This document shows positions 1 through 64,000 of a DNA stretch of 64,000 nucleotides, one piece after another. Source of the DNA: Listeria sp. PSOL-1 (GTDB lineage: Bacteria > Bacillota > Bacilli > Lactobacillales > Listeriaceae). The stretch covers positions 930,001 to 994,000 of the forward strand of contig NZ_LR760298.1 in the NCBI RefSeq assembly GCF_902806445.1, read 5' to 3'. The position numbers and the translations under genes were made by a program. The notes under the pieces are model-generated. The model was not told the DNA's origin and ran no database searches. It saw only the letters and a list, made by a program, of their open reading frames with translations. Within the stretch, counting starts at the first letter, position 1. Each line of letters opens with the position of its first letter.

Positions 1-538
1 GTTCTCCAGTGATCCCGTTAACCGTCACGGCATAAATAAAACCTTCTGCTTGCTTAGCTACTTCTTCAATGCGCTTAGTCGGACTTGTTAACGATATAAG
101 TGGAACGAGCGCCACATCACTTTCTGCTAAAAACGGTGCAAACATGGTTTGGTGTTCAAATGGTAAGTCTGGAATAATCACACCTTTTATTTGCGTGTTC
201 TTTGCCATTGTCACAAATTTTTCCAAACCATAACGAAAAATAGGGTTAAAATAGCTCATGATAATAAGCGGAACCTTCACTTGGCTTTTAGCTAGAACCG
301 TCAATATTTTTTCCAGTGTAACCTGATGACTTAAAGCACGAAGACCTGCTGCTTGGATGACAGGCCCATCTGCTACTGGATCAGAAAATGGGACGCCTAC
401 TTCAATGGCTACCGCCCCATTTTTTTCTAGAAAAAGAAGCTGCTCTTCCAAATGATCTAACCCTGTATCTCCTGCCATAATGTATGGAACAACAAGTGGT
501 TTATGGGAACTTTGCAATTGTTTAGTTAACGTTTTCAT
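1..538 (-). CDS. trpA: Tryptophan synthase alpha chain, 3' end outside the window
   Basis: Cleaves indole-3-glycerol phosphate to indole and glyceraldehyde 3-phosphate, passing indole to TrpB. The visible N-terminal part (about 179 residues) has the TIM-barrel start with VPYIMAGD, the catalytic Glu region in [16 protein letters not shown] (EVGVPFSDP is the family signature) and a catalytic Asp in GVIIPDLP. The ATG at 536-538 overlaps the trpB stop (ATGA), which implies translational coupling. It is the last gene of the trp operon seen here; the C-terminal third lies off the left edge. Confidence 0.97.
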
Positions 539-1734
539 GCTTTTTCACGCTCCATTTTTGCTTTTATTTGGTCAATATCTTTATCTCCCCGGCCAGATAA
601 ACAAACAATAATGCTTTCATCTCTTTTCATTTTACGAGCTAATTTAACAGCAAAACTAATCGCATGTGAACTTTCAAGTGCAGGAATAATCCCTTCTGTT
701 TCACATAATAATTGAAAGGCCAAAAGAGCGTCATCATCTGTTGCAGAAACATATTTTGCTCGGCCGATTGTATGAAAATAACTATGTTCTGGCCCGATAC
801 CTGGATAATCTAATCCCGCTGAAATAGAAAAAGCTTCAAGGATTTGCCCGCTTTCATCTTGTAAAACATCCATCATTGCACCGTGTAAAATTCCTTTTTC
901 CCCTTTAGCAATCGTGGCTGCATGTTGATTTGTATCTAATCCTTTTCCAGCAGCTTCTACACCATACATTCTGACTGTTTGATCGTTTACAAACGGATAA
1001 AACAAGCCCATCGCATTGCTTCCCCCACCAACACAAGCAACAAGCGCATCTGGCAATTTATTTTCAAACGCTAGATGTTGTGTTCTTGCTTCACGGCCAA
1101 TGACACTTTGAAAATCGCGAACCATTTCTGGAAATGGATGCGGTCCAAGAACAGAGCCCATAATGTAATGCGTATCTTCTACATGACTTACCCAATAACG
1201 TAAGGCCGCATTCACTGCGTCTTTTAGCGTTTTGCTCCCTGAGGCTACACTAATTACTTTTGCACCTAAAAGTTCCATTCGAAAAACATTGAGCTGTTGC
1301 CTTTTGACATCTTCTTCCCCCATAAAAATAGTGCACTTCATATTAAATAAAGCTGCAACAGTCGCTGTCGCCACCCCGTGTTGCCCAGCACCTGTTTCTG
1401 CAACGATCTTTTCTTTTCCCATTTTTTTAGCAAGGAGAATTTGGCCCATTGTATTGTTGATTTTATGTGCCCCTGTATGATTTAAATCTTCTCGTTTTAA
1501 GTAAATTTTGGCACCGTTAGCATGCGCGCTTAGCCTCTCAGCAAGATAAAGTGGTGTTTCTCGGCCTACATAATGTTTTAAATAAGCGTTTAACTCTTCT
1601 TTAAATGTTTCTTCGTTTTGGGCATTCTTGTAGGCTTCTTCTAATTCAGTGATCGCATAAATTAGCGAATCTGGTACAAACTTCCCGCCAAAGTCACCGT
1701 AAAATCCTTGTTTATCTGGCATTTTATAATTCAT
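535..1734 (-). CDS. trpB: Tryptophan synthase beta chain
   Basis: Condenses indole with L-serine to give tryptophan, using PLP. 399 residues, the normal length. The PLP lysine is K91 in [10 protein letters not shown], and the phosphate-binding loop GGGSNAMG is at about residues 236-243. It overlaps trpF by 11 nt upstream and trpA by 4 nt downstream, as expected for the tightly packed operon. Nothing unusual was seen. Confidence 0.98.
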
Positions 1735-2332
1735 TTTCTGACTCCTTTACTGCTTTTATAAAAGCGTTTATTTTTTGAGGGTCTTTTTGTTGATTCGTTT
1801 CGACACCGCTAGAAACATCGACTGCCAGTGGATGGAAATAATGGATAGCCGCTTGAACGTTCGCTGCTTGTAATCCGCCAGCAATGATTAATCTTTCTTT
1901 TGGAAGTATTGCTAAGTCGGTTTTATCCCAGCTAAAAGTTTTACCGTCTCCTGGCGTAGGAGCATCTAGTAAAATCATGCTCTTTGGATAATCACCTATC
2001 GCTACATTTGGCTTACCATTAACGATTTTGATTGCCTTGATGGTTGGAATAGGGATTTGTTCAATAAAGTTTCCCGTTTCCTCTCCATGAAGTTGGACCA
2101 AATCAAGTGGTACTTTATTGATGGCTTCCTTTACTTCCTCTAATGTTGGGTTTACAAACACTCCCACTTTCTTGATAGAACCTGGTAATTCTTTCACTAG
2201 TTTAGCAGCCGTTTCCATTGTGATCTGCCGTTTACTTGTTGCAAAGACAAATCCAACAAAGTCTACTTTTACGCTTACTGCACTTTTTATATCTTGTTCA
2301 TTTTGTAAGCCGCAAATTTTGACAAGGGTCAT
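1724..2332 (-). CDS. trpF: Phosphoribosylanthranilate isomerase
   Basis: Isomerises N-(5'-phosphoribosyl)anthranilate to CdRP, the third step of tryptophan synthesis. 202 residues, a single TIM barrel. It opens with VKICGLQ (catalytic Cys in the KICG motif) and has the catalytic Asp region in [14 protein letters not shown], followed by the phosphate-binding strands LIIAGGL and AVDVSSGVE. The start overlaps the trpC stop by 4 nt (ATGA). Confidence 0.96.
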
Positions 2333-3087
2333 TTCTCCACCTGCAATTCTGATATTTTTTGTGCGATATGGCTACTTTTCATAAGTGTTTCTCCAACTAA
2401 AACAGCTGCATAATACTCTTTTATTCGTGTGACATCTTCTCTAGTTTTAAAGCCAGATTCACTAATATAAAAACGATCTTTTTTATCTTGTAAAAGGAGT
2501 TTTTCGCTGGTTGAAATATCTACTGTAAAATGGTGCAAATCCCGATTATTAACGCCTATCAATTTCGCATCAATCTGCTCAGCTAGCTCTAATTCTGTTT
2601 GATTATGCACTTCAACTAATACTTCTAAATCAAGATGGATCGCTTCTTCATAAAGACTTTTCAATTTTTCAGGCGAAAGTGCAGCAACAATTAATAAAAC
2701 AACAGAAGCTCCATGATTTTTAGCGCGAATGAGTTGCTTTTTGCTAATGATAAAATCTTTACATAACACCGGAATGGTGACCGCATCACTTACTTTTTTT
2801 AGATCCGTTATGTTTCCTTTAAAAAAATAAGGTTCGGTTAATACGGAAATCATTGCTGCACCAGCCTGTTCATATGCTTGTGCTTGCTTTACTGGATCGA
2901 CGTTTAAATCAATCACGCCTTTTGAAGGTGAAGCTCGTTTTACTTCAGCAATCACTTGGATTTGATTTGCATTTTCTTGTAAAATTTCAAAAAACTTTTT
3001 TCTATGCTTACTATCATAAACTTTTTCATCTGGTAAATGAGCAACTTCTTTTTGTTTTTCTTGTAAAATTTTTTTTAAAAATGGCAT
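2329..3087 (-). CDS. trpC: Indole-3-glycerol phosphate synthase
   Basis: Closes the indole ring of CdRP to give indole-3-glycerol phosphate. 252 residues, a stand-alone enzyme not fused to TrpF. Motifs: VIAEVKRASPSKG near the N-terminus (catalytic Glu and Lys), VLCKDFII (catalytic Lys), LIGVNNRDL and the final phosphate loop AVLVGETLM. The start codon lies inside the trpD 3' end (13-nt overlap). Confidence 0.97.
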   Translation of the reverse strand: MPFLKKILQEKQKEVAHLPDEKVYDSKHRKKFFEILQENANQIQVIAEVKRASPSKGVIDLNVDPVKQAQAYEQAGAAMISVLTEPYFFKGNITDLKKVSDAVTIPVLCKDFIISKKQLIRAKNHGASVVLLIVAALSPEKLKSLYEEAIHLDLEVLVEVHNQTELELAEQIDAKLIGVNNRDLHHFTVDISTSEKLLLQDKKDRFYISESGFKTREDVTRIKEYYAAVLVGETLMKSSHIAQKISELQVEK

Positions 3088-4103
3088 GATGATCTAATCT
3101 CCTTTTGTTTTTCTTGTACTTCTTTTAGTTTAGCAAGTGCTTTTCCGCAAGCTACGATGTCTTTGGCCTCTCTTATGCCTTCGTTCATCGTTTTTGCTTT
3201 TCCACAAGCAAAAAGCCCCAGCCCTGCATTTAATAACACTGTATCAAGATAAGCACCAGGCTCCCCACGAAGTACACTTTGCAAAATCTCGGCATTAAAC
3301 CGAGCATCACCGCCTTGAATTTCTGAAAGAGAATAAGAGGGCAAGCCAATATCTTCTGGCGTAAACTGCAATTTTGTTATTTCATTTTTTTTTAAAATGG
3401 CAAGATGATTGACCCCGTGAAGTGCTGCTTCGTCCATACCACCTGGTCCATTTATAACAACAGCTCGCTCCCTTCCTAAATTTTTCAAAACAGATGCGAT
3501 AACTTCTAATAAATCCCTGCGATAAACCCCCATTAATTGTGAATTTAATGGAATAGGATTGGTTAGAGGGCCAATGATATTAAAGATGGTTGCTGTTGCT
3601 AGTTGTTTTCGCACAGCTGTTATTTGTTTCATTTTTGGATGAACATTTGGCGCAAATAAGAAAGTAAGATTTGCTTTTTTTAGTAAATGAGCTATTTTTT
3701 CAGGCGTCGTAGCCATTTCTATCCCTAATTCGCTTAAAACGTCTGCACTTCCAGATTTACTTGAGATGCTCCGATTCCCATGCTTAGCCACCGGAATTCC
3801 CGCTGCGGCTAAAATAAAAGCAGCTGTTGTGCTAATATTAAAACTACCGGAGCGATCACCACCTGTCCCACAATTATCCATGACATGATACGCGACACCA
3901 GGGATTTTAAGTGCTAATTCTTGCATAACTTTCGCAAGCCCAGTAATTTCCTCAACCGTTTCGCCTTTGATTTTGAGTGCTAGGAGTAACGCGCCCATTT
4001 CAGCATCTGAGAGTTTGCCGGAAAAAATAGTAATGGCTACTTGTTTCATTTCTTCTTCTGTTAAATTTTTTTGATCATATAGATTTTGGATAAGTTGACG
4101 CAT
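3075..4103 (-). CDS. trpD: Anthranilate phosphoribosyltransferase
   Basis: Transfers phosphoribose from PRPP to anthranilate. 342 residues. The family motifs are clear: DNCGTGGDRSGSFNIST (PRPP-binding), KHGNRSISSKSGSADVLE-like region and NIIGPLTNP. The ATG sits 8 nt after a GGAG ribosome site and within the end of trpG (29-nt overlap), so reinitiation or coupling is likely. Confidence 0.97.
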   Translation of the reverse strand: MRQLIQNLYDQKNLTEEEMKQVAITIFSGKLSDAEMGALLLALKIKGETVEEITGLAKVMQELALKIPGVAYHVMDNCGTGGDRSGSFNISTTAAFILAAAGIPVAKHGNRSISSKSGSADVLSELGIEMATTPEKIAHLLKKANLTFLFAPNVHPKMKQITAVRKQLATATIFNIIGPLTNPIPLNSQLMGVYRRDLLEVIASVLKNLGRERAVVINGPGGMDEAALHGVNHLAILKKNEITKLQFTPEDIGLPSYSLSEIQGGDARFNAEILQSVLRGEPGAYLDTVLLNAGLGLFACGKAKTMNEGIREAKDIVACGKALAKLKEVQEKQKEIRSSCHF

Positions 4104-4680
4104 TGAATTTGCTCCTTTCTATCACTGCAATAAAATTTTTCAGCATTTGCTTTCCTTTTAATGTTCCAATCGATTCCGGATGAAATTGGATGCCATAAAC
4201 TGGATAACCTTGTAATTTTATGGCCATAATTTCTTGATCATCTAAAGCTACAGCTGTCACCTCAAACAATTCTGATAAACTTTCTGGTTTGATGCTAAGC
4301 GAATGGTAACGCATGACTCGAAGCTCGGCTTTGAGACCATGAAATAACTCGGGATCATTCTGTTTAATGGGTGAGATTTTTCCATGTCTGATTGTTTTTG
4401 CTTGAGAAATAGTGGCACCGAAAACTTCCGCAAGCGCTTGATGGCCTAAGCAAATTCCAAGCATCGGTTTTTTAAAAATAAATTGCTCGATGACTTCCTT
4501 CATCTGTCCTGCTTCACTAGGTTTTCCTGGCCCTGGGGAAAAACAAATGGCTTCTGCTAAGTGTGCCGTTTGAAGTAAATCAGGATCGTCATTTCGAAGG
4601 ACAACCACTTCCTTTTCTACTTCTAGATATTGTTTTAAATTGTAAGTAAATGAATCATAGTTATCAACAAGTAAAATCAT
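4075..4680 (-). CDS. trpG: Anthranilate synthase glutamine amidotransferase component
   Basis: Class I glutamine amidotransferase that supplies ammonia to TrpE. 201 residues. The catalytic triad is visible: C77 in GICLGHQ, and H167 and E169 in QFHPES. It starts with the usual LVDNYDSFTYN. It overlaps trpE by 4 nt (ATGA). Because Bacillus-type relatives may share this subunit with folate synthesis, a second role as PabA partner is possible, but nothing in this window shows it. Confidence 0.96.
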   Translation of the reverse strand: MILLVDNYDSFTYNLKQYLEVEKEVVVLRNDDPDLLQTAHLAEAICFSPGPGKPSEAGQMKEVIEQFIFKKPMLGICLGHQALAEVFGATISQAKTIRHGKISPIKQNDPELFHGLKAELRVMRYHSLSIKPESLSELFEVTAVALDDQEIMAIKLQGYPVYGIQFHPESIGTLKGKQMLKNFIAVIERSKFNASTYPKSI

Positions 4681-6038
4681 TTCCCCACCTCCATTAATGC
4701 TTTTGCTTTTTGTAAGGTTTCAGCATATTCACTTTTAGCTTCAGAGTCAAATACAATCCCAGCACCAGCTTGCACATAAGCTTTATTATTGTTTAAAACG
4801 AGTGTGCGGATGGCAAGTGCAAAATCACAATTCCCGCGGTGTGTATAATAACCAATAGCTCCTGCGTATGGCCCGCGTTTGACGTTTTCCCATTCATAAA
4901 TCCGCTGCATCGCGCGTATTTTTGGAGCCCCACTAACGGTTCCAGCTGGCAAGGTTGCTTTTAAAGCATCCATTCCTGAAAGGCCTGGCTTAAGCTTTCC
5001 GCGTACAACCGAAACAATGTGCATTAAAAAGCGATAACGCTCAATTGCAAGATATACAGGGACTTCTACGCTTCCAGTCTGACAAATGCGCCCAAGATCA
5101 TTACGGCCTAAATCGACTAGCATGCGGTGTTCGGCTAACTCCTTTTCATCATGTAATAAAGAATAAGCAAGCGCTGTGTCTTCCTGTTTTGTTTTGCCAC
5201 GAGGTCTCGTTCCTGCAATAGGATTTGTTGAAATCATTTGATTTTTCTTGCTAATTAGGCTTTCTGGTGATGAACCAATTAGCTTTGTTTTGCCAAAATC
5301 GATATAAAATAGATAAGGGGATGGGTTTAGTTTGCGTAAATGTCGATAATAGGTAAATGGATCGGTATTAAAATCCGCTTCTAAACGCTGTGATAATACG
5401 ACTTGGAAAAAATCTCCTTGTTTAATGAAACTTTTCGCACGTTCTACTAAAGCCATATATTCAGCTTGTGTATAATTACTTTTAAAATCCATTGGAGTAA
5501 CTGGCATAAGCTGATGTTCACCTAGCTTTGTTATCACTAATTCTTGTTGTTTTTTTATCAAGGCTGCTTCTAATTCAGATTCTTGACGCCCGCTATACGT
5601 ATTTTCTTCTACCAACGTTACTGTTTCCTTTTCATGATCAAATATTAAATAGGAATCATACAAGAAAAAGTGAATATCTGGTAACTCGCGCGAGTCATAC
5701 GGTGCATCACCAATCTTTTCATACAATGAAGCAACATCATAGCCAACATAACCAATAGCTCCAGCTTCAAATGGTAGCTCTTCTACCTGTGTTTTTCTGC
5801 GAATTAAGCGCTCAAGTTCAGCAAGCGGATCAGAAACGATCTTCATTTCCCCATCTATGATATAGTTCGTGCCAAACACCTTGATTTCATGTACTGGGTT
5901 ATACGCTAAAATAGAATAACGACCTGTCTCGGTATTTTGTTCTGTTCCTTCTAACAAACTTTTATATGTCCCTGATATTCTTTGATAAATCAACATCATC
6001 GTAAGTGTATCGGCTGCTAATTTTTTTATTTTACGCAT
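4677..6038 (-). CDS. trpE: Anthranilate synthase component I
   Basis: Converts chorismate to anthranilate, the committed step. 453 residues, shorter at the N-terminus than the about 515-residue Bacillus enzyme. The C-terminal chorismate-binding domain is intact (GSSPESLI, IAGTRPRGKT, LVDLGRNDLGR, LPAGTVSGAPKIRAM, GPYAGAIGY, QAGAGIVFDSE). The usual tryptophan-binding LLES motif reads LLEG at residues 28-31. A GGAG ribosome site lies 7 nt before the ATG, right after the proximal T-box terminator. First gene of the trp operon. Confidence 0.97.
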   Translation of the reverse strand: MRKIKKLAADTLTMMLIYQRISGTYKSLLEGTEQNTETGRYSILAYNPVHEIKVFGTNYIIDGEMKIVSDPLAELERLIRRKTQVEELPFEAGAIGYVGYDVASLYEKIGDAPYDSRELPDIHFFLYDSYLIFDHEKETVTLVEENTYSGRQESELEAALIKKQQELVITKLGEHQLMPVTPMDFKSNYTQAEYMALVERAKSFIKQGDFFQVVLSQRLEADFNTDPFTYYRHLRKLNPSPYLFYIDFGKTKLIGSSPESLISKKNQMISTNPIAGTRPRGKTKQEDTALAYSLLHDEKELAEHRMLVDLGRNDLGRICQTGSVEVPVYLAIERYRFLMHIVSVVRGKLKPGLSGMDALKATLPAGTVSGAPKIRAMQRIYEWENVKRGPYAGAIGYYTHRGNCDFALAIRTLVLNNNKAYVQAGAGIVFDSEAKSEYAETLQKAKALMEVGK

Positions 6039-6061
6039 TGTTTTACTCCTCTCTTTTTAAA

Positions 6062-6310
6062 AATTAAAAAACCCTCTACAAAATAAATTTATTTTGTAGA
6101 GGGCGAATTATCGCGGTACCACCTCATATTAGGAAACTCGTTCCCATCTCATTCGCCAAATAACGGAGGCACCCGTTTTCCCCTACTTCGATTGTTCAAG
6201 GAAACTCTTGCAAGGCCCATTCGAATAGAAAAGAATACCGATTTGCACCAACCACCGGCTCTCTTAGAAAACTTTTCATATTCTACTATTCTTGCTTAAC
6301 GATTTTTAAA
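6062..6310 (-). ncRNA. T-box leader (proximal), tryptophan-specific
   Basis: On the minus strand, a Stem I region with a GAA-UGG specifier (UGG = complement of 6217-6219) is followed by the T-box sequence GGTGGTACCGCG (complement of about 6112-6123). Then comes a 32-nt perfect terminator palindrome (6072-6103) with a U-run. Low charged tRNA-Trp would favour the antiterminator and let transcription into trpE. Confidence 0.93.
6072..6103 (-). terminator. Intrinsic terminator of the proximal trp T-box
   Basis: A 16-bp perfect inverted repeat (CCCTCTACAAAATAAA and its complement), followed on the minus strand by six T residues. It is mutually exclusive with the antiterminator formed with the T-box sequence. 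Confidence 0.93.
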
Positions 6311-6317
6311 TATGGCG

Positions 6318-6616
6318 GCAAATAAAAAAGGGCCTCTCTCCATGTCTATCAAAGACAAGGACGAGAGACCCGTGGTGCCACCTTGGTTAACTAACAATTA
6401 TTAGTTCGCTTCATTCCATCTATTACTTTTTTTCGTAAATGGTGCCTTGTATAACGATAAGGCTTAATCGCTGGTATCCTACTAGAAAAAATTCGTTCAG
6501 ACCAGTGGCTCCAAAGTCCATTCACATCATTTCCGTTACTGATTCGCACCAACCATCAGCTCTCTTTAAAACTTCCATCATGCTACTTACTCTTTTTCAT
6601 CGCCTCTTTTTAGGTT
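6318..6616 (-). ncRNA. T-box leader (distal), tryptophan-specific
   Basis: A second complete T-box lies upstream of the first. The specifier again reads GAA-UGG (UGG = complement of 6518-6520), the T-box core AGGTGGCACCACGG is the complement of about 6369-6383, and the terminator is at 6330-6370. Two T-boxes in series give two termination decisions before trpE, sharpening the tryptophan response. Confidence 0.9.
6330..6370 (-). terminator. Intrinsic terminator of the distal trp T-box
   Basis: On the minus strand GGGTCTCTCGTCC pairs with GGAGAGAGGCCC across a short loop, followed by a run of T. It sits directly after the distal T-box core. Confidence 0.88.
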
Positions 6617-6622
6617 GTTTTT

Positions 6623-6651
6623 ATGTTAACAGATTCGTTTTTATTTAGCAA
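6623..6651 (-). promoter_or_regulatory. Predicted sigma-A promoter of the trp operon
   Basis: On the minus strand, -35 TTGCTA (6646-6651) and -10 TAACAT (6623-6628) are separated by 17 nt. Transcription would start near 6616, just before Stem I of the distal T-box. Confidence 0.75.
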
Positions 6652-6703
6652 GTTTTTTTGAGTAAAAAATAATAATATAGGCCTTTATTCCCCTTTTTTC
6701 TTT

Positions 6704-6721
6704 TTGTGATAGTTTTCACGT
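6704..6721 (+). promoter_or_regulatory. Rex-type operator upstream of adhE
   Basis: TTGTGA, six bases, then TCACGT closely matches the Rex consensus TTGTGA-N6-TCACAA. It lies just upstream of the adhE -35 box. Rex is an NADH-sensing repressor of fermentation genes, and adhE is a typical target. Confidence 0.75.
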
Positions 6722-6728
6722 GAAGGAA

Positions 6729-6757
6729 TAGACAAACTTTTTTGGATCAGTTATACT
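6729..6757 (+). promoter_or_regulatory. Predicted sigma-A promoter of adhE
   Basis: -35 TAGACA (6729-6734), 17-nt spacer, -10 TATACT (6752-6757). The predicted start (about 6764) coincides with the first base of an inverted repeat, GTAACC-N5-GGTTAC at 6764-6780. Confidence 0.75.
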
Positions 6758-6857
6758 AACAATGTAACCAAAGGGGTTACGATTTTTTCACATCATAAGG
6801 GTCATATAGCACACATGGTGGTCCTATATGGTCCCACAACACGAGGAGGACAATATT

Positions 6858-9458
6858 ATGGCAGTTAAAGAAGAAACGACTCAAGAATTTTTAGAGGTAC
6901 AAAAAACAATCAATCTATTAGCCAACAATGGTCAAGAGGCACTGAAATCATTTGAAAGTTACACACAAGAGCAAATTGACAATATCGTTCATCAAATGGC
7001 ACTTGCCGGTCTTGATCAACATATGTCTCTTGCAAAAATGGCTGTCGAAGAAACAGGTCGAGGCCTATACGAAGATAAGTGTATCAAGAATATTTTTTCA
7101 ACTGAATATATTTGGAATAATATAAAAACAAATAAAACAGTTGGCATTATCAATGAGGATAAACAAACTGGTATCATCGAAATGGCTGAACCAGTGGGCG
7201 TTGTTGCAGGTGTCACACCTGTAACTAACCCAACTTCCACAACCCTCTTTAAAGCAATCATCGCTATCAAAACCCGTAATCCAATTATTTTTGCTTTCCA
7301 TCCAAACGCTCAAAAGTGTTCCAGAGAAGCTGCGCGTATTGTTTATGAAGCTGCTATTCAAGCTGGTGCTCCTATGCACGCGATCCAATGGATTGAAAAG
7401 CCATCCCTTGAAGCAACCAAACAATTAATGAATCATGATAAAGTAGCTTTAGTCCTTGCTACTGGAGGTTCAGGAATGGTTAAATCTGCTTATTCAACGG
7501 GCAAACCTGCACTTGGTGTTGGCCCAGGAAACGTCCCAGCTTATATTGACAAAACAGCAAAAATTAAACGAGCAGTGAATGATATTATTCTTTCTAAAAC
7601 ATTCGATCAAGGAATGATTTGTGCTTCTGAGCAAGCGGTTATTGTTGATAAAGAGGTGGTCAAAGCCGTCAAAGAAGAATTTGCAACCAATGATTGCTAT
7701 TTTGTAACAGGCAGCGAATTAAAGAAATTAGAAAGTTATGTCATCCCTCCAGAAAAAGGCGCGCTTAATCCTGATATTGTTGGTAAGTCTCCCGTTTGGA
7801 TTGCTAAACAGGCTGGGTTCACCGTACCAGAAACAACAAAAATCTTAATGGCAGAAATTAGTGGCGTTGGTGATTCTTATCCTCTTTCACATGAAAAATT
7901 AAGCCCTATCCTTGCTTTTATTGAAGCAAAAAATCAACAAGTTGCTTTTGATTATGCTGAAGCAATGCTAGAATATGGTGGTTTAGGACATTCAGCTGTT
8001 ATTCACTCAACAGATCAAGAAATACAAAAACAATTTGGCTTACACATGAAGGCTTGCCGAATCATTGTTAACGCACCATCTTCACAAGGTGGAATTGGTG
8101 CTATTTATAATCATTTCATTCCTTCCCTTACACTTGGTTGTGGTTCTTATGGAAAAAACTCCATATCACAAAATGTGAGCGCAACAAATTTACTTAACAT
8201 AAAGCGTATGGCAGATCGGCGAAATAATATGCAATGGTTTAAACTCCCTCCCAAAGTGTTTTTCGAAAAATATTCAACACAATATTTACAAAAAATGGAA
8301 GGTTTAAATCGTGTTTTTATTGTAACTGATCCTGGAATGGTTGAATTTAAATACGTAGAAGTAGTTATTGACCATTTAAAACGCCGTGAAAATGAAGTGA
8401 GCTTTCAAGTATTTGCTGATGTAGAACCAGACCCATCTGATGTAACCGTTTATAAAGGGGCTGAAATGATGAAAGCTTTTAAACCTGATTGTATCATTGC
8501 TTTAGGTGGCGGCTCAGCAATGGATGCAGCTAAAGGTATGTGGCTTTTTTATGAACATCCAGAAGCCTCCTTCTTTGGCTTAAAACAAAAATTCATTGAT
8601 ATTCGTAAACGGACATTTAAATATCCTAAGCTGGGTGAAAAAGCTAAATTTGTTGCGATTCCAACAACTAGTGGTACCGGATCAGAAGTCACCCCTTTTG
8701 CAGTCATTACAGATAAAGAGAATAACATTAAATATCCATTAGCTGATTACGAATTAACACCTGATGTTGCTATTGTTGATGCCCAGTATGTTACTACGGT
8801 CCCAGCTCATATTGCAGCAGATACAGGGATGGATGTTTTAACCCACGCAATGGAATCCTTTGTTTCTGTCATGGCTAGTGATTATACACGTGGTTTATCT
8901 ATTCGCGCTATCGAGCTTGTTTTTGAAAACCTTCGTGACGCTGTTTTAAAAAGAGATCCAGATGCTCGCGAAAAAATGCATAATGCTTCAGCAATTGCAG
9001 GTATGGCCTTTGCTAATGCTTTTTTAGGAATCAATCATAGCTTAGCTCATAAAATTGGGCCAGAATTCCATATCCCTCATGGACGCGCCAATGCGATTTT
9101 AATGCCTCATGTCATTCGCTATAATGCAGCAAAACCTAGAAAACATGCCCTCTTCCCAAGATATGAAAACTATACCGCCGACAAGGACTATCAAGCCATT
9201 GCTCGCATTCTTGGCTTAAAAGCAAATACAATAGAAGATGGCGTTACATCCCTTGTGAATGAAATTATTAAACTTGGTAAAGATATTGGCATCAATATGA
9301 GTCTCATGGGACAAAATGTTGATAAAAAAACATTTGATACTGTAGTTGATACTTTAGCTGACCGAGCATTCATGGATCAATGTACAACTGCAAACCCCAA
9401 GCAACCACTTGTAAGCGAATTGAAACAAATTTATGTCGAGGCTTATAAGGGCGTATGA
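6858..9458 (+). CDS. adhE: Bifunctional acetaldehyde-CoA/alcohol dehydrogenase (Listeria adhesion protein homologue)
   Basis: Reduces acetyl-CoA to acetaldehyde and then ethanol, regenerating NAD+ in fermentation. The ATG at 6858 is preferred over 6828 because GAGGAGG at 6843-6849 is well placed; this gives 866 residues, the length I recall for L. monocytogenes LAP. The N-terminal half is an aldehyde dehydrogenase (PVGVVAGVTPVTNPTST, catalytic Cys in FDQGMICASEQA). The C-terminal half is an iron alcohol dehydrogenase (GGGSAMDAAKG, TSGTGSEVTPFAV, His ligands in NHSLAHKIGPEFHIPHG). In L. monocytogenes this protein is also known as the surface adhesin LAP. It is single-gene, with its own promoter and terminator. 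Confidence 0.97.
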   Translation: MAVKEETTQEFLEVQKTINLLANNGQEALKSFESYTQEQIDNIVHQMALAGLDQHMSLAKMAVEETGRGLYEDKCIKNIFSTEYIWNNIKTNKTVGIINEDKQTGIIEMAEPVGVVAGVTPVTNPTSTTLFKAIIAIKTRNPIIFAFHPNAQKCSREAARIVYEAAIQAGAPMHAIQWIEKPSLEATKQLMNHDKVALVLATGGSGMVKSAYSTGKPALGVGPGNVPAYIDKTAKIKRAVNDIILSKTFDQGMICASEQAVIVDKEVVKAVKEEFATNDCYFVTGSELKKLESYVIPPEKGALNPDIVGKSPVWIAKQAGFTVPETTKILMAEISGVGDSYPLSHEKLSPILAFIEAKNQQVAFDYAEAMLEYGGLGHSAVIHSTDQEIQKQFGLHMKACRIIVNAPSSQGGIGAIYNHFIPSLTLGCGSYGKNSISQNVSATNLLNIKRMADRRNNMQWFKLPPKVFFEKYSTQYLQKMEGLNRVFIVTDPGMVEFKYVEVVIDHLKRRENEVSFQVFADVEPDPSDVTVYKGAEMMKAFKPDCIIALGGGSAMDAAKGMWLFYEHPEASFFGLKQKFIDIRKRTFKYPKLGEKAKFVAIPTTSGTGSEVTPFAVITDKENNIKYPLADYELTPDVAIVDAQYVTTVPAHIAADTGMDVLTHAMESFVSVMASDYTRGLSIRAIELVFENLRDAVLKRDPDAREKMHNASAIAGMAFANAFLGINHSLAHKIGPEFHIPHGRANAILMPHVIRYNAAKPRKHALFPRYENYTADKDYQAIARILGLKANTIEDGVTSLVNEIIKLGKDIGINMSLMGQNVDKKTFDTVVDTLADRAFMDQCTTANPKQPLVSELKQIYVEAYKGV

Positions 9459-9470
9459 CTTGAAAAAGAG

Positions 9471-9512
9471 CGATAAACAAAGAATAAGAAAAGCTTGTTT
9501 ATCGTTTTTTTT
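9471..9512 (+). terminator. Terminator of adhE
   Basis: CGATAAACAA (9471-9480) pairs with TTGTTTATCG (9495-9504) and is followed by a long T-run. Confidence 0.9.
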
Positions 9513-9635
9513 TTAAAATAATTTCTTATAATTCAGTTAAATTATAAAAATAACATGTATTACATCTTACGACCTAGGCAAAATGTGAAATGTTCTGATA
9601 TAATAAAACCTAACTCTAACTAAGGAAGTGACAAA

Positions 9636-10550
9636 ATGGCACAATTTGTTTTACAATTACACGAAATAACTAAAAAAATCGGCAGCAAAACGATCATACA
9701 TGATATCAGCTTCGACATTGAACCAGGTGAAGTTTTTGGACTTCTTGGCCCAAATGGTGCTGGTAAAACAACCATTATTCGATCCATTGTCGGTCTGATC
9801 AATCGCTCTTCTGGGAAAGTGATCATAAATGGCAAGGATATTGATAACCATTTTAAAGAAGCCATTGCAAATATTGGTGCAATCATCGAAAATCCAGAAT
9901 TTTATTTATATATGAGTGGTTTAGATAATCTAAAGCAATTTGCACGAATGAGTCGGAAAGAAATTAGTGCTGCACGAATTGATGAGGTCATTGAACAAGT
10001 TAAATTAACAAATGCCATTCATCAAAAAGTAAAAACTTACTCGCTTGGTATGCGTCAACGCCTTGGCGTAGCACAAGCACTACTTCACAACCCGACTTTA
10101 CTTATCCTCGATGAACCAACGAATGGATTAGATCCTCAAGGCATGGCTGAATTCCGTGAACTTATTCGCTTACTGGCTAATCAAGGAACCTCCGTTTTGA
10201 TTTCCAGCCACTTACTAAGTGAAATTCAACAAATTACGGATCGCTTTGCTATCATTGAAAAAGGTAAATTAACTCATATTCAAACGATTAGCGATTTAGA
10301 AAATACAGCGCAAATGCTTTACCGCATTCGCGTATCAGACGTAAATGCTGCAAAACAAGCACTTCTTGCGCTAAATCTAAATATCACAGATAGCCAAGAA
10401 GATATGTTAGAATTTGAAATTGAAAAAGAACAAATTGCACAAGTTGCCAAAGCTTTAGTAGCTAATCATATTGATTTACTAGAGCTTGTACGACAACAAG
10501 CCTCCCTAGAAGAGCGCTTTTTACAACTTACTAACAGAGGTGAAGAATAA
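9636..10550 (+). CDS. ABC transporter ATP-binding protein (bacitracin/drug-export type)
   Basis: ATPase subunit of an ABC-2 type exporter, 304 residues. Walker A GPNGAGKTT is at 38-46, the signature reads YSLGMRQR (near 132), and Walker B is LLILDEPTNGLD. The C-terminal about 90 residues are the regulatory extension typical of BcrA/NatA-like subunits. An AAGGAAG ribosome site precedes the ATG, and TATAAT at 9599-9604 is a likely -10. The stop overlaps the next ATG (TAATG), so the two form one unit. Substrate unknown. I recall this as the lmo1636-type gene. Confidence 0.9.
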   Translation: MAQFVLQLHEITKKIGSKTIIHDISFDIEPGEVFGLLGPNGAGKTTIIRSIVGLINRSSGKVIINGKDIDNHFKEAIANIGAIIENPEFYLYMSGLDNLKQFARMSRKEISAARIDEVIEQVKLTNAIHQKVKTYSLGMRQRLGVAQALLHNPTLLILDEPTNGLDPQGMAEFRELIRLLANQGTSVLISSHLLSEIQQITDRFAIIEKGKLTHIQTISDLENTAQMLYRIRVSDVNAAKQALLALNLNITDSQEDMLEFEIEKEQIAQVAKALVANHIDLLELVRQQASLEERFLQLTNRGEE

Positions 10551-11602
10551 TGGGAAATTTAATACAAAATGAACTGATTAAGCTATTTAAGAGAAAATCA
10601 AGCTGGATTATGCAACTTATGCTAGTTGCCATTGTCTTTTTACTAGCGATGATGATGATGTCTGCTAACAACACAGAAGCCCCTTCAACGGATGGAAATA
10701 AAAGCGATGTTGGTATGACCATTTATCAAGATCAATCCGGAAAAACACTCAATGAAGACCAGTATAATGAAGCAAAAATGAATGATGAAAAAGTAAATGA
10801 AAAACAACTAACATTAAAAGAAACACTTACATTTTTAAAGCAACAAAAACAAGCGGTTCATTCTAAGAAAGAAAAAGCGAGTTTACAAAAGCAAATTGAT
10901 TATTACCAAGCTTATGTCGATGCCGGAGAAAAACCAGCTAACAAATCTTTAACTAGCGCTAACTTCTTTTCTTACCTTAGTTCTGCAACAAGTATTGCAA
11001 CCATTTTTGTTGTGATTGTTGCAAGTACAATCGTTGCCGCTGAATTTTCTGGTGGTACAATTAAGCTTCTTTTAGCACGACCGTATTCACGTAGTCAGAT
11101 TTTGTGGTCTAAATATATTACTTGCTTTATCTATGCACTATTGACTGCGTTTGTCCTACTTATTAGCTCTCTTGTGTTCTCGTTTATGTTGCCGTATCAC
11201 TCTGTTCTTTTACCAATTGCGGCTAATTTGGGTGCAACAACTGCACTTAGTCTTGCTATCCAACTTTCGCTTAGCAATTTGCTCTTAATGATTTTCTATG
11301 TTACTGTTGCTTTCTTCTTCTCAAGTGTTGTTCGTTCACAAGCACTTGCAGTCGGCGTCGGCATTGGTACATTATTTTCAAGTAGTATTTTGGCAAGCTT
11401 ACTTCCGCTTGCTATTGAAAAATATGATTGGCTAAAATGGTTAGTCTTTAACCTACTCAATCTCAATCAAACGGTTCAGGGTAACATGACACCTGGAGAG
11501 TTAGCGATTTGGCAAATGGGGATTGGCATTGTTATTTATATGATTGCTATTTTAATCCTAACATTTACGATTTTCAAAAAGCGTGATGTTGCTTTAACTT
11601 AA
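10550..11602 (+). CDS. ABC-2 type permease, partner of the preceding ATPase
   Basis: Membrane subunit, 350 residues. One N-terminal helix (about 20-40) is followed by a hydrophilic, probably extracytoplasmic, Lys/Gln-rich segment (about 42-130), then five or so hydrophobic helices to the C-terminus. EFSGGTIKLLLARPYSRSQI after helix 2 is typical of NatB/BcrB permeases. It starts inside the ATPase stop codon. Antibiotic or peptide export or resistance is an inference from the family; the substrate is not shown. Confidence 0.85.
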   Translation: MGNLIQNELIKLFKRKSSWIMQLMLVAIVFLLAMMMMSANNTEAPSTDGNKSDVGMTIYQDQSGKTLNEDQYNEAKMNDEKVNEKQLTLKETLTFLKQQKQAVHSKKEKASLQKQIDYYQAYVDAGEKPANKSLTSANFFSYLSSATSIATIFVVIVASTIVAAEFSGGTIKLLLARPYSRSQILWSKYITCFIYALLTAFVLLISSLVFSFMLPYHSVLLPIAANLGATTALSLAIQLSLSNLLLMIFYVTVAFFFSSVVRSQALAVGVGIGTLFSSSILASLLPLAIEKYDWLKWLVFNLLNLNQTVQGNMTPGELAIWQMGIGIVIYMIAILILTFTIFKKRDVALT

Positions 11603-11625
11603 TAGGTTCTACACTCGAACACGAT

Positions 11626-11695
11626 AAATCGAGCGAAAGTGATTGTATTGAAGAAGTCTGGTAAACTTCTTCAATACGATCACTTGTCGCCGATT
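11626..11695. terminator. Long imperfect hairpin between convergent genes, bidirectional terminator and repeat copy 1
   Basis: A 20-nt stem (AGTGATTGTATTGAAGAAGT at 11638-11657 with its partner ending at 11684) is extended by weaker pairing. T-runs follow on both strands, so it can end both the ABC pair (+) and tag (-). Its sequence is related to the element at about 38592-38725. Confidence 0.8.
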
Positions 11696-11698
11696 TTT

Positions 11699-12268
11699 TT
11701 ATGTCAAAGATTGGTTATACTTTGGACAAGTCACTTGATGATCCTCAATGATTCCGATCGCCTGCAAATAGGAATAAATAATGATTTCTCCTACAAATTT
11801 AAATCCTCGCTTCTTCAAATCAGCACTAATTTGCTTAGATAAGTTATTTTTCACAGGCCTATCTTGCTCTGATGTCACTTGATGAATCACTCTTTTTTGA
11901 TTCGTAAAATGCCACATATAATTAGCTAGGCTACCGAATTCTATTTGAATATTTTGTGCAGCTTTGGCATTTGTTCGGACGGCTTGGATTTTTAGACGAT
12001 TACGAATAATATCTCCACGTAAACGAATTTCTTCAAGTTCCTTATCAGTTAAAGCTGCGCAACGTTCTATTTCAAAGTTTTTAAATGCAGCTTTATACCC
12101 TGCACGCTTGTTTAAAATGATTTGCCAAGATAGTCCAGCTTGTGCTCCTTCTAGATTTAACATTTCAAATAAATAGCGATCATCATAACTTGGAACACAC
12201 CACTCTTCGTCATGATACTTTAACATTAATGGGTTATTCCTTGCCCAAGCACATGGCAACCCGGTCAT
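11699..12268 (-). CDS. tag: DNA-3-methyladenine glycosylase I
   Basis: Excises 3-methyladenine from alkylated DNA. 189 residues. The zinc-binding residues of the Tag family are visible: C6 in CAWARNNP, H19 in KYHDEEW, and the C-terminal His-x3-Cys pair in EDHQVTC. The segment QAGLSWQIILNKR is also typical. GGAG lies 9 nt before the ATG. It follows citB on the same strand by 13 nt and probably shares its transcript, although no functional link is obvious. Confidence 0.95.
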   Translation of the reverse strand: MTGLPCAWARNNPLMLKYHDEEWCVPSYDDRYLFEMLNLEGAQAGLSWQIILNKRAGYKAAFKNFEIERCAALTDKELEEIRLRGDIIRNRLKIQAVRTNAKAAQNIQIEFGSLANYMWHFTNQKRVIHQVTSEQDRPVKNNLSKQISADLKKRGFKFVGEIIIYSYLQAIGIIEDHQVTCPKYNQSLT

Positions 12269-12281
12269 CTTTTTCAGCTCC

Positions 12282-14969
12282 TTATTCTTTTAATTTATCT
12301 CTTAAAACCATTGGCAAAATTCCTCCATGTCGATAGTAATTAATTTCTACATCCGAGTCAAAACGGACAACGGCTTCAAATTTAATTTCTTTACCATCTT
12401 CTAAAGCAGCTATAACGGATACGCTATCATGTGGCCGAACATTTTCATCAATTTGAACAGAAATGGTTTCAGGACCGGTTAAATCAAGGGTTTCTGCGCT
12501 CTCTCCTGGCTTAAATTGCAAGGGTAAAACGCCCATCATCACTAAATTCGAGCGATGAATCCTTTCATAACTTTTGGCAATAACCACTTGAATACCAAGT
12601 AATCTTGTTCCTTTTGCTGCCCAATCCCGAGAAGACCCCATACCATAATCATCTCCAGCTAAAACAACGAGCCCGGTATCACTAGCAAGATAATGCCTCG
12701 CAGCATCATAAATAGGCATAACTTCACCTGTTGGAAAGTACGTAGTATATCCACCCTCTTTCCCACCTGCAAGTTGATTTTTAATGCGGATATTGGCAAA
12801 TGTGCCACGCATCATTACCTCATGGTTCCCTCGTCTTGAACCATAAGAATTAAAATCACGGATGGCTACACCACATGATTTTAAATATTTTCCTGCGGGC
12901 GTATCTTTTCCGATCGCTCCAGCTGGGGAAATGTGATCTGTTGTAACAGAATCACCAAACTTACCAATGACTCTTAAATTAAGCAGAGGCTCCACGCGGC
13001 CTATTTCAGGAGATAAATCAACAAAAAATGGTGGATTAGCAATATACGTAGAATTTTCATCCCACTTATAAAGTGCTTCATTTGTCGTTTCAATTGCATT
13101 CCATGCTTCATTTTCATCAAATACACGTTGATATTCTTCACGGAAAAGAGCAGGTGTTACGGTGTCTTTGATCAATGCATCGATCTCTTCACGATTAGGC
13201 CAAATATCTTTTAAATAAACATCTTTTCCTTGTCCTTTTCCAAGTGGTTCATTTAATAGATCGATGTTTGTTGTTCCAGCAAGTGCATAAGCGACTACCA
13301 GTGGTGGTGAAGCAAGGAAATTAGCTTTGACTAAAGCATGAATCCGTCCCTCAAAATTGCGATTACCGCTTAATACTGCAGAAACAAGCAAATCATTTTC
13401 TTGAATCGCTGCTTCAATTTCTTCTTTTAAAGGGCCAGAATTCCCAATACATGTGGTGCAACCATACCCGACTAAATCAAAACCTAGTTTTTCCAAATAA
13501 GGTAACAAGCCGGCTTTTTTTAAATAAGCTGTCACTACTTTTGAGCCTGGTGCAAGCGATGTTTTAACAAACTTGGGGACCTCTAATCCTAATTCAACCG
13601 CTTTTTTGGCAACAAGGCCGGATGCGATCATCACATGGGGATTTGATGTGTTTGTACAACTTGTAATGGCAGCGATAGCAACAGATCCCGTTTTCATCCT
13701 TGATTCATCGCCATTTCCAAAAGTAACCCTTGCTTCTTTATGCCACTCATTTTCTTGTAAACCAAAACCTTGATTTCCTACTGGTCTTGTTACAGCTTGC
13801 TCAAATACTTCTTTCATTTGGCTTAATGGGATTAAATCTTGCGGGCGTTTTGGCCCAGATAAATTCGCTTTAATCTGACTTAAATTAATTTCAACAACTT
13901 CTGTATATTCTGGTTCCTTTGAATAGCGTGTATAAAATAAGTCGTTTGCTTTGAGATAGGTCTCAACAAGCTCAATTTGTTCTTCTGTTCGTCCTGTTAA
14001 GCGTAGATAAAGAAGCGCTTCGTCATCTACTGGGAAAAAACCACACGTTGCCCCGTATTCTGGTGCCATATTCGCAACTGTTGCACGATCTGCAACAGGA
14101 AGACTTGTTACGCCCGGACCAAAGAATTCAACAAATTTGCCAACAACTTTCTTTTCGCGGAGAATTTTAGTCACTTCTAAAGCAAAATCAGTTGCTGTGC
14201 TGCCACTGCTTAGTTCACCTACTAATTTTACACCGATTACATCTGGAATCTGGAAATAAGAGGGTTGCCCAAGCATACCAGCTTCTGCTTCAATACCACC
14301 AACACCAAAGCCAAACACACCAATTCCATTGATCATTGTTGTATGACTATCTGTTCCTACTAAACTATCAGGGAAAACCACTGTACTGCCATTTTGATCT
14401 TCTTTTGCTAAAACGACTTGCGCTAAATATTCTAAGTTTACTTGATGAACAATACCTGTTGCAGGAGGAACTGCACGATAGTTACTAAAGGCTTTTTGCG
14501 CCCAATTTAAAAACTGATAGCGTTCCATATTTCGTTCAAATTCAAGATCCATGTTCATTTTTAATGCTTCAGGATTACTATAACGATCTACTTGTACAGA
14601 ATGATCGACTACCAAATCTACTGGAATTTCGGGGTTTATTTTTTCAGGATCTCCCCCCATATCTGCTACACTTTTTCTAAGGGAGGCAAGATCAACAATA
14701 GCGGGAACGCCGGTAAAATCTTGTAGAATAACACGCGCTGGCTTAAAAGGAACTTCACCTTCATTACCTTCCTTTGACCAATGAGCTAGATCTGCAATGT
14801 GCTTATCTGTAATGATTTGCCCATCACTTTGTCTAAGTACAGATTCTAATAAAATTCGGATAGAATAAGGCAACCTACTGATATCCGTTTTAAGTGCACT
14901 TAATTGATAATAGTTATATTTCTTTTTACCTAACGTAAAAGATGATCTTGCTTTTTTCTTCCAACTCAC
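12282..14969 (-). CDS. citB: Aconitate hydratase
   Basis: Interconverts citrate and isocitrate; aconitases of this type (IRP1-like) can also bind RNA when they lose the iron-sulfur cluster. About 895 residues. Cluster ligands are in SCTNTSNP (near 437) and [12 protein letters not shown] (near 503-506). [23 protein letters not shown] and the swivel domain [16 protein letters not shown] are present. An upstream ATG at 15005 has no ribosome site; two GTG codons (14972, 14969) follow AAGGAG, so a GTG start is chosen. CcpC-type sites lie upstream. Confidence 0.95.
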
Positions 14970-15013
14970 CACTAATGTCTCCTTCTTTAAAAATAGAAAT
15001 AACATTCTGCTTT

Positions 15014-15044
15014 AATTGTACAGAAAATAAAACGATAAGTAAAT
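15014..15044 (-). promoter_or_regulatory. Predicted citB promoter
   Basis: On the minus strand, TTTACT (15039-15044) and TACAAT (15014-15019), with 19 nt between the outer coordinates' boxes, form a plausible sigma-A promoter with start near 15007. An ATAA half-site at 15035-15038 sits at about -28 to -31. Confidence 0.55.
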
Positions 15045-15066
15045 CAAGGGGAATTATTTAAAATTC

Positions 15067-15081
15067 ATAAGTTTTTGTTAT
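15067..15081 (-). promoter_or_regulatory. CcpC-type operator of citB
   Basis: ATAA-N7-TTAT is an exact match to the CcpC dyad. It is centred about 67 nt upstream of the predicted start, the position known for B. subtilis citB (dyad near -66, half-site near -27). A citrate-responsive repression is inferred. Confidence 0.65.
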
Positions 15082-15098
15082 AAAAAACAGCAGATCCA

Positions 15099-15698
15099 TT
15101 ACTTATGATTCTGCCATTCTTTTTGGTATTTTGTTTTAAAAGATAAAATGTCGCGAACATACTTCTTACTGTGATTATAAGCATAAATTGCTTTTGACTC
15201 TTCCTTTTGTGCTGCACCGTTATCCGCAAGAAAATTGGCTGTGCTAAACACGGCATCTTCTAAATCCCATGGATCTGCTTTTCCATCATGATTAGCATCT
15301 ACACCATATCCCCCATGTTTTTTTATATAAGCAGGATCCGTCATATTTTTTTCAGAAATTGCTCCTAGACCGTTTGTTAGTGGGCAACTTTTTTCCTTCC
15401 AGCCAACAAAGCTACACGGCATAAATTGCATTGGCCCAACAGCACCTGCTTTTGAGACCATGGGCTCAGAAGTTGAAAATTTGGTCTCAACGCGGTGGAT
15501 AGCAGCAAGCAAAAACCAGCTAATATGATACTCTTTCGCAGCCGCTTGATAAATCGGGATGTATTCTTGCGGAATAGTTGTTTCATATTTTTGAGCAATA
15601 TCTGTAGTTTTCGTTTGCATGACAACAATTAAAATAAAAATTAAGAAGGTAAAGAATAAACAAGCGAAAAATAATTTTTTTTGTTTCGTTGTTATCAT
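15099..15698 (-). CDS. Membrane-anchored lytic transglycosylase (SLT fold)
   Basis: Probable cell-wall hydrolase cleaving the glycan MurNAc-GlcNAc bond. 199 residues. One N-terminal membrane helix (about 9-27), then an extracellular SLT-like domain with the catalytic Glu likely E71 in HRVETKF and the AVGPMQFMP motif at about 85-94. A Ca-binding-like loop, DANHDGKADPWD, is at 134-145. The layout resembles the Slt domain of CwlT. Its ATG follows the preceding gene's stop by 2 nt, so it is co-transcribed with the stress protein and SNF2 genes. Substrate not tested. Confidence 0.85.
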   Translation of the reverse strand: MITTKQKKLFFACLFFTFLIFILIVVMQTKTTDIAQKYETTIPQEYIPIYQAAAKEYHISWFLLAAIHRVETKFSTSEPMVSKAGAVGPMQFMPCSFVGWKEKSCPLTNGLGAISEKNMTDPAYIKKHGGYGVDANHDGKADPWDLEDAVFSTANFLADNGAAQKEESKAIYAYNHSKKYVRDILSFKTKYQKEWQNHK

Positions 15699-15699
15699 C

Positions 15700-16116
15700 T
15701 TATCGAGCGAGAATTAAAATCTCACCTTGATCTAAATAACGAACAAAATCTTCTATCTGCTCTGTTGTTAGATCAAAATCCTCCAATAACCGTTTCACAC
15801 TTTTATCGTCTGTTCTCGAAAACCATTTAGCAAAAGGACCAGCTGCATAAAGCGCTCCGTAATTTGGATTATATACTTGAGGGATAACAATTCCGCCACT
15901 TAGCGATTGCAAAATACCCGAAATAATACCAAAGGCCTCTTCGTTCACTGGTTTTTCAATCTCTACTTCTTCCTTCTCTTTAAGCTCAGTTAAATCTTTA
16001 GGATGTTTGGCTAAGACAGAAATATCTTCCTTCTTGTAACCTTGTTTTGTTAGCTCTTCAATCTTTACTGTAGCCATACCCTCATTTTCTGCTACAAAAA
16101 CTTGCCATTTATCCAT
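15700..16116 (-). CDS. General stress protein 17M-like protein
   Basis: 138 residues, with the GSP17M/YflT N-terminal domain: a short repeat-like fold with GMATVKIEELTKQGYKKEDISVLAKH typical of the family, followed by a conserved region with alternating charged helices at the C-terminus. Soluble and cytoplasmic; in B. subtilis YflT is a SigB general stress protein of unknown mechanism. It lies between the SNF2 helicase (16-nt gap) and the transglycosylase gene. I see no SigB promoter in the short gap. Confidence 0.8.
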   Translation of the reverse strand: MDKWQVFVAENEGMATVKIEELTKQGYKKEDISVLAKHPKDLTELKEKEEVEIEKPVNEEAFGIISGILQSLSGGIVIPQVYNPNYGALYAAGPFAKWFSRTDDKSVKRLLEDFDLTTEQIEDFVRYLDQGEILILAR

Positions 16117-16132
16117 TTAAAACGCTTCCCTT

Positions 16133-19100
16133 CTAATCGATTTTCAAAATCTCTTTAATTTCTGCTATCGTTAACTTATTTAGTAACTTTTCACCTGGTT
16201 GAATGAGATCATCTACAATCGCTTGTTTCTTCTTTTGTAGGTTATAGATTTTTTCTTCTATTGTACCTCTTGCAATCATACGGATGACCTGAACCACATT
16301 TTTTTGGCCAATTCGGTGGGCCCTTGATGCCGCTTGTTCTTCAACAGCAGGATTCCACCATAAGTCATATAAAATAACCGTATCTGCTCCTGTTAGATTT
16401 AATCCTGTTCCGCCAGCTTTTAAAGAAATCAAAAAGAGTCGTTCTTCTCCTTGATTAAACGCCTCTACAAGCTCCACTCGCTCTTTGGCTGGTGTTTTAC
16501 CATCCATATAAAAAGAATGATACCCTGCTTGCGTAAGGCGATCACGAATAATTTTAAGCATGCTTGTAAATTGTGAAAAAATCAAGATTCGCTTATTATT
16601 TTCTTCTGCTGTCTGTATTGTATCAAATAACTGCAACAACTTTCCAGAATCATCATGATAATTTTCAATAAAAAGGCTAGGATCGCAACAAATTTGCCGT
16701 AAGCGAGTAAGGCCAGCAAGTAGCTTCATTCGCTCCTCTCCTTGATTAAATTCCGTTTTTGAAAGATCCTGTTGAATTTTTTCTAAATAAGCAAGGTAAA
16801 TGGTTTTTTGTTCTGTGGTTAGCTCAGAGTATAAGTTGGTATCGATTTTTTCTGGTAACTCGCGGACAACCTCTTGCTTTAATCGCCGCATCAAAAATGG
16901 AGCAATCATTTTGGCTACTTTTTCATGACTTAGCTCTTTGAATTTGCGTAATGAAGGGAAAAAGCCCGGCATAATGGTTTGGAAGATTGCCCATAATTCG
17001 TCGGTTGAATTTTCAAGTGGTGTACCGCTTAACGCAAAAATATTTTCACATTTTAGTGATCGAACAACCTGGCTTGCTTTTGTATGATAATTTTTAATCG
17101 CTTGGGATTCGTCTAAAATAACTGTCGAAAAGTGATGGTTTTTGAAAAAAGCATCATCTTGTCTAAGCGAAGGATAGGAAATCAAATAGACTTGGCCAGA
17201 TGTGATCGCTGCAACTTGTTTTTTACGCGTTTCCTTTGTTCCATGGATCACAGTAACAGGAACTTCTGGCGCGAACTTTTGCCATTCATTTAACCAATTG
17301 TATAATAAAGAAGCCGGCGTAACAATTAAAATAGGCGCTAACTCAGGCTCATCTTCTAACTCTGATAAAAGATACGTTATCGTTTGGACTGTTTTTCCAA
17401 GCCCCATATCATCTGCTAAAATCCCACCTAATCGATATTTAGCTAAGCTTTTGAGCCATCTAAAGCCCGTTATTTGATAATCACGTAGCTTGGCATGTAA
17501 TCCCTTAGGCGGTGAATATTGCGTTTTTGATTGTGTCGTAATCTCCGTTAACGCTTGATAGATCTGATGACTAATATGTTGGTATTTTTGTTCATTTTCT
17601 GCATCAAGGGCTTGATAAATTTGAACACCACGATAAAATGGCACAATTAATTTTTTCTTGACATCTTTTTTACGAACTTCAAGTAAATCAAAGACATTGC
17701 TTAGTTGCTGATACGTTTTACTTTCTAAAGAAATGAAGCGGCCGTCTTTTAAACGATGGTAGCGTCTTTTTTCACGTAAAGATTCTAAAACGGCGTTGAT
17801 CTCTTGCTCTGGGATCCCTTCAAAATCAAACGAAATAGCAAGATAGTGGTGATCATTCGTTAATTCAAGCGAGGTATGCGGCTTTACTGTGTTTAAAATA
17901 ACTTGATCTAGTGCATCACTTGTTTCAACATCAAGTACTTTAGAAAGCTCAGGAAGCACATCATAATAAAATAAATACAAATCTTCTTCTTTCGAGCTTA
18001 CAACCATTTGGCCATTTGAAAACTGAATTGGAGCATTTTCAATTAAATGCATAATTAAAGATTCCTTTTCAATATCGCGAATCATAATAGCCTTTTGGTT
18101 GGAAGGGATCCCCTCCTCTACAAACGGATCAAAAGTCTGATCCTCGTATTGATATCTAAGTCTAAGCGCGTGTCTTTTATCTTGTAGAAAAAGAGAGAGC
18201 TTAGCTTTTAGCGGAGGCTTCATCATTCGTGCTTTTATTGATTCATCAATATCGACATGCCCACATTTTTCAAGTGCTGGAAGAATATAAGAAATGACTT
18301 CGCTAAGTTTTGCTTCATTAAACTGGATAAATTCAGCATGTGTGATCTTGGAAAACTCGATCAACGGTGTGAGTTCATGCCAGATAGGTTTTAATTCGGT
18401 ATAAAAAATGCCATCGCAAAAAATAAGATAATAGTTCTCTAAAAAAACAGCTTGCCTAAAAGCATCCAATTCTAATGTATATTGTTGATGTTCACGCTCG
18501 GTTAAAGAAAAATCAAGCGCTAATTTTCCTTCGCTATATTTTGGATTTAGATATTTTAATTGAAGTTCATTTTTCGCTGAAAGGATTTGAACTTGTGTAT
18601 CACGTGTTGTTAGCTGCTTAATGAAATCAGAAGCCATGCTGCTTGGTATGGTTAGCATTTTATCTGATGCATAGCTTTTCATCCAATAATCCTCTTCTGT
18701 TTCGTATAACTTGGCGATGTCATTCATTTGGATTAACGCTTCAAAAATTTGCTTGTCTTCTTCATAAAAATCATGCTCACTCGGGTCAAAAGTAAAACTT
18801 TTTGTAAACTCAAGAAGTTGTTGTTTTGAAATGGCTTTTAAAAATGCATTGATATTTTTGACAACATACGTGCGTGTCATTCCAATTTTCAACTCCAAAG
18901 AAAGCAGTTGTTGCTTGATTTTTAGAATATATTCTACATGTAATTTCATTTTCGGTATATAGGTACGATGATCAAATTGCTTTGCCACATTCGTTTGAAA
19001 AAGCGATAACATCGTCTCTGCTTCTTGTTCTAAAATCCGTTCTTTTATGCTTTTTTGTTTGACCTGCTGTTGCCATTTTTTCTCATCAAGATAAGCTGCA

Positions 19101-19324
19101 TAAATATGCTTACAAACACTTCCCTCTTCTTGATGAAAAGGACAACTACAGTCGAAATGATCTTCTTTTTTACTGGTTACTATTTCACCATCAGAAAAAG
19201 CATATTTCCGCTCATTCTCTAATTCTGTCCTGATGATTTTTGTTTCAAGTAAAAGCTGTTTTCCTTCTTGTTTAATATGATAAGGAATCATTTTATCTAA
19301 AATATTAATCGTTGGCAAACTCAA
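16133..19324 (-). CDS. SNF2-family DEAD/DEAH helicase with SWIM zinc finger
   Basis: ATP-dependent DNA translocase of the bacterial SNF2 group, 1063 residues. The N-terminus has a SWIM zinc finger (CxC at about 58-60, CxH near 70). A long middle region of unknown fold (SNF2_assoc type) follows. The motor has Walker A DDMGLGKT near 635-642, a DESQ Walker B near 737, LSGTPLENS and the helicase C-terminal ASRAHRIGQKN. TTG start with GAGAGGTGG upstream. It lies downstream of sbcC by 12 nt, so a role with SbcCD in DNA repair is plausible, but the partner is not known. Confidence 0.93.
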   Translation of the reverse strand: MSLPTINILDKMIPYHIKQEGKQLLLETKIIRTELENERKYAFSDGEIVTSKKEDHFDCSCPFHQEEGSVCKHIYAAYLDEKKWQQQVKQKSIKERILEQEAETMLSLFQTNVAKQFDHRTYIPKMKLHVEYILKIKQQLLSLELKIGMTRTYVVKNINAFLKAISKQQLLEFTKSFTFDPSEHDFYEEDKQIFEALIQMNDIAKLYETEEDYWMKSYASDKMLTIPSSMASDFIKQLTTRDTQVQILSAKNELQLKYLNPKYSEGKLALDFSLTEREHQQYTLELDAFRQAVFLENYYLIFCDGIFYTELKPIWHELTPLIEFSKITHAEFIQFNEAKLSEVISYILPALEKCGHVDIDESIKARMMKPPLKAKLSLFLQDKRHALRLRYQYEDQTFDPFVEEGIPSNQKAIMIRDIEKESLIMHLIENAPIQFSNGQMVVSSKEEDLYLFYYDVLPELSKVLDVETSDALDQVILNTVKPHTSLELTNDHHYLAISFDFEGIPEQEINAVLESLREKRRYHRLKDGRFISLESKTYQQLSNVFDLLEVRKKDVKKKLIVPFYRGVQIYQALDAENEQKYQHISHQIYQALTEITTQSKTQYSPPKGLHAKLRDYQITGFRWLKSLAKYRLGGILADDMGLGKTVQTITYLLSELEDEPELAPILIVTPASLLYNWLNEWQKFAPEVPVTVIHGTKETRKKQVAAITSGQVYLISYPSLRQDDAFFKNHHFSTVILDESQAIKNYHTKASQVVRSLKCENIFALSGTPLENSTDELWAIFQTIMPGFFPSLRKFKELSHEKVAKMIAPFLMRRLKQEVVRELPEKIDTNLYSELTTEQKTIYLAYLEKIQQDLSKTEFNQGEERMKLLAGLTRLRQICCDPSLFIENYHDDSGKLLQLFDTIQTAEENNKRILIFSQFTSMLKIIRDRLTQAGYHSFYMDGKTPAKERVELVEAFNQGEERLFLISLKAGGTGLNLTGADTVILYDLWWNPAVEEQAASRAHRIGQKNVVQVIRMIARGTIEEKIYNLQKKKQAIVDDLIQPGEKLLNKLTIAEIKEILKID

Positions 19325-19336
19325 TCCACCTCTCTT

Positions 19337-22300
19337 TTAAATGACTGGTACGATAAAATGTGCTTTACTTCCATGATTTGTTGCCGTTACTTCTAAGCGT
19401 GAAGGGATTCTCTCTTTTAGTTCTGGGACATGTGAAATAATGCCAACAATTCGACCTTTTTCTTGTGTCTCTAGTAAACACTCGACTGCCATGTCAAGAG
19501 ATTCGGGATCAAGCGTTCCAAATCCTTCATCGATAAACATCGTCTCAAGAGATATACCCCCTGCCATTTCTTGTACAACTTCAGCCAATGCTAAAGCAAG
19601 AGCAAGTGACGCTTTAAAACATTCTCCACCAGAAAGAGTCTTAACGTGTCGCAATAAACCTGTATATTCATCGTACACTTCAAGCTCCAATCCGCTTTGG
19701 GCATTTCCTCTCGCTTTTTCATCTTTTCGGTGTAGCCAAAAACGTCCATTTGTCATTTTTGCAAGCCTTGTATTGGCATGACGGACAATAGTATCTAAAA
19801 AAGTAGCAAGCACGTAACGTTCAAATGTAATCCTACGTTCATTTTTTCCTCTTGCTACATCAGCAAGAAGACCGATATCACGATATTTTTCTTCGGCTTC
19901 ACTTCGTCTTTGATTTTTTTGCTGATAGTTTCGTTGCTGTCTTTCCGTTTCTTTGTGTTTGGTTTTTATTTCAGATAAAAGCTGTTCTTTTTGCAAGCGT
20001 ATTTGCTTAATTGTTGCAAAATGAGCTTCTAGTTCCTCAATATTTGGTTTTTCTAGTGATTCTAGTTTCTTTTGTAAGCGGGCATGTTCATTTTCAGCAA
20101 GTATTTTTTTATGGGAATGACTTTCAATTCTTGCTTCAAACTCGGTTATTTCTGTATCGGTTAGAAGACTTTGCTTAAAGTCATCATATTCGTTAAATCC
20201 GGCTTGTGATAAGGCTGTTTGAAAATTTTTTTCTTCAAGTGATAATTTATTTTCAAATTGAATCATTTGCTCATATTGTTGTTTTTCATTTGCTTTTAAT
20301 GCCGCTTGTTTTTCTTTGGCAAGGTTAATTTTTTTTATTAATTGCTGCTCTTTTTCTGTATATAATTTTAATGAATGCACAATTCTTTGTTTAGTTTTGA
20401 TAAACATTGCTAAATCGCGCAATTGTGCTGGAATATTCTCTTCTAAGACAAGTTGTTTTGTTTTTATTTTTGTATGTTCTTCTTTACTTTTATTTCGTTC
20501 AGCTAAAGCTTCTTTTTGCGCTTTTTCAATGACTACGACTTCTTCTTTTATTTGAGCAAGCGCTTGTTGTCGCTTCTTTTTAGCGATTATTTGTTTTTCA
20601 AATTCTTTTTTTTGACTTACATAGTGTTTTAAAGTTTGTTCGTTTTGTTTCAAGTTTTCCTGAAGCGTTTCAAGCGATTGTTCTTTCAAATCAGCTAGTC
20701 CATCAATTTGCCAAGTGACTTTATCAATTTCTTTTGTTTGTGCCTCCACATCAAGTTGTAAAGCTGCGTATTTTTCGTTAATTTCTTTCTCATGAGCTGC
20801 TGAATATAGCGTATGTTTCACGGCTGGATGAGGGTGCTCTAAACCTCCGCAAACCGGACAAGCCTCTCCATGAACTAAATGTTTAGAAAGAAGATAAGCT
20901 TGTTCTTCTAAAAAAGCTTGCTCAATCACTTTTTTTTGTTCAGCTACCTTGCTTAGCTTTTTCATTTGTTGACTGTGATTTTCGATAAGATGACGTTTTT
21001 TTTGCTCAAGTTGATTTAAAGTCATTTTTTGTTCAAGTTGTTTTTTTACCTCTGTTATTGTACGTAACGTTTCATCATGTTGCATTTTGTTTGTTAATTG
21101 CTTGGATTCAAGATTTTCAAATGCAGCAAGTGCTTGTTCATTTTTTGTTTGCTCGCTAATCAAATGATGGTATTCGTTTTCTTGTAAAGAAAAATTATTT
21201 TCCTTTTGAATCATCGCTTTTTGGGCTTCTTCTTCCTGCTGGTTGATTTTCGCTAAGGCATGAATATTACTTTCCATTTCTTCAAATTGAAACAAATTCC
21301 GGCGCCACTTCTCTGCTGTTTCAGCCAACTTTTCATGATCGCTTTGTTCTTGCTCAAGCTCAGATAACATCTTTTTCTCTTGTTCAAGCTTCATTTGACT
21401 TGTTGTGTACTGCGTTTTGCTTGTCGCAAATTCTTGCGTCAATTTTTTACATAAATCATCTAATGGCCGAATCTTTTCGGCACGTTTTTGCCTAGTTAAT
21501 CTATGTTGTAAACTTGTTATCAGCTCTGCTTCTTTTTTTAGTTCAGCAAGTTGCATGTTGACTTGCTTGAACTCTTCAAAATCAGCAAGTTGCTGAGTGG
21601 CTATTGCTAATTGCTGAATAGCTAGTTCAGCTTCTTTTTGGATATGAGTAAGCTCTTGATCTGCTTTTTCTTCCAGCTCAATAAGTTGTGCGATCTTCTC
21701 AGTAAACAGCTTTTCGATTTTAGCATCGGTTAAACCTTCTTCATCAGCAAAACTTTCTAGAAGTAGCTGGTTGATTTCCGCACGTAATTCTTTAACTTCT
21801 ATTTCTGCTTGTTTTTGCTTCTCAAATAGTTTTTCTTCGATATTTTTATAGTAAACCGTATGAGCTAAGCGTTGTAAAATGACTTCTTTTTCCTTACTTT
21901 CAGATACAAGCAGCTCCCGAAATTCACCTTGAGGAATCATCAGTATTTGCCGAAATTGGTGAACATTAAGCTGAATGATTTCTTCCATTTTTATGTTGAC
22001 ATCTCGTACAGAACTTGCAAGCAAAATTTCTTTATCATCTTGCAGTTCATAAAGTACAGCTTTTTGGGGGAGTGTTGTTGTTCCGCTTCCCCGTTTTTTA
22101 GCTATTTCTTGCTGCGGTGTGCGCTTAATGTAATATTTTTTTTGGCGCAAAAGAAAAGTTAATTCTATTTGTGTCATTTCGCTAGCTTCTGCAAAGTGAC
22201 TACGCATTGAAAAACCTTCTCGATCAAATGTATTACTTCTACCAAAAATAGCGTAACTAATCGCGTCAAAAATGGTCGATTTTCCTGCGCCTGTTTTGCC

Positions 22301-22402
22301 AGAAATAACAAAAATCCGCTCGTTTCCTAATTCTTCAAAATTAATGGTTTCTCTTCCAGCATAAGCGCCAAAAGCAGTCATCGTTAGTTTAAGCGGCCTC
22401 AT
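19337..22402 (-). CDS. sbcC: Nuclease SbcCD subunit C (Rad50-like ATPase)
   Basis: SMC-like ATPase that works with SbcD to process hairpins and DNA ends. 1021 residues. Walker A GKTGAGKST near 35-43; two long coiled coils rich in Glu, Lys and Gln flank a zinc hook CPVCGG near 513-518; the ABC signature TLSGGE is near 924 and Walker B FIDEGFGTLD near 959. The ATG overlaps the sbcD stop by 4 nt. Complete and of usual length. Confidence 0.96.
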   Translation of the reverse strand: MRPLKLTMTAFGAYAGRETINFEELGNERIFVISGKTGAGKSTIFDAISYAIFGRSNTFDREGFSMRSHFAEASEMTQIELTFLLRQKKYYIKRTPQQEIAKKRGSGTTTLPQKAVLYELQDDKEILLASSVRDVNIKMEEIIQLNVHQFRQILMIPQGEFRELLVSESKEKEVILQRLAHTVYYKNIEEKLFEKQKQAEIEVKELRAEINQLLLESFADEEGLTDAKIEKLFTEKIAQLIELEEKADQELTHIQKEAELAIQQLAIATQQLADFEEFKQVNMQLAELKKEAELITSLQHRLTRQKRAEKIRPLDDLCKKLTQEFATSKTQYTTSQMKLEQEKKMLSELEQEQSDHEKLAETAEKWRRNLFQFEEMESNIHALAKINQQEEEAQKAMIQKENNFSLQENEYHHLISEQTKNEQALAAFENLESKQLTNKMQHDETLRTITEVKKQLEQKMTLNQLEQKKRHLIENHSQQMKKLSKVAEQKKVIEQAFLEEQAYLLSKHLVHGEACPVCGGLEHPHPAVKHTLYSAAHEKEINEKYAALQLDVEAQTKEIDKVTWQIDGLADLKEQSLETLQENLKQNEQTLKHYVSQKKEFEKQIIAKKKRQQALAQIKEEVVVIEKAQKEALAERNKSKEEHTKIKTKQLVLEENIPAQLRDLAMFIKTKQRIVHSLKLYTEKEQQLIKKINLAKEKQAALKANEKQQYEQMIQFENKLSLEEKNFQTALSQAGFNEYDDFKQSLLTDTEITEFEARIESHSHKKILAENEHARLQKKLESLEKPNIEELEAHFATIKQIRLQKEQLLSEIKTKHKETERQQRNYQQKNQRRSEAEEKYRDIGLLADVARGKNERRITFERYVLATFLDTIVRHANTRLAKMTNGRFWLHRKDEKARGNAQSGLELEVYDEYTGLLRHVKTLSGGECFKASLALALALAEVVQEMAGGISLETMFIDEGFGTLDPESLDMAVECLLETQEKGRIVGIISHVPELKERIPSRLEVTATNHGSKAHFIVPVI

Positions 22403-23529
22403 ATATCTTTAGCCTCCCTATTTACTTCATTTAGGATTAGCTGCATCTTTTCTTTCTGTTCCTCTGTCAAAACTTGCCCGCTTGCGTATTCAAAAAACTG
22501 CGCAAAAAGTGGTATGTCTTCTTTTTTCAACACTTCGGTGAATGTCTCGGGCTTCCCCTCTGAAAGTATTGCTGTCGTTCTTTCTAAATGTAAAATATTT
22601 GGATAAAATTGACGCAATTTTCCCATTGGATCAACAAGTGCCCCTTGATCTGTTAAATTGACTTGCAAATAATCGTTTGGATTTTCAGCAATTTCTGTTG
22701 TCAACTCTTCAAGCGTCCCTTCAATTATCCGTAAATCACGTTTTGGTTTTAATGGAATTTCTCTTACCTTTTTTAATTTTACACCTGAAAATTCAACAAT
22801 TCGAACGCTCTTTCTATCATTGACCTCTGAAAATGAATATTTAAGTGGTGATCCACTATAAAAAATCGTCGGATGGTTGATGGCGTGAGGATGGTGCAAA
22901 TGCCCAAGCGCCGTGTAAGTAAAATCTGCTAGACAATCTGTTGAAATACGATCTACATGACCAATTGAAAGCTGCCGTTCAGAATCACTTGGAATTCCTC
23001 CGCTAATAAAAGCATGACCAACGAAAATCTGACATTTTGCGGGATTCCATTTCTGTTTAATTTGTTGAACAATCTTTTGCATGGCATTTTCGTAGCTATG
23101 AATCGTTTTGTCTCCCGTTAAATCGCGTAAAACGGCTGGTTCATGAAAAGGAATAAGCCAAATTTCGCTATCCATAAATGGAATAGGATTGATTTCAGCG
23201 GTTAACTTTCCAGCCATATAAAATTGATGATTTTCATACCATGCTGATCCAAAAGAAAGTCGGTCAGCACTATCATGGTTACCACTAATGGCAAAAATTG
23301 GCAACTGCTTTTTCACATTCCACTGAAATAAAATATCATTTAATAAATTAACCGCTTCTACTTGCGGAATTGCTCGATCGTATAAATCGCCGGCAAGAAT
23401 AATCCCATCGATCTGTTCTTTTTCGATAATCGCCGTTATTTGCTCTAAAATATAGCGTTGATCAGGAAGCATCGACACACTATTTACTATTTTTCCCAAA
23501 TGCAAATCCGCTGTATGTAAAAGTTTCAT
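22399..23529 (-). CDS. sbcD: Nuclease SbcCD subunit D (Mre11-like)
   Basis: Mn-dependent nuclease subunit of SbcCD. The ATG at 23529 is chosen because GAGG precedes it closely and the protein then begins MKLLHTADLHLGK; this gives 376 residues. Phosphoesterase motifs in order: HTADLHLG, GDLYDRAIP, ISGNHDS, VGHAFISGG, YTALGHLHH. It is the first gene of a likely sbcD-sbcC-SNF2-GSP17M-transglycosylase transcript. Confidence 0.96.
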   Translation of the reverse strand: MKLLHTADLHLGKIVNSVSMLPDQRYILEQITAIIEKEQIDGIILAGDLYDRAIPQVEAVNLLNDILFQWNVKKQLPIFAISGNHDSADRLSFGSAWYENHQFYMAGKLTAEINPIPFMDSEIWLIPFHEPAVLRDLTGDKTIHSYENAMQKIVQQIKQKWNPAKCQIFVGHAFISGGIPSDSERQLSIGHVDRISTDCLADFTYTALGHLHHPHAINHPTIFYSGSPLKYSFSEVNDRKSVRIVEFSGVKLKKVREIPLKPKRDLRIIEGTLEELTTEIAENPNDYLQVNLTDQGALVDPMGKLRQFYPNILHLERTTAILSEGKPETFTEVLKKEDIPLFAQFFEYASGQVLTEEQKEKMQLILNEVNREAKDI

Positions 23530-23620
23530 GATATCCTCTTTTCTGTGCATATTTTTTGATGCAAATTTGCTCTTTTTTAAGTATACTATAAATAGTTACA
23601 AAAATTAGGGAGTGAAAAAG

Positions 23621-24226
23621 TTGTTTTACAAATTTGCCAAAACAGTCGTTCATGTTATTTTAGCCATTATTGGTGGACGATTTCAAGTACAAAATAAAAA
23701 TAAAATCCCAAAAGCTCCTTTTGTTGTTGTTTCGCCACATACAACTTGGATTGAAATTATTTATCTAGGCTTTGCCCTTTATCCAACATCGATTCATTAC
23801 ATGGCGAAACAAGAATTATTTAAAGGACGTTTCTTAAACTGGTTAATGACTCATCTCAATGCCTTTCCAGTAAACCGTGAAAAACCTGGTCCAAGCTCAC
23901 TTAAAGCGCCGATTAGACTTTTAAAAAACGGAAAAGTAGTAGGTATTTTCCCAAGTGGTACACGCAACCAAAGCAATATCCAATTAAAGCGTGGAGCCGT
24001 AACCGTTGCCTATAAAGCAGGTGTGCCCCTGCTACCCGCTGTTTATGACGGTCCAAAAACAATAAAAGAGTTACTCAAACGCAAAAAAATTATCATTCGT
24101 TTTGGTGACCTAATTCATTTAAATGAATCATCTCGCGAGCAAAAAGATATTTTAGAAGAAAAATCAACTGAATTATTAGCTACTTTTGACACACTGCGTC
24201 AAGAGATCAAAACCATGAAAAAATAA
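23621..24226 (+). CDS. plsC: 1-acyl-sn-glycerol-3-phosphate acyltransferase family protein
   Basis: Probable second acylation step of phosphatidate synthesis at the membrane. The TTG at 23621 lies 8 nt after AGGGAG and is preferred over a GTG at 23612 that touches the ribosome site; 201 residues. A hydrophobic N-terminus is followed by the acyltransferase core. The catalytic box reads HTTWIE, that is H-x4-E instead of the usual H-x4-D, and motif III reads FPSGTR instead of FPEGTR. Divergent from sbcD; ends at a shared terminator. Confidence 0.85.
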   Translation: MFYKFAKTVVHVILAIIGGRFQVQNKNKIPKAPFVVVSPHTTWIEIIYLGFALYPTSIHYMAKQELFKGRFLNWLMTHLNAFPVNREKPGPSSLKAPIRLLKNGKVVGIFPSGTRNQSNIQLKRGAVTVAYKAGVPLLPAVYDGPKTIKELLKRKKIIIRFGDLIHLNESSREQKDILEEKSTELLATFDTLRQEIKTMKK

Positions 24227-24277
24227 AGAGCCATTTTGAAAAATAGTCTTGTTGCTATTTTTCAAGTGGCCCTTTTT
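24226..24277. terminator. Bidirectional terminator between plsC and the CcdC-like gene
   Basis: An imperfect stem of about 20 bp (AAAGAGCCATTTTGAAAAATAG with its partner), flanked by A-run and T-run, sits between convergent genes. Confidence 0.85.
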
Positions 24278-24759
24278 TATTCAGCCGAAGCGCTTGGTTC
24301 TTCCAAATTCCTTGTCGCAGCTTGGTACTGAAAATACATCGCAATGCGCCACGGAACAATCATTGCAAACGCCATAATCCAAAACATACCAGAGAGCTCA
24401 CCTAACTCAACACTTCCACTAATCCAGTATTTTAAAAGCAAGCGAATAAACAAAAGCAGCATTAGCAGAATTGGAAAAGCTTTTGTCCGCTTAATAAAAA
24501 TAAGTTTATCTTTCATTTCAAATTTCGTCGTCCAAATTAAAATAAGCGAAAAAATGAGCCCCATAAAAACGGCTTCAATAATATCAATCATTGTTACACG
24601 AAAATATGGCACAATAAACATGAAAGCCCCTGTTGACATCATGACAGGTGGAATCAAAATCCCCTTGACACTCGCAGGCCGTTTTGAAGCTTTCATCCGA
24701 ATAACAATAATCATCGAACCAAAAATCAATGTAATCGCAGTAGATAACAAAAGCGACAT
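24277..24759 (-). CDS. CcdC-like membrane protein (DUF1453 type)
   Basis: 160 residues with four to five membrane helices (about 2-20, 34-55, 60-80, 93-110, 122-142) and a conserved basic loop RMKASKRPASVKG. This matches the CcdC family, named from the B. subtilis cytochrome c biogenesis gene cluster, where its own role is unclear. No cytochrome c genes are near. It is the last gene of the left conserved block; its 5' side borders the accessory region. Confidence 0.75.
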   Translation of the reverse strand: MSLLLSTAITLIFGSMIIVIRMKASKRPASVKGILIPPVMMSTGAFMFIVPYFRVTMIDIIEAVFMGLIFSLILIWTTKFEMKDKLIFIKRTKAFPILLMLLLFIRLLLKYWISGSVELGELSGMFWIMAFAMIVPWRIAMYFQYQAATRNLEEPSASAE

Positions 24760-25194
24760 TTTCTTTCCCCCTTACGTACTACATGTTGTTATTATAGTTC
24801 AAATTTTAACGAAAGAGAAACGCTTTGCTTTAAAAATGACAATCGTTAGCTTAAAAGAAGGATTTATTAAAAAACCAACAATCCTTTAACAAAAAAATCG
24901 CGAACTACTTCGCTGATCATTTGCTGGGAAGGAGCACAAGAAAGTGAGAGGAAAACAACAAAGGGCAAGCACGATATTACAGTAGCCATTCATCCGCAAA
25001 ATCATGTATAACCAAAGAGTATTTAGAAGAACTTAAAAAATGAATCACAGAAAGAGAACAAGCGATGGCTGATGGTGATGAAAAAATAAAAAACCAGCAT
25101 GAACGGAGGATACATACTGGTAAGTTAGTGTGTGATCTTTGATTAAGGGACAAACGGTTATACTATGTTAAAGTACGTGTTCTTAATGTTGTCA
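24760..25194. other. Intergenic span with decayed coding remnant, left edge of accessory region
   Basis: Contains the likely CcdC-gene promoter (TATAAT on the minus strand near 24793), an AT-rich spacer, and the frameshifted ORF remnant described at 24944-25142. Nothing else could be supported. It marks the end of the left conserved gene block. Confidence 0.5.
24944..25142 (+). pseudogene. Frameshifted small ORF remnant
   Basis: AAGGAG (24929-24934) precedes a GTG at 24944, but this frame stops after 13 codons. The overlapping frame, open from 24948, encodes a protein-like string with RYYSSHSSAKSCITKEYLEELKK, one in-frame TGA at 25041-25043, and ITEREQAMADGDEKIKN to a stop at 25140-25142. 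One frameshift and one nonsense mutation in an otherwise coding-like sequence suggest a dead gene of about 65 codons. Family not recognised. Confidence 0.4.
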
Positions 25195-25362
25195 TCATTT
25201 ATTTTTTCTGCTACTAAAAATTGAGATTAGCGCTACAATAATTAAAGTGACATTCCATATATAATTAAAGATTTGATATTGGTTATAAATCCCAATAATA
25301 CTAATAATCGTTATTAAAACAATTATTACCATCAATGTAATTTGCAATTTACTTAATTTCAT
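25195..25362 (-). CDS. Small two-helix membrane peptide, possible immunity protein
   Basis: 55 residues: a short basic N-terminus, two hydrophobic helices (about 7-25 and 34-50) separated by IYNQYQIFNYIW, and a basic C-terminus SSRKNK. It starts 4 nt after the end of the secreted-protein gene at 25367-25927, with only a weak AAAGGA upstream, so translation may depend on the upstream gene. Small membrane peptides beside bacteriocin genes are often immunity proteins; that role is inferred from position only. No family was recognised. Confidence 0.5.
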   Translation of the reverse strand: MKLSKLQITLMVIIVLITIISIIGIYNQYQIFNYIWNVTLIIVALISIFSSRKNK

Positions 25363-25366
25363 TGTT

Positions 25367-25927
25367 TTATTGTTTTCCTTTACTTACTAATTTTAGTCCC
25401 TTAAATTTAAGCCAAATACCGCCCTTCATGTACGACCATGACATCGAAGAAACGGTACTCACAACGATAATAGCAAGTTGAAAGCCTAGACCTCCTGTAA
25501 TTGCAGTTAGAAACATCGCAGCAGCTATACTCCCGCCACAAATCGCACTAGCAGTAGTTGCACTTAAATAAAAAGTTGTATAACCATTCTTTCTAACAAC
25601 CTTTGTCACATCAGCTTTTCTTTGTATCACAGCTTTTTTCAATTCCACTGGTATTTGGATATTCTGTGATTGCATTAACCTAACTAGCTTTGAATCTGTT
25701 ATTGTTACATTTCCTTCTGAATCATAAGTACCCATTTGCTTTGCTTGATTTTGAAGTTGTTCTATATTTATGCTATTTAGTATTTCAGTTGCTTCACTTT
25801 CTAACTTAGGACTAACAATACTTTCATTTTCAGAAGCATATGCAGAAATTGGCGAGGCTATTGGTGCAAAGACTAATGAAGCAACCATGATTGGTGCTGC
25901 AATTTTTAAAACTTTTCTTGTTTTCAC
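25367..25927 (-). CDS. Secreted bacteriocin-like protein of unknown family
   Basis: 186 residues. Clear Sec signal peptide (KTRK, hydrophobic core 9-25, probable cleavage after AYA at 29-31). The mature protein has a charged, helix-prone part (about 32-112), then a Gly/Ala-rich hydrophobic segment (127-163, with CGGSIAAAMFLTAITGGLGF) and a basic tail. This layout is seen in large linear bacteriocins such as streptococcin A-M57 and similar proteins, but homology is not shown. GTG start with GAAGGGC upstream. Followed at 4 nt by a 55-residue membrane peptide. Located in the probable breakpoint region, so likely accessory. Confidence 0.7.
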   Translation of the reverse strand: MKTRKVLKIAAPIMVASLVFAPIASPISAYASENESIVSPKLESEATEILNSINIEQLQNQAKQMGTYDSEGNVTITDSKLVRLMQSQNIQIPVELKKAVIQRKADVTKVVRKNGYTTFYLSATTASAICGGSIAAAMFLTAITGGLGFQLAIIVVSTVSSMSWSYMKGGIWLKFKGLKLVSKGKQ

Positions 25928-25963
25928 TTGAAGCCCTTCTTTCTTAAAAAAAGTTACACCATA

Positions 25964-26002
25964 AGTATACTAAATTGTATTCTAAAATAGCAAGCGCTTT
26001 CC
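25964..26002 (-). promoter_or_regulatory. Predicted promoter and cre-like site of the secreted-protein gene
   Basis: Minus strand: -10 TATACT (25964-25969), 18-nt spacer, -35 TTGCTA (25988-25993). AGCAAGCGCTTTCC at 25989-26002 matches 12 of 14 positions of the CcpA cre consensus and covers the -35 box, so carbon repression is possible. Confidence 0.5.
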
Positions 26003-26485
26003 TAAAAATGAATACATTAAGAAAGAGACCAATCATAGTAGGTCTTCTCGTTAAACGATCTTTTTGGTAAGGTTTATATTTCGAATGTTTTATTGTCACC
26101 ACTTGAGCGCATAAATACACCTTTAAGTAAAAGCAATAAGGACTTTTTTGGCTAAGAAGCGGTCATTTAGAAAGATGCGAAATGCAAAATAAAACGCACG
26201 GATAGAAAAGTTACTTGGCTATTTATGAGCTTAGTAACCTTTTATATCGTGCGTTTTAACGCCTTTTCTTCAACCACTGATATTTCTCTTTTATACGAGA
26301 AATATGAAGTAAAGTAATTTAGTTCATGCTGGCGATTTTTACCTTTTTTGATATCGTAATCGACCAAAAATATTTATAATGGTTCGTTCCTTTGTATAAG
26401 ATTTAACTAAAATAATCTAATTTGAGATAATGCAACTCTTTTTTAAGATGCTAAAAAGCGATGAAATCCCTCATTATACAAAGAA
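26003..26485. other. Gene-poor spacer with a long hairpin
   Basis: No ORF could be supported. The one clear structure is the inverted repeat at 26190-26259, listed separately. A short repeat, ATTTCTC/GAGAAAT, lies at 26281-26302. Base composition is AT-rich like the neighbours. Confidence 0.5.
26190..26259 (-). terminator. Long hairpin, possible terminator on the minus strand
   Basis: AAAACGCACGGATAGAAAAG pairs with CTTTTATATCGTGCGTTTTA, with extra pairing of GTTACT/AGTAAC, around a loop near 26221. On the minus strand it is followed by TTTTG, so it can terminate transcription coming from yneF 230 nt upstream. It could instead be a small structured RNA. Confidence 0.5.
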
Positions 26486-26722
26486 TTATTTTTTCTTTTT
26501 CTTGGTTTCTTTCTCTTGTTGCTTACTCATTGCACTCATCATTTGGTTGATTTTCTTTTGCGAAGGCTTCATACCCATTTGAGCCATCATCATTTGAAGC
26601 ATTTGCTCATTAATTGGCGGGTTGTTTTTCAAATAGCTCATTAGATAGCGTCTCGCAATGAAAAAACCGCCTGCAAGCCCTACAAGTAAGCAAATCAGAC
26701 CGACAAGAATGTAAATCCACAT
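26486..26722 (-). CDS. yneF: YneF-family (UPF0154) small membrane protein
   Basis: 78 residues: one N-terminal membrane helix (about 2-24, [24 protein letters not shown]) and a conserved cytoplasmic part with [29 protein letters not shown], then a Lys-rich end. This is the UPF0154 signature. The ATG at 26722 is chosen over upstream ATGs because AAGGAGGAG precedes it by about 9 nt. Function unknown. In B. subtilis it lies next to tkt, as here, but here 1.28 kb separates it from tkt. Confidence 0.92.
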
Positions 26723-26822
26723 AGTTTCTTTCTCCTCCTTGAACGAATATACCTCTTTCATTGTACTTGATTTGCTTTGAACAAACAACATTTTTTTACT
26801 CCTACCTTAGGCTGAAAAGGAA

Positions 26823-26845
26823 AAACTGTGTGGAAATACCATTTT
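26823..26845 (+). repeat. Direct repeat copy A bracketing the yneF-tkt insert
   Basis: A 23-nt sequence beginning AAACTGTGTGG and ending AAATACCATTTT. It differs at one base (T versus C at the ninth position) from copy B at 27899-27921. It lies just upstream of yneF. Confidence 0.8.
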
Positions 26846-26983
26846 GTGGTTTTGAAATAAAAATAATTTTTATTTCATTTTCTGAAAAGAACTAGTATGT
26901 GTGATAGGACCATTTTCATTTGTTATTGATATAAAAATAGTGCAATTCAATTGGCAATTGCCACGAGAGCGGGATGAACCTAG

Positions 26984-27079
26984 ATGTATGAATTTTTCAC
27001 GTTAGTTATCGCGCCTATCCTAGTAGGTATAATACTTAGACTATTTTCTTTTTGGCTAGAGAAGAGAGAAGGCAATTAA
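26984..27079 (+). CDS. Fst-family type I toxin-like peptide
   Basis: 31 residues, too short for routine gene finding. It starts with MYEF, has one membrane helix with LVIAPILVGIIL, and ends with a charged WLEKREGN. The order Asp/Glu-x2, then (L/I)VIAPI-(L/F)-VG-hydrophobic, then a charged tail is the pattern of Enterococcus Fst and chromosomal Fst homologues, which damage the membrane when made in excess. A GAGAGCGGG sequence precedes the ATG by several nt, and a GGCAATTGCC palindrome (26953-26962) lies in the leader. A shared terminator and opposing promoter downstream complete the expected layout. Confidence 0.75.
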   Translation: MYEFFTLVIAPILVGIILRLFSFWLEKREGN

Positions 27080-27127
27080 GCAAGTTGTTTCCAGCCCACA
27101 TGTTCAGCAAAATTCGGGCATAAAGAA

Positions 27128-27158
27128 AACCCATCCTATTCCCAGTAGGATGGGTTTT
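27128..27158. terminator. Bidirectional terminator of the Fst-like locus
   Basis: AAAACCCATCCTA and TAGGATGGGTTTTT form a perfect 13-bp stem with a 6-nt loop, with A-run and T-run on the two sides. It can end both the toxin mRNA (+) and the antitoxin RNA (-), as in the par/Fst systems. Confidence 0.9.
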
Positions 27159-27196
27159 TGTGCTTTTGAATCTCTGATTATCAATTTTTCGTTTGT
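27128..27196 (-). ncRNA. Predicted antisense antitoxin RNA of the Fst-like locus
   Basis: A strong minus-strand promoter (next entry) would start an RNA near 27196 that runs into the shared terminator, giving about 69 nt. That is close to the size of antitoxin RNA II in the Enterococcus par system. The interacting direct repeats were not resolved by eye. Confidence 0.55.
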
Positions 27197-27202
27197 ACTA
27201 TT

Positions 27203-27231
27203 ATTATAGCAACTATGAGTACAATTGTAAA
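27203..27231 (-). promoter_or_regulatory. Predicted antitoxin RNA promoter
   Basis: On the minus strand: -35 TTTACA (27226-27231), 17-nt spacer, -10 TATAAT (27203-27208). It points toward the toxin gene. No ORF follows it, so it probably makes a non-coding RNA. Confidence 0.7.
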
Positions 27232-27281
27232 CTTAGATATATGTTCAAAAATCTTAGAGATTTATTGAATCTCTGGTATTG

Positions 27282-27398
27282 CTAAGTAAAAAGTAAGATA
27301 GCAAAAATGATTCCGAGAAACGGCAAAACAAATGATAAGATTAAGAAACAAATAATTTGAGTATAACTAACTTTTAAAACACTCTCATTTTTATTCAT
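27282..27398 (-). CDS. Small single-helix membrane peptide
   Basis: 38 residues: MNKNESVLKVSYTQ, then one hydrophobic helix (about 15-38). GGAAGGAG lies 8 nt before the ATG, a strong ribosome site. It starts 3 nt after the stop of the broken ORF at 27401-27666, repeating the pattern 'secreted protein, then small membrane peptide' seen at 25195-25927. An immunity role is possible but unproven. Confidence 0.45.
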   Translation of the reverse strand: MNKNESVLKVSYTQIICFLILSFVLPFLGIIFAILLFT

Positions 27399-27400
27399 TA

Positions 27401-27666
27401 TTAATGCTCCTTCCAAGCGTTTGTATAACTAAGATTACCGAATCTATTTCCAGCAACAGATACCGCTTCAATACCTGCTTGTGTTGATAATCCTTTTATA
27501 GGGCCGACTCTGAAACTATACTTAGCACGAGCATAAGCTTGTTTGTCGTGAGAAATATACTGTGTTCGATTCTTTAGAGATAATTGTACTATAGGATTGT
27601 GATTATAGACAACAGAAGATTGAGAACTATTGACTTTACTTATTAAGCCACCACTTAAACTCTCCT
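27401..27666 (-). pseudogene. Truncated secreted-protein-like ORF
   Basis: An open frame of about 86 codons with protein-like composition (SGGLISKVNSSQSSVVYNHN, AYARAKYSFRVGPIKG, SVAGNRFGNLSYTNAW) lacks a start codon. A promoter-like TATGAT and AAAAAGGAGAG lie just upstream, but the adjacent GTG is in another frame and stops after two more codons. The simplest reading is that a 5' part encoding the signal peptide was lost while promoter and ribosome site remained. Family not recognised. Confidence 0.45.
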
Positions 27667-27898
27667 TTTTAATTATAATGATTTACGCTTTCATCATAGC
27701 ATAAAACCGGATACAAAAACGAAAAATATAATAAATGAGCCGTTTTTTGTCATAAACGTTAAATATATAAATGTAAGTTTTATATATTTAGTTATTGATT
27801 TATATTAAAAAGTTAATTAAATTTGTTAAATTCAATCTCTCGACCGTCTCATAACTTTTCAAAAACAATGCGTATATTTGGGTTTACGTATATTGAAG
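27667..27898. other. AT-rich spacer between the broken ORF and repeat copy B
   Basis: No ORF or RNA gene was seen. On the minus strand TATGAT near 27690 is a possible -10 for the 27282-27666 genes. The rest is strongly AT-rich. Confidence 0.4.
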
Positions 27899-27921
27899 AA
27901 ACTGTGCGGAAATACCATTTT
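27899..27921 (+). repeat. Direct repeat copy B bracketing the yneF-tkt insert
   Basis: The 23-nt sequence beginning AAACTGTGCGG and ending AAATACCATTTT, one mismatch from copy A at 26823-26845, in the same orientation 1,076 nt away. It lies directly beside the tkt terminator. Confidence 0.8.
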
Positions 27922-27936
27922 ATTATAAATTAAAAA

Positions 27937-27977
27937 AGACTGTAAACAAAGTTTTTTATTTACTTTGTCTACAGTCT
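27937..27977 (-). terminator. Terminator of tkt
   Basis: On the minus strand AGACTGTAGACAAAG pairs with CTTTGTTTACAGTCT and is followed by a T-run. Confidence 0.9.
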
Positions 27978-28003
27978 GACACATTATAATATGTGTTTTT
28001 ACA

Positions 28004-30001
28004 CTATAGTAGTGATTTTACAATAGAAACCACATTTTCTACTGTAAATCCGTAATTTTCAATAATTGTGTCACCAGGAGCAGACGCACCAAATTTATCA
28101 ATGCCAATAATTTTTCCGTCTGTACCAACATAACGTTCCCATCCGAAGCTTGCAGCCATTTCGATAGCCACCCGTTTTTTAACTGCGCTTGGAAGCACAC
28201 TTTCTTTGTATTCATCACTTTGTTTAGCAAAAAGGTCAAATGACGGCATACTAACAACAGAAGCAGAAATGCCACTTTCTTTTAATTTAGATTGTGCTTT
28301 TACTGCTAAGTTGACTTCTGATCCACTAGCTAAAAGAAGAAGATCAGGTGTCTCTTTATCTGCAGGAGAAAGAACATAAGCGCCTTTACTTACACCTTCA
28401 TCTGCAAGTTTAGCAGAATTTGGAAGTGTTGGTAGCCCTTGCCGTGTTAAAACTAAAGCATGAGGCAGGTCTGTTGATTGAATCGCTAACTTCCAAGCTG
28501 CAACCACTTCATTTCCATCAGCAGGGCGAATCACAGAAAGTCCAGGCATTGCCCTAAGAGAAGCTAATTGCTCTACCGGTTCATGTGTTGGTCCATCTTC
28601 TCCAACAGCAATACTGTCATGCGTAAGCACGTACGTAACTGGTAAATGCTGAATCGCAGCAAGACGAATGGAAGGTCTCATGTAATCAGAAAAGACGAAG
28701 AATGTACCACCATATACTTTTAGCCCGCCATGAAGAGCCATTCCGTTAAGAGCTGCTCCCATAGCAAATTCTCGAACGCCAAACCAGATATTACGTTCTT
28801 TTTTTGCATCTTTTGTAAACTGTTTATCTGATTTAATTGTCGTGTTATTAGAACCAGCAAGGTCAGCTGAGCCTCCAAACAATGTTGGAACTTGTTCAGC
28901 TAGGGCATTAATCACTTCACCACTGGAAGCTCGCGTAGCAAGGGAATCATCTGCACCATATACTGGTAGTTTTTTATCCCAATTCGCAGGAAGTTGATTC
29001 TTTATGCTCTCTTCAAGTTGCTTTCCTAATTTAGGGAATTTTTCTTTATATTTTGTGAACAGTTGGTTCCATTCTTGTTCTCGTTTTGCTCCACGATCGG
29101 CTACTCTTTCCTTAAAGCGATCATAAACCTTTTGTGGAACATAAAAAGGTTCTTTGTATTCCCAACCATAAACTTCTTTTGCTACTTTCACACCTTCTTC
29201 GCCTAAAGGTGCTCCGTGAACTTTACTTGTACCAGCATTTGGTGAACCAAAACCAATGACCGTTTTAACCTCAATCATGGTCGGTTGTGTTGTATTTTGT
29301 TTGGCTTTTTCAATCGCAGCTAAAATTTCTGCTGTATCATTGCCATCTTTGACTAATAAATGTTCCCATCCATAGCTTTCAAAACGGCCTTTAACGTTTT
29401 CAGAAAATGATTTATTAAGATCTCCATCAAGAGAAATATCATTTGAATCATAGAGTAAAACTAGCTTACCTAGCTTTTCATGACCAGCTAAAGATGCAGC
29501 CTCAGATGCGACGCCTTCCATTAAGTCTCCATCACCACATAAAACATATGTATAGTGATCAACAATCGCAAAATCTTCTTGATTATAAAGCCCTTCTAAA
29601 TGACGTTCAGCCATTGCCATACCAACAGCCATTGCAATTCCTTGGCCAAGAGGCCCTGTTGTTACGTCAACACCATCTGTATGTAAATATTCCGGATGCC
29701 CTGGTGTTAAACTATTCCACTGCCGAAAATTCTTAATGTCATCTAAACTCAGTTTAAACCCACTTAAATGTAATAAACTATAAAGCAACATTGAACCATG
29801 ACCAGCTGATAATATAAACCGATCACGATTAAACCACTTAGAATGGGCAGGATTCGTGTTTAAAACACGTGACCAAAGTGCATAAGCCATTGGAGCAGCT
29901 CCCATAGGTAAACCAGGATGACCAGAATTTGCTTTTTGCACCGCGTCAATTGATAGAGTTCTGATCGTATTAATAGCTAATTGATCCATTTTATCGAACA
30001 A
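28004..30001 (-). CDS. tkt: Transketolase
   Basis: Thiamine-diphosphate enzyme of the pentose phosphate pathway, transferring two-carbon units between sugar phosphates. About 665 residues. [17 protein letters not shown], the ThDP motif [19 protein letters not shown] and the pyrimidine domain [15 protein letters not shown] are clear. A TTG at 30001 lies 9 nt after GAGAGG and is preferred over the ATG at 30010 (touching the ribosome site) and the ATG seven codons before 29986. In Bacillus tkt is near lexA-yneA-ynzC, as here. Confidence 0.96.
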
Positions 30002-30102
30002 AAAAAACATCCTCTCTTTTAAAAATATTAGATATACTTATCTTAATCTTAAAATAGAAAAAATACTACTAAAAAGCTTGAAATATAAGTGTTTCTATTC
30101 AT

Positions 30103-30330
30103 TTAATGTTTTTTATTTCGCATTTTTTTAATCTTATGAGGCGTAACATCCTGGCCATGCGGATCAACGATGGTTGTGTTTTGAAGTGTTGACTCCATGT
30201 GATTTCTGAAGGATGCTATATATTCTTTTCTAAGCTTTTCTTGCTCTATTTTTTCTTCCGCTGTTAATGTACCTGCTTTTTTCTTTCTTGATAGCTCATT
30301 GATTCTTTCTATTTTTGCTTTTTCCAACAT
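30103..30330 (-). CDS. ynzC: YnzC-like DUF896 protein
   Basis: 75 residues of the short helical DUF896 family: [33 protein letters not shown] forms a helix-turn-helix hairpin, followed by [24 protein letters not shown], the conserved tail motif. Cytoplasmic; in B. subtilis the gene belongs to the LexA-controlled yneA-yneB-ynzC operon, but its molecular role is unknown. Here it lies between mscL and tkt. Confidence 0.92.
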
Positions 30331-30404
30331 AAAAAATCACCCTTATCCATATAATAAAATAAGAAAGCACCGATGGATACTTTCTTACCGAATACCAAGT
30401 TTGA

Positions 30405-30869
30405 CTAGCTTTCAATCGTTACTTCTTCTGCTGGTAGATCTGATGTACAATTGGGACACTTTGTTGCCGCTTCGGGTATACCAGATTGACAGTATGGACA
30501 AGTTTTTGTCGCTGGTGCTTTTGGTTCAAGAGCCATGATATATTTTGTGACTAATTTGACCAATATAAATACTGCAAAAGCAATGATGACAAAGCTGATT
30601 AAATTATTCAAAAACATACCATAATTAATGGTCGGAGCCCCAGCTGATTGAGCGGCCTTTAAAGATGAGTAGCTCTTCCCATTAAGGCTGACAAATAAGT
30701 TGCTAAAATCCACATTCCCAATAAGTAGACCAAGTGGGGGCATAAGAATATCATTGACTAATGAATTAACAATCGAAGTAAAAGCCGAACCAATAACGAT
30801 CCCTATAGCCATTCCAAGTGCATTTCCTTTTGCAATAAATGCTTTAAATTCACTAAATAATGATTTCAT
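30405..30869 (-). CDS. mscL: Large-conductance mechanosensitive channel with C-terminal zinc ribbon
   Basis: MscL releases solutes when membrane tension rises. 154 residues. The N-terminal FKAFIAKGNALGMAIGIVIG, the pore helix (about 15-45, with DILMPPLGLLIG) and second helix (about 85-110) match MscL. The usual C-terminal EEVLLLREIRDLL-type helix is absent; instead there is a double CxxC zinc ribbon, CPYC and CPNC, at about 124-141. It sits between yneA and ynzC, where neither L. monocytogenes (from memory) nor B. subtilis has it, so insertion is likely. Confidence 0.9.
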   Translation of the reverse strand: MKSLFSEFKAFIAKGNALGMAIGIVIGSAFTSIVNSLVNDILMPPLGLLIGNVDFSNLFVSLNGKSYSSLKAAQSAGAPTINYGMFLNNLISFVIIAFAVFILVKLVTKYIMALEPKAPATKTCPYCQSGIPEAATKCPNCTSDLPAEEVTIES

Positions 30870-30930
30870 TTACTTCATCCCTTTCATGAATCATTTTAAC
30901 GAATTTCAGAAAGAAAATAAAGTCAGAAGG

Positions 30931-31260
30931 TTACTTGTTTGCTAATTGAATGGTTGATTTATTTTGTTGTATATTACTTCTCACAGGAATAACGAGGTCT
31001 TCTCCTTCTCTAACTTGGCCATCAATAAGGTTATTTTCTTGTTCTACCCATTTAACAAAAGCTACTTTATCCATATTGGTTTGTTCTGCATAATTTTCAG
31101 CAATTTGCCATACAGACTCCCCATTTGCCACTGCTATTTTTGTATAATCCGTACCATTATTTGAAATATTTAACAGTAAAACAACTAATCCCATCGCTAA
31201 ACAACCTACTGTAAAAATTATTGTTGCATAATATTTATTCCACATTGTTTTAAGCACCAT
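30931..31260 (-). CDS. yneA: SOS cell-division inhibitor YneA
   Basis: Delays septation during DNA damage. The ATG at 31260 fits GGAGG (7 nt) better than the ATG at 31266; 109 residues. One membrane helix (about 10-30) is followed by an extracellular LysM domain (about 38-88: YTKIAVANGESVWQIAENYA ... DGQVREGEDLVIPV). Divergent from lexA with LexA boxes between; this is the known SOS arrangement. The recombinase-like yneB of B. subtilis is missing here. Confidence 0.93.
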   Translation of the reverse strand: MVLKTMWNKYYATIIFTVGCLAMGLVVLLLNISNNGTDYTKIAVANGESVWQIAENYAEQTNMDKVAFVKWVEQENNLIDGQVREGEDLVIPVRSNIQQNKSTIQLANK

Positions 31261-31275
31261 TTTCATCCCTCCAAA

Positions 31276-31289
31276 AGAATATACGTTCG
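31276..31289. promoter_or_regulatory. Candidate LexA box, yneA-proximal
   Basis: AGAATATACGTTCG matches 12 of 14 positions of CGAACATATGTTCG-type boxes. It lies 16 nt before the yneA start. Confidence 0.5.
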
Positions 31290-31303
31290 CTTTTTATTAG
31301 TAT

Positions 31304-31317
31304 AGAACGTTTGTTCC
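31304..31317. promoter_or_regulatory. LexA box between yneA and lexA
   Basis: AGAACGTTTGTTCC has the GAAC-N4-GTTC core of the Gram-positive LexA box. One of three sites in the divergent region. Confidence 0.75.
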
Positions 31318-31336
31318 TAAATGTCAATAAAAAAAT

Positions 31337-31350
31337 CGAACCTTTGTTTG
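31337..31350. promoter_or_regulatory. LexA box overlapping the lexA -35
   Basis: CGAACCTTTGTTTG is an exact match to CGAAC-N4-GTTYG. It overlaps the -35 box of lexA, as expected for autorepression. Confidence 0.88.
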
Positions 31351-31376
31351 CATATGCAGAAAACATTTGCTATACT
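31348..31376 (+). promoter_or_regulatory. Predicted lexA promoter
   Basis: -35 TTGCAT (31348-31353), 17-nt spacer, -10 TATACT (31371-31376). The -35 lies within a LexA box. Confidence 0.8.
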
Positions 31377-31417
31377 TGAAACAGGTTATACTGAATTAAA
31401 AATAACGGGGTGAAAGC

Positions 31418-32032
31418 ATGAAATTATCCAAACGCCAACAAAATATTTATGATTTTATAAAATCCGAAGTTAAAACAAAAGGCTATCCGCCATCCGTCCG
31501 TGAAATTGGTGAAGCGGTAGGACTTGCATCGAGCTCAACCGTCCATGGTCATCTTGCTCGTCTAGAGGGAAAAGGCTTAATTCGCCGCAATCCGACCAAA
31601 CCTCGTGCCATTGAAATTTTGGCTTTAGAAGAGGAAGCACCTACACCACCTGTTGTAAACATCCCAATCATCGGGAAAGTCACAGCTGGGATGCCAATTA
31701 CAGCTGTTGAAAATATTGATGAATATTTTCCATTACCAGAATACATGGCAGCTGGTGAATCAGATATTTTTATGCTGGAAATTGCCGGTGAAAGCATGAT
31801 TAATGCTGGAATCCTTGATGGTGATAAAGTCATTGTCCGCAAGCAATCAAATGCAAATAACGGCGATATTGTTGTTGCGATGACAGACGAAAACGAAGCC
31901 ACCTGCAAACGTTTCTTTAAAGAAAAAGATCATTTTCGGCTACAGCCGGAAAATGATACAATGGAGCCCATTATTTTAAGTCAAGTCTCTATTTTAGGCA
32001 AAGTCATCGGTTTGTTCCGTGACGTTTATTAA
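31418..32032 (+). CDS. lexA: LexA repressor
   Basis: SOS repressor that cleaves itself with RecA. 204 residues. N-terminal winged helix ([23 protein letters not shown]), cleavage site A90-G91 in VTAGMP, catalytic pair S126 (GESM) and K164 (CKRFF). All catalytic residues are intact. Divergent from yneA, controlled by its own boxes. Confidence 0.97.
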
Positions 32033-32037
32033 TGAAA

Positions 32038-32087
32038 ACAAATAAGTGGGTAGCTTCTTTCGCTGAAGAAGCTACCCACTTATTTGT
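32038..32087. terminator. Terminator after lexA
   Basis: A 22-nt near-perfect stem (ACAAATAAGTGGGTAGCTTC and its complement) with a CGCTG loop. It ends 18 nt before the next ATG, so the acetyltransferase may use its own promoter or readthrough. Confidence 0.85.
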
Positions 32088-32105
32088 AGAAAGGTAAACT
32101 CAAAA

Positions 32106-32633
32106 ATGATTTATTTTGAAACTAAGCGTCTTCTGGCAACAAGCTATACTGAAGCTGATTTACCGCATTTTTCAGCGATGAATAGCGATAAAGAGATCAT
32201 GCGCTATTTCCCAAACACGTTAACTCATGCGGAAAGCCTTGCACAAATTTGTGCAATCCAAAAAGAAATCGATACAGTTGGTTATGGTCTTTTTGCTATC
32301 CGTATGAAAGAAAACGACCAATTCATTGGCTTTACTGGTTTACATCAGATAACCTTTCAAATGGACTTCACGCCTGCAACAGAAATTAGTTGGCGGCTTG
32401 CTCGCTCACATTGGAATCAAGGCTTAGCAACCGAAGCAGCACTCGCAGTTATTCAGTTTGCTAAAACAAAAACTGATTTAAAAGAACTTTATAGCTTGAC
32501 TGCTAAACTAAACAAATCTTCCATACGTGTTATGGAAAAAGTTGGTTTAAGCTATGAAAAAACTTTTTTTCATCCGCAAGTTGATCCCATATCTTCTTTG
32601 CAAGAACACGTTTTATATCACATTCAGCTATAG
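32106..32633 (+). CDS. GNAT-family N-acetyltransferase (RimJ/RimL type)
   Basis: 175 residues. RimJ/RimL-like acetyltransferase fold: FETKRLLATSYTEADL, then IGFTGLHQI, WRLARSHWNQGLATEAALAVIQFA (acetyl-CoA binding region) and NKSSIRVMEKVGL. Acetyl-CoA is the donor; the acceptor (protein N-terminus or small molecule) cannot be told from sequence. AAAGG precedes the ATG. It stands alone between two terminators. Confidence 0.88.
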   Translation: MIYFETKRLLATSYTEADLPHFSAMNSDKEIMRYFPNTLTHAESLAQICAIQKEIDTVGYGLFAIRMKENDQFIGFTGLHQITFQMDFTPATEISWRLARSHWNQGLATEAALAVIQFAKTKTDLKELYSLTAKLNKSSIRVMEKVGLSYEKTFFHPQVDPISSLQEHVLYHIQL

Positions 32634-32643
32634 AGTATCATGC

Positions 32644-32697
32644 ATAAGCCCTTTGATTTACGAGTTATCATCAAAACTCGTAAACCAAAGGGCTTAT
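32644..32697. terminator. Bidirectional terminator between acetyltransferase and glnA
   Basis: ATAAGCCCTTTGATTTACGA pairs with TCGTAAACCAAAGGGCTTAT around a short loop, between convergent genes. Confidence 0.85.
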
Positions 32698-32715
32698 CGT
32701 TATTTATAGCACAAA

Positions 32716-34050
32716 TTAATAAATTTCTAAATACTGCTCTCGCTCCCATGGATGGACAGCTGTTCTAAACATATCACATTCAATCGTTTTTGCCTCAACA
32801 AAGTGTTCAAAAAGGTGATCGCCAAGCGCCTCACACACAATATCATCTTTTTCCAGTTCAGTAAGTGCGCAACTCAGATTCTCAGGTAGATCATAAATCC
32901 CATTTTCATGGCGTTCCTCTTCATTCATACCATAAATATTACGATCTACTGGTGTCGGTGGTGTTAGCTTATTTTTAATCCCATCGAGACCTGATTTAAG
33001 AAGAACAGCCATCGCGAGATATGGATTGGCCGTGGGATCAACGCTCCTTAACTCAAGGCGTGTACTTAATCCACGGGAACTAGGAACACGAATAAGCGGG
33101 CTACGATTTTTACCGCTCCAAGCTATGTAACAAGGTGCTTCATAACCAGGTACCAAGCGCTTATAAGAATTAATGGTTGGATTTGTAATCGCCGTATAAC
33201 CCTTTGCATGTTTGATCATTCCAGCTAAAAATTGATAAGCTGTTGTACTAAGTTCAAGTTTGCCTTTTTTATCAAAAAAAGCATTTCCTTTTTCATCAAA
33301 TAAAGACATATTAAAGTGCATACCAGAACCATTGACTCCAAATAAAGGTTTTGGCATAAACGTAGCATGCAAACCGTGTTTACGAGCGATCGTTTTTACT
33401 ACGAGCTTAAATGTTTGGATATGGTCACAAGCGGTTACGGCATCTGCATATTTAAAATCAATTTCATGCTGACCTGGAGCTACCTCATGATGGGAAGCCT
33501 CAATTTCAAAGCCCATTTCCTCTAGCTCAAGCACGATATCACGACGACAATTTTCTCCTAAATCTGTTGGTGCTAAATCAAAGTAGCCACCTGAATCATT
33601 TAATTCAAGCGTTGGCTTACGATTTTCATCCAATTTAAAGAGGAAAAATTCTGGCTCAGGTCCTAAATTAAAATCAGTAAAACCAAGCTCTCGCATCTCT
33701 GCTAAAACCTGTTTCAAATTCATTCTTGGATCGCCAAGGAATGGTGTCATATCAGGATTGTAAATGTCACAAATCATACGTGCAACTTTTCCTTTTTCGG
33801 CAGTCCATGGGAAAACAACCCATGTGTTTAAATCAGGAAACAAGTACATATCTGATTCCTCAATACGCACAAAACCTTCAATGGATGAACCATCAAACAT
33901 GATTTTGTTATCCAAGGCTTTTTTTAACTGACTAATTGGAATTTCAACATTTTTGATAACACCTAAAATGTCCGTAAATTGCAGTCGAATAAATTTAACA
34001 TTTTGTTTTTCTGCAAAGTGAAAAATATCTTCTTTCGTATAATTTGCCAT
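32716..34050 (-). CDS. glnA: Glutamine synthetase, type I
   Basis: Makes glutamine from glutamate, ammonia and ATP. 444 residues, the short GSI-alpha form of Firmicutes without an adenylylation tyrosine region. Signature sequences DGSSIEGF, the metal-binding GPEPEFFLF and [11 protein letters not shown], and [10 protein letters not shown] with the NPY region are present. In Bacillus feedback-inhibited GlnA also controls GlnR; the same is expected here since glnR is the neighbour. Transcribed glnR-glnA. Confidence 0.98.
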
Positions 34051-34101
34051 AATAAAACCCTCCTAAAATTAATTTTTATATTAACTTAAAAAAGTAAATA
34101 T

Positions 34102-34470
34102 CTAAAGTTTAGGTAACTGTTGCTTTCCTGTCTGATCACGTCTGATGAAACGGCCAGCTTGCTGCATTTCTGCACGCAAGATTTTTCGAACATCTTCATC
34201 AGTTAACAAAGATTTTTGTTCTTTTTCTTTTAGCTGATACATTTTTTTAATCCCGGCAATATTCAGCCCATCATCTAGATAGTCTTTTATTTCAAGTAAT
34301 GTGTCAATATCTTGCAAAGAATAGTGGCGATGATTTCCCTTGTTTCGAGTGGGATGAATTAAACCTTGGTCTTCGTAATAGCGTATTTGTCTAGCCGTCA
34401 AATCGGTTAGCTTCATTACGGGCCCTATTGGAAAAAGAGGCATATTCCGCCGAATTTCCTTCTCACTCAT
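34102..34470 (-). CDS. glnR: MerR-family nitrogen regulator GlnR
   Basis: Represses glnRA when glutamine is high. 122 residues. N-terminal MerR-type winged helix with ARQIRYYEDQGLIHPTRNKGNHRHYSLQDI; the short C-terminus carries the region that senses feedback-inhibited glutamine synthetase in Bacillus. It is preceded by two GlnR boxes and a strong promoter. Confidence 0.96.
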   Translation of the reverse strand: MSEKEIRRNMPLFPIGPVMKLTDLTARQIRYYEDQGLIHPTRNKGNHRHYSLQDIDTLLEIKDYLDDGLNIAGIKKMYQLKEKEQKSLLTDEDVRKILRAEMQQAGRFIRRDQTGKQQLPKL

Positions 34471-34505
34471 AGCATTTTTCCCCCATATGTTTTGATAATA
34501 CTTGC

Positions 34506-34534
34506 ATTTTAATATATGTAAGAAGTTTTGTCAA
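34506..34534 (-). promoter_or_regulatory. Predicted glnRA promoter
   Basis: Minus strand: -35 TTGACA (34529-34534), 17-nt spacer, -10 TAAAAT (34506-34511). Confidence 0.85.
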
Positions 34535-34556
34535 ATTTATGTTACATTATCTAACA
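34517..34556. promoter_or_regulatory. Two GlnR/TnrA boxes
   Basis: TGTTACATTATCTAACA (34540-34556) is an exact TGTNA-N7-TNACA match upstream of the -35. TGTAAGAAGTTTTGTCA (34517-34533), with one mismatch, overlaps the -35 and spacer. This is the classic glnRA layout. Confidence 0.85.
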
Positions 34557-34567
34557 TAAAACAATTT

Positions 34568-34606
34568 CACCATCTTTTTAGTAAAAAACAACTAAAAAAG
34601 ATGGTG
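34568..34606 (-). terminator. Terminator downstream of the PLP-enzyme gene
   Basis: CACCATCTTTTTAGT pairs with ACTAAAAAAGATGGTG around a short loop; it ends the gene at 34625-35863 before glnR. Confidence 0.6.
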
Positions 34607-34624
34607 ATAAAGACTCGCTCCATT

Positions 34625-35863
34625 TTAAGGTAAAAGTTTTTTTTCAATCAATCTGCAAACAGCTTGTGTAATGGCTATTTTAACATGTTCATACGTTAAA
34701 CCACCTTGGACATACAGTTCGTAAGGTGGACGGATAGGGCCATCTGCTGTTAATTCTAAGCTAGCGCCCTGAATGAACGTCCCTGCTGCCATAATCACAT
34801 CATCGGCGTACCCTGGCATGTAAGCACCTACTGGCAAAACATGGGCATTTACAGGAGATGCTGCTTGAATTTCTTGAGCAAAGGCGACCATTTTTTTCTC
34901 ATCCTCAAAAGTAATACTTTGAATTAAATCTGTGCGCTGATCACTCCATGCCGGCGTGCTTACGATCCCAAATTCTGAAAGTAAAGCTGCTGTAAAACGT
35001 GCTCCTTTAACAGCTTGAGCCGTTACATGTGGCGCCAAAAAGAAACCTTGATACATCTCAAGTAGACTATAAAGTGAGGCCCCGGCTTCCATACCAATTC
35101 CAGGCGTTATTAAACGGTAACCACAAAGCTTGATCAACTCATGGGTTCCTGCAATATATCCTCCAATTTTAGCCAAGCCACCACCTGGATTTTTAATAAG
35201 TGAACCAGCCATAATATCTGCACCCACATCAGTTGGCTCTTTTTCCTCTACAAATTCACCGTAACAATTATCTACAAATACAATCACATGAGGATTGATT
35301 TTTTTGACAAAACAAACCATTTCTTCAATCTGTTCAACTGTAAAAGATTTGCGGCTAGCGTACCCTTTTGAACGTTGGATTCCAATCATTTTTGTTTTTT
35401 GTGTCATTTTTTCACTTACACGTTCAAAATCAACTTCATTATTTTTTAAAGGAACAGATTGGTAACCAATATTAAATTCTTTAAGCGAGCCATGCCCATC
35501 TCCACGTATTCCAACAATCGCTTCAAGCGTATCATAAGGAGCGCCCGTGATATAAAGAAGCTCATCTCCTGGGCGCAAAACACCAAATAAAACCGTACTA
35601 ATGGCGTGCGTTCCAGAAATTAATTGTGGCCTAACAAGCGCATGTTCTGTGTGAAAAACATCAGCATAGACACGCTCTAATGTATCACGGCCCTCATCAT
35701 CATATCCATATCCTGTTGAAGGGTTAAAATGAAAATCACTTACTTTATTTTTATTAAAACTCTTAAGTACCTTTGCTTGGTTTTTTTCAGCGATGAGATC
35801 TGTTTCTTGATTTAGCTTAGCGATTTTTTGCTCAACGCGTGCTCGCTTTTCTGCTATGTTCAT
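34625..35863 (-). CDS. PLP-dependent methionine gamma-lyase-like / aluminium-resistance protein (YnbB family)
   Basis: 412 residues. Cys/Met-metabolism PLP fold of the YnbB group: STGYGYDDEGRDTLERVYADVF near the N-terminus, VFVDNCYGEFVE and the PLP-lysine region AGSLIKNPGGGLAKIGGYIAG (probable K in SLIKNPGG). The Firmicutes family is annotated as aluminium-resistance or methionine gamma-lyase-like, with the substrate unproven. It overlaps the hflX end by 4 nt, so the two are co-transcribed, as is usual in Bacillus and Listeria. Confidence 0.88.
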   Translation of the reverse strand: MNIAEKRARVEQKIAKLNQETDLIAEKNQAKVLKSFNKNKVSDFHFNPSTGYGYDDEGRDTLERVYADVFHTEHALVRPQLISGTHAISTVLFGVLRPGDELLYITGAPYDTLEAIVGIRGDGHGSLKEFNIGYQSVPLKNNEVDFERVSEKMTQKTKMIGIQRSKGYASRKSFTVEQIEEMVCFVKKINPHVIVFVDNCYGEFVEEKEPTDVGADIMAGSLIKNPGGGLAKIGGYIAGTHELIKLCGYRLITPGIGMEAGASLYSLLEMYQGFFLAPHVTAQAVKGARFTAALLSEFGIVSTPAWSDQRTDLIQSITFEDEKKMVAFAQEIQAASPVNAHVLPVGAYMPGYADDVIMAAGTFIQGASLELTADGPIRPPYELYVQGGLTYEHVKIAITQAVCRLIEKKLLP

Positions 35864-37083
35864 TCTAATTTGTCCTTTCCTGAGTAAAAGCCACGAAGGT
35901 GATAGCTTTCAGTTGTTTCATCAAACGATAACTCATCTATTAAAGTTTCCGCTTTATATTTTGCTAAAGTTTTGCCCTCTGTTGCCTTTATTTCTACATA
36001 ATAAGGTTTCCAGACTTTACGAACTTGATTTTCCATCATTTGTTTTAAATATTTCGGCGCCGCCTCGCTAACAGCAGAAATTTCTTCAAAATAGGGTTGA
36101 TCTGGTGTAAAACTCGCGGTTTTCTTATCTATTTTATTATAAATTGTCACACAAGGAATATGGCCCATTTCTAGTTCAGCTAAAATGGCATAGACCGTTT
36201 TTTCATGACTAACATAATCAGGATTAGAACTATCCACAATGTGAAGCAGGCAATCTGCTTCACGGCTTTCTTCAAGCGTCGATTTAAAAGCCTCAATCAA
36301 AGTGGTTGGTAAATCTTGAATGAAACCTACTGTATCCGTTAAAAGCACCTCTAAACCACCGTCTAGCTTCACCTTGCGTGTTGTTGGATCAAGTGTCGCA
36401 AACAACTGATTTTCTTGTAAAACTGCGGCTAATGATAGGCGGTTAAATATGGTTGACTTGCCAGCATTGGTATACCCAATTAAAGCAAAGCGAAATGGTT
36501 TCTGTTCTACTCTTCTTTTAAGTAAACGACTGCGATGATTTTCTAGTTCAATAAGTTGTTTTTTTATTTCATTCATATTACGTCTTAAAAAACGTCGATC
36601 AAGCTCTAGCTTACTTTCACCTGGACCTCTTGTACCAATACCGCCACCAAGCCTTGAAAGTGTAACGCCCTGGCCTGCTAAACGTGGAAGAAGATATTTA
36701 GCTTGGGCATAGCTAACTTGAAGTTTTCCCGCACGACTTTTAGCACGCATCGCAAAAATATCTAAAATAAGTTGCGTCCGATCGATGATTTTAACACCAA
36801 GCGTCTGATCTAGGTTTCGAATTTGCGTAGCACTTAATTCGCCATTAAAAATGACGGTATCTGCCTCTTCCATTTCAACAAGTGTCGCCAGTTCTTCTAG
36901 TTTACCTGATCCAATAAAACTGGCACGATTGACTCGTTCAATTTTTTGCGTTAATGTTTGGACGACCACTCCATGAGCGGTATCGACTAATCGTCTCAAC
37001 TCAAGCATTGAATATTGAAATTGTGATTCTTCTGTTTTTGGTAAAATCACGCCAACTAAAATAACACGCTCTTTTTCCATCAT
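35860..37083 (-). CDS. hflX: GTPase HflX
   Basis: Ribosome-splitting GTPase that acts on stalled 50S/70S particles. 407 residues. N-terminal HflX domain (LRRLVDTAHGVVV, RNLDQTLGVKIIDRTQLILDIFA), Gly-rich linker GGGIGTRGPGESKLELDRR, then the G domain with GYTNAGKST, DTVGFIQDLP and YNKID. Two adjacent ATG codons follow AAGGG, so the start is uncertain by one codon. Lies downstream of hfq after a terminator-like hairpin. Confidence 0.95.
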   Translation of the reverse strand: MMEKERVILVGVILPKTEESQFQYSMLELRRLVDTAHGVVVQTLTQKIERVNRASFIGSGKLEELATLVEMEEADTVIFNGELSATQIRNLDQTLGVKIIDRTQLILDIFAMRAKSRAGKLQVSYAQAKYLLPRLAGQGVTLSRLGGGIGTRGPGESKLELDRRFLRRNMNEIKKQLIELENHRSRLLKRRVEQKPFRFALIGYTNAGKSTIFNRLSLAAVLQENQLFATLDPTTRKVKLDGGLEVLLTDTVGFIQDLPTTLIEAFKSTLEESREADCLLHIVDSSNPDYVSHEKTVYAILAELEMGHIPCVTIYNKIDKKTASFTPDQPYFEEISAVSEAAPKYLKQMMENQVRKVWKPYYVEIKATEGKTLAKYKAETLIDELSFDETTESYHLRGFYSGKDKLE

Positions 37084-37100
37084 AAAATCCCTTCATACAC

Positions 37101-37124
37101 AAAAAAAGCAGGATCAATGCCTGC
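37101..37124 (-). terminator. Terminator-like hairpin after hfq
   Basis: On the minus strand GCAGGC, a short loop, then CCTGC is followed by seven T. It lies between hfq and hflX, so part of transcription may stop here. Confidence 0.7.
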
Positions 37125-37141
37125 CCTTCTTGGATCGTTTC

Positions 37142-37369
37142 TTATTCTTGATTTAAAGCTACATTTTTTTGCGGCGAAAATGTTGAAATCGCATGTTTAA
37201 AAACAAGCTGCTGCTTTCCTTCGACATCAAGCAACACAGTAAAACTATCAAAGCTAACGACACGTCCACGCAATTGAAAACCATTTGTCAAAAAAACGGT
37301 TGTTGGATTTTTCTCTTTTCTAAGTTGGTTTAAATATTGATCTTGTAAAGCTTGCCCACCTTGTTTCAT
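37142..37369 (-). CDS. hfq: RNA chaperone Hfq
   Basis: 75 residues, Sm-like ring protein that promotes small RNA-mRNA pairing. Sm1 ([23 protein letters not shown], with GFQLRG) and Sm2 (FKHAIST, the KH variant) motifs are clear. It follows miaA closely, as in most Bacillota, and precedes hflX. Confidence 0.97.
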
Positions 37370-37471
37370 CTAACTTCTCTCCCATCTCTCTTTATCATCT
37401 TACTCCCAGTTAGAGTAGTGAAAAACTATATAAGCACTATGCTCTCTAACTCTTACCCCGATTTTGGATGA

Positions 37472-38404
37472 CTAAAACCGTAAACGGTCATCCAGCTGTA
37501 AAAATTCTTTTATAACCTGCTTTGCTGTTTGTAAAGTTTCTGGTTGCTCTGCTTCAATCCAAGTTACATCCATTCGATTTCGGAACCAAGTTAATTGTCT
37601 TTTAGCAAAATGACGCGAATTTTTCTTCATTTGTTCAGTCGCTTCTTCAAGGGTTAACTTACCTTCAAAATAAAGAAACAATTCTTTATAACCGATGCCA
37701 CGAGTTGCCGGTGCATTTAGAAGCTGCATATGAAATAGTTTTTCCGCTTCTGCTAATAGTCCTAGTTCTAACATCATGTCAACACGCTGATTAATCCGAG
37801 CGTACAACTTTTCACGTGGCAAATTTAAACCAATAAAACAAGGCGTAAATTGCTCTCCTAGCGTCAAGTGCGTTTGATAAGCGCTAAATGGTTGCTTTGT
37901 CTGCTGGATAACGCCAAGGGCTCGAATCACTCTGCGCTTATTGTTTGGATGGATCACTTTAGAACTTGCAGGGTCAAGCCGTTTAAGTTCAAGCCAAAGC
38001 TCTTCTTCTGAGCGCGCTTCCAGTTTTTTTCGATAAGCTGGATCCTCTTTTACACCGCCAAAAGCGTAATCATAAAAGACAGATTGAATATAAAGGCCTG
38101 TCCCACCAACAATCATTGGTAGATAACCGCGTTCTGCAATGTCATGAATAAGCTTTACTGCATCGCTTTTAAATTTTGCTGCTGTGTAGGCATCTTTAGG
38201 ATCTAAAATATCAATTAAATGGTGAGGCACTTGTTGCATTTCTTCTGTAGTGATTTTAGCAGTACCAATATCAAGGCCACGGTATACTTGCATTGAATCC
38301 CCACTAATAACTTCAGCATGAAACGTTTTGGCAAGAAGCACACTTAAAGCAGTTTTCCCGACCGCTGTTGGGCCGAGAAGGACGACAACAGGAATTTTAT
38401 TCAA
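37472..38404 (-). CDS. miaA: tRNA dimethylallyltransferase
   Basis: Adds a dimethylallyl group to A37 of tRNAs reading UNN codons. 310 residues. P-loop GPTAVGKT at 11-18, then [24 protein letters not shown] and the tRNA-binding region. It uses a TTG start with GGAGGG upstream. First gene of the miaA-hfq-hflX cluster. Confidence 0.96.
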
Positions 38405-38781
38405 AAAAAACCCTCCTTTTCGTCTACTACTAATTTATCATGAAAGTGACAGAATGAAAATAGAAATTTATTAAAAACAATTTGATCACACGTCTAAAAG
38501 CATTTCCCATCCTGCTAACATGGCAAAAACACTAGATCATGACTACGGAATGAAAAAAATAAAAAGAGCTTTTTTTGATATACGTAAAATAAATCGATGG
38601 CAAGTGGTCGCAATTCGCATGAAAGAAGTTTACCAAACTCCCGGCTCTCGCGTACAATCGTACGCTCTATTTCCGGCTTCTGGCAAACTTCTTTAATACA
38701 AACGCCTTCGCTTGATTGTCATGTTCAAAAATGTAAAAACTACGCTCTATATAGCTGAATCATGTGATATTCCATAATCTT
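38405..38781. other. Spacer between miaA and glpD with a repeat element
   Basis: Except for the long palindromic repeat at about 38592-38725 (listed separately), no gene or RNA could be supported. The end of glpD and the miaA promoter lie here. Confidence 0.5.
38592..38725. repeat. Dispersed palindromic repeat, copy 2
   Basis: Both ends resemble the hairpin at 11626-11695: CAAGTGGTCGC, GAAGTTTACCA, AACTTCTTTAATACAA and CTTCGCTTGATT all have counterparts in its minus strand, interrupted by about 55 extra bases with an inner palindrome (CGTAC-N4-GTACG). AAAGAAGTTTACC pairs with the GGCAAACTTCTTT segment, so the whole can fold as one hairpin. Confidence 0.65.
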
Positions 38782-40488
38782 TTAATTCGCTTCTTTTTCA
38801 TTCTCAGAAAATGGCTTACGATCATGCCAATCGGCTGGTTCACGTGCATCATCAATTTGTGTTTGTAATTCTTGTTCTAGCTTTGCTTTCGTTTCTTCAT
38901 CCCACTGGAATAGATTATTCATTTCTTCCAAAACAGCGTCCTTCCACTGTAGTAGATATGGCATGTCGAACAATAAATAGCCTGTTCGACGCAATAAGAA
39001 ATCAACTGGATGAATGGTTGACTCATAATAAATCGAGTAGTGGAGCTCGGCGTACAAACGATTTGGTAATTGACTATTCCCTTTTTCCTTATGTTCTTGT
39101 GCATACGTAAAGAGTTGATCAATATTTGTGCCAAAACGTTTTGCTAGCTCGCGACCTTCTTCAATTGTCCAACCAAAACGATGATTTCCTTCCTTCGCTT
39201 TTTTATCAATAAATGAATCTAAATGTTTAGAACCTCCAATGTCTCCACCAGAAATCGGTAAATGTTTGGTTTGCACTGGTTTATATTTTTTACCGGTTTC
39301 CTTGCTTAAACTTTTCACAACTTTATCAAGTAATTTTTCAGCCATTCTACGGTATCCTGTTAATTTTCCTCCAGCCATTGTAATTAGATTACTCTCAGAA
39401 ATCCATACTTCATCTTTTCGTGAAATTTCTGATGGGTCTTTTCCTTCTTCATAAATAAGGGGACGGACGCCAGCCCAGCTTGACTCAATATCTTTTTCTG
39501 TAATTTTAATATCTGGAAACATATAATTAATGGCTTTAATAACATAATTGTGATCGGATTCAAGTGCTTTTGGATTAATTGGATCTTCATCATAGAAGGT
39601 ATCTGTCGTCCCAACATAAACTTTTTTACCACGCGGGATTGCAAAAACCATGCGACCATCTTCTGTGTCAAAATAAACAGCTTGCTCCATGGGGAATCTT
39701 TTTTTATCAATGACTAAATGGACGCCTTTTGTAAGCCGTAAATGCTTATTTCCAGCTGTGTTATCTAGTTTCCGCACTTTATCTACCCAAGGTCCCGCTG
39801 CATTGACGACTCTTCTACCTTTAATATCATAAGCTTTACCCGTAATGAGGTCTGTTACAGTAACGCCGCTTACTTTTTTACTATCATATAAGAAGTTTTC
39901 TGCCCTTGTATAATTAATCGCTTGGGCACCAAGTTCAACGGCTTTTTTCATGACTTCAATGGTGAGCCTAGCATCATCTGTTTTGTACTCAACATAGTAA
40001 CCTGAACCTTTTAACCCGGCTTTTTTAATGAAAGGATTTTTAGCAAGCGTTTGTTTTGGATTTAAAATTTGACGTCGTTCACTTTTTTTAACACCTGCTA
40101 AATGATCGTATAAATTGATACCAAAACTAGCTGTCCTTTTACCCATGCTACCGCCTTTATGAAATGGCAACATCATCCTTTCAGGTGTTGTAACATGTGG
40201 TCCATTTTCATAAACGATCGCACGCTCTCTCCCTAATTCTGCTACTTCTTTTATTTCAAATTGCTGTAAATAGCGAAGTCCGCCATGAACTAGCTTTGTT
40301 GAACGACTAGAAGTTCCGCTTGCGAAATCATTCATTTCAACTAAAGCCACAGATAGCCCTCTTGAAATGGCATCAAGTGCAACACCTGCTCCTGTAATTC
40401 CACCTCCAACAACAACCATGTCGTATGTATTGTCTTCTAGTTTTTTAGCAATTGTTTCTCGATCAAATGCTGAAAATAATTGTACCAT
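38782..40488 (-). CDS. glpD: Aerobic glycerol-3-phosphate dehydrogenase
   Basis: FAD enzyme at the membrane that oxidises glycerol 3-phosphate and passes electrons to menaquinone. The ATG at 40488 fits GGAGGG upstream better than 40524; 568 residues. FAD-binding [15 protein letters not shown], then [13 protein letters not shown] and [12 protein letters not shown] are typical. A leader terminator and a cre-like site precede it. Confidence 0.94.
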
Positions 40489-40599
40489 GTTAAATTTGCC
40501 CCCTCCAAATTGGACTATTGTCATCCTCTTCTTTGCTACTTTTCCACTAAATTAAGGCGGTTAAACACTTTCGCCATTTTGTAGGATATAAAACAAAAA

Positions 40600-40643
40600 A
40601 GAGACTACAAATGAAGCGATACCTGTTCGCTTTTGTAGTCTCT
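40600..40643 (-). terminator. Leader terminator of glpD (possible GlpP antitermination site)
   Basis: AGAGACTACAA pairs with TTGTAGTCTCT, with inner AAGCGA/TCGCTT pairing, and on the minus strand is followed by TTTTTTGTTTT. It lies between promoter and gene. In B. subtilis GlpP with glycerol 3-phosphate prevents termination at an equivalent site; the same is inferred here. Confidence 0.8.
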
Positions 40644-40681
40644 CCGAATCTTAGACAATCATCCTTTATTAACTTAACCTT

Positions 40682-40696
40682 ATTATAGCGCTTTCT
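40682..40696 (-). promoter_or_regulatory. glpD -10 box with overlapping cre-like site
   Basis: Minus-strand TATAAT (40682-40687) with a weak -35. AGAAAGCGCTATAA (complement of 40683-40696) matches 12 of 14 cre positions and overlaps the -10, so CcpA repression is plausible. Confidence 0.6.
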
Positions 40697-40792
40697 AGTA
40701 AAAAAAAGAAAGCCATTTGCTCAGAGAATCTTCTTCAAATATGACGATAGTCTCAAATTGTTTTTCTAGCTAAAAAAGCTGGCTCTCTCGCG

Positions 40793-40820
40793 TTACAACA
40801 CAGGTGTTATATGGTATTAT
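40793..40820 (+). promoter_or_regulatory. Predicted oatA promoter with spacer palindrome
   Basis: -35 TTACAA (40793-40798), 16-nt spacer, -10 TATTAT (40815-40820). The spacer holds AACACAGGTGTT (40797-40808), a near-perfect palindrome suitable for a repressor. Confidence 0.6.
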
Positions 40821-40876
40821 GATTGAGAGAGAAATTTAATCTTTTATAAACAAACATAGATTTAGGAGATGTTATT

Positions 40877-42739
40877 TTGAAACGAACAGCTCGTTATAAT
40901 AGAAAATATGTACCGAGTATCGATGGACTCCGTGCATTAGCTGTACTTGCCGTTATCTTTTACCATTTAAATTTTTCCTGGGCAAAAGGTGGATTTATTG
41001 GTGTTGATATCTTTTTTGTACTCTCAGGTTATTTAATCACAAATCTTTTACTCACAGAGTGGGATAATAAAAATAAATTGGATTTAAAGCGATTTTGGCT
41101 ACACCGCTTTAGGCGATTAATTCCAGCTGTCTACGTCATGATTGTTGTTGTTGTCATTTTTGCGGTCATCTTTAATCGGAGTTTGCTTACAACATTACGC
41201 GGCGATGCTATTGCTTCATTTTTTTATATGAGCAATTGGTGGTTTATTTTTCATAATGTTTCCTACTTTGACTCATTTGGGATCCCATCAGCACTAAAGA
41301 ATTTATGGTCACTTGCAATTGAAGAACAGTTTTATCTTATTTGGCCGCTTTTTTTATATGGTTTCATGCGCTGGATCAGAAGGCCAAAGTTACTTTTACG
41401 CGTAATTGTTGGCATTGCGTTATTTTCAGCACTGCTGATGGCCATTCTTTACCAGCCTGGTACAGATCCTAGTCGCGTTTATTACGGTACAGATACAAGA
41501 ATGTTTGATCTACTTACTGGTTGCGCCCTCGCTTTTGTTTGGCCATTTACACGTCTAAGTCCACATATCCCTTTAAAAAGTAAAGTTGTTTTGAATAGCG
41601 CTGGAACGCTCAGTATCGTCTTGTTTATTCTTTTTGTTATCAACTTAAATGAATATCAGACCATGTTATATCGAGGTGGTTTGCTTGTTGTTGCGCTACT
41701 AGGTGCTATCATGATTGCTACGATCGTTCATCCTTCTTGTTATTTGGGCCGTGTTTTTAGTTTACGTCCACTGCGCTGGATTGGGACACGCTCTTATGGT
41801 ATTTACTTATGGCATTATCCAATTATCACACTGACTACCCCAGTTACCTCCATTGGCCAACCAACTATTTTACGCGCGCTCATCCAAGTAGCCGCTACAT
41901 TTATCATCGCAGAGCTCTCTTATCGTTTTATTGAAATGCCAATTCGAAAAAAAGGATTCATTGCCTATATTAAAGGGTTTACACATAGAAAGTTCCCAGT
42001 GATTAACGAAAAACCGATTGGTAAATGGGCTGCTATTGTTTCGCTCGTTTTAGTTTTTGGCATTTTTTCAGTAGGGATAAGTGGCATTCTTTCTGTTAAA
42101 ACAAATGCCGAGCGTACAGTAACTGAAGTTAAAACAAAAAGCGAACCAAAGAAAAAACAAAAGCAAAATGAAGAAGCAAAAAAACCAGAGCCCAAAAAAG
42201 CCGAAGAGAAAAAGCCACCAGAAAAAAAAGAACCAGAAGAACCGGAACAACCAAAACCGGTTACTGGTAAAATTAACTACACGCAAACATTTGCTATTGG
42301 TGATTCCATCATGATTGATATCGAGCCATTTTTAAAAGAAGCCATTCCTAATATAACCATCGATGGAAAAGTTGGTCGACAGCTTGCCGATGCGATTAAT
42401 GTTGCAACTGGCTATAAAAAATTTAATACAAAAGGTAGTGCTGTCATCATCGAACTAGGTACAAATGGCCCATTTTCAGAAAAACAATTGACAACACTTC
42501 TCGACCAATTTGACCAAGCTGATATCTACCTCGTCAATACAAGAGTTCCACGGGGCTGGGAATCTGAAGTCAACGCTTCAATTAGAAACCAAGCATCAAG
42601 AAACAATGTAACGCTTGTTGACTGGTATTCACTAGCAAGCAAACACTCTAGTTATTTTTCTCGCGATGGCGTTCACTTAACCAAAACGGGATCACAAGCA
42701 TATGTTAATTTATTATCAGGTGCCATGAAGCAAAAATGA
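40877..42739 (+). CDS. oatA: Peptidoglycan O-acetyltransferase
   Basis: Acetylates MurNAc at C6-OH, giving lysozyme resistance. 620 residues. The N-terminal half is an acyltransferase-3 membrane domain (about 10 helices, starting with YVPSIDGLRALAVLAVIFYH). A Lys/Glu/Pro-rich linker (about 415-465) leads to an extracellular SGNH esterase-like domain with S477 in GDSIM, D597 and H600 in DGVHLT. TTG start after AGGAG. Same size as Listeria OatA from memory. Confidence 0.94.
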   Translation: MKRTARYNRKYVPSIDGLRALAVLAVIFYHLNFSWAKGGFIGVDIFFVLSGYLITNLLLTEWDNKNKLDLKRFWLHRFRRLIPAVYVMIVVVVIFAVIFNRSLLTTLRGDAIASFFYMSNWWFIFHNVSYFDSFGIPSALKNLWSLAIEEQFYLIWPLFLYGFMRWIRRPKLLLRVIVGIALFSALLMAILYQPGTDPSRVYYGTDTRMFDLLTGCALAFVWPFTRLSPHIPLKSKVVLNSAGTLSIVLFILFVINLNEYQTMLYRGGLLVVALLGAIMIATIVHPSCYLGRVFSLRPLRWIGTRSYGIYLWHYPIITLTTPVTSIGQPTILRALIQVAATFIIAELSYRFIEMPIRKKGFIAYIKGFTHRKFPVINEKPIGKWAAIVSLVLVFGIFSVGISGILSVKTNAERTVTEVKTKSEPKKKQKQNEEAKKPEPKKAEEKKPPEKKEPEEPEQPKPVTGKINYTQTFAIGDSIMIDIEPFLKEAIPNITIDGKVGRQLADAINVATGYKKFNTKGSAVIIELGTNGPFSEKQLTTLLDQFDQADIYLVNTRVPRGWESEVNASIRNQASRNNVTLVDWYSLASKHSSYFSRDGVHLTKTGSQAYVNLLSGAMKQK

Positions 42740-42780
42740 ATAGTGGGCCGGTTCTTTGACGAAAGAACTGACCCACTATT
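42739..42780. terminator. Bidirectional terminator between oatA and luxS
   Basis: AATAGTGGGCCGGTTCTTT pairs imperfectly with AAAGAACTGACCCACTATT, loop GACG, followed by T-run; convergent genes. Confidence 0.88.
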
Positions 42781-42791
42781 TTTAGATTTTA

Positions 42792-43253
42792 CTAAAAGAC
42801 ATCTTTCCATTCCGCTTTTTTTGCTAAAAATTCGCGAGCAAGTTCTTGTGCACCCTCCAAGCTATGGCTTGCAGCAAAACCGCACTGAACTTCATTACAA
42901 GCAGGGACTTCAGTTGCTTCCAAAATATCTGTTAGGGTTGCTTCAAGAATCGCTAGAACATCTTCATAGTCCTCATGATTAATAAGTGAGAGATAAAATC
43001 CTGTTTGACACCCCATCGGACTGATATCAACAATTTTTTCCGAGTGATTCCTAGAAAGCTCGGCCATTAAGTGCTCAAGTGAATGGAGTGCTGGCATATC
43101 CATATACTCTTGATTTGGCTGTTTGAAACGGACATCATATTTATAAATTTCATCACCATGGACCCCTGCTTTTTTTCCAGCTAAGCGAACATATGGGGCG
43201 TTTACTTTTGTATGATCAAGGTTGAAACTTTCTACATTCATCTTCTCAGACAT
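42792..43253 (-). CDS. luxS: S-ribosylhomocysteine lyase LuxS
   Basis: Cleaves S-ribosylhomocysteine to homocysteine and DPD, the AI-2 precursor. The ATG at 43253 has a good GGAGGG site; 153 residues. Metal ligands H57 and H61 (HSLEH) and C124 (CNEVQCG) are present, as is C82 (catalytic) in GCQTGFY. It begins 2 nt before the parC stop, suggesting co-transcription with parE-parC, as recalled for Listeria. Confidence 0.95.
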
Positions 43254-43254
43254 T

Positions 43255-45726
43255 TTATTTTCCCTCCTTATTTTCTTCAACGTCTACATCATCGGTAATT
43301 TCTGGAATAACGAGCCACATATCAATTGGACTGCCTTCGAGCGCTTCATCCAGTATAAACGAGCCGTTAGAATAGCGATCGGTTGTTCTTATACTTGCTA
43401 TATCTAAACCAATTCGTTGTTCCTTATTTGTTTCAACAACAAGCTCATCATTGACACCTGCAAGTATGATTTTGACAAATCGATGAGGATCGTTTTTCAG
43501 TTCCCGTAGCATTAACAGGCCTCGCTTTGCTCTTGAAATAGGCTCAAATTCTCTTGTTTTCATTTGTTTTAATGAACCGCGTTGTGTCACTACTACTAAA
43601 TGGCGCATTTCATTTTCAGCAAGCAAAACACCACCAACAACTTGATCCCGATCTTTTAAATTAATAGCTTTAACACCCGCAGTTCTTGCCCCTGAATCAG
43701 GGACTTCACTTACATGATAACGAAGCCCATACCCCATTTTTGTTGCTAAAAAGACGTCTTCTCTGCCATTCATTTGGAATACGTTTAAAAGCGCATCATC
43801 ATCTTTTAACTTGATCGCCATCATCGCTTTAGAATAACGTTGTGGCTTATAATTTATGCTTTTTGAAGCTTTAATCATGCCATTTTTGGTTATAAATAAA
43901 AAGTATTCTGTTTCGCTAAAATCGGCAAGACTTTGGACTGCGATAATTTCTTCATCACTTGTCATTTCACTTACTAAATGGCTAATATGCTCCCCTAAGT
44001 TCTTCCAGCGAATGTCTGGAAGTTCATGAACAGGACGGTATATATAGTTGCCTTTATTTGTGAATAATAAAAGAGCGTTCATCGTATTTGTTTTTTGAAT
44101 AAAGAGCGCACGATCGCTTTCTTTCATTGCTAGTTCTTCGCCTTTTGAAGCTGTATAAGATCTAATACTTGTGCGTTTAATGTAACCTTCCTTCGTCACA
44201 GAAACGATCACATCTTCACTTGCTACTAAAACTTCTGTATCAATTTTAATTTCAGCTATCTCGGCTTGAATTTCTGTACGACGTTCACTTTTATACGTTT
44301 TCTTAATATCATTTAGCTCTGTTTTGATCACAAGCAGCAGTTCATTTTTATCGCTTAAAATTTTTTCAAGAAAAGCGATACGTGTTGTTAATACCTCCGC
44401 TTCTTTACGAAGTTCAGTAATATCTGTATTGGTCAAACGGTAAAGCTGTAAAGAAACAATCGCTTCTGCTTGTTTTTCACTAAAATCAAAGCTTTGTTGC
44501 AAATTTAATTTTGCATCACGTTTATCCTTTGAAGAACGGATCAGCTTAATGACCTCATCAAGAATCGACAAAGCCTTCATTAGACCATCTAAAATATGTT
44601 GCCTTGCTTTGGCTTTTTTAATATCAAACTCCGAGCGCTTCGTGATCATTTCAACTTGATGATTAATATAGGCATCGATCATTTCAAGTAGTCCAAGTAG
44701 CTTAGGCCGCTTTTTGTAAATAGCTACCATGTTGAAGTTATAGCTTACTTGTAAATCCGTATTTTTAAAAAGATAATTCAAAACACCTTCAGCATTCGCA
44801 TCTTTTTTTAGCTCAATGACGATTCTTAATCCCGTTCGATCCGTTTCATCGCGAACTTCGGAAATTCCTTCAATTCGCTTCTCAACTCGTAATTCATCCA
44901 TTCGTTTTACTAAATTTGCTTTGTTTACTTCATAAGGGATTTCATGAACTGTAATTTGCTTTCGACCACCGCGAAGATCCTCAATTGCCGTTTTAGAACG
45001 AACAACAACACGGCCTTTTCCAGTTTCATAAGCTTTTTTTATTCCCTCAGCGCCTTGAATAATAGCCCCAGTAGGAAAATCAGGGCCTTTTACAATTTTC
45101 ATTATATCGTTTAAATCAGCATCTGGTTGATCGATTCGCTTGATCACAGCATCAATCACTTCGGTCAAATTATGTGGTGGAATATCTGTCGCATAGCCAG
45201 CTGAAATCCCAGTCGAACCATTTACTAATAAATTAGGGAAACGCGCTGGAAGAACGGTCGGCTCACTTGATGTATCATCAAAATTAGGGACAAAATCAAC
45301 GGTTTCTTTCTCAATATCTCGTAACAATTCAGAGCTAATGGCAGATAAGCGTGCCTCTGTATAACGCATTGCTGCTGGTGGGTCCCCGTCGACACTACCA
45401 TTATTACCGTGCATTTCAATTAAAAAATTACGTACTTTCCAGTCCTGACTCATCCGTACCATCGCGTCATAGACAGAACTATCACCATGTGGATGGTAAT
45501 TACCAATCACATTCCCTACTGTTTTAGCAGATTTACGAAATCCTTTATCAGCGGTATTTCCTTCCTCATTCATCGCAAATAAAATGCGTCGCTGTACAGG
45601 CTTAAGTCCATCACGCACATCTGGCAGAGCTCTTTCTTGAATAATATACTTGCTATACCTTCCGAAACGATCTCCCATTACCTCTTCTAATGCAAGATCT
45701 TGAATGTGTTCTTCCTGCATGCTCAA
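43255..45726 (-). CDS. parC: DNA topoisomerase IV subunit A
   Basis: Decatenates replicated chromosomes with ParE. 823 residues. The catalytic tyrosine is Y122 in [11 protein letters not shown]. The quinolone region reads [12 protein letters not shown], with the sensitive-type Ser and acidic residue kept. The C-terminal beta-pinwheel repeats follow. A TTG at 45726 overlaps the parE TGA; an ATG two codons on is an alternative start. Confidence 0.96.
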
Positions 45727-47687
45727 GCTTCACTCGCCTCCCCGTTTAACATATTTTCATTTTCTAAAATACTTTGATCCTCTTCTAAAGTAAATTCAAC
45801 ATGACTTTCAATCCATTTACGTCTAGGCTCAACTTTATCACCCATAAGCGTTGCAACACGTCTTTCAGCTCTTGCAGCATCATCAATCCGTACCCGAATT
45901 AACGTCCGCGTCTCAGGATTCATTGTCGTTTCCCAGAGTTGATCTGCGTTCATCTCGCCTAAACCTTTATAGCGCTGAATAATATAACCTTTACCAATTT
46001 TTTTAATCGAACTATCTAGCTCATCATCTGTCCAAGCATAACTAGTTACTTCTTTTTTTCCAGTACCTTTACTAACTTTATACAAAGGCGGTAAAGCAAT
46101 GAAGACTTTCCCTGCTTCAACTAATGGTTTCATATAACGGTAGAAAAATGTAAGTAAAAGCACCTGAATATGCGCCCCGTCTGTATCCGCATCGGTCATG
46201 ATGACAATTTTATCATAATTACAATCAGCTACATCAAATTCAGCGCCAACACCAGCACCGACAGTATGGATGATCGTACTAATTTCCTCATTCTTCATAA
46301 TATCTTGTAATTTTGCTTTTTCAGTGTTAATGACTTTTCCACGCAAAGGTAAAATCGCTTGGAAACGCCGATCTCGACCTTGCTTAGCAGATCCTCCTGC
46401 AGAGTCTCCTTCGACAAGATAAAGTTCATTTTTATTGGGATTCCGTGACTGAGCGGGTGTTAATTTCCCTGAAAGAATGGTTTCAGAACGTTTGCGCTTC
46501 TTGCCACTTCTTGTTTCTTCACGTGCTTTTCTGGCTGCCTCGCGAGCCTCACGTGCTTTTATTGCTTTTTTAACAAGCAACGCACTTGTTTCCGGATTTT
46601 CAGCTAAAAAATAAGCAAGATGTTCAGAAGTAACAGCATCTACTGCTTGTCTAGCTTCTGTTGTCCCTAGCTTTTCTTTTGTTTGTCCTTCAAATTGTAG
46701 TAAATTTTCTGGAACGCGAATAGAAAGCACTGCAGAAATTCCTTCTCGAATATCGCTTCCTTCCAAGTTTTTATCTTTCTCTTTTAAAAGGCCAACGCGT
46801 TTCGCATATTCATTAAAGACGCGGGTTATTGCTGCTTTCATCCCGGCTTCATGCGTACCTGCCCCACGTGTGCGCACATTGTTAACGAAGCTTAAAGTAT
46901 TTTCTGAATAGCCATCATTAAACTGAAAAGCCATCTCAACTTCAATCGTTCCACTTTCACCTGCAAAAGAAACAACTGGATGAAGCACATCTTTTCCTTC
47001 ATTGATGTATTCGACAAAGTTTCTAATTCCTTCATCAAAATGAAAAACTTCTCCCATATTGACACGCTCATCAATCAATTCAATCCGCATTCCTTTTAAT
47101 AGAAAAGCAGATTCTAAAAGGCGTTCAGATAATGTTTCATAGTTAAAAGAAGTCGTTGGAAAAATGGTTGGATCAGGTTTAAAACGAATCGTTGTCCCTG
47201 TTTCTTTCGACTTCCCTATTTTACGAAGTGTTCCGTCTGGTATCCCGCCGTTTTTAAACTTCTGTTCATAGACAGCACCATCACGCTCTATCGTGACAAT
47301 TAACCATTCTGATAAAGCATTAACAACCGAAGAACCGACACCATGCAGGCCACCACTTGTTTTATAGCCACCACTTTGTCCAAATTTTCCTCCAGCATGT
47401 AGAACTGTTAAAATCACTTCAACAGTTGGTTTTCCCATTTTGTGCATTCCAACAGGCATACCGCGCCCTTTATCAGATACACTAACGCTATAGTCATCAT
47501 GTAAAATCACTTTAATTTCATTACCAAAGCCTGCTAAAGCTTCATCGACTGAGTTATCGACAATTTCATATACTAAATGATGTAAGCCGCGTACATCCGT
47601 TGATCCAATATACATGGCTGGGCGCTTTCTGACTGCTTCTAATCCTTCTAGCACCTGGATGGAATCATCATTATATTCATTGACCAT
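45723..47687 (-). CDS. parE: DNA topoisomerase IV subunit B
   Basis: ATPase subunit of topoisomerase IV. 654 residues. GHKL ATPase motifs ([37 protein letters not shown]), TOPRIM domain with [15 protein letters not shown] and the Mg-binding DTDGAHI. First gene of parE-parC-luxS. Confidence 0.97.
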
Positions 47688-47825
47688 TTAAAATTCTCCT
47701 TCCAAGTCATTTCCTACTTCAAGCTTATCGCTTTAAAAGTTACCTTTCCAGAATAGCACTATCATGAAGAATAATCAAAACAAATATCAGTTAACTAGTT
47801 CTCCTTAATGAAAGAATGACTTAAA

Positions 47826-47852
47826 AAACAGGCTCAATTGATGAGCCTGTTT
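47826..47852 (-). terminator. Terminator of the NCS2 permease gene
   Basis: AAACAGGCTC pairs with GAGCCTGTTT; on the minus strand a T-run follows. Confidence 0.85.
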
Positions 47853-47904
47853 CCGAGTTGCACGAATCTTGATAAAAGCAACACACTAAGAACAATAACA
47901 GCAT

Positions 47905-49191
47905 TCATTCGCTTGGCTTATGTATAAAAATGAAAAATTGTTCTAAAATAATACCAATAACACTACCCACAATCAATCCATTATTTAAAATAGCAACAAG
48001 CGCTGCTGGTAAATTTTGTGTTGCTGCTGCTGGGATAAACATTGTACCAACACCTGTAAGAAGAGAAATACCAATGGTCAAATAGCGATTATCTTCAAGT
48101 GTTGTTATTTTTTTTAATTCCTTAAGTGCCATAACAAACATATTTGAAAACAATACAAATGTAACCGCGTAACCAACAGGTGCTGGAAGTGAAGCCATGA
48201 CATTCATAATCGGTGGCAACAAAGAAATACCCGCCGTTAGCACACAGCCGATAATAAACGGTTGAATCCGCTTCTCACCAGTTTGTGAAACAAAGCCAGC
48301 TGCCCCACTAATTGGAACGGAGCCAATTGCTCCAAACGTTCCACCAAGCAACTGATTAATCCCAGAAATAAAACCACCACGACGATAACGACTAGTTGCA
48401 CTTGCCTCCTCAGGATGTACAATCCCTTCCATCAAGCGAATCGAAGCAACCAAATTCGTAATGAGCAATAAGGTGATGAAAATCGCTGTTGTAATGCTAC
48501 CAGAATCAAAATGAGGAGAGCCAAAAGCAAAAATTTTCGGCATAGAAAACCAATGATCAGCTGCAACAATTGGCGAATTTTTACCAAAAAGAATAAATAA
48601 GAGCCAACCAATAACTAAAGCAAAAATAACTGAAAATTGTCTTAACCACATAATTTTCGAGCGCCCGAATAAGAAAGTTAACAAAATAACAAGAAAACTA
48701 AGCAAAGCCACAATTGGATCCAATGTTTGTTGTTTCGCAGTTAAACCAAACATCCCACGTAAAAACGAGCCACTTAATTGCAAGATGAGTAGCACCAAAT
48801 AAATAAAGGTCACAGTTGGTGTAAATAATTTGGCAAGTTTTTCAATAACACCAAATGATGCTAAAACAATGAAAAAGATGCCGCTAATGATCATTCCACC
48901 AGATAAAGCTTGCAGTGCTGCGATATTAGTCGAATACATTACCCCAATAAAACCAGCGTAAATGGTAAATACACTCCACCAAAGACCAGCTGGCCCTTCA
49001 TGAATCGGTAATTTATGACCAAATAACGCTTGGAGGAAGCCTGCAATTCCAAGGACAAAAATAGTGCGTTGCATAAAAAAAGCGGTTTCAGAAGCGGATA
49101 AATGATAGATATCAGAAATAGCAATCGGCGCAGCTACTGCTCCTGCAATCATAAAAATCATCCACTGAATACCAGCAACTGTTGTTTTCAA
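47905..49191 (-). CDS. NCS2-family nucleobase permease
   Basis: Proton-coupled uptake of uracil, xanthine or a related base. 428 residues with about 12-14 membrane helices; PIHEGPAGLWWSVFTIYAGF, SGAAGFVSQTGEKRIQPFIIG and the C-terminal NLPAALVAILNNGLIVGSVIGI fit the family. Within NCS2 the exact base is not decidable by eye. It is monocistronic; no purine riboswitch was seen upstream. Confidence 0.85.
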   Translation of the reverse strand: MKTTVAGIQWMIFMIAGAVAAPIAISDIYHLSASETAFFMQRTIFVLGIAGFLQALFGHKLPIHEGPAGLWWSVFTIYAGFIGVMYSTNIAALQALSGGMIISGIFFIVLASFGVIEKLAKLFTPTVTFIYLVLLILQLSGSFLRGMFGLTAKQQTLDPIVALLSFLVILLTFLFGRSKIMWLRQFSVIFALVIGWLLFILFGKNSPIVAADHWFSMPKIFAFGSPHFDSGSITTAIFITLLLITNLVASIRLMEGIVHPEEASATSRYRRGGFISGINQLLGGTFGAIGSVPISGAAGFVSQTGEKRIQPFIIGCVLTAGISLLPPIMNVMASLPAPVGYAVTFVLFSNMFVMALKELKKITTLEDNRYLTIGISLLTGVGTMFIPAAATQNLPAALVAILNNGLIVGSVIGIILEQFFIFIHKPSE

Positions 49192-49289
49192 AGCTGTTCC
49201 CTTCTTTCTTTTTTTTAGTATTCCTAAATTAATTTTAGCTTTATATCGTGAGAAAGTAAAGTAAGATTTCTAAAATAACACAAAGTTTT

Positions 49290-49318
49290 TTACCTGAATA
49301 GCCAAATGTATGCTATAA
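49290..49318 (+). promoter_or_regulatory. Predicted plsY promoter
   Basis: Extended -10 TGCTATAAT (TATAAT 49313-49318) with a TTTACC-like -35 about 18 nt upstream. Confidence 0.6.
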
Positions 49319-49358
49319 TTTCAACATAAAATGTCTGTTAAATTAGAGGAGTTTTGGT

Positions 49359-49955
49359 ATGAGCATTCAATTTATATTGCTGATGATTCTAGGTTACTTT
49401 ATTGGTTCCATCCCATCAGGTCTTTGGATTGGAAAGTTATTCTATAAAAAAGATATCCGGAAATTTGGCAGCGGAAATTTAGGAGCAACGAATTCATTTC
49501 GTGTACTAGGTGTAAAACCAGGGATTGCAGTAACAGTTATCGATATTTTGAAAGGTACAGTCGCCACTTTATTACCTTTTTTCTTTGCGTTAAACTTAGA
49601 CCATCATTACTTGCTATTAACCGGGATCTGTGCCATCATTGGTCACAGCTTTCCGATTTTTGCAGGTTTTCGTGGTGGCAAAGCGGTAGCTACTTCTGCC
49701 GGTGTCATTTTAGCTTATGCACCATTTGTATGCCTGTTCGCTGCAATCATCTTTTTCTTAACGCTGAAGTTAAGCAAATACGTTTCACTTAGTTCAATGG
49801 TTGCTGCGCTTTTTGCATTTGTAGCTTCTTTGTTTACTGGTGATTTACTTCTTATCACATTAATGGTCTTTATTGCTTTATTTATCATCTGGCGTCATCG
49901 AGCAAATATTACACGCATTAAAAATGGTGAAGAACCTAAAATTAGTTGGTTTTAA
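49359..49955 (+). CDS. plsY: Acyl-phosphate:glycerol-3-phosphate acyltransferase
   Basis: First acylation step of phospholipid synthesis, using acyl-phosphate made by PlsX. 198 residues, about five to seven membrane helices. The three conserved loops are present: [33 protein letters not shown] and the C-terminal [14 protein letters not shown]. Complete. Confidence 0.96.
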
Positions 49956-49976
49956 ATGTCCAGAATAGCACCAAAA

Positions 49977-50053
49977 ATCGAGTAAAAGCATCTCCATTGT
50001 TTTCTGCGTGAGCTATCGACGTTGAAAACAGGGTAGAGCGTCTTTTACTCGAT
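49977..50053. terminator. Long hairpin between plsY and the epimerase gene
   Basis: ATCGAGTAAAAG (49977-49988) pairs with CTTTTACTCGAT (50042-50053), with inner GTTTTC/GAAAAC pairing, between convergent genes. It lacks a clear T-run, so a terminator role is likely but not certain. Confidence 0.6.
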
Positions 50054-50152
50054 GATGTGAATCCTTTTATGAAACCGGTTTCTTAATTTGGATAAAAAAT
50101 GAAAATGTCCGTGTCTATTGTCGGTTTCTTTTGTTTATGTCCTGCACCTCAC

Positions 50153-51025
50153 TTAGTTTACCTCAATAGTATAACTCGCACTAAAGATGGCTTCTGGTTC
50201 TAATTGTTCAATTCCTGCTTTATCACGCAATTCAACAGAGCTTCCAACACCATCTGCAATGCCATACCACGGTTCAATGCAAACAAATGGAGCGTCTTTT
50301 CCTGGTGTCCAAATACCTACAAATGAAAAGTTAGGAAATGTCATCTTAACAGCGTGATTATGTTTATCAGAACGTATCGCAATAACGTTGGTTTTTAAAC
50401 CTTCAAAAATAAGTGTACGATCTGCAAGTAAATCATAAGTAAGTGGCAAATATCTCGCCGGTTGCTCTTTCACTCGTTTAACTCGACCATTACGATAAGG
50501 TCCATCAAGCAACAATGACTCAAGCTTCTCCGTCTCAAAAAAATCAAGATAATAATCTTCAAAGTGTGTATCATCAGTAAGCGGCACATTAAACGCTGGA
50601 TGTGCTCCAATTGAAAAATAAATTCGCTTGGAATCAATATTTTCCACACTATACTCAACCTGTACTTGATTTTCTAGAAGTGTATAACTTATTTGTAAGC
50701 GAAAATCATAAGGATATACCAATCTTGTTTTTTCATCAGCAACTAACTCAAAAACACATTTATCCTTCAGCAATTCAACAACAGTAAATTCACGATCACG
50801 CGCAAAACCATGCTGTGGCAAATGAAATGCCTCACCATCTACATAATACGTATCATTTACCAATTTCCCGACCGTTGGAAATAAAATAGGAGCGTGTCTT
50901 CCCCAAAACGTTTCATCTGCATTCCATAGATAGTTAAGTTTGCTTTTTTTATAATAAATTTTCGTTAATTCCGCACCTTCTTCTTTTAATTCAACAATTA
51001 GCGCATCATTCTCTAATTTAATCAT
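50153..51025 (-). CDS. Aldose 1-epimerase family protein
   Basis: 290 residues, mutarotase fold (LacX/YeaD-like). AELTKIYYKKSKLNYLWNADETFWGRHAPILFPTVG, HGFARDREF, the catalytic His in IGAHPAFNVPL and the Glu near CIEPWYGIAD are typical. The sugar is unknown. The ATG at 51025, 7 nt after GGAAGGAG, is preferred; it overlaps the end of the previous gene by 8 nt. Confidence 0.88.
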   Translation of the reverse strand: MIKLENDALIVELKEEGAELTKIYYKKSKLNYLWNADETFWGRHAPILFPTVGKLVNDTYYVDGEAFHLPQHGFARDREFTVVELLKDKCVFELVADEKTRLVYPYDFRLQISYTLLENQVQVEYSVENIDSKRIYFSIGAHPAFNVPLTDDTHFEDYYLDFFETEKLESLLLDGPYRNGRVKRVKEQPARYLPLTYDLLADRTLIFEGLKTNVIAIRSDKHNHAVKMTFPNFSFVGIWTPGKDAPFVCIEPWYGIADGVGSSVELRDKAGIEQLEPEAIFSASYTIEVN

Positions 51026-51338
51026 TGTCTTCTCCTTCCAAGTGAAAGCGCTCAATTTGTTCATGCTTTCCTTCTTTTTTTAAAATCCGTAATTGGAGCT
51101 CACCGAATAAATCATAATGCGGTAAACCCGTATGACCAAAATCAATATAAGATTTTGGTAAATCATATTTTGCCCCCCATTCTAAAAGATTCTCTAAATT
51201 AGAACTCGCTACTTTAGTAACCGTTTCAGAATTTGGAAAACGTTCATCCATCCAGTAATGGGTTAAAATAGCGATACCTCCTTCACTTGCTTTCTGCTTA
51301 AAAGCTTCAAGTTCGCTCCGAGTCACACCAAATGCCAT
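51018..51338 (-). CDS. YneQ-like conserved hypothetical protein
   Basis: 106 residues, soluble, without signal or membrane helix. Residues 42-70 (VASSNLENLLEWGAKYDLPKSYIDFGH) look conserved and helical. It fits the YneQ slot of B. subtilis (yneP-yneQ). Its start and stop overlap neighbouring genes by 1 and 8 nt, so it is translationally coupled. Function unknown. Confidence 0.75.
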   Translation of the reverse strand: MAFGVTRSELEAFKQKASEGGIAILTHYWMDERFPNSETVTKVASSNLENLLEWGAKYDLPKSYIDFGHTGLPHYDLFGELQLRILKKEGKHEQIERFHLEGEDND

Positions 51339-51772
51339 TATCCTTCACTTCCTGCCTTTATAAGTTCTTGATATTTATTATCCCATTTCTTCAGAACACG
51401 GCGCATTGCAACGGGTTTAAAATTATCTTTACGGACACATGCGTGTTTTGTTTCACCGATAAGCGCAATATGTCCAGTCTTTTCGATGCGCACCTCATAA
51501 CCATAAATGGTGCGAATCCCATCATACCCTTTTAACCACGTCCTCACTACTGCATTTTGTCCGTAACGAAGGGGGCTTACATAATGTAATGAGACATCTA
51601 AAACCGGCATAAAATAACCTTCTTGCTCCATTTCATAATAGCTAAGATGCAGGTCATCCATAAAATTTTTCCTACCAATTTCTAACCATGCCAGGTAATT
51701 GGCATGATAAACAACGCCCATTTGATCCGTTTCTGCATAACGAACTTCAATGGTCGTTTCACTATATGCCAT
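51338..51772 (-). CDS. yneP: YneP-like acyl-CoA thioesterase (4HBT hotdog fold)
   Basis: 144 residues, single hotdog domain: VRYAETDQMGVVYHANYLAWLEIGR is the 4-hydroxybenzoyl-CoA thioesterase signature, with the catalytic Asp in ETDQMG. The ATG at 51772 has GGGAGG upstream. It heads a three-gene unit with the YneQ-like and epimerase genes. Confidence 0.88.
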   Translation of the reverse strand: MAYSETTIEVRYAETDQMGVVYHANYLAWLEIGRKNFMDDLHLSYYEMEQEGYFMPVLDVSLHYVSPLRYGQNAVVRTWLKGYDGIRTIYGYEVRIEKTGHIALIGETKHACVRKDNFKPVAMRRVLKKWDNKYQELIKAGSEG

Positions 51773-51936
51773 ATTTTTTCCTCCCTCCACACATCACAAT
51801 TCAAAACAATGTTAGTAAAAAACAGGACTATGTATCATTTTTCCCGTAAAAAAAGAAGTTAAAACATAGATAAAGCAAGTTAGCACTGAACACTAAATTG
51901 AATCACCTTACGCTCCAACTTCTCTTGTTAAAAAGC

Positions 51937-52716
51937 TTATCTATTTTTGATTTTTTCGAGTTCAGGAATGAATTTTCGATTTAATACAGAAATGTATGTG
52001 CCTTTCATTCCTAGCGAACGAGAATCAATAACACCTGCACTCTCAAGCTTACGAAGCGCATTAACAATAACAGAACGAGTAATCCCCACACGATCTGCAA
52101 TTTTTGAAGCAACAAGGAGTCCTTTATCCCCTGCTAATTCTTCAAAAATATGGATAATCGCTTCTAGTTCACTGAAAGAAAGAGAGCTTAGAGCCATCTG
52201 GACGACAGCACGACTACGAGCTTCTTCTTCAACTTCACCTGACTTTTGATATAAAATTTCGATTCCAACAACCGTACCGGCACATTCAGCTAGAACTAAA
52301 TCATCATCATTAAATCTTTCACCAAGACGTGAAAGAACGAGTGTCCCTAAGCGTTCTCCTCCTCCCATGATTGGGATAATCGTCGTTAAACCATCTGTAA
52401 ATAAACCACTACTTTCACTTGGAAATGCTGTATATTCACTAGATACTTCTAGATTTGCCGAAGTTTCACTAACATTAAATAAGCTTGAAGTATATTCTTC
52501 AGGGAACATGCGATCAGCTAACATTTGCTGGATGCGCTCGTTTTCAATCCGCGTCTTCTCGGAAAAACCTAACAGCCGGCCTTTGCGACTAACGATATAT
52601 ACATTAGCATCGATTACATTACCAAGTGTGTCTGCCATTTCTTTAAAATTTACAGTTTTTGATGTTGTATTTTGTAACATTGAATTAATTTTTCTTATTT
52701 TTTCTAATAAAGACAT
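51937..52716 (-). CDS. codY: GTP and branched-chain amino acid-sensing regulator CodY
   Basis: Global repressor of nutrient-limitation genes; in Listeria it also influences virulence. 259 residues. N-terminal GAF ligand-binding domain (about 1-155) and a C-terminal winged helix with [39 protein letters not shown]. Last gene of xerC-hslV-hslU-codY. Confidence 0.97.
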
Positions 52717-52740
52717 TATTAGAACCTCCTAATTTATATA

Positions 52741-54135
52741 TTATAAAATAAACTGTGTTAAATCTTTATTGTTCATAATAGATTGCAATTTATCATTTAC
52801 ATATTTTTCAGTAATAGTAACAGAGTCTAAATTGATCTCAGGTGCTTCAAACAATAAATCTTCAAGCAGTTTTTCAAGAATGGTATGGAGCCTCCGTGCA
52901 CCAATATTGTCTGAATCTTGGTTTACTTGAAAAGCAATCTCAGCTAAGCGAAACACAGCTTCTTTCGTAAAAACAAGTTCAATGCCTTCTGTTTGAAGCA
53001 AGGCTTTATATTGTTTAATAAGTGCATTATCAGGCTCTGTAAGTATTTTAATAAAATCATCTTGTGTAAGTTTATCAAGTTCAACCCGGATCGGGAAACG
53101 ACCTTGAAGCTCTGGAATTAAATCAGAAGGTTTTGAGATATGAAAGGCACCAGCAGCAATAAACAAAATAAACTCTGTGTTTACTGTACCATACTTGGTT
53201 GCAATTTGTGAACCTTCAACAATTGGTAAAATATCCCGCTGAACTCCTTCTCGTGAAACTTGCCCATTACCCGAGCCTTCTTTGCTTGCAATTTTATCAA
53301 TTTCATCAATAAAAATGATTCCCATCTGCTCAGCACGTCTAATACCTTCTGAGGCGACTTCATCTTGATCAATCAGCTTTGCTGCCTCGTCTTCAAATAA
53401 CATTTTGCGTGCTTCTTTCACTGTGACTTTGCGTTTCTTTTTCTTCGCTGGAAAAAGACTTGAAAAAGCATCTTGCATCCCAGCCATCTGATCCATGCCA
53501 CTGCCGCGCATAAGGTCAAACATTTTATTTTGTTGCTCGGTCACTTCGACTGTAACCATCTCATGATCTAATTCACCATTTTGAAGCTGCCACTCGATTT
53601 TACTACGCTTACTTTGAAGCTCATCCGTTTCAGCTTCTTCAGGTTCTTCTTGACGATTTCCCGCCCCAAACAAAGCTTCAAATGGATTCTGCGTATTCGT
53701 TTGTTTTTTCTTTTGCCCTGGTACTAAAAGTTTGATTAGCTGTTTTTCAGCATTTTTTTCAGCCTGAATACGAACAAGCTGCATCTTTTCTTCTTTTACC
53801 AAATGGACAGCAACTTCAACTAAATCACGAACCATTGATTCAACATCACGACCAACATAACCTACTTCTGTAAACTTCGTTGCTTCAACTTTTGAAAAAG
53901 GTGCACGCACAATTTTAGCAATACGGCGAGCAATTTCTGTTTTTCCAACACCAGTCGGACCAATCATTAAAATATTTTTGGGAATGACTTCATCGCGAAT
54001 ATCATCATCCATAAGTGTACGACGATAACGATTTCTAAGGGCAACAGCAACCGATTTTTTAGCTCCTGTTTGCCCAATGATATATTGATCAAGCCGCTCG
54101 ACAATTTCTTTAGGCGTTAAGCTACTATTACTCAA
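52741..54135 (-). CDS. hslU: ATP-dependent protease ATPase subunit HslU (ClpY)
   Basis: AAA+ unfoldase of the HslUV protease. 464 residues. [13 protein letters not shown] (Walker A), [18 protein letters not shown] (pore region), I-domain with charged stretches, and [11 protein letters not shown] (Walker B). Lies between hslV and codY. Confidence 0.96.
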
Positions 54136-54149
54136 ACTTTATCACTCCT

Positions 54150-54689
54150 TTATAACTCTTCTACAATGATGTTGTTATTTGTAAAAACACAAATCTCTGA
54201 TGCAATTTCAAGAGCGTGCCTTGCAATGTCTTTAGCTTCCATTTGTTTAGCGCTATGCCTTTTAAGCGCTCGACCAGCCGCCAAAGCATAATTTCCTCCA
54301 GAACCAATAGCAAGGATGCCATCATCAGGTTCAATAACTTCTCCTGTACCAGATACAAGCAATAAAGTCTCCTCATCCATTACAATCAACATCGCTTCTA
54401 ATTTCCGAAGAACATTATCGCTACGCCACTGCTGAGCAAGTTCAACCGCAGCCCGTTCTAAATTACCATTATATTCATTTAGCTTGGTTTCAAATTTTTC
54501 AAAAAGTGTAAAAGCATCTGCTACAGAACCAGCAAAGCCAGCGATTACTTTATTATGAAATAGCCGTCGAACTTTCCTTGCTGTATGCTTCATGATTACT
54601 GATTCCCCAAGCGTCACTTGTCCGTCTCCAGCCATTGCGCATTTTCCATTATGCTGAACAGCAAATATAGTTGTTGCATGCATCTCCAA
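54150..54689 (-). CDS. hslV: ATP-dependent protease subunit HslV (ClpQ)
   Basis: Threonine/serine-type peptidase of HslUV. 179 residues from a TTG start (GGAGG 9 nt upstream). The N-terminal [23 protein letters not shown] and [14 protein letters not shown] are conserved; the pre-Thr residues are longer than in E. coli, as in other Bacillota. Upstream of hslU. Confidence 0.95.
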
Positions 54690-54708
54690 CTTATTTCGCC
54701 TCCTACTA

Positions 54709-55611
54709 TTATGCTCTTGGATGATGTTTCATATAGGTTGCTTTTAAATGATCTTTTGTGATATGTGTATAAATTTGGGTAGATGAAAGACTGGCGTGTC
54801 CTAAAAGCTCTTGCACCGTTCTCATATCTGCTCCATTATTTAACAAATCCGTTGCAAACGTGTGCCTTAACATATGTGGATGAATTTTTCTTGTAAGTGA
54901 AGCTCGTTCGATGATTTTATTTAAACAATATCTGATTCCTCTTGTCGTTAATGGGTCACCATAATGATTAACAATTAGTGTCTGATGAGACTTGTGAAAC
55001 GGTTCCATAAGCTCTTGTCGTCCTGCTTTTAAATAGCATGCGATGGCATCTTCTAAAAAGGACCCATAAGGTACATAACGTTCCTTATTCCCTTTTCCTC
55101 TAACTAAGATCGCTTGATAATATCTATCTATATCTGTAAGTAACACGCCCGCACATTCAGAAACACGAATTCCAGTACCATATAATAATTCAAGTAAAAC
55201 TCGATCTCGCAGTGTAAGTGGCCTTTCATCTTCATAAACCACCTGGAATAATGCTTCCATTTCTTCTGAATAAAAGAATTTTGGTAACCTAAGTTGCTTT
55301 TTTGCATGAGATATAGACAAAAATGGATTATTCTCTACTTGCTTTTCGCGCAATAAATAAGTATAAAAGCTCCGTAATCCAGAAAGCTTGCGAGCAACAG
55401 AATTCCGTGAAAACCTTGCTTTTTTAAGCATCGTTAAGTAAATTCGTATTTCAATATAGTCAAGTTTTTGAAAGTTAGCGTTTTGTTCTATTAAAAAAGT
55501 TTGAAATTCCAGAATATCTTGTTTGTAAGCAAGTGCAGTATTTTGTGAATAATTTCGCTCATTTAGAAGATATTGCATAAAATCTTCTATCAAAGAATTC
55601 AAGTCTTTCAA
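54709..55611 (-). CDS. xerC: Tyrosine recombinase XerC
   Basis: Resolves chromosome dimers at dif with XerD. The L7 (TTG) start at 55611 follows AAAGGTG and gives 300 residues. Core-binding SAM-like N-domain, then catalytic Arg in GTGIRVSE, HxxR in HMLRHTF, and the nucleophile Tyr in [14 protein letters not shown]. First gene of the codV-type operon with hslVU and codY. Confidence 0.93.
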
Positions 55612-55809
55612 AATCGTCACACCTTTCAAACACTACCATATTAGCACAACTCAACTTGAGTTGCAATTAATTTACACATTTTTCGAAACATTTCCAATTA
55701 ATCCAGAATGAATAAAGACTATTTCTTCATAACTGAAAAAATTGAATTTTAATGACAGCAAGTATTCAAAAATGATTACTGTTTACTCTCTCACAAACTA
55801 ATGAATGAA

Positions 55810-55840
55810 GTAATGGCTAGACAATGGGTCTAGCCATTAC
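55810..55840 (-). terminator. Hairpin after trmFO
   Basis: GTAATGGCTAGAC pairs perfectly (13 bp) with GTCTAGCCATTAC. It lies between trmFO and xerC on the minus strand; a T-rich run follows. Confidence 0.75.
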
Positions 55841-55854
55841 TTATTATAGTTGTT

Positions 55855-57156
55855 TTATAGCTCCTCCGCAAGTGTTTTTATGGCTGTTATGGCTCTTTCC
55901 GCTAATTTTTGATTTCTTTCTTGTTTCGCTCTTATTTTTTCAGATAGTTCAGGGAAAAGTCCAAAATTAACATTCATTGGTTGGAATGTTTTTGCGCTCG
56001 TACTTGTAATATATCGAGCCATGCTTCCCATTGCGCTTTCTTCAGGAAATGAGATGGGTTTTTCGCCGGTAACATATCTTGCAGCATTAATACCAGCAAC
56101 TAGTCCGCTAGCAGCAGATTCTACATACCCCTCAACACCTGTCATTTGCCCGGCAAAAAACAAATCCGCTCTTGCCTTTAATTGATAAGTATGAAGTAAT
56201 ACTTTTGGAGAATTGATAAAGGTGTTGCGATGGATAACACCATAGCGAACAATTTCTGCATTTTCTAACCCAGGAACCATCTGAAAGACTCTTTTTTGCT
56301 CGCCCCATTTAAGGTGCGTTTGAAAGCCAACTAAATTGTAGAGTGTCCCTGCCGCATCATCTTGTCTAAGTTGTAAAACAGCATACGGTCTTTTTCCCGT
56401 TTTTGGGTTTTCTAATCCAACTGGCTTAAGCGGTCCAAACAGCATCGTTTTAATTCCGCGCTTTGCCATCACTTCAATTGGCATACACCCTTCAAAGAAG
56501 ATTTCTTTTTCAAATTGTTTTAATTCAGTTGTTTCAGCTGTAATAAGCGCTTCATAAAAAGCATTAAATTCTTCTTCTGTCATAGGACAGTTTAAATAAG
56601 CAGCTTCTCCCTTATCATAACGCGATTTAAGATAAACTTTCTCCATATCAATGCTTTCTTTTGCAATAATTGGCGCAGCAGCATCATAGAAGTATAGATC
56701 GTCTTCACCGGTAAGAGATTTAATTTGCTCAGCTAGTATTTCGCTTGTAAGCGGTCCTGTTGCAATAATCGTAGGGCCTTCCGGAATGTTAGTGACCTCT
56801 TCAGTATAGACTGTTACAAGAGGATGTTTTTTTACTTTTTCTGTAACGAAATCAGAAAAATGATGTCGATCGACTGCAAGTGCTCCACCCGCAGGAACAG
56901 ATGCCTGATCAGCAGCTTCCATAATAATGGAATCAAGCACACGCATTTCTTCTTTTATAACGCCTACCGCATTTGTTAATCCATTGGCGCGAAGTGAGTT
57001 TGAGCAAACAAGCTCAGCAAACTTATCTGTATGATGAGCGGGCGTTTGCTTTACCGGTCGCATTTCATACAAATCAACTGGAACGCCTCTTTTGGCTAGT
57101 TGCCAAGCGGCTTCACTTCCAGCAAGCCCTGCCCCAATTACTGTTACTTTTTCCAC
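55855..57156 (-). CDS. trmFO: Methylenetetrahydrofolate-tRNA-(uracil-5-)-methyltransferase TrmFO
   Basis: FAD- and folate-dependent tRNA U54 methylase of Bacillota. 433 residues. FAD-binding [19 protein letters not shown] at the N-terminus, [14 protein letters not shown] and the catalytic Cys in [15 protein letters not shown] are present. Downstream of topA by 35 nt; same strand. Confidence 0.95.
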
Positions 57157-57191
57157 TAAAATTCCTCCTAAAAGCTTGACAAGATGCTGTT

Positions 57192-59270
57192 TTATTCTTG
57201 AGTATCTTCTTTATAATCGCAATTTGTACACTGAACTTGGATACCTTTTTTTAATTTCTTTTCAACTAAAGCATGCTCGCCGCATTTTGGACACGGACGC
57301 GCTACTGGTTTATCCCAAGAAACATAGTCGCAGTCTGGATAACGATCACAGCCATAAAAGATACGTTTTTTCTTGCTTTTTCGTTCAATCACATGCCCTT
57401 TCCCACATTTTGGACAGGTTACACCAATTTCTTTTACAATTGGCTTCGTATTACGGCATTCTGGAAAACGACTACATGCCAGGAACTTACCGTATTTCCC
57501 CATTTTATAAACCATTGGCGCTCCGCAAACATCACAATCAATCCCTGCTGGTTCATCTTTTATTTCAATTTTTTCCATTTCTTTATCAGCACGTTCAACG
57601 TTTGGTTCAAAGCGTTTGTAAAAATTATCAATTGCTTTTACCCATTTTGCTTTCCCATGCTCAATCTCATCAAGTTCTGCTTCCATGTTTGCAGTGAACC
57701 TGACATCTAAGATTTCTGGAAAATACTCCTCGATTAATTCATTGACGATTTCACCTAATTCAGTTGGTGTAAAGCGTTTATTCGTCAAAGAGACATAGTT
57801 TCTGCGCTGAATCGTATCAAGTGTTGGTGAATACGTAGAGGGACGGCCGATACCAATTTCTTCTAATGTTTTAACCAACCGTGCTTCTGTATAACGTGGT
57901 GGGGGTTGTGTGAAATGCTGACGCTGTTCAAGGCTTTCTGAAGTAACTTTATCGCCTTTTTCTAACTCAGGTAAGATATTCTCTTTTTCTTCTTTATTAT
58001 CGTCGCTGCTTTCGACGTAAACTTTCATAAATCCAGCAAACTTTACTTTAGAACCATTTGCACGGAAAGAAACGCCATTATTTTCCAAGTCGACACGCAT
58101 TGTATCGAGAACAGCTGGAGTCATTTGGCTAGCGATGAATCGTTCCCAGATTAGCTTGTATAAACGCAATTGATCACGACTTAGATATTCTTTAACCTCT
58201 TGTGGAGCTCTGAGAACACTTGTTGGTCTAACGGCTTCGTGCGCATCTTGTGAGCCTTTTTGATTTTTATCTGTACGCTTTTTATTTCGAGCAAATTCTT
58301 TTCCAAATTGGTTAACAACGTAATCATGAGCTTCTGCTTGGGCGGAATCAGCAATTCTTGTCGAGTCAGTACGCATATACGTGATTAAACCGACTGTCCC
58401 TTGCTTCCCAAGAGCGATCCCTTCATAGAGTTGTTGCGCAAGCATCATTGTTTTTCGTGTGCGGAAGTTCAATTTACGTGCTGCTTCTTGTTGCAGAGAG
58501 GAGGTTGTAAAAGGGGCAGCTGGATTTCTTAGGCGTTCCTTTTTCGTTACATTAACGACGTCAAACTCTTTTCCTTTAATTTTTGACATCACTTCTTTTA
58601 CATCTTCTGCATTTTTAAGCTTTTTCTTTTTGCCATCGATGCCATAAAAACTACCCTGAAATGCTTTCCGACCTTTTTTAAAATTGCCATCGATCGTCCA
58701 GTATTCTTCAGGCTTGAAGTTATTGATTTCTTTTTCTCGATCAATAATAAGCCGAAGAGCAATCGATTGAACTCTTCCGGCGCTTAATCCTTTTTTTACT
58801 TTTTTCCATAGAATTGGGCTAATATTATAACCAACAAGTCGATCTAAAATTCTGCGTGCTTGTTGGGCATCAACTAAATCCATATCGATTTTACGTGGGC
58901 TTTTAAAAGATTCTTTGACAGCCTCTTTCGTAATTTCATTAAAAACTACGCGTAACTTATCATTTTGATCTAAATTCAAACTGTTTGCTAAGTGCCAAGC
59001 AATCGCTTCTCCTTCTCTGTCGGGGTCAGCTGCGAGATAGACTTTCTTTGCTTTTTTGGCGGCTTGCTTTAGTTCCTTTAAAATAGGGCCTTTACCACGA
59101 ATTGTAATGTAACGTGGTTCAAAATCGTGCTCAACATCAACGCCCATTTGACTTTTAGGTAAGTCGCGTATGTGGCCCATGGATGCTTTTACTTTAAATT
59201 TTTTACCAAGATATTTTTCAATTGTTTTTGCTTTTGCAGGTGACTCAACAATTACAAGATAATCTGCCAA
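57192..59270 (-). CDS. topA: DNA topoisomerase I
   Basis: Relaxes negatively supercoiled DNA. 692 residues. TOPRIM domain with [18 protein letters not shown], active-site Tyr near 298 in [13 protein letters not shown], and three C-terminal zinc fingers (CDVC, CPKC and CPKC blocks). It precedes trmFO; the gene order topA-trmFO-xerC-hslVU-codY is that of Bacillus. Confidence 0.97.
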
Positions 59271-59490
59271 TTAAATTCCTCCCTGTATGGGTCATAAACG
59301 GACTAAATAGAGTCTCTATCTGCTATTTTAGGTCTCGTTTTTCTCAACATTTTAGCGATGAGATAATTCAGTAGTAAATGATAGCTCTTTCAAATCAGTT
59401 TGTCAATGGGAATTTTTGAAAATGCTCCACTGCCTTTACTACTTCTTAGCAAACTTATCTTAAAAAAACGAGAATTGCAAGTCAAATCAC

Positions 59491-60318
59491 TTACCTACAA
59501 AAATAATTCAATTCTTCCATTATATGTTCTTTTCTAAAGATTAATTTTGCACCTTGTTGAATAAGTTCATGTGTGCCGTCAGAAAATGGTGAAAAGATGT
59601 TACCAGGGACAGCAAAAACTTCACGATTTTGTTCAAGTGCATTCATTGCAGTAATAAGAGAGCCACTCCGTTCGCATGCCTCAATAACCAATGTACCAAG
59701 TGCTAAGCCGCTAATAATACGATTACGATCCGGAAAGTGCCAGCGCCTTGCTTTTTGATTTGGTAAATATTCGCTTAAAAGAAGCCCTACCTCACTTATC
59801 TTCTGACTGAGGTTTTGATTGCACGCTGGATAAATATTTTCTAATCCGCTACCTAATACGGCAATTGTTTTCCCTTCATTAAATAGGGCGGCTTGATGGG
59901 CCTGCGCATCTATTCCAATGGCTAAGCCACTTACGATTGTATAATTAGCCGAAACTAGTTCACGGACGAAATAATTTGTCGCTAGTCTCCCATAATCGCT
60001 CATGTCCCGAGCACCCACAACCGACATAGCACGTCTATGGGCCAATTTAATATCTCCTTTAAAAAAAAGTAAAGGTGGCGCTAAATAAATTTCTCGAAGA
60101 AGGGGCGGATAATCAGCTTCACCAATAAATACACATATTTCTTCTCGCTTAAAACGCTTTGTATAAAGCGCTTCTTCTGGCTTTAAAAATAGCTTGCGGA
60201 ATTCTTTTTCAGAAAATATGAATTGTTGTTTTTTAAAAGCAAAATTCCAAATCGATGCACGCCTTCTACTGGATAAATGAAGCAAATGTAACCACGTTTC
60301 TTTTTCTTTTAAATTCAA
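59491..60318 (-). CDS. dprA: DNA-processing protein DprA
   Basis: Loads RecA on incoming single-stranded DNA in transformation. The TTG at 60318 fits AAGGAG by 8 nt spacing; 275 residues. Rossmann fold with AMSVVGARDMSDYGR, SGLAIGIDAQAHQAAL, IAVLGSGLENIYP and GSLITAMNALEQNREVFAVPG. The usual C-terminal winged helix seems to be absent or reduced. Confidence 0.93.
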   Translation of the reverse strand: MNLKEKETWLHLLHLSSRRRASIWNFAFKKQQFIFSEKEFRKLFLKPEEALYTKRFKREEICVFIGEADYPPLLREIYLAPPLLFFKGDIKLAHRRAMSVVGARDMSDYGRLATNYFVRELVSANYTIVSGLAIGIDAQAHQAALFNEGKTIAVLGSGLENIYPACNQNLSQKISEVGLLLSEYLPNQKARRWHFPDRNRIISGLALGTLVIEACERSGSLITAMNALEQNREVFAVPGNIFSPFSDGTHELIQQGAKLIFRKEHIMEELNYFCR

Positions 60319-60396
60319 CCCGCTCACTCCTTTTTAATAGTATAACGACTTTTAAATAGATGGTAAAATGGCAAAAATCACGTTTTCATAGCCATA

Positions 60397-60428
60397 AAAA
60401 AGAAGATTTCTTTTGGAAATCTTCTTTT
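60397..60428 (-). terminator. Terminator after rnhB
   Basis: AAAAGAAGATTTC pairs with GAAATCTTCTTTT; a T-run follows on the minus strand. Confidence 0.85.
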
Positions 60429-60455
60429 AACGATAAACTAACTTTTTTTATCGAT

Positions 60456-61223
60456 CTATATTTTCATAAAATGACTTTTTACAGGTTCAAATGAATAACG
60501 ATGAATGGGGCAACTTCCAAACATTTGGAGTCCTTCCAAATGCTTTTTCGTTCCATAACCCATATTTCTAGCAAACTCATACCCGGGATATAGCTGGTCA
60601 TATTGTTTCATTAAGCGATCTCGTGTTACTTTTGCAATAATCGAAGCAGCAGCAATCGAAACACTTTTGCTATCTCCTTTAATTAGCGAAAGCTCACAAT
60701 CACTATAATGAAGTGGCATAGCATCAATGAGTGTAAAATCTGGTTGCGGGCTCAACTGTGCTAGCGCTTCATTCATTGCTAGCTTGGTTGCTTCGTAAAT
60801 ATTTACTTGATCAATGATTTCATTAGCAATGATTCCAATCCCAATACTCACTGCACAATCTGAAATAAGATCGAATAATTTTTCACGTTGATTTTCACTC
60901 AGTTTTTTAGAATCATTCACACCAAGAATGGCAAAAGATTCTGGTAAAATGACTGCGGCTGCGACTACAGGTCCAGCGAGTGGTCCACGTCCTACCTCAT
61001 CAACACCTGCAATCCATTGATATCCTTTTGCATAACCTTCTTTTTCATGAAATTTCATTGTTTCAAGTTGAGTAAGCTGTCTCTTTTCATTTTCGAAGCG
61101 CTTTTTTGTTTGTTCGATTAGTTTTTGAACGCCTTTTCGTGAATCTTCAAGAAAAGGAATTAAATCGGCTTCACTTGTTGCTAAATAACATTTCTCTTTG
61201 ATTACATCCATTGCTTCAGCCAT
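60456..61223 (-). CDS. rnhB: Ribonuclease HII
   Basis: Cuts RNA in RNA-DNA hybrids. The ATG at 61223, preceded by AGGTGA, gives 255 residues. An N-terminal helical extension (about 1-65) leads to the nuclease core with [19 protein letters not shown] (catalytic DE..D) and [27 protein letters not shown]. It overlaps rbgA by 8 nt. Confidence 0.95.
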
Positions 61224-62082
61224 TTTCTTCACCTAAATGTTCAGGGAAATCAAATGTCATTTTTCCCAATTTCTGTTGCCTTATTTCTCTTACCATAAGT
61301 TCAGCAGCCCTTCCGTAATCAGGTTCATGATAGCGATCAAATAAACTACGCTTTTCAGCAATAAAAGCTAGCAATGTAGTGATGTCACTTGGTAAATCGG
61401 CTACTTTTAGCCATTTTTTTAACGCTTCAGGATAGTTCTCTTGGATAAACTGTAAGCCAAAGGATGCAATGTCTTCCATATGTAGTAAATCATCCTTAAT
61501 TGCACCAGTTAAAGCTAACTTAAAACCTACTGACTGGTCTTCAAATTTTGGCCAAAGAATTCCTGGTGTATCTAATAATTCGAGTGTTTTACCTACTTTT
61601 ATCCATTGCTGGCTTTTTGTGACGCCCGGTTTATTTCCAGTCTTTGCAATATTTTTATGTGCCAGTCGATTAATAAGCGTTGATTTTCCAACATTTGGAA
61701 TGCCAAGAATCATCGCCCTAATTGCACGTGGCTTCATCCCGCGCTCGCGAAGTCTTGCAAATTTCTCTGCCATGACTTCATTGGCTGCACGTTCAATCGC
61801 ATGCATGTTTTTTCCTTGCCATGAGTTTACAGCCACTGCTTTTAATCCTTTACTTTGGAAATAGTCAATCCATTCTGAGGTTCTTTTATCATCAGCCGTA
61901 TCCGCTTTATTTAAAATAATTATTCGCTTTTTTTGATGAATAATTTCTTCAAGCATTGGGTTAGAAGAAGAGTATGGAATTCTTGCGTCTACAAGTTCAA
62001 AAATCACATCAACTAATTTTAATTTTTCTGTTACTTCACGCCTTGCTTTTGCCATATGTCCTGGAAACCATTGTATTGTCAT
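61216..62082 (-). CDS. rbgA: Ribosome biogenesis GTPase RbgA (YlqF)
   Basis: Circularly permuted GTPase needed for late 50S assembly. 288 residues: G4 NKAD appears before G1 GIPNVGKST and G3 DTPG, the expected permuted order. [14 protein letters not shown] at the N-terminus is typical. Overlaps rnhB; preceded by sipZ. Confidence 0.96.
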
Positions 62083-62090
62083 TTTTTCCC

Positions 62091-62630
62091 CTACTTTATT
62101 AATTTAGCATTTTTTAAAGGCCAGTAAGCAATCTGCACTTTGCCCATTATTTTTGTTTTTGGAATCGGTCCGATAATTCTACTGTCTTTACTTGCACGTC
62201 GGTTATCTCCTAAGACAAAATAACTTTTTGTTGGTATTTTGCCTTCTTGAAGTTGCTCTTTTGTACTATAATCATCCGTTAGCGGGCCGTCTTCCATCTT
62301 CTTCTGGTAATCGCTTAAATATGGTTCGCTATACTTTTTACCATTAATATAAAGCTGATCTTGTTTATATTCAATGACATCACCAGGGATCCCAATGACT
62401 CGCTTAATATACTTATTTTTACCTTCTTGAAAGACGATGACATCAAAACGGTTAATTTTACCAAAGCGATTAATAATCACACGATCAGCATTATGAAGTG
62501 TTGGCATCATGGAAACACCATCAACGAGTATAGGAATAAAAAGGTAAAAACGTATAAAAAGAGCAATAATAATGGCTACGACTGCGGCCCATATCCAACT
62601 CCATAGCGCTTTTAAGTTTTTTTCTTTCAT
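62091..62630 (-). CDS. sipZ: Type I signal peptidase, third of the cluster
   Basis: Removes signal peptides from exported proteins. 179 residues. One membrane helix (about 10-32), Ser-Lys dyad S40 (GVSMMPTL) and K76 (YIKRVIG), then GDNRRASKDSRIIGP. The ATG at 62630 is preferred over the GTG at 62639. Shares the cluster with sipY and sipX; Listeria SipZ is, as I recall, the major one. Confidence 0.93.
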   Translation of the reverse strand: MKEKNLKALWSWIWAAVVAIIIALFIRFYLFIPILVDGVSMMPTLHNADRVIINRFGKINRFDVIVFQEGKNKYIKRVIGIPGDVIEYKQDQLYINGKKYSEPYLSDYQKKMEDGPLTDDYSTKEQLQEGKIPTKSYFVLGDNRRASKDSRIIGPIPKTKIMGKVQIAYWPLKNAKLIK

Positions 62631-62668
62631 CCTTTTCACCGCCCTAAAAAATACTCTTCTTAATGCAG

Positions 62669-62804
62669 AAAGGACCAGGATATAAACGAAATAAATCGGC
62701 GGTAAGCTGATCGCTTTTGCTCGATTTGTTGTGCTTGAAACACCTGCACTGCTGCTATATCTTTTTAAAAAATATAGCTAAATCGTTTTATATCCCAGTC
62801 TTTT
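62669..62804. repeat. 136-bp structured intergenic element between sipY and sipZ
   Basis: Terminal inverted repeats of about 21 nt (AAAGGACCAGGATATAAACG and its near complement) enclose two smaller stems: AAATCG/CGATTT (62693-62727) and GCTATAT/ATATAGC (62754-62778). No ORF. It looks like a MITE-type element or a multi-branched RNA. Confidence 0.55.
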
Positions 62805-62811
62805 CTTTTAC

Positions 62812-63366
62812 CTATTTTTTTGAAAAGCTGATAACTACACCATCAACAGCAGATTCATCAATAAATCCGAACATGCGGCTATCCATGCTACCTTCACGAT
62901 TGTCTCCTAAGACGAAAAGCTTACCTTTAGGAACTTTCTCATGACCGGTGATATCTTTTAAAGTAAATGTACTTCTGTTTGAACCTGGTTGACTATAAGT
63001 TGGCATGCCTTTTGCTAAATAATCTTCTTTATATTTTTTACCATTCACGTATAGCTTGCTATCTTTAAACTCAATTTTATCACCAGAAACTCCAATAACG
63101 CGTTTAATGAAATATGAACCTTCATCACCAGTTGAAGTTGGTGCATCAAATACGACTTTATCAAAACGATCTGGCTTTGTGATCTTTTCTATAAATAAAT
63201 GATTGCCATCTTGGTAAGTTGGCTCCATTGACCTTCCATCTACTTTAACTGGCGCAACAAGGAAAGTACGAACAAGCATTGCAACCGCAAAAGCCACTAC
63301 AATAACAAGTAACCAACTAACAATTTGATAGGTGATCGATTTCTTTGTTTTCACTTTATCTGTCAT
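62812..63366 (-). CDS. sipY: Type I signal peptidase, second of the cluster
   Basis: 184 residues. N-terminal membrane helix (about 16-38), catalytic S46 (GRSMEPT) and K88 (FIKRVIG), box E GDNREGSMDSRMFGF. The insert with TSTGDEGSY before the Lys distinguishes it from the other two. Same strand as sipX and sipZ. Confidence 0.93.
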   Translation of the reverse strand: MTDKVKTKKSITYQIVSWLLVIVVAFAVAMLVRTFLVAPVKVDGRSMEPTYQDGNHLFIEKITKPDRFDKVVFDAPTSTGDEGSYFIKRVIGVSGDKIEFKDSKLYVNGKKYKEDYLAKGMPTYSQPGSNRSTFTLKDITGHEKVPKGKLFVLGDNREGSMDSRMFGFIDESAVDGVVISFSKK

Positions 63367-63438
63367 ATCTTGCTTCCTCTCGTAATCTATTTCTAAGCTA
63401 AAACTTATTTTCTGTTAGATTCATTATGCCATTTCTAT

Positions 63439-63996
63439 TTATTTTTGTAAAGAATCTCCGAAAGAAATAACTTTTCCAAGTACAGTTTTTTCTTTGATAA
63501 AACCAATATAACGGCTATCTTTGCTGATTCGTCTATTATCCCCTAGAACAAAAAGTTTGCCTTTAGGTACTTTTTTAAGGCCACCACAAGCTGGTAAATC
63601 GCTTAACTTAAAGCTTTCAGTTAAAAGGCCGCTTGAAAGTGATTCTTTTTCTTTATCTAAATAAGGTTCTTTATATTTTTTTCCATTAATGTAAAGCTCG
63701 TCATCTTTATATTCGATCTTATCACCAGGAAGCCCAATAACTCGCTTAATATATTCAGCATTTTTTTCATCTGGTGCTGGAAAAACGATAATATCAAATC
63801 GCTTTGGAGATGAAACTTTATTGATGAATAGATGCTCTCCGTCATGTAAGGTTGGATCCATTGAATCGCCATAAACCGTGACAGGTGAAATTAAAAAATA
63901 GCGAATACAAAAAGCAATAACTAATGCGATTAAAATGACTTTCATCCATCCCCAAATAACACGTGCTTTCGTCCCTTTCTTTTTCTCTTTACCCAT
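63439..63996 (-). CDS. sipX: Type I signal peptidase, first of the cluster
   Basis: 185 residues. Membrane helix (about 17-37), catalytic S45 (GDSMDPTL) and K84 (YIKRVIG), box E GDNRRISKDSRYIGF. The ATG is at 63994-63996; the ribosome site and promoter lie beyond the right edge. In Listeria the order sipX-sipY-sipZ is conserved and the genes are partly specialised. Confidence 0.93.
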   Translation of the reverse strand: MGKEKKKGTKARVIWGWMKVILIALVIAFCIRYFLISPVTVYGDSMDPTLHDGEHLFINKVSSPKRFDIIVFPAPDEKNAEYIKRVIGLPGDKIEYKDDELYINGKKYKEPYLDKEKESLSSGLLTESFKLSDLPACGGLKKVPKGKLFVLGDNRRISKDSRYIGFIKEKTVLGKVISFGDSLQK

Positions 63997-64000
63997 TTAA

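Follow-up and report, generated by a model that had tools for sequence, protein, structure and literature searches.

An Fst-type toxin-antitoxin locus in the chromosome of Listeria sp. PSOL-1 may supply its antitoxin RNA to the toxin of a paralogous locus 636 kb away, in which case a single type I module would be split over two places of the same genome. The chance that this reading is right is judged to be about even, and it rests on the sequence evidence presented below. The window is the whole stretch of DNA that was analysed, 64,000 nucleotides (positions 930,001 to 994,000 of contig NZ_LR760298.1), and positions refer to it unless a genome coordinate is given.

Fst family membership and features of the locus

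The following features have been located in the window, listed by coordinates and strand.

26823..26845, plus strand: left-hand copy of the 23-nt direct repeat that borders the extra DNA of this site
26936..26941, plus strand: best -10-like hexamer of the toxin RNA under the A2/T6 rule, AATAGT (4/6), possibly a degraded promoter
26953..26962, plus strand: 5' arm of the upstream helix of the toxin RNA (RNA I), GGCAATTGCC (relatives GGCAACTTGCC), pairing with 27071-27089
26974..26998, plus strand: start-codon-region repeat on the toxin RNA, a would-be DR site, with weak pairing to its own RNA II
26984..27079, plus strand: Fst-family toxin ORF, 31 codons plus stop, with PF13955 and NF033608 matches
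27071..27089, plus strand: 3' arm of the upstream helix (relatives GCAAGTTG), pairing with 26953-26962
27125..27159, both directions: bidirectional intrinsic terminator, 16-pair stem (plus strand from the scan, minus-strand T-run by eye)
27125..27196, minus strand: predicted antitoxin RNA II, about 72 nt, with an Rfam RefA9 match (predicted length)
27166..27190, minus strand: matching repeat in the 5' part of RNA II, fitting the copy 2 start region best
27203..27231, minus strand: RNA II promoter, TTTACA-17-TATAAT with TG before the -10, consensus match 11/12
27899..27921, plus strand: right-hand copy of that 23-nt repeat, at a distance of 1076 bp and with 96% identity

The product of the ORF at 26984-27079, MYEFFTLVIAPILVGIILRLFSFWLEKREGN, includes a hydrophobic helix, the stretch APILVG (PXXXG), a tryptophan (SFW) and a charged C-terminus (LEKREGN). 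A hydrophobic helix, PXXXG, a tryptophan and a charged C-terminus are the characters of Fst toxins given in the part of a review (PMC7472228) used here. The first-pass annotation had proposed an Fst-type toxin, to be checked by a profile search of the 31-residue peptide against the family, and the search has borne this out, since both curated models were passed: Pfam PF13955 with 37.3 bits (cut-off 36, a margin of 1.3 bits) and NCBIfam NF033608 with 50 bits (cut-off 26). Judged by these profiles, the locus is a genuine member of the Fst family.

Plain membership is ordinary, Fst loci being already well known; the RNAs of Enterococcus faecalis are also covered in the consulted part of PMC3166299. 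Matches over the cut-off were found in 17 of the 25 genomes of the genus Listeria, its own included, and the DNA of positions 26984-27167 showed 68-71% similarity to Fst loci of E. faecalis plasmids, among the matches listed that cover this stretch (best 20 of 41 records). The 2020 review, in the part available (PMC7472228), describes the Listeria Fst clade as the most divergent one, with a PKN(L/I)GF motif; the window toxin has the common PXXXG form, and to this description the present locus adds PXXXG-type Fst loci for the genus.

The locus resembles par of plasmid pAD1 and its chromosomal relative parEF0409 of E. faecalis, also type I systems of the Fst family, in its small single-helix toxin with PXXXG and a tryptophan before the charged tail, and in the predicted convergent RNAs, the shared terminator, the 5' upstream helix and the putative start-codon repeats (features of these systems taken from the consulted part of PMC7472228). 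It differs from pAD1 par in that its start-codon repeats match poorly and find their best partner at another locus, and in that the terminator loop of RNA I, UUCCC, is without the YUNR U-turn motif that pAD1 has. According to the same part of that review (PMC7472228) this motif does not occur in all homologues, so its absence does not exclude the locus from the par group.

Terminator, facing promoter and RNA II

The terminator appeared in the scan output on the plus strand only, and the T-run of the opposite direction, TTTTCTTT, was recognized by eye; together with the unbroken 16-pair stem, this agrees with the bidirectional terminator of the first-pass annotation. The strong promoter that it had described as facing the toxin gene was also recovered on the minus strand (27231-27203), as the top-scoring of eight sites within 1301 bases. 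Because shuffled sequences contained 5.7 such sites (sd 2.8), a promoter-like site as such is unremarkable, and what is remarkable is its quality and its placement. In 38 of 40 Fst loci a promoter faces the toxin gene from 74-124 nt past the stop codon, with a score of 9 or more on a 13-point scale, a count made without shuffle control. These 40 loci comprise 29 genus matches, 10 plasmid records (picked from 387 + 41 records) and one phage record (from 36 records).

A short RNA from this promoter, ending at the same terminator, is predicted as had been claimed, with a length of about 72 nt instead of roughly 69. RefA9, which like RefB11 is an Rfam model of Enterococcus par-like RNAs, matched the minus strand at 27190-27127 with 44.0 bits (gathering 49, E 1.4e-5), compared with 52.5, 45.9 and 38.7 bits in three relatives, including the E. 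faecalis plasmid locus L142, which also lies under the cut-off (45.9). In L142 the models RefB11 and RefA9 fall on the toxin RNA and the facing RNA, respectively, and for this reason RefB11 has been taken to stand for the toxin RNA and RefA9 for the antitoxin. The antitoxin arm of the window, comprising the promoter, the predicted RNA II and the terminator, looks intact.

A paralogue without a seen antitoxin

Three Fst copies are present in the genome, copy 1 being that of the window. Copy 2 (G000:C1:320604-320696, minus strand) encodes a protein 71% identical to the window toxin, and copy 3 (1609115-1609195, minus strand) is a distant, complete locus with a protein 38% identical. The DNA of copy 2 is about 80% identical to the window along a 309-base stretch that begins at 26823 with the left repeat and ends at 27117, short of the terminator. 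It keeps the toxin ORF, the start region and the 5' helix, and folding and promoter scans revealed neither a clear terminator stem nor a good facing promoter downstream. The Rfam search at copy 2 matched RefB11 and gave no match to RefA9; the latter absence is weak alone because the complete loci L145 and L030 are also without a RefA9 match. A terminator finder allowing no mismatches reported no terminator in 14 of 34 loci, including copy 2 (L021) and L004, and when folding was used instead and judged by eye, only these two were without a clear G+C-rich stem. L004 (G021:C1:711980-712063) is thus a partly damaged Fst locus. Two further damaged ones, both with a poor self-pairing rank, are L026 (G010:C1:127830-127907), with a TAG stop within the ORF, and L032 (G010:C1:342982-343062).

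Both toxin ORFs, that of the window and that of copy 2, are open and pass the Fst model. Nine of their 31 codons differ in meaning and two differ silently, so there is no sign of strong purifying selection.

Past copy 2, the opposite strand carries an ORF (L147:5428-5577) that has a signal-peptide-like start and ends about where the similarity to the window stops. Its end, as seen by eye, is possibly a deletion junction that could have removed the copy 2 antitoxin.

Pairing of RNA II with the toxin mRNAs

Pairing of the antitoxin RNA in par systems involves repeats located at the start codon of the toxin, as described in the part of the review used here (PMC7472228). Such interacting repeats had not been clearly found in the first-pass annotation; they are present at 26974-26998 and 27166-27190, but their mutual match is poor. 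The 5' segment of RNA II was predicted to pair with its own toxin mRNA at -16.0 kcal/mol, a value attained by 13 of 1000 dinucleotide shuffles and equalled by 13% of 1988 random stretches of the window. With the copy 2 mRNA the energy was -30.1 kcal/mol, which no shuffle out of 1000 attained, and the predicted helix spans both the Shine-Dalgarno sequence and the start codon of copy 2. Pairing with copy 3 gave -10.9 (745 of 1000 shuffles as good), and copy 3 with its own RNA II gave -33.9 (0 of 1000). Co-folding of the window RNA II with the 5' parts of the toxin RNAs yielded gains of -7.2 for copy 1, -20.4 for copy 2 and -8.2 for copy 3, compared with -27.0 when copy 3 was combined with its cognate RNA II. 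A genome search for the exact gapped motif AATCTCTGAT..CAATTTTT located it twice, at 27169-27189 of the window and at the start of copy 2. When another partner for the start-region repeat of the window toxin was sought in its own genome, ungapped and with at most three mismatches, only the repeat itself was found; a gapped partner would escape this search.

The same comparison has been extended to the 40 Fst loci. Self-pairing ranged from -21.9 to -37.9 in 37 of them, the three weak cases being the window (-14.7, with a shorter segment), copy 2 (-15.6, without an RNA II) and L026 (-18.3, its ORF cut by the TAG). The best partner of the window was copy 2 (-29.0), followed by a locus at -17.1, a lead of 12 kcal/mol. 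Other loci out-paired in this way were mostly out-paired by near-identical ones, and L029, L032 and L144 by unrelated ones. L017, L026 and L032, with self-pairing energies of -23.2, -18.3 and -22.4, were each beaten by several other loci in the set of all 40, L017 by seven, those listed being near copies. Raw energies need to be accompanied by shuffles because unrelated cross-pairs reach -27 (L032 with L024). By these computations, copy 2 is a paralogue without a seen antitoxin that is paired best by the RNA II of the window.

The first of the competing explanations, a conventional intact par-type locus whose facing RNA silences the 31-residue toxin in cis from the shared terminator, as in pAD1, is regarded as unlikely. 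All the anatomical parts for it are present; the -16.0 kcal/mol pairing covers the start codon, and co-folding of RNA II with the full-length RNA I of the window gave a gain of -35.1, the terminator stems being still complementary, so cis action on the window toxin is possible. The start-codon pairing by co-folding, however, is at a non-cognate level, since the gain with the own mRNA does not surpass that with the unrelated copy 3. The convergent layout that the first-pass annotation had compared with the Enterococcus par locus stands as a layout, with its facing promoter and shared terminator; an intact pair is only partly supported, the computed match to its own start codon being little above chance and that to copy 2 strong.

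Condition of the toxin arm

Four measures make the toxin arm of the window look worn. The -10 hexamer is better in 29 of 31 loci, which have 5 or 6 matches, the window and L144 having 4; these 31-locus comparisons did not include L016-L020 (near copies of L015), L026 (internal stop), L028 (a copy of L027), L032 and L166. In the unbroken Shine-Dalgarno match the window scores 5.5 (GGGA) and surpasses L144 alone (5.0), copy 2 reaching 6.5 (GGTGA). The 5' upstream helix is present, but with -11.1 kcal/mol it is the weakest of the nine loci compared, copy 2 reaching -15.1 and the seven other loci -15.6 to -20.0. Finally, RefB11 matched the plus strand at 26953-27125 with 29.3 bits (gathering 54), the lowest score among the loci with a match, compared with 41.1 in copy 2 and 97.4, 77.2, 67.3 and 52.9 in four relatives, among them the three with the RefA9 scores given above. 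Except for the helix, each of these results also speaks against the intact cis-acting locus.

By two other measures the toxin arm is unworn, and these favour the intact locus, being within the range of the other loci: the two-hexamer toxin promoter score is 8.5, with 6 of 31 loci lower, and the gapped anti-Shine-Dalgarno energy is -14.1, with 6 of 31 loci weaker. In addition, a TGN-extended TATAAA read from the sequence at 26930-26935 (plus strand) could be the toxin promoter, which would help the same explanation. The toxin promoter, which had not been clearly found before, thus has a -10 that exists but is poor and a two-hexamer score that is ordinary. On balance, the window combines a good antitoxin arm with a poorer toxin arm, and copy 2 is a fair toxin arm without an antitoxin arm.

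An alignment of the RNAs of eight loci (the window, L011 and six plasmid loci, several of them closely related) produced a consensus consisting of the upstream helix, a pre-terminator hairpin and the terminator. Double changes preserving the pair were observed in 19 of the 61 predicted pairs, none of them among the ten main upstream-helix pairs.

A proposed module split over two loci

In the split-module reading, the locus would have entered the gap between tkt and yneF along with about 1.1 kb of extra DNA, and the two copies would have suffered complementary damage, the toxin arm of the window being worn and the terminator and RNA II of copy 2 being gone. The RNA II of the window would then pair in trans with the copy 2 toxin mRNA across its Shine-Dalgarno sequence and start codon and block translation of that toxin, the two half-loci thereby forming one working module. 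It is the computed pairing that points to action in trans; transcription, toxicity, binding in trans and selection for such binding are things that we infer. That the split arose by complementary decay, the pairing segment being kept for the distant toxin and a cis-antisense RNA having become obligately trans-acting, is proposed tentatively, as a possibility that falls somewhat short of an even chance.

Several points limit the split-module reading. The Shine-Dalgarno sequence of copy 2 is short (GGTGA), binding to copy 2 may be slower because the contact at which pairing starts in pAD1, the terminator loop, is absent there, and the match between RNA II and copy 2 could be shared ancestry without function. 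The still complementary terminator stems of the two window RNAs, the two measures by which the toxin arm is unworn and the lack of a sign of strong purifying selection between the toxin ORFs also count against it. The species sample behind this reading is one genome.

Paralogous modules in one genome are also known from Staphylococcus aureus, where SprA1/SprA1AS and SprA2/SprA2AS encode the Fst toxins PepA1 and PepA2. Each S. aureus antitoxin is specific, whereas for the antitoxin of the window a better fit is predicted with the paralogue than with the adjacent toxin. In the part of PMC6393315 consulted, binding of SprA2 needs no more than the 5' part of SprA2AS and no cross-regulation with SprA1 was found, so that action of RNA II in trans is plausible but not the rule. 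The same part of that paper (PMC6393315) describes crosstalk between toxin-antitoxin modules as largely under-documented and reports none between two modules of the Fst family. Anti-addiction systems, in which chromosomal protein antitoxins act on toxins of plasmids, for example CcdB of F (consulted part of PMC10305079), share with the present case an antitoxin acting on a related toxin encoded elsewhere; they differ in that proteins are involved there and, by prediction, an antisense RNA and a chromosomal paralogue here. No split Fst module was found among the matches listed in the open-licence literature, mostly titles and abstract starts. If the split is real, each of two copies has lost one half and an antisense RNA has thereby passed from cis to trans; this would be a natural case in which losing a small chromosomal insertion should free a distant toxin.

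Site and origin of the extra DNA

The host is taken to be a species of the genus Listeria, because its transketolase shares 79-80% identity with the enzymes of Listeria rocourtiae, newyorkensis, grayi and others and no more than 66% with the non-Listeria matches listed (best 80 of 96). Its genome is a single contig of 2,096,749 bases; at 2.10 Mb it is below all 24 other genus genomes searched (2.6-3.2 Mb).

Family matches of the flanking genes confirmed the chromosomal site between yneF and tkt given in the first-pass annotation. The tkt and YneF matches are separated (end of the first to start of the second) by 1219 bases in this genome and by 61-195 in the 24 other genus genomes, a count in which the second, weaker YneF matches L140 and L141 were left out. 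The extra DNA of about 1.1 kb is therefore absent in 24 of 24 relatives, and the window locus is taken as a putative lineage-specific acquisition. The 23-nt repeat at its ends, searched with at most two mismatches, occurs in one of 25 genus genomes and there at three places, all beside the two Fst paralogues: at both ends of the extra DNA of the window and once beside copy 2. The search for a mobile element behind this repeat gave 0 exact matches in viral contigs and, in plasmids, six matches with E values of 0.2 to 9 only, so no mobile element was identified. Plasmid DNA resembling the rest of the extra stretch was limited to three records, all at window positions 27920-27985, near the tkt end.

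That the two loci are decaying leftovers of a mobile element, the match between RNA II and copy 2 coming from a common ancestral module with nothing functional left, is considered improbable: the absence of the extra DNA from the 24 relatives, a broken ORF adjoining the locus, the predominance of non-silent codon changes and the further damaged Fst loci of the genus (L004, L026, L032) would fit it, but the near-consensus antitoxin promoter, the unbroken terminator stem, a RefA9 score that falls between the extremes of three relatives and two toxin ORFs that are still open and recognized by the Fst model argue against it.

Inside the extra DNA there is an apparent broken gene, a 90-residue open stretch without an evident start (27401-27673, minus strand), after which comes a 44-codon ORF encoding a hydrophobic peptide (27282-27416, minus strand); a family search gave nothing above the cut-off for either of them. 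A 186-residue secreted-type protein is encoded at 25367-25927 (minus strand) and has a paralogue 66% identical at L147:4232-4789 (G000:C1:319231-319788), also without a family above the cut-off in either case, as well as a more distant relative (42%) in the genome G023. Since each of these secreted-protein genes is no more than about 1.1 kb from one or the other of the two related Fst copies, the neighbourhoods of the window locus and copy 2 seem to share acquired DNA. Elsewhere in the window, tandem T-box leaders are located on the same strand at 6096-6308 and 6354-6609 (minus), matching Rfam RF00230 with 132 and 126 bits.
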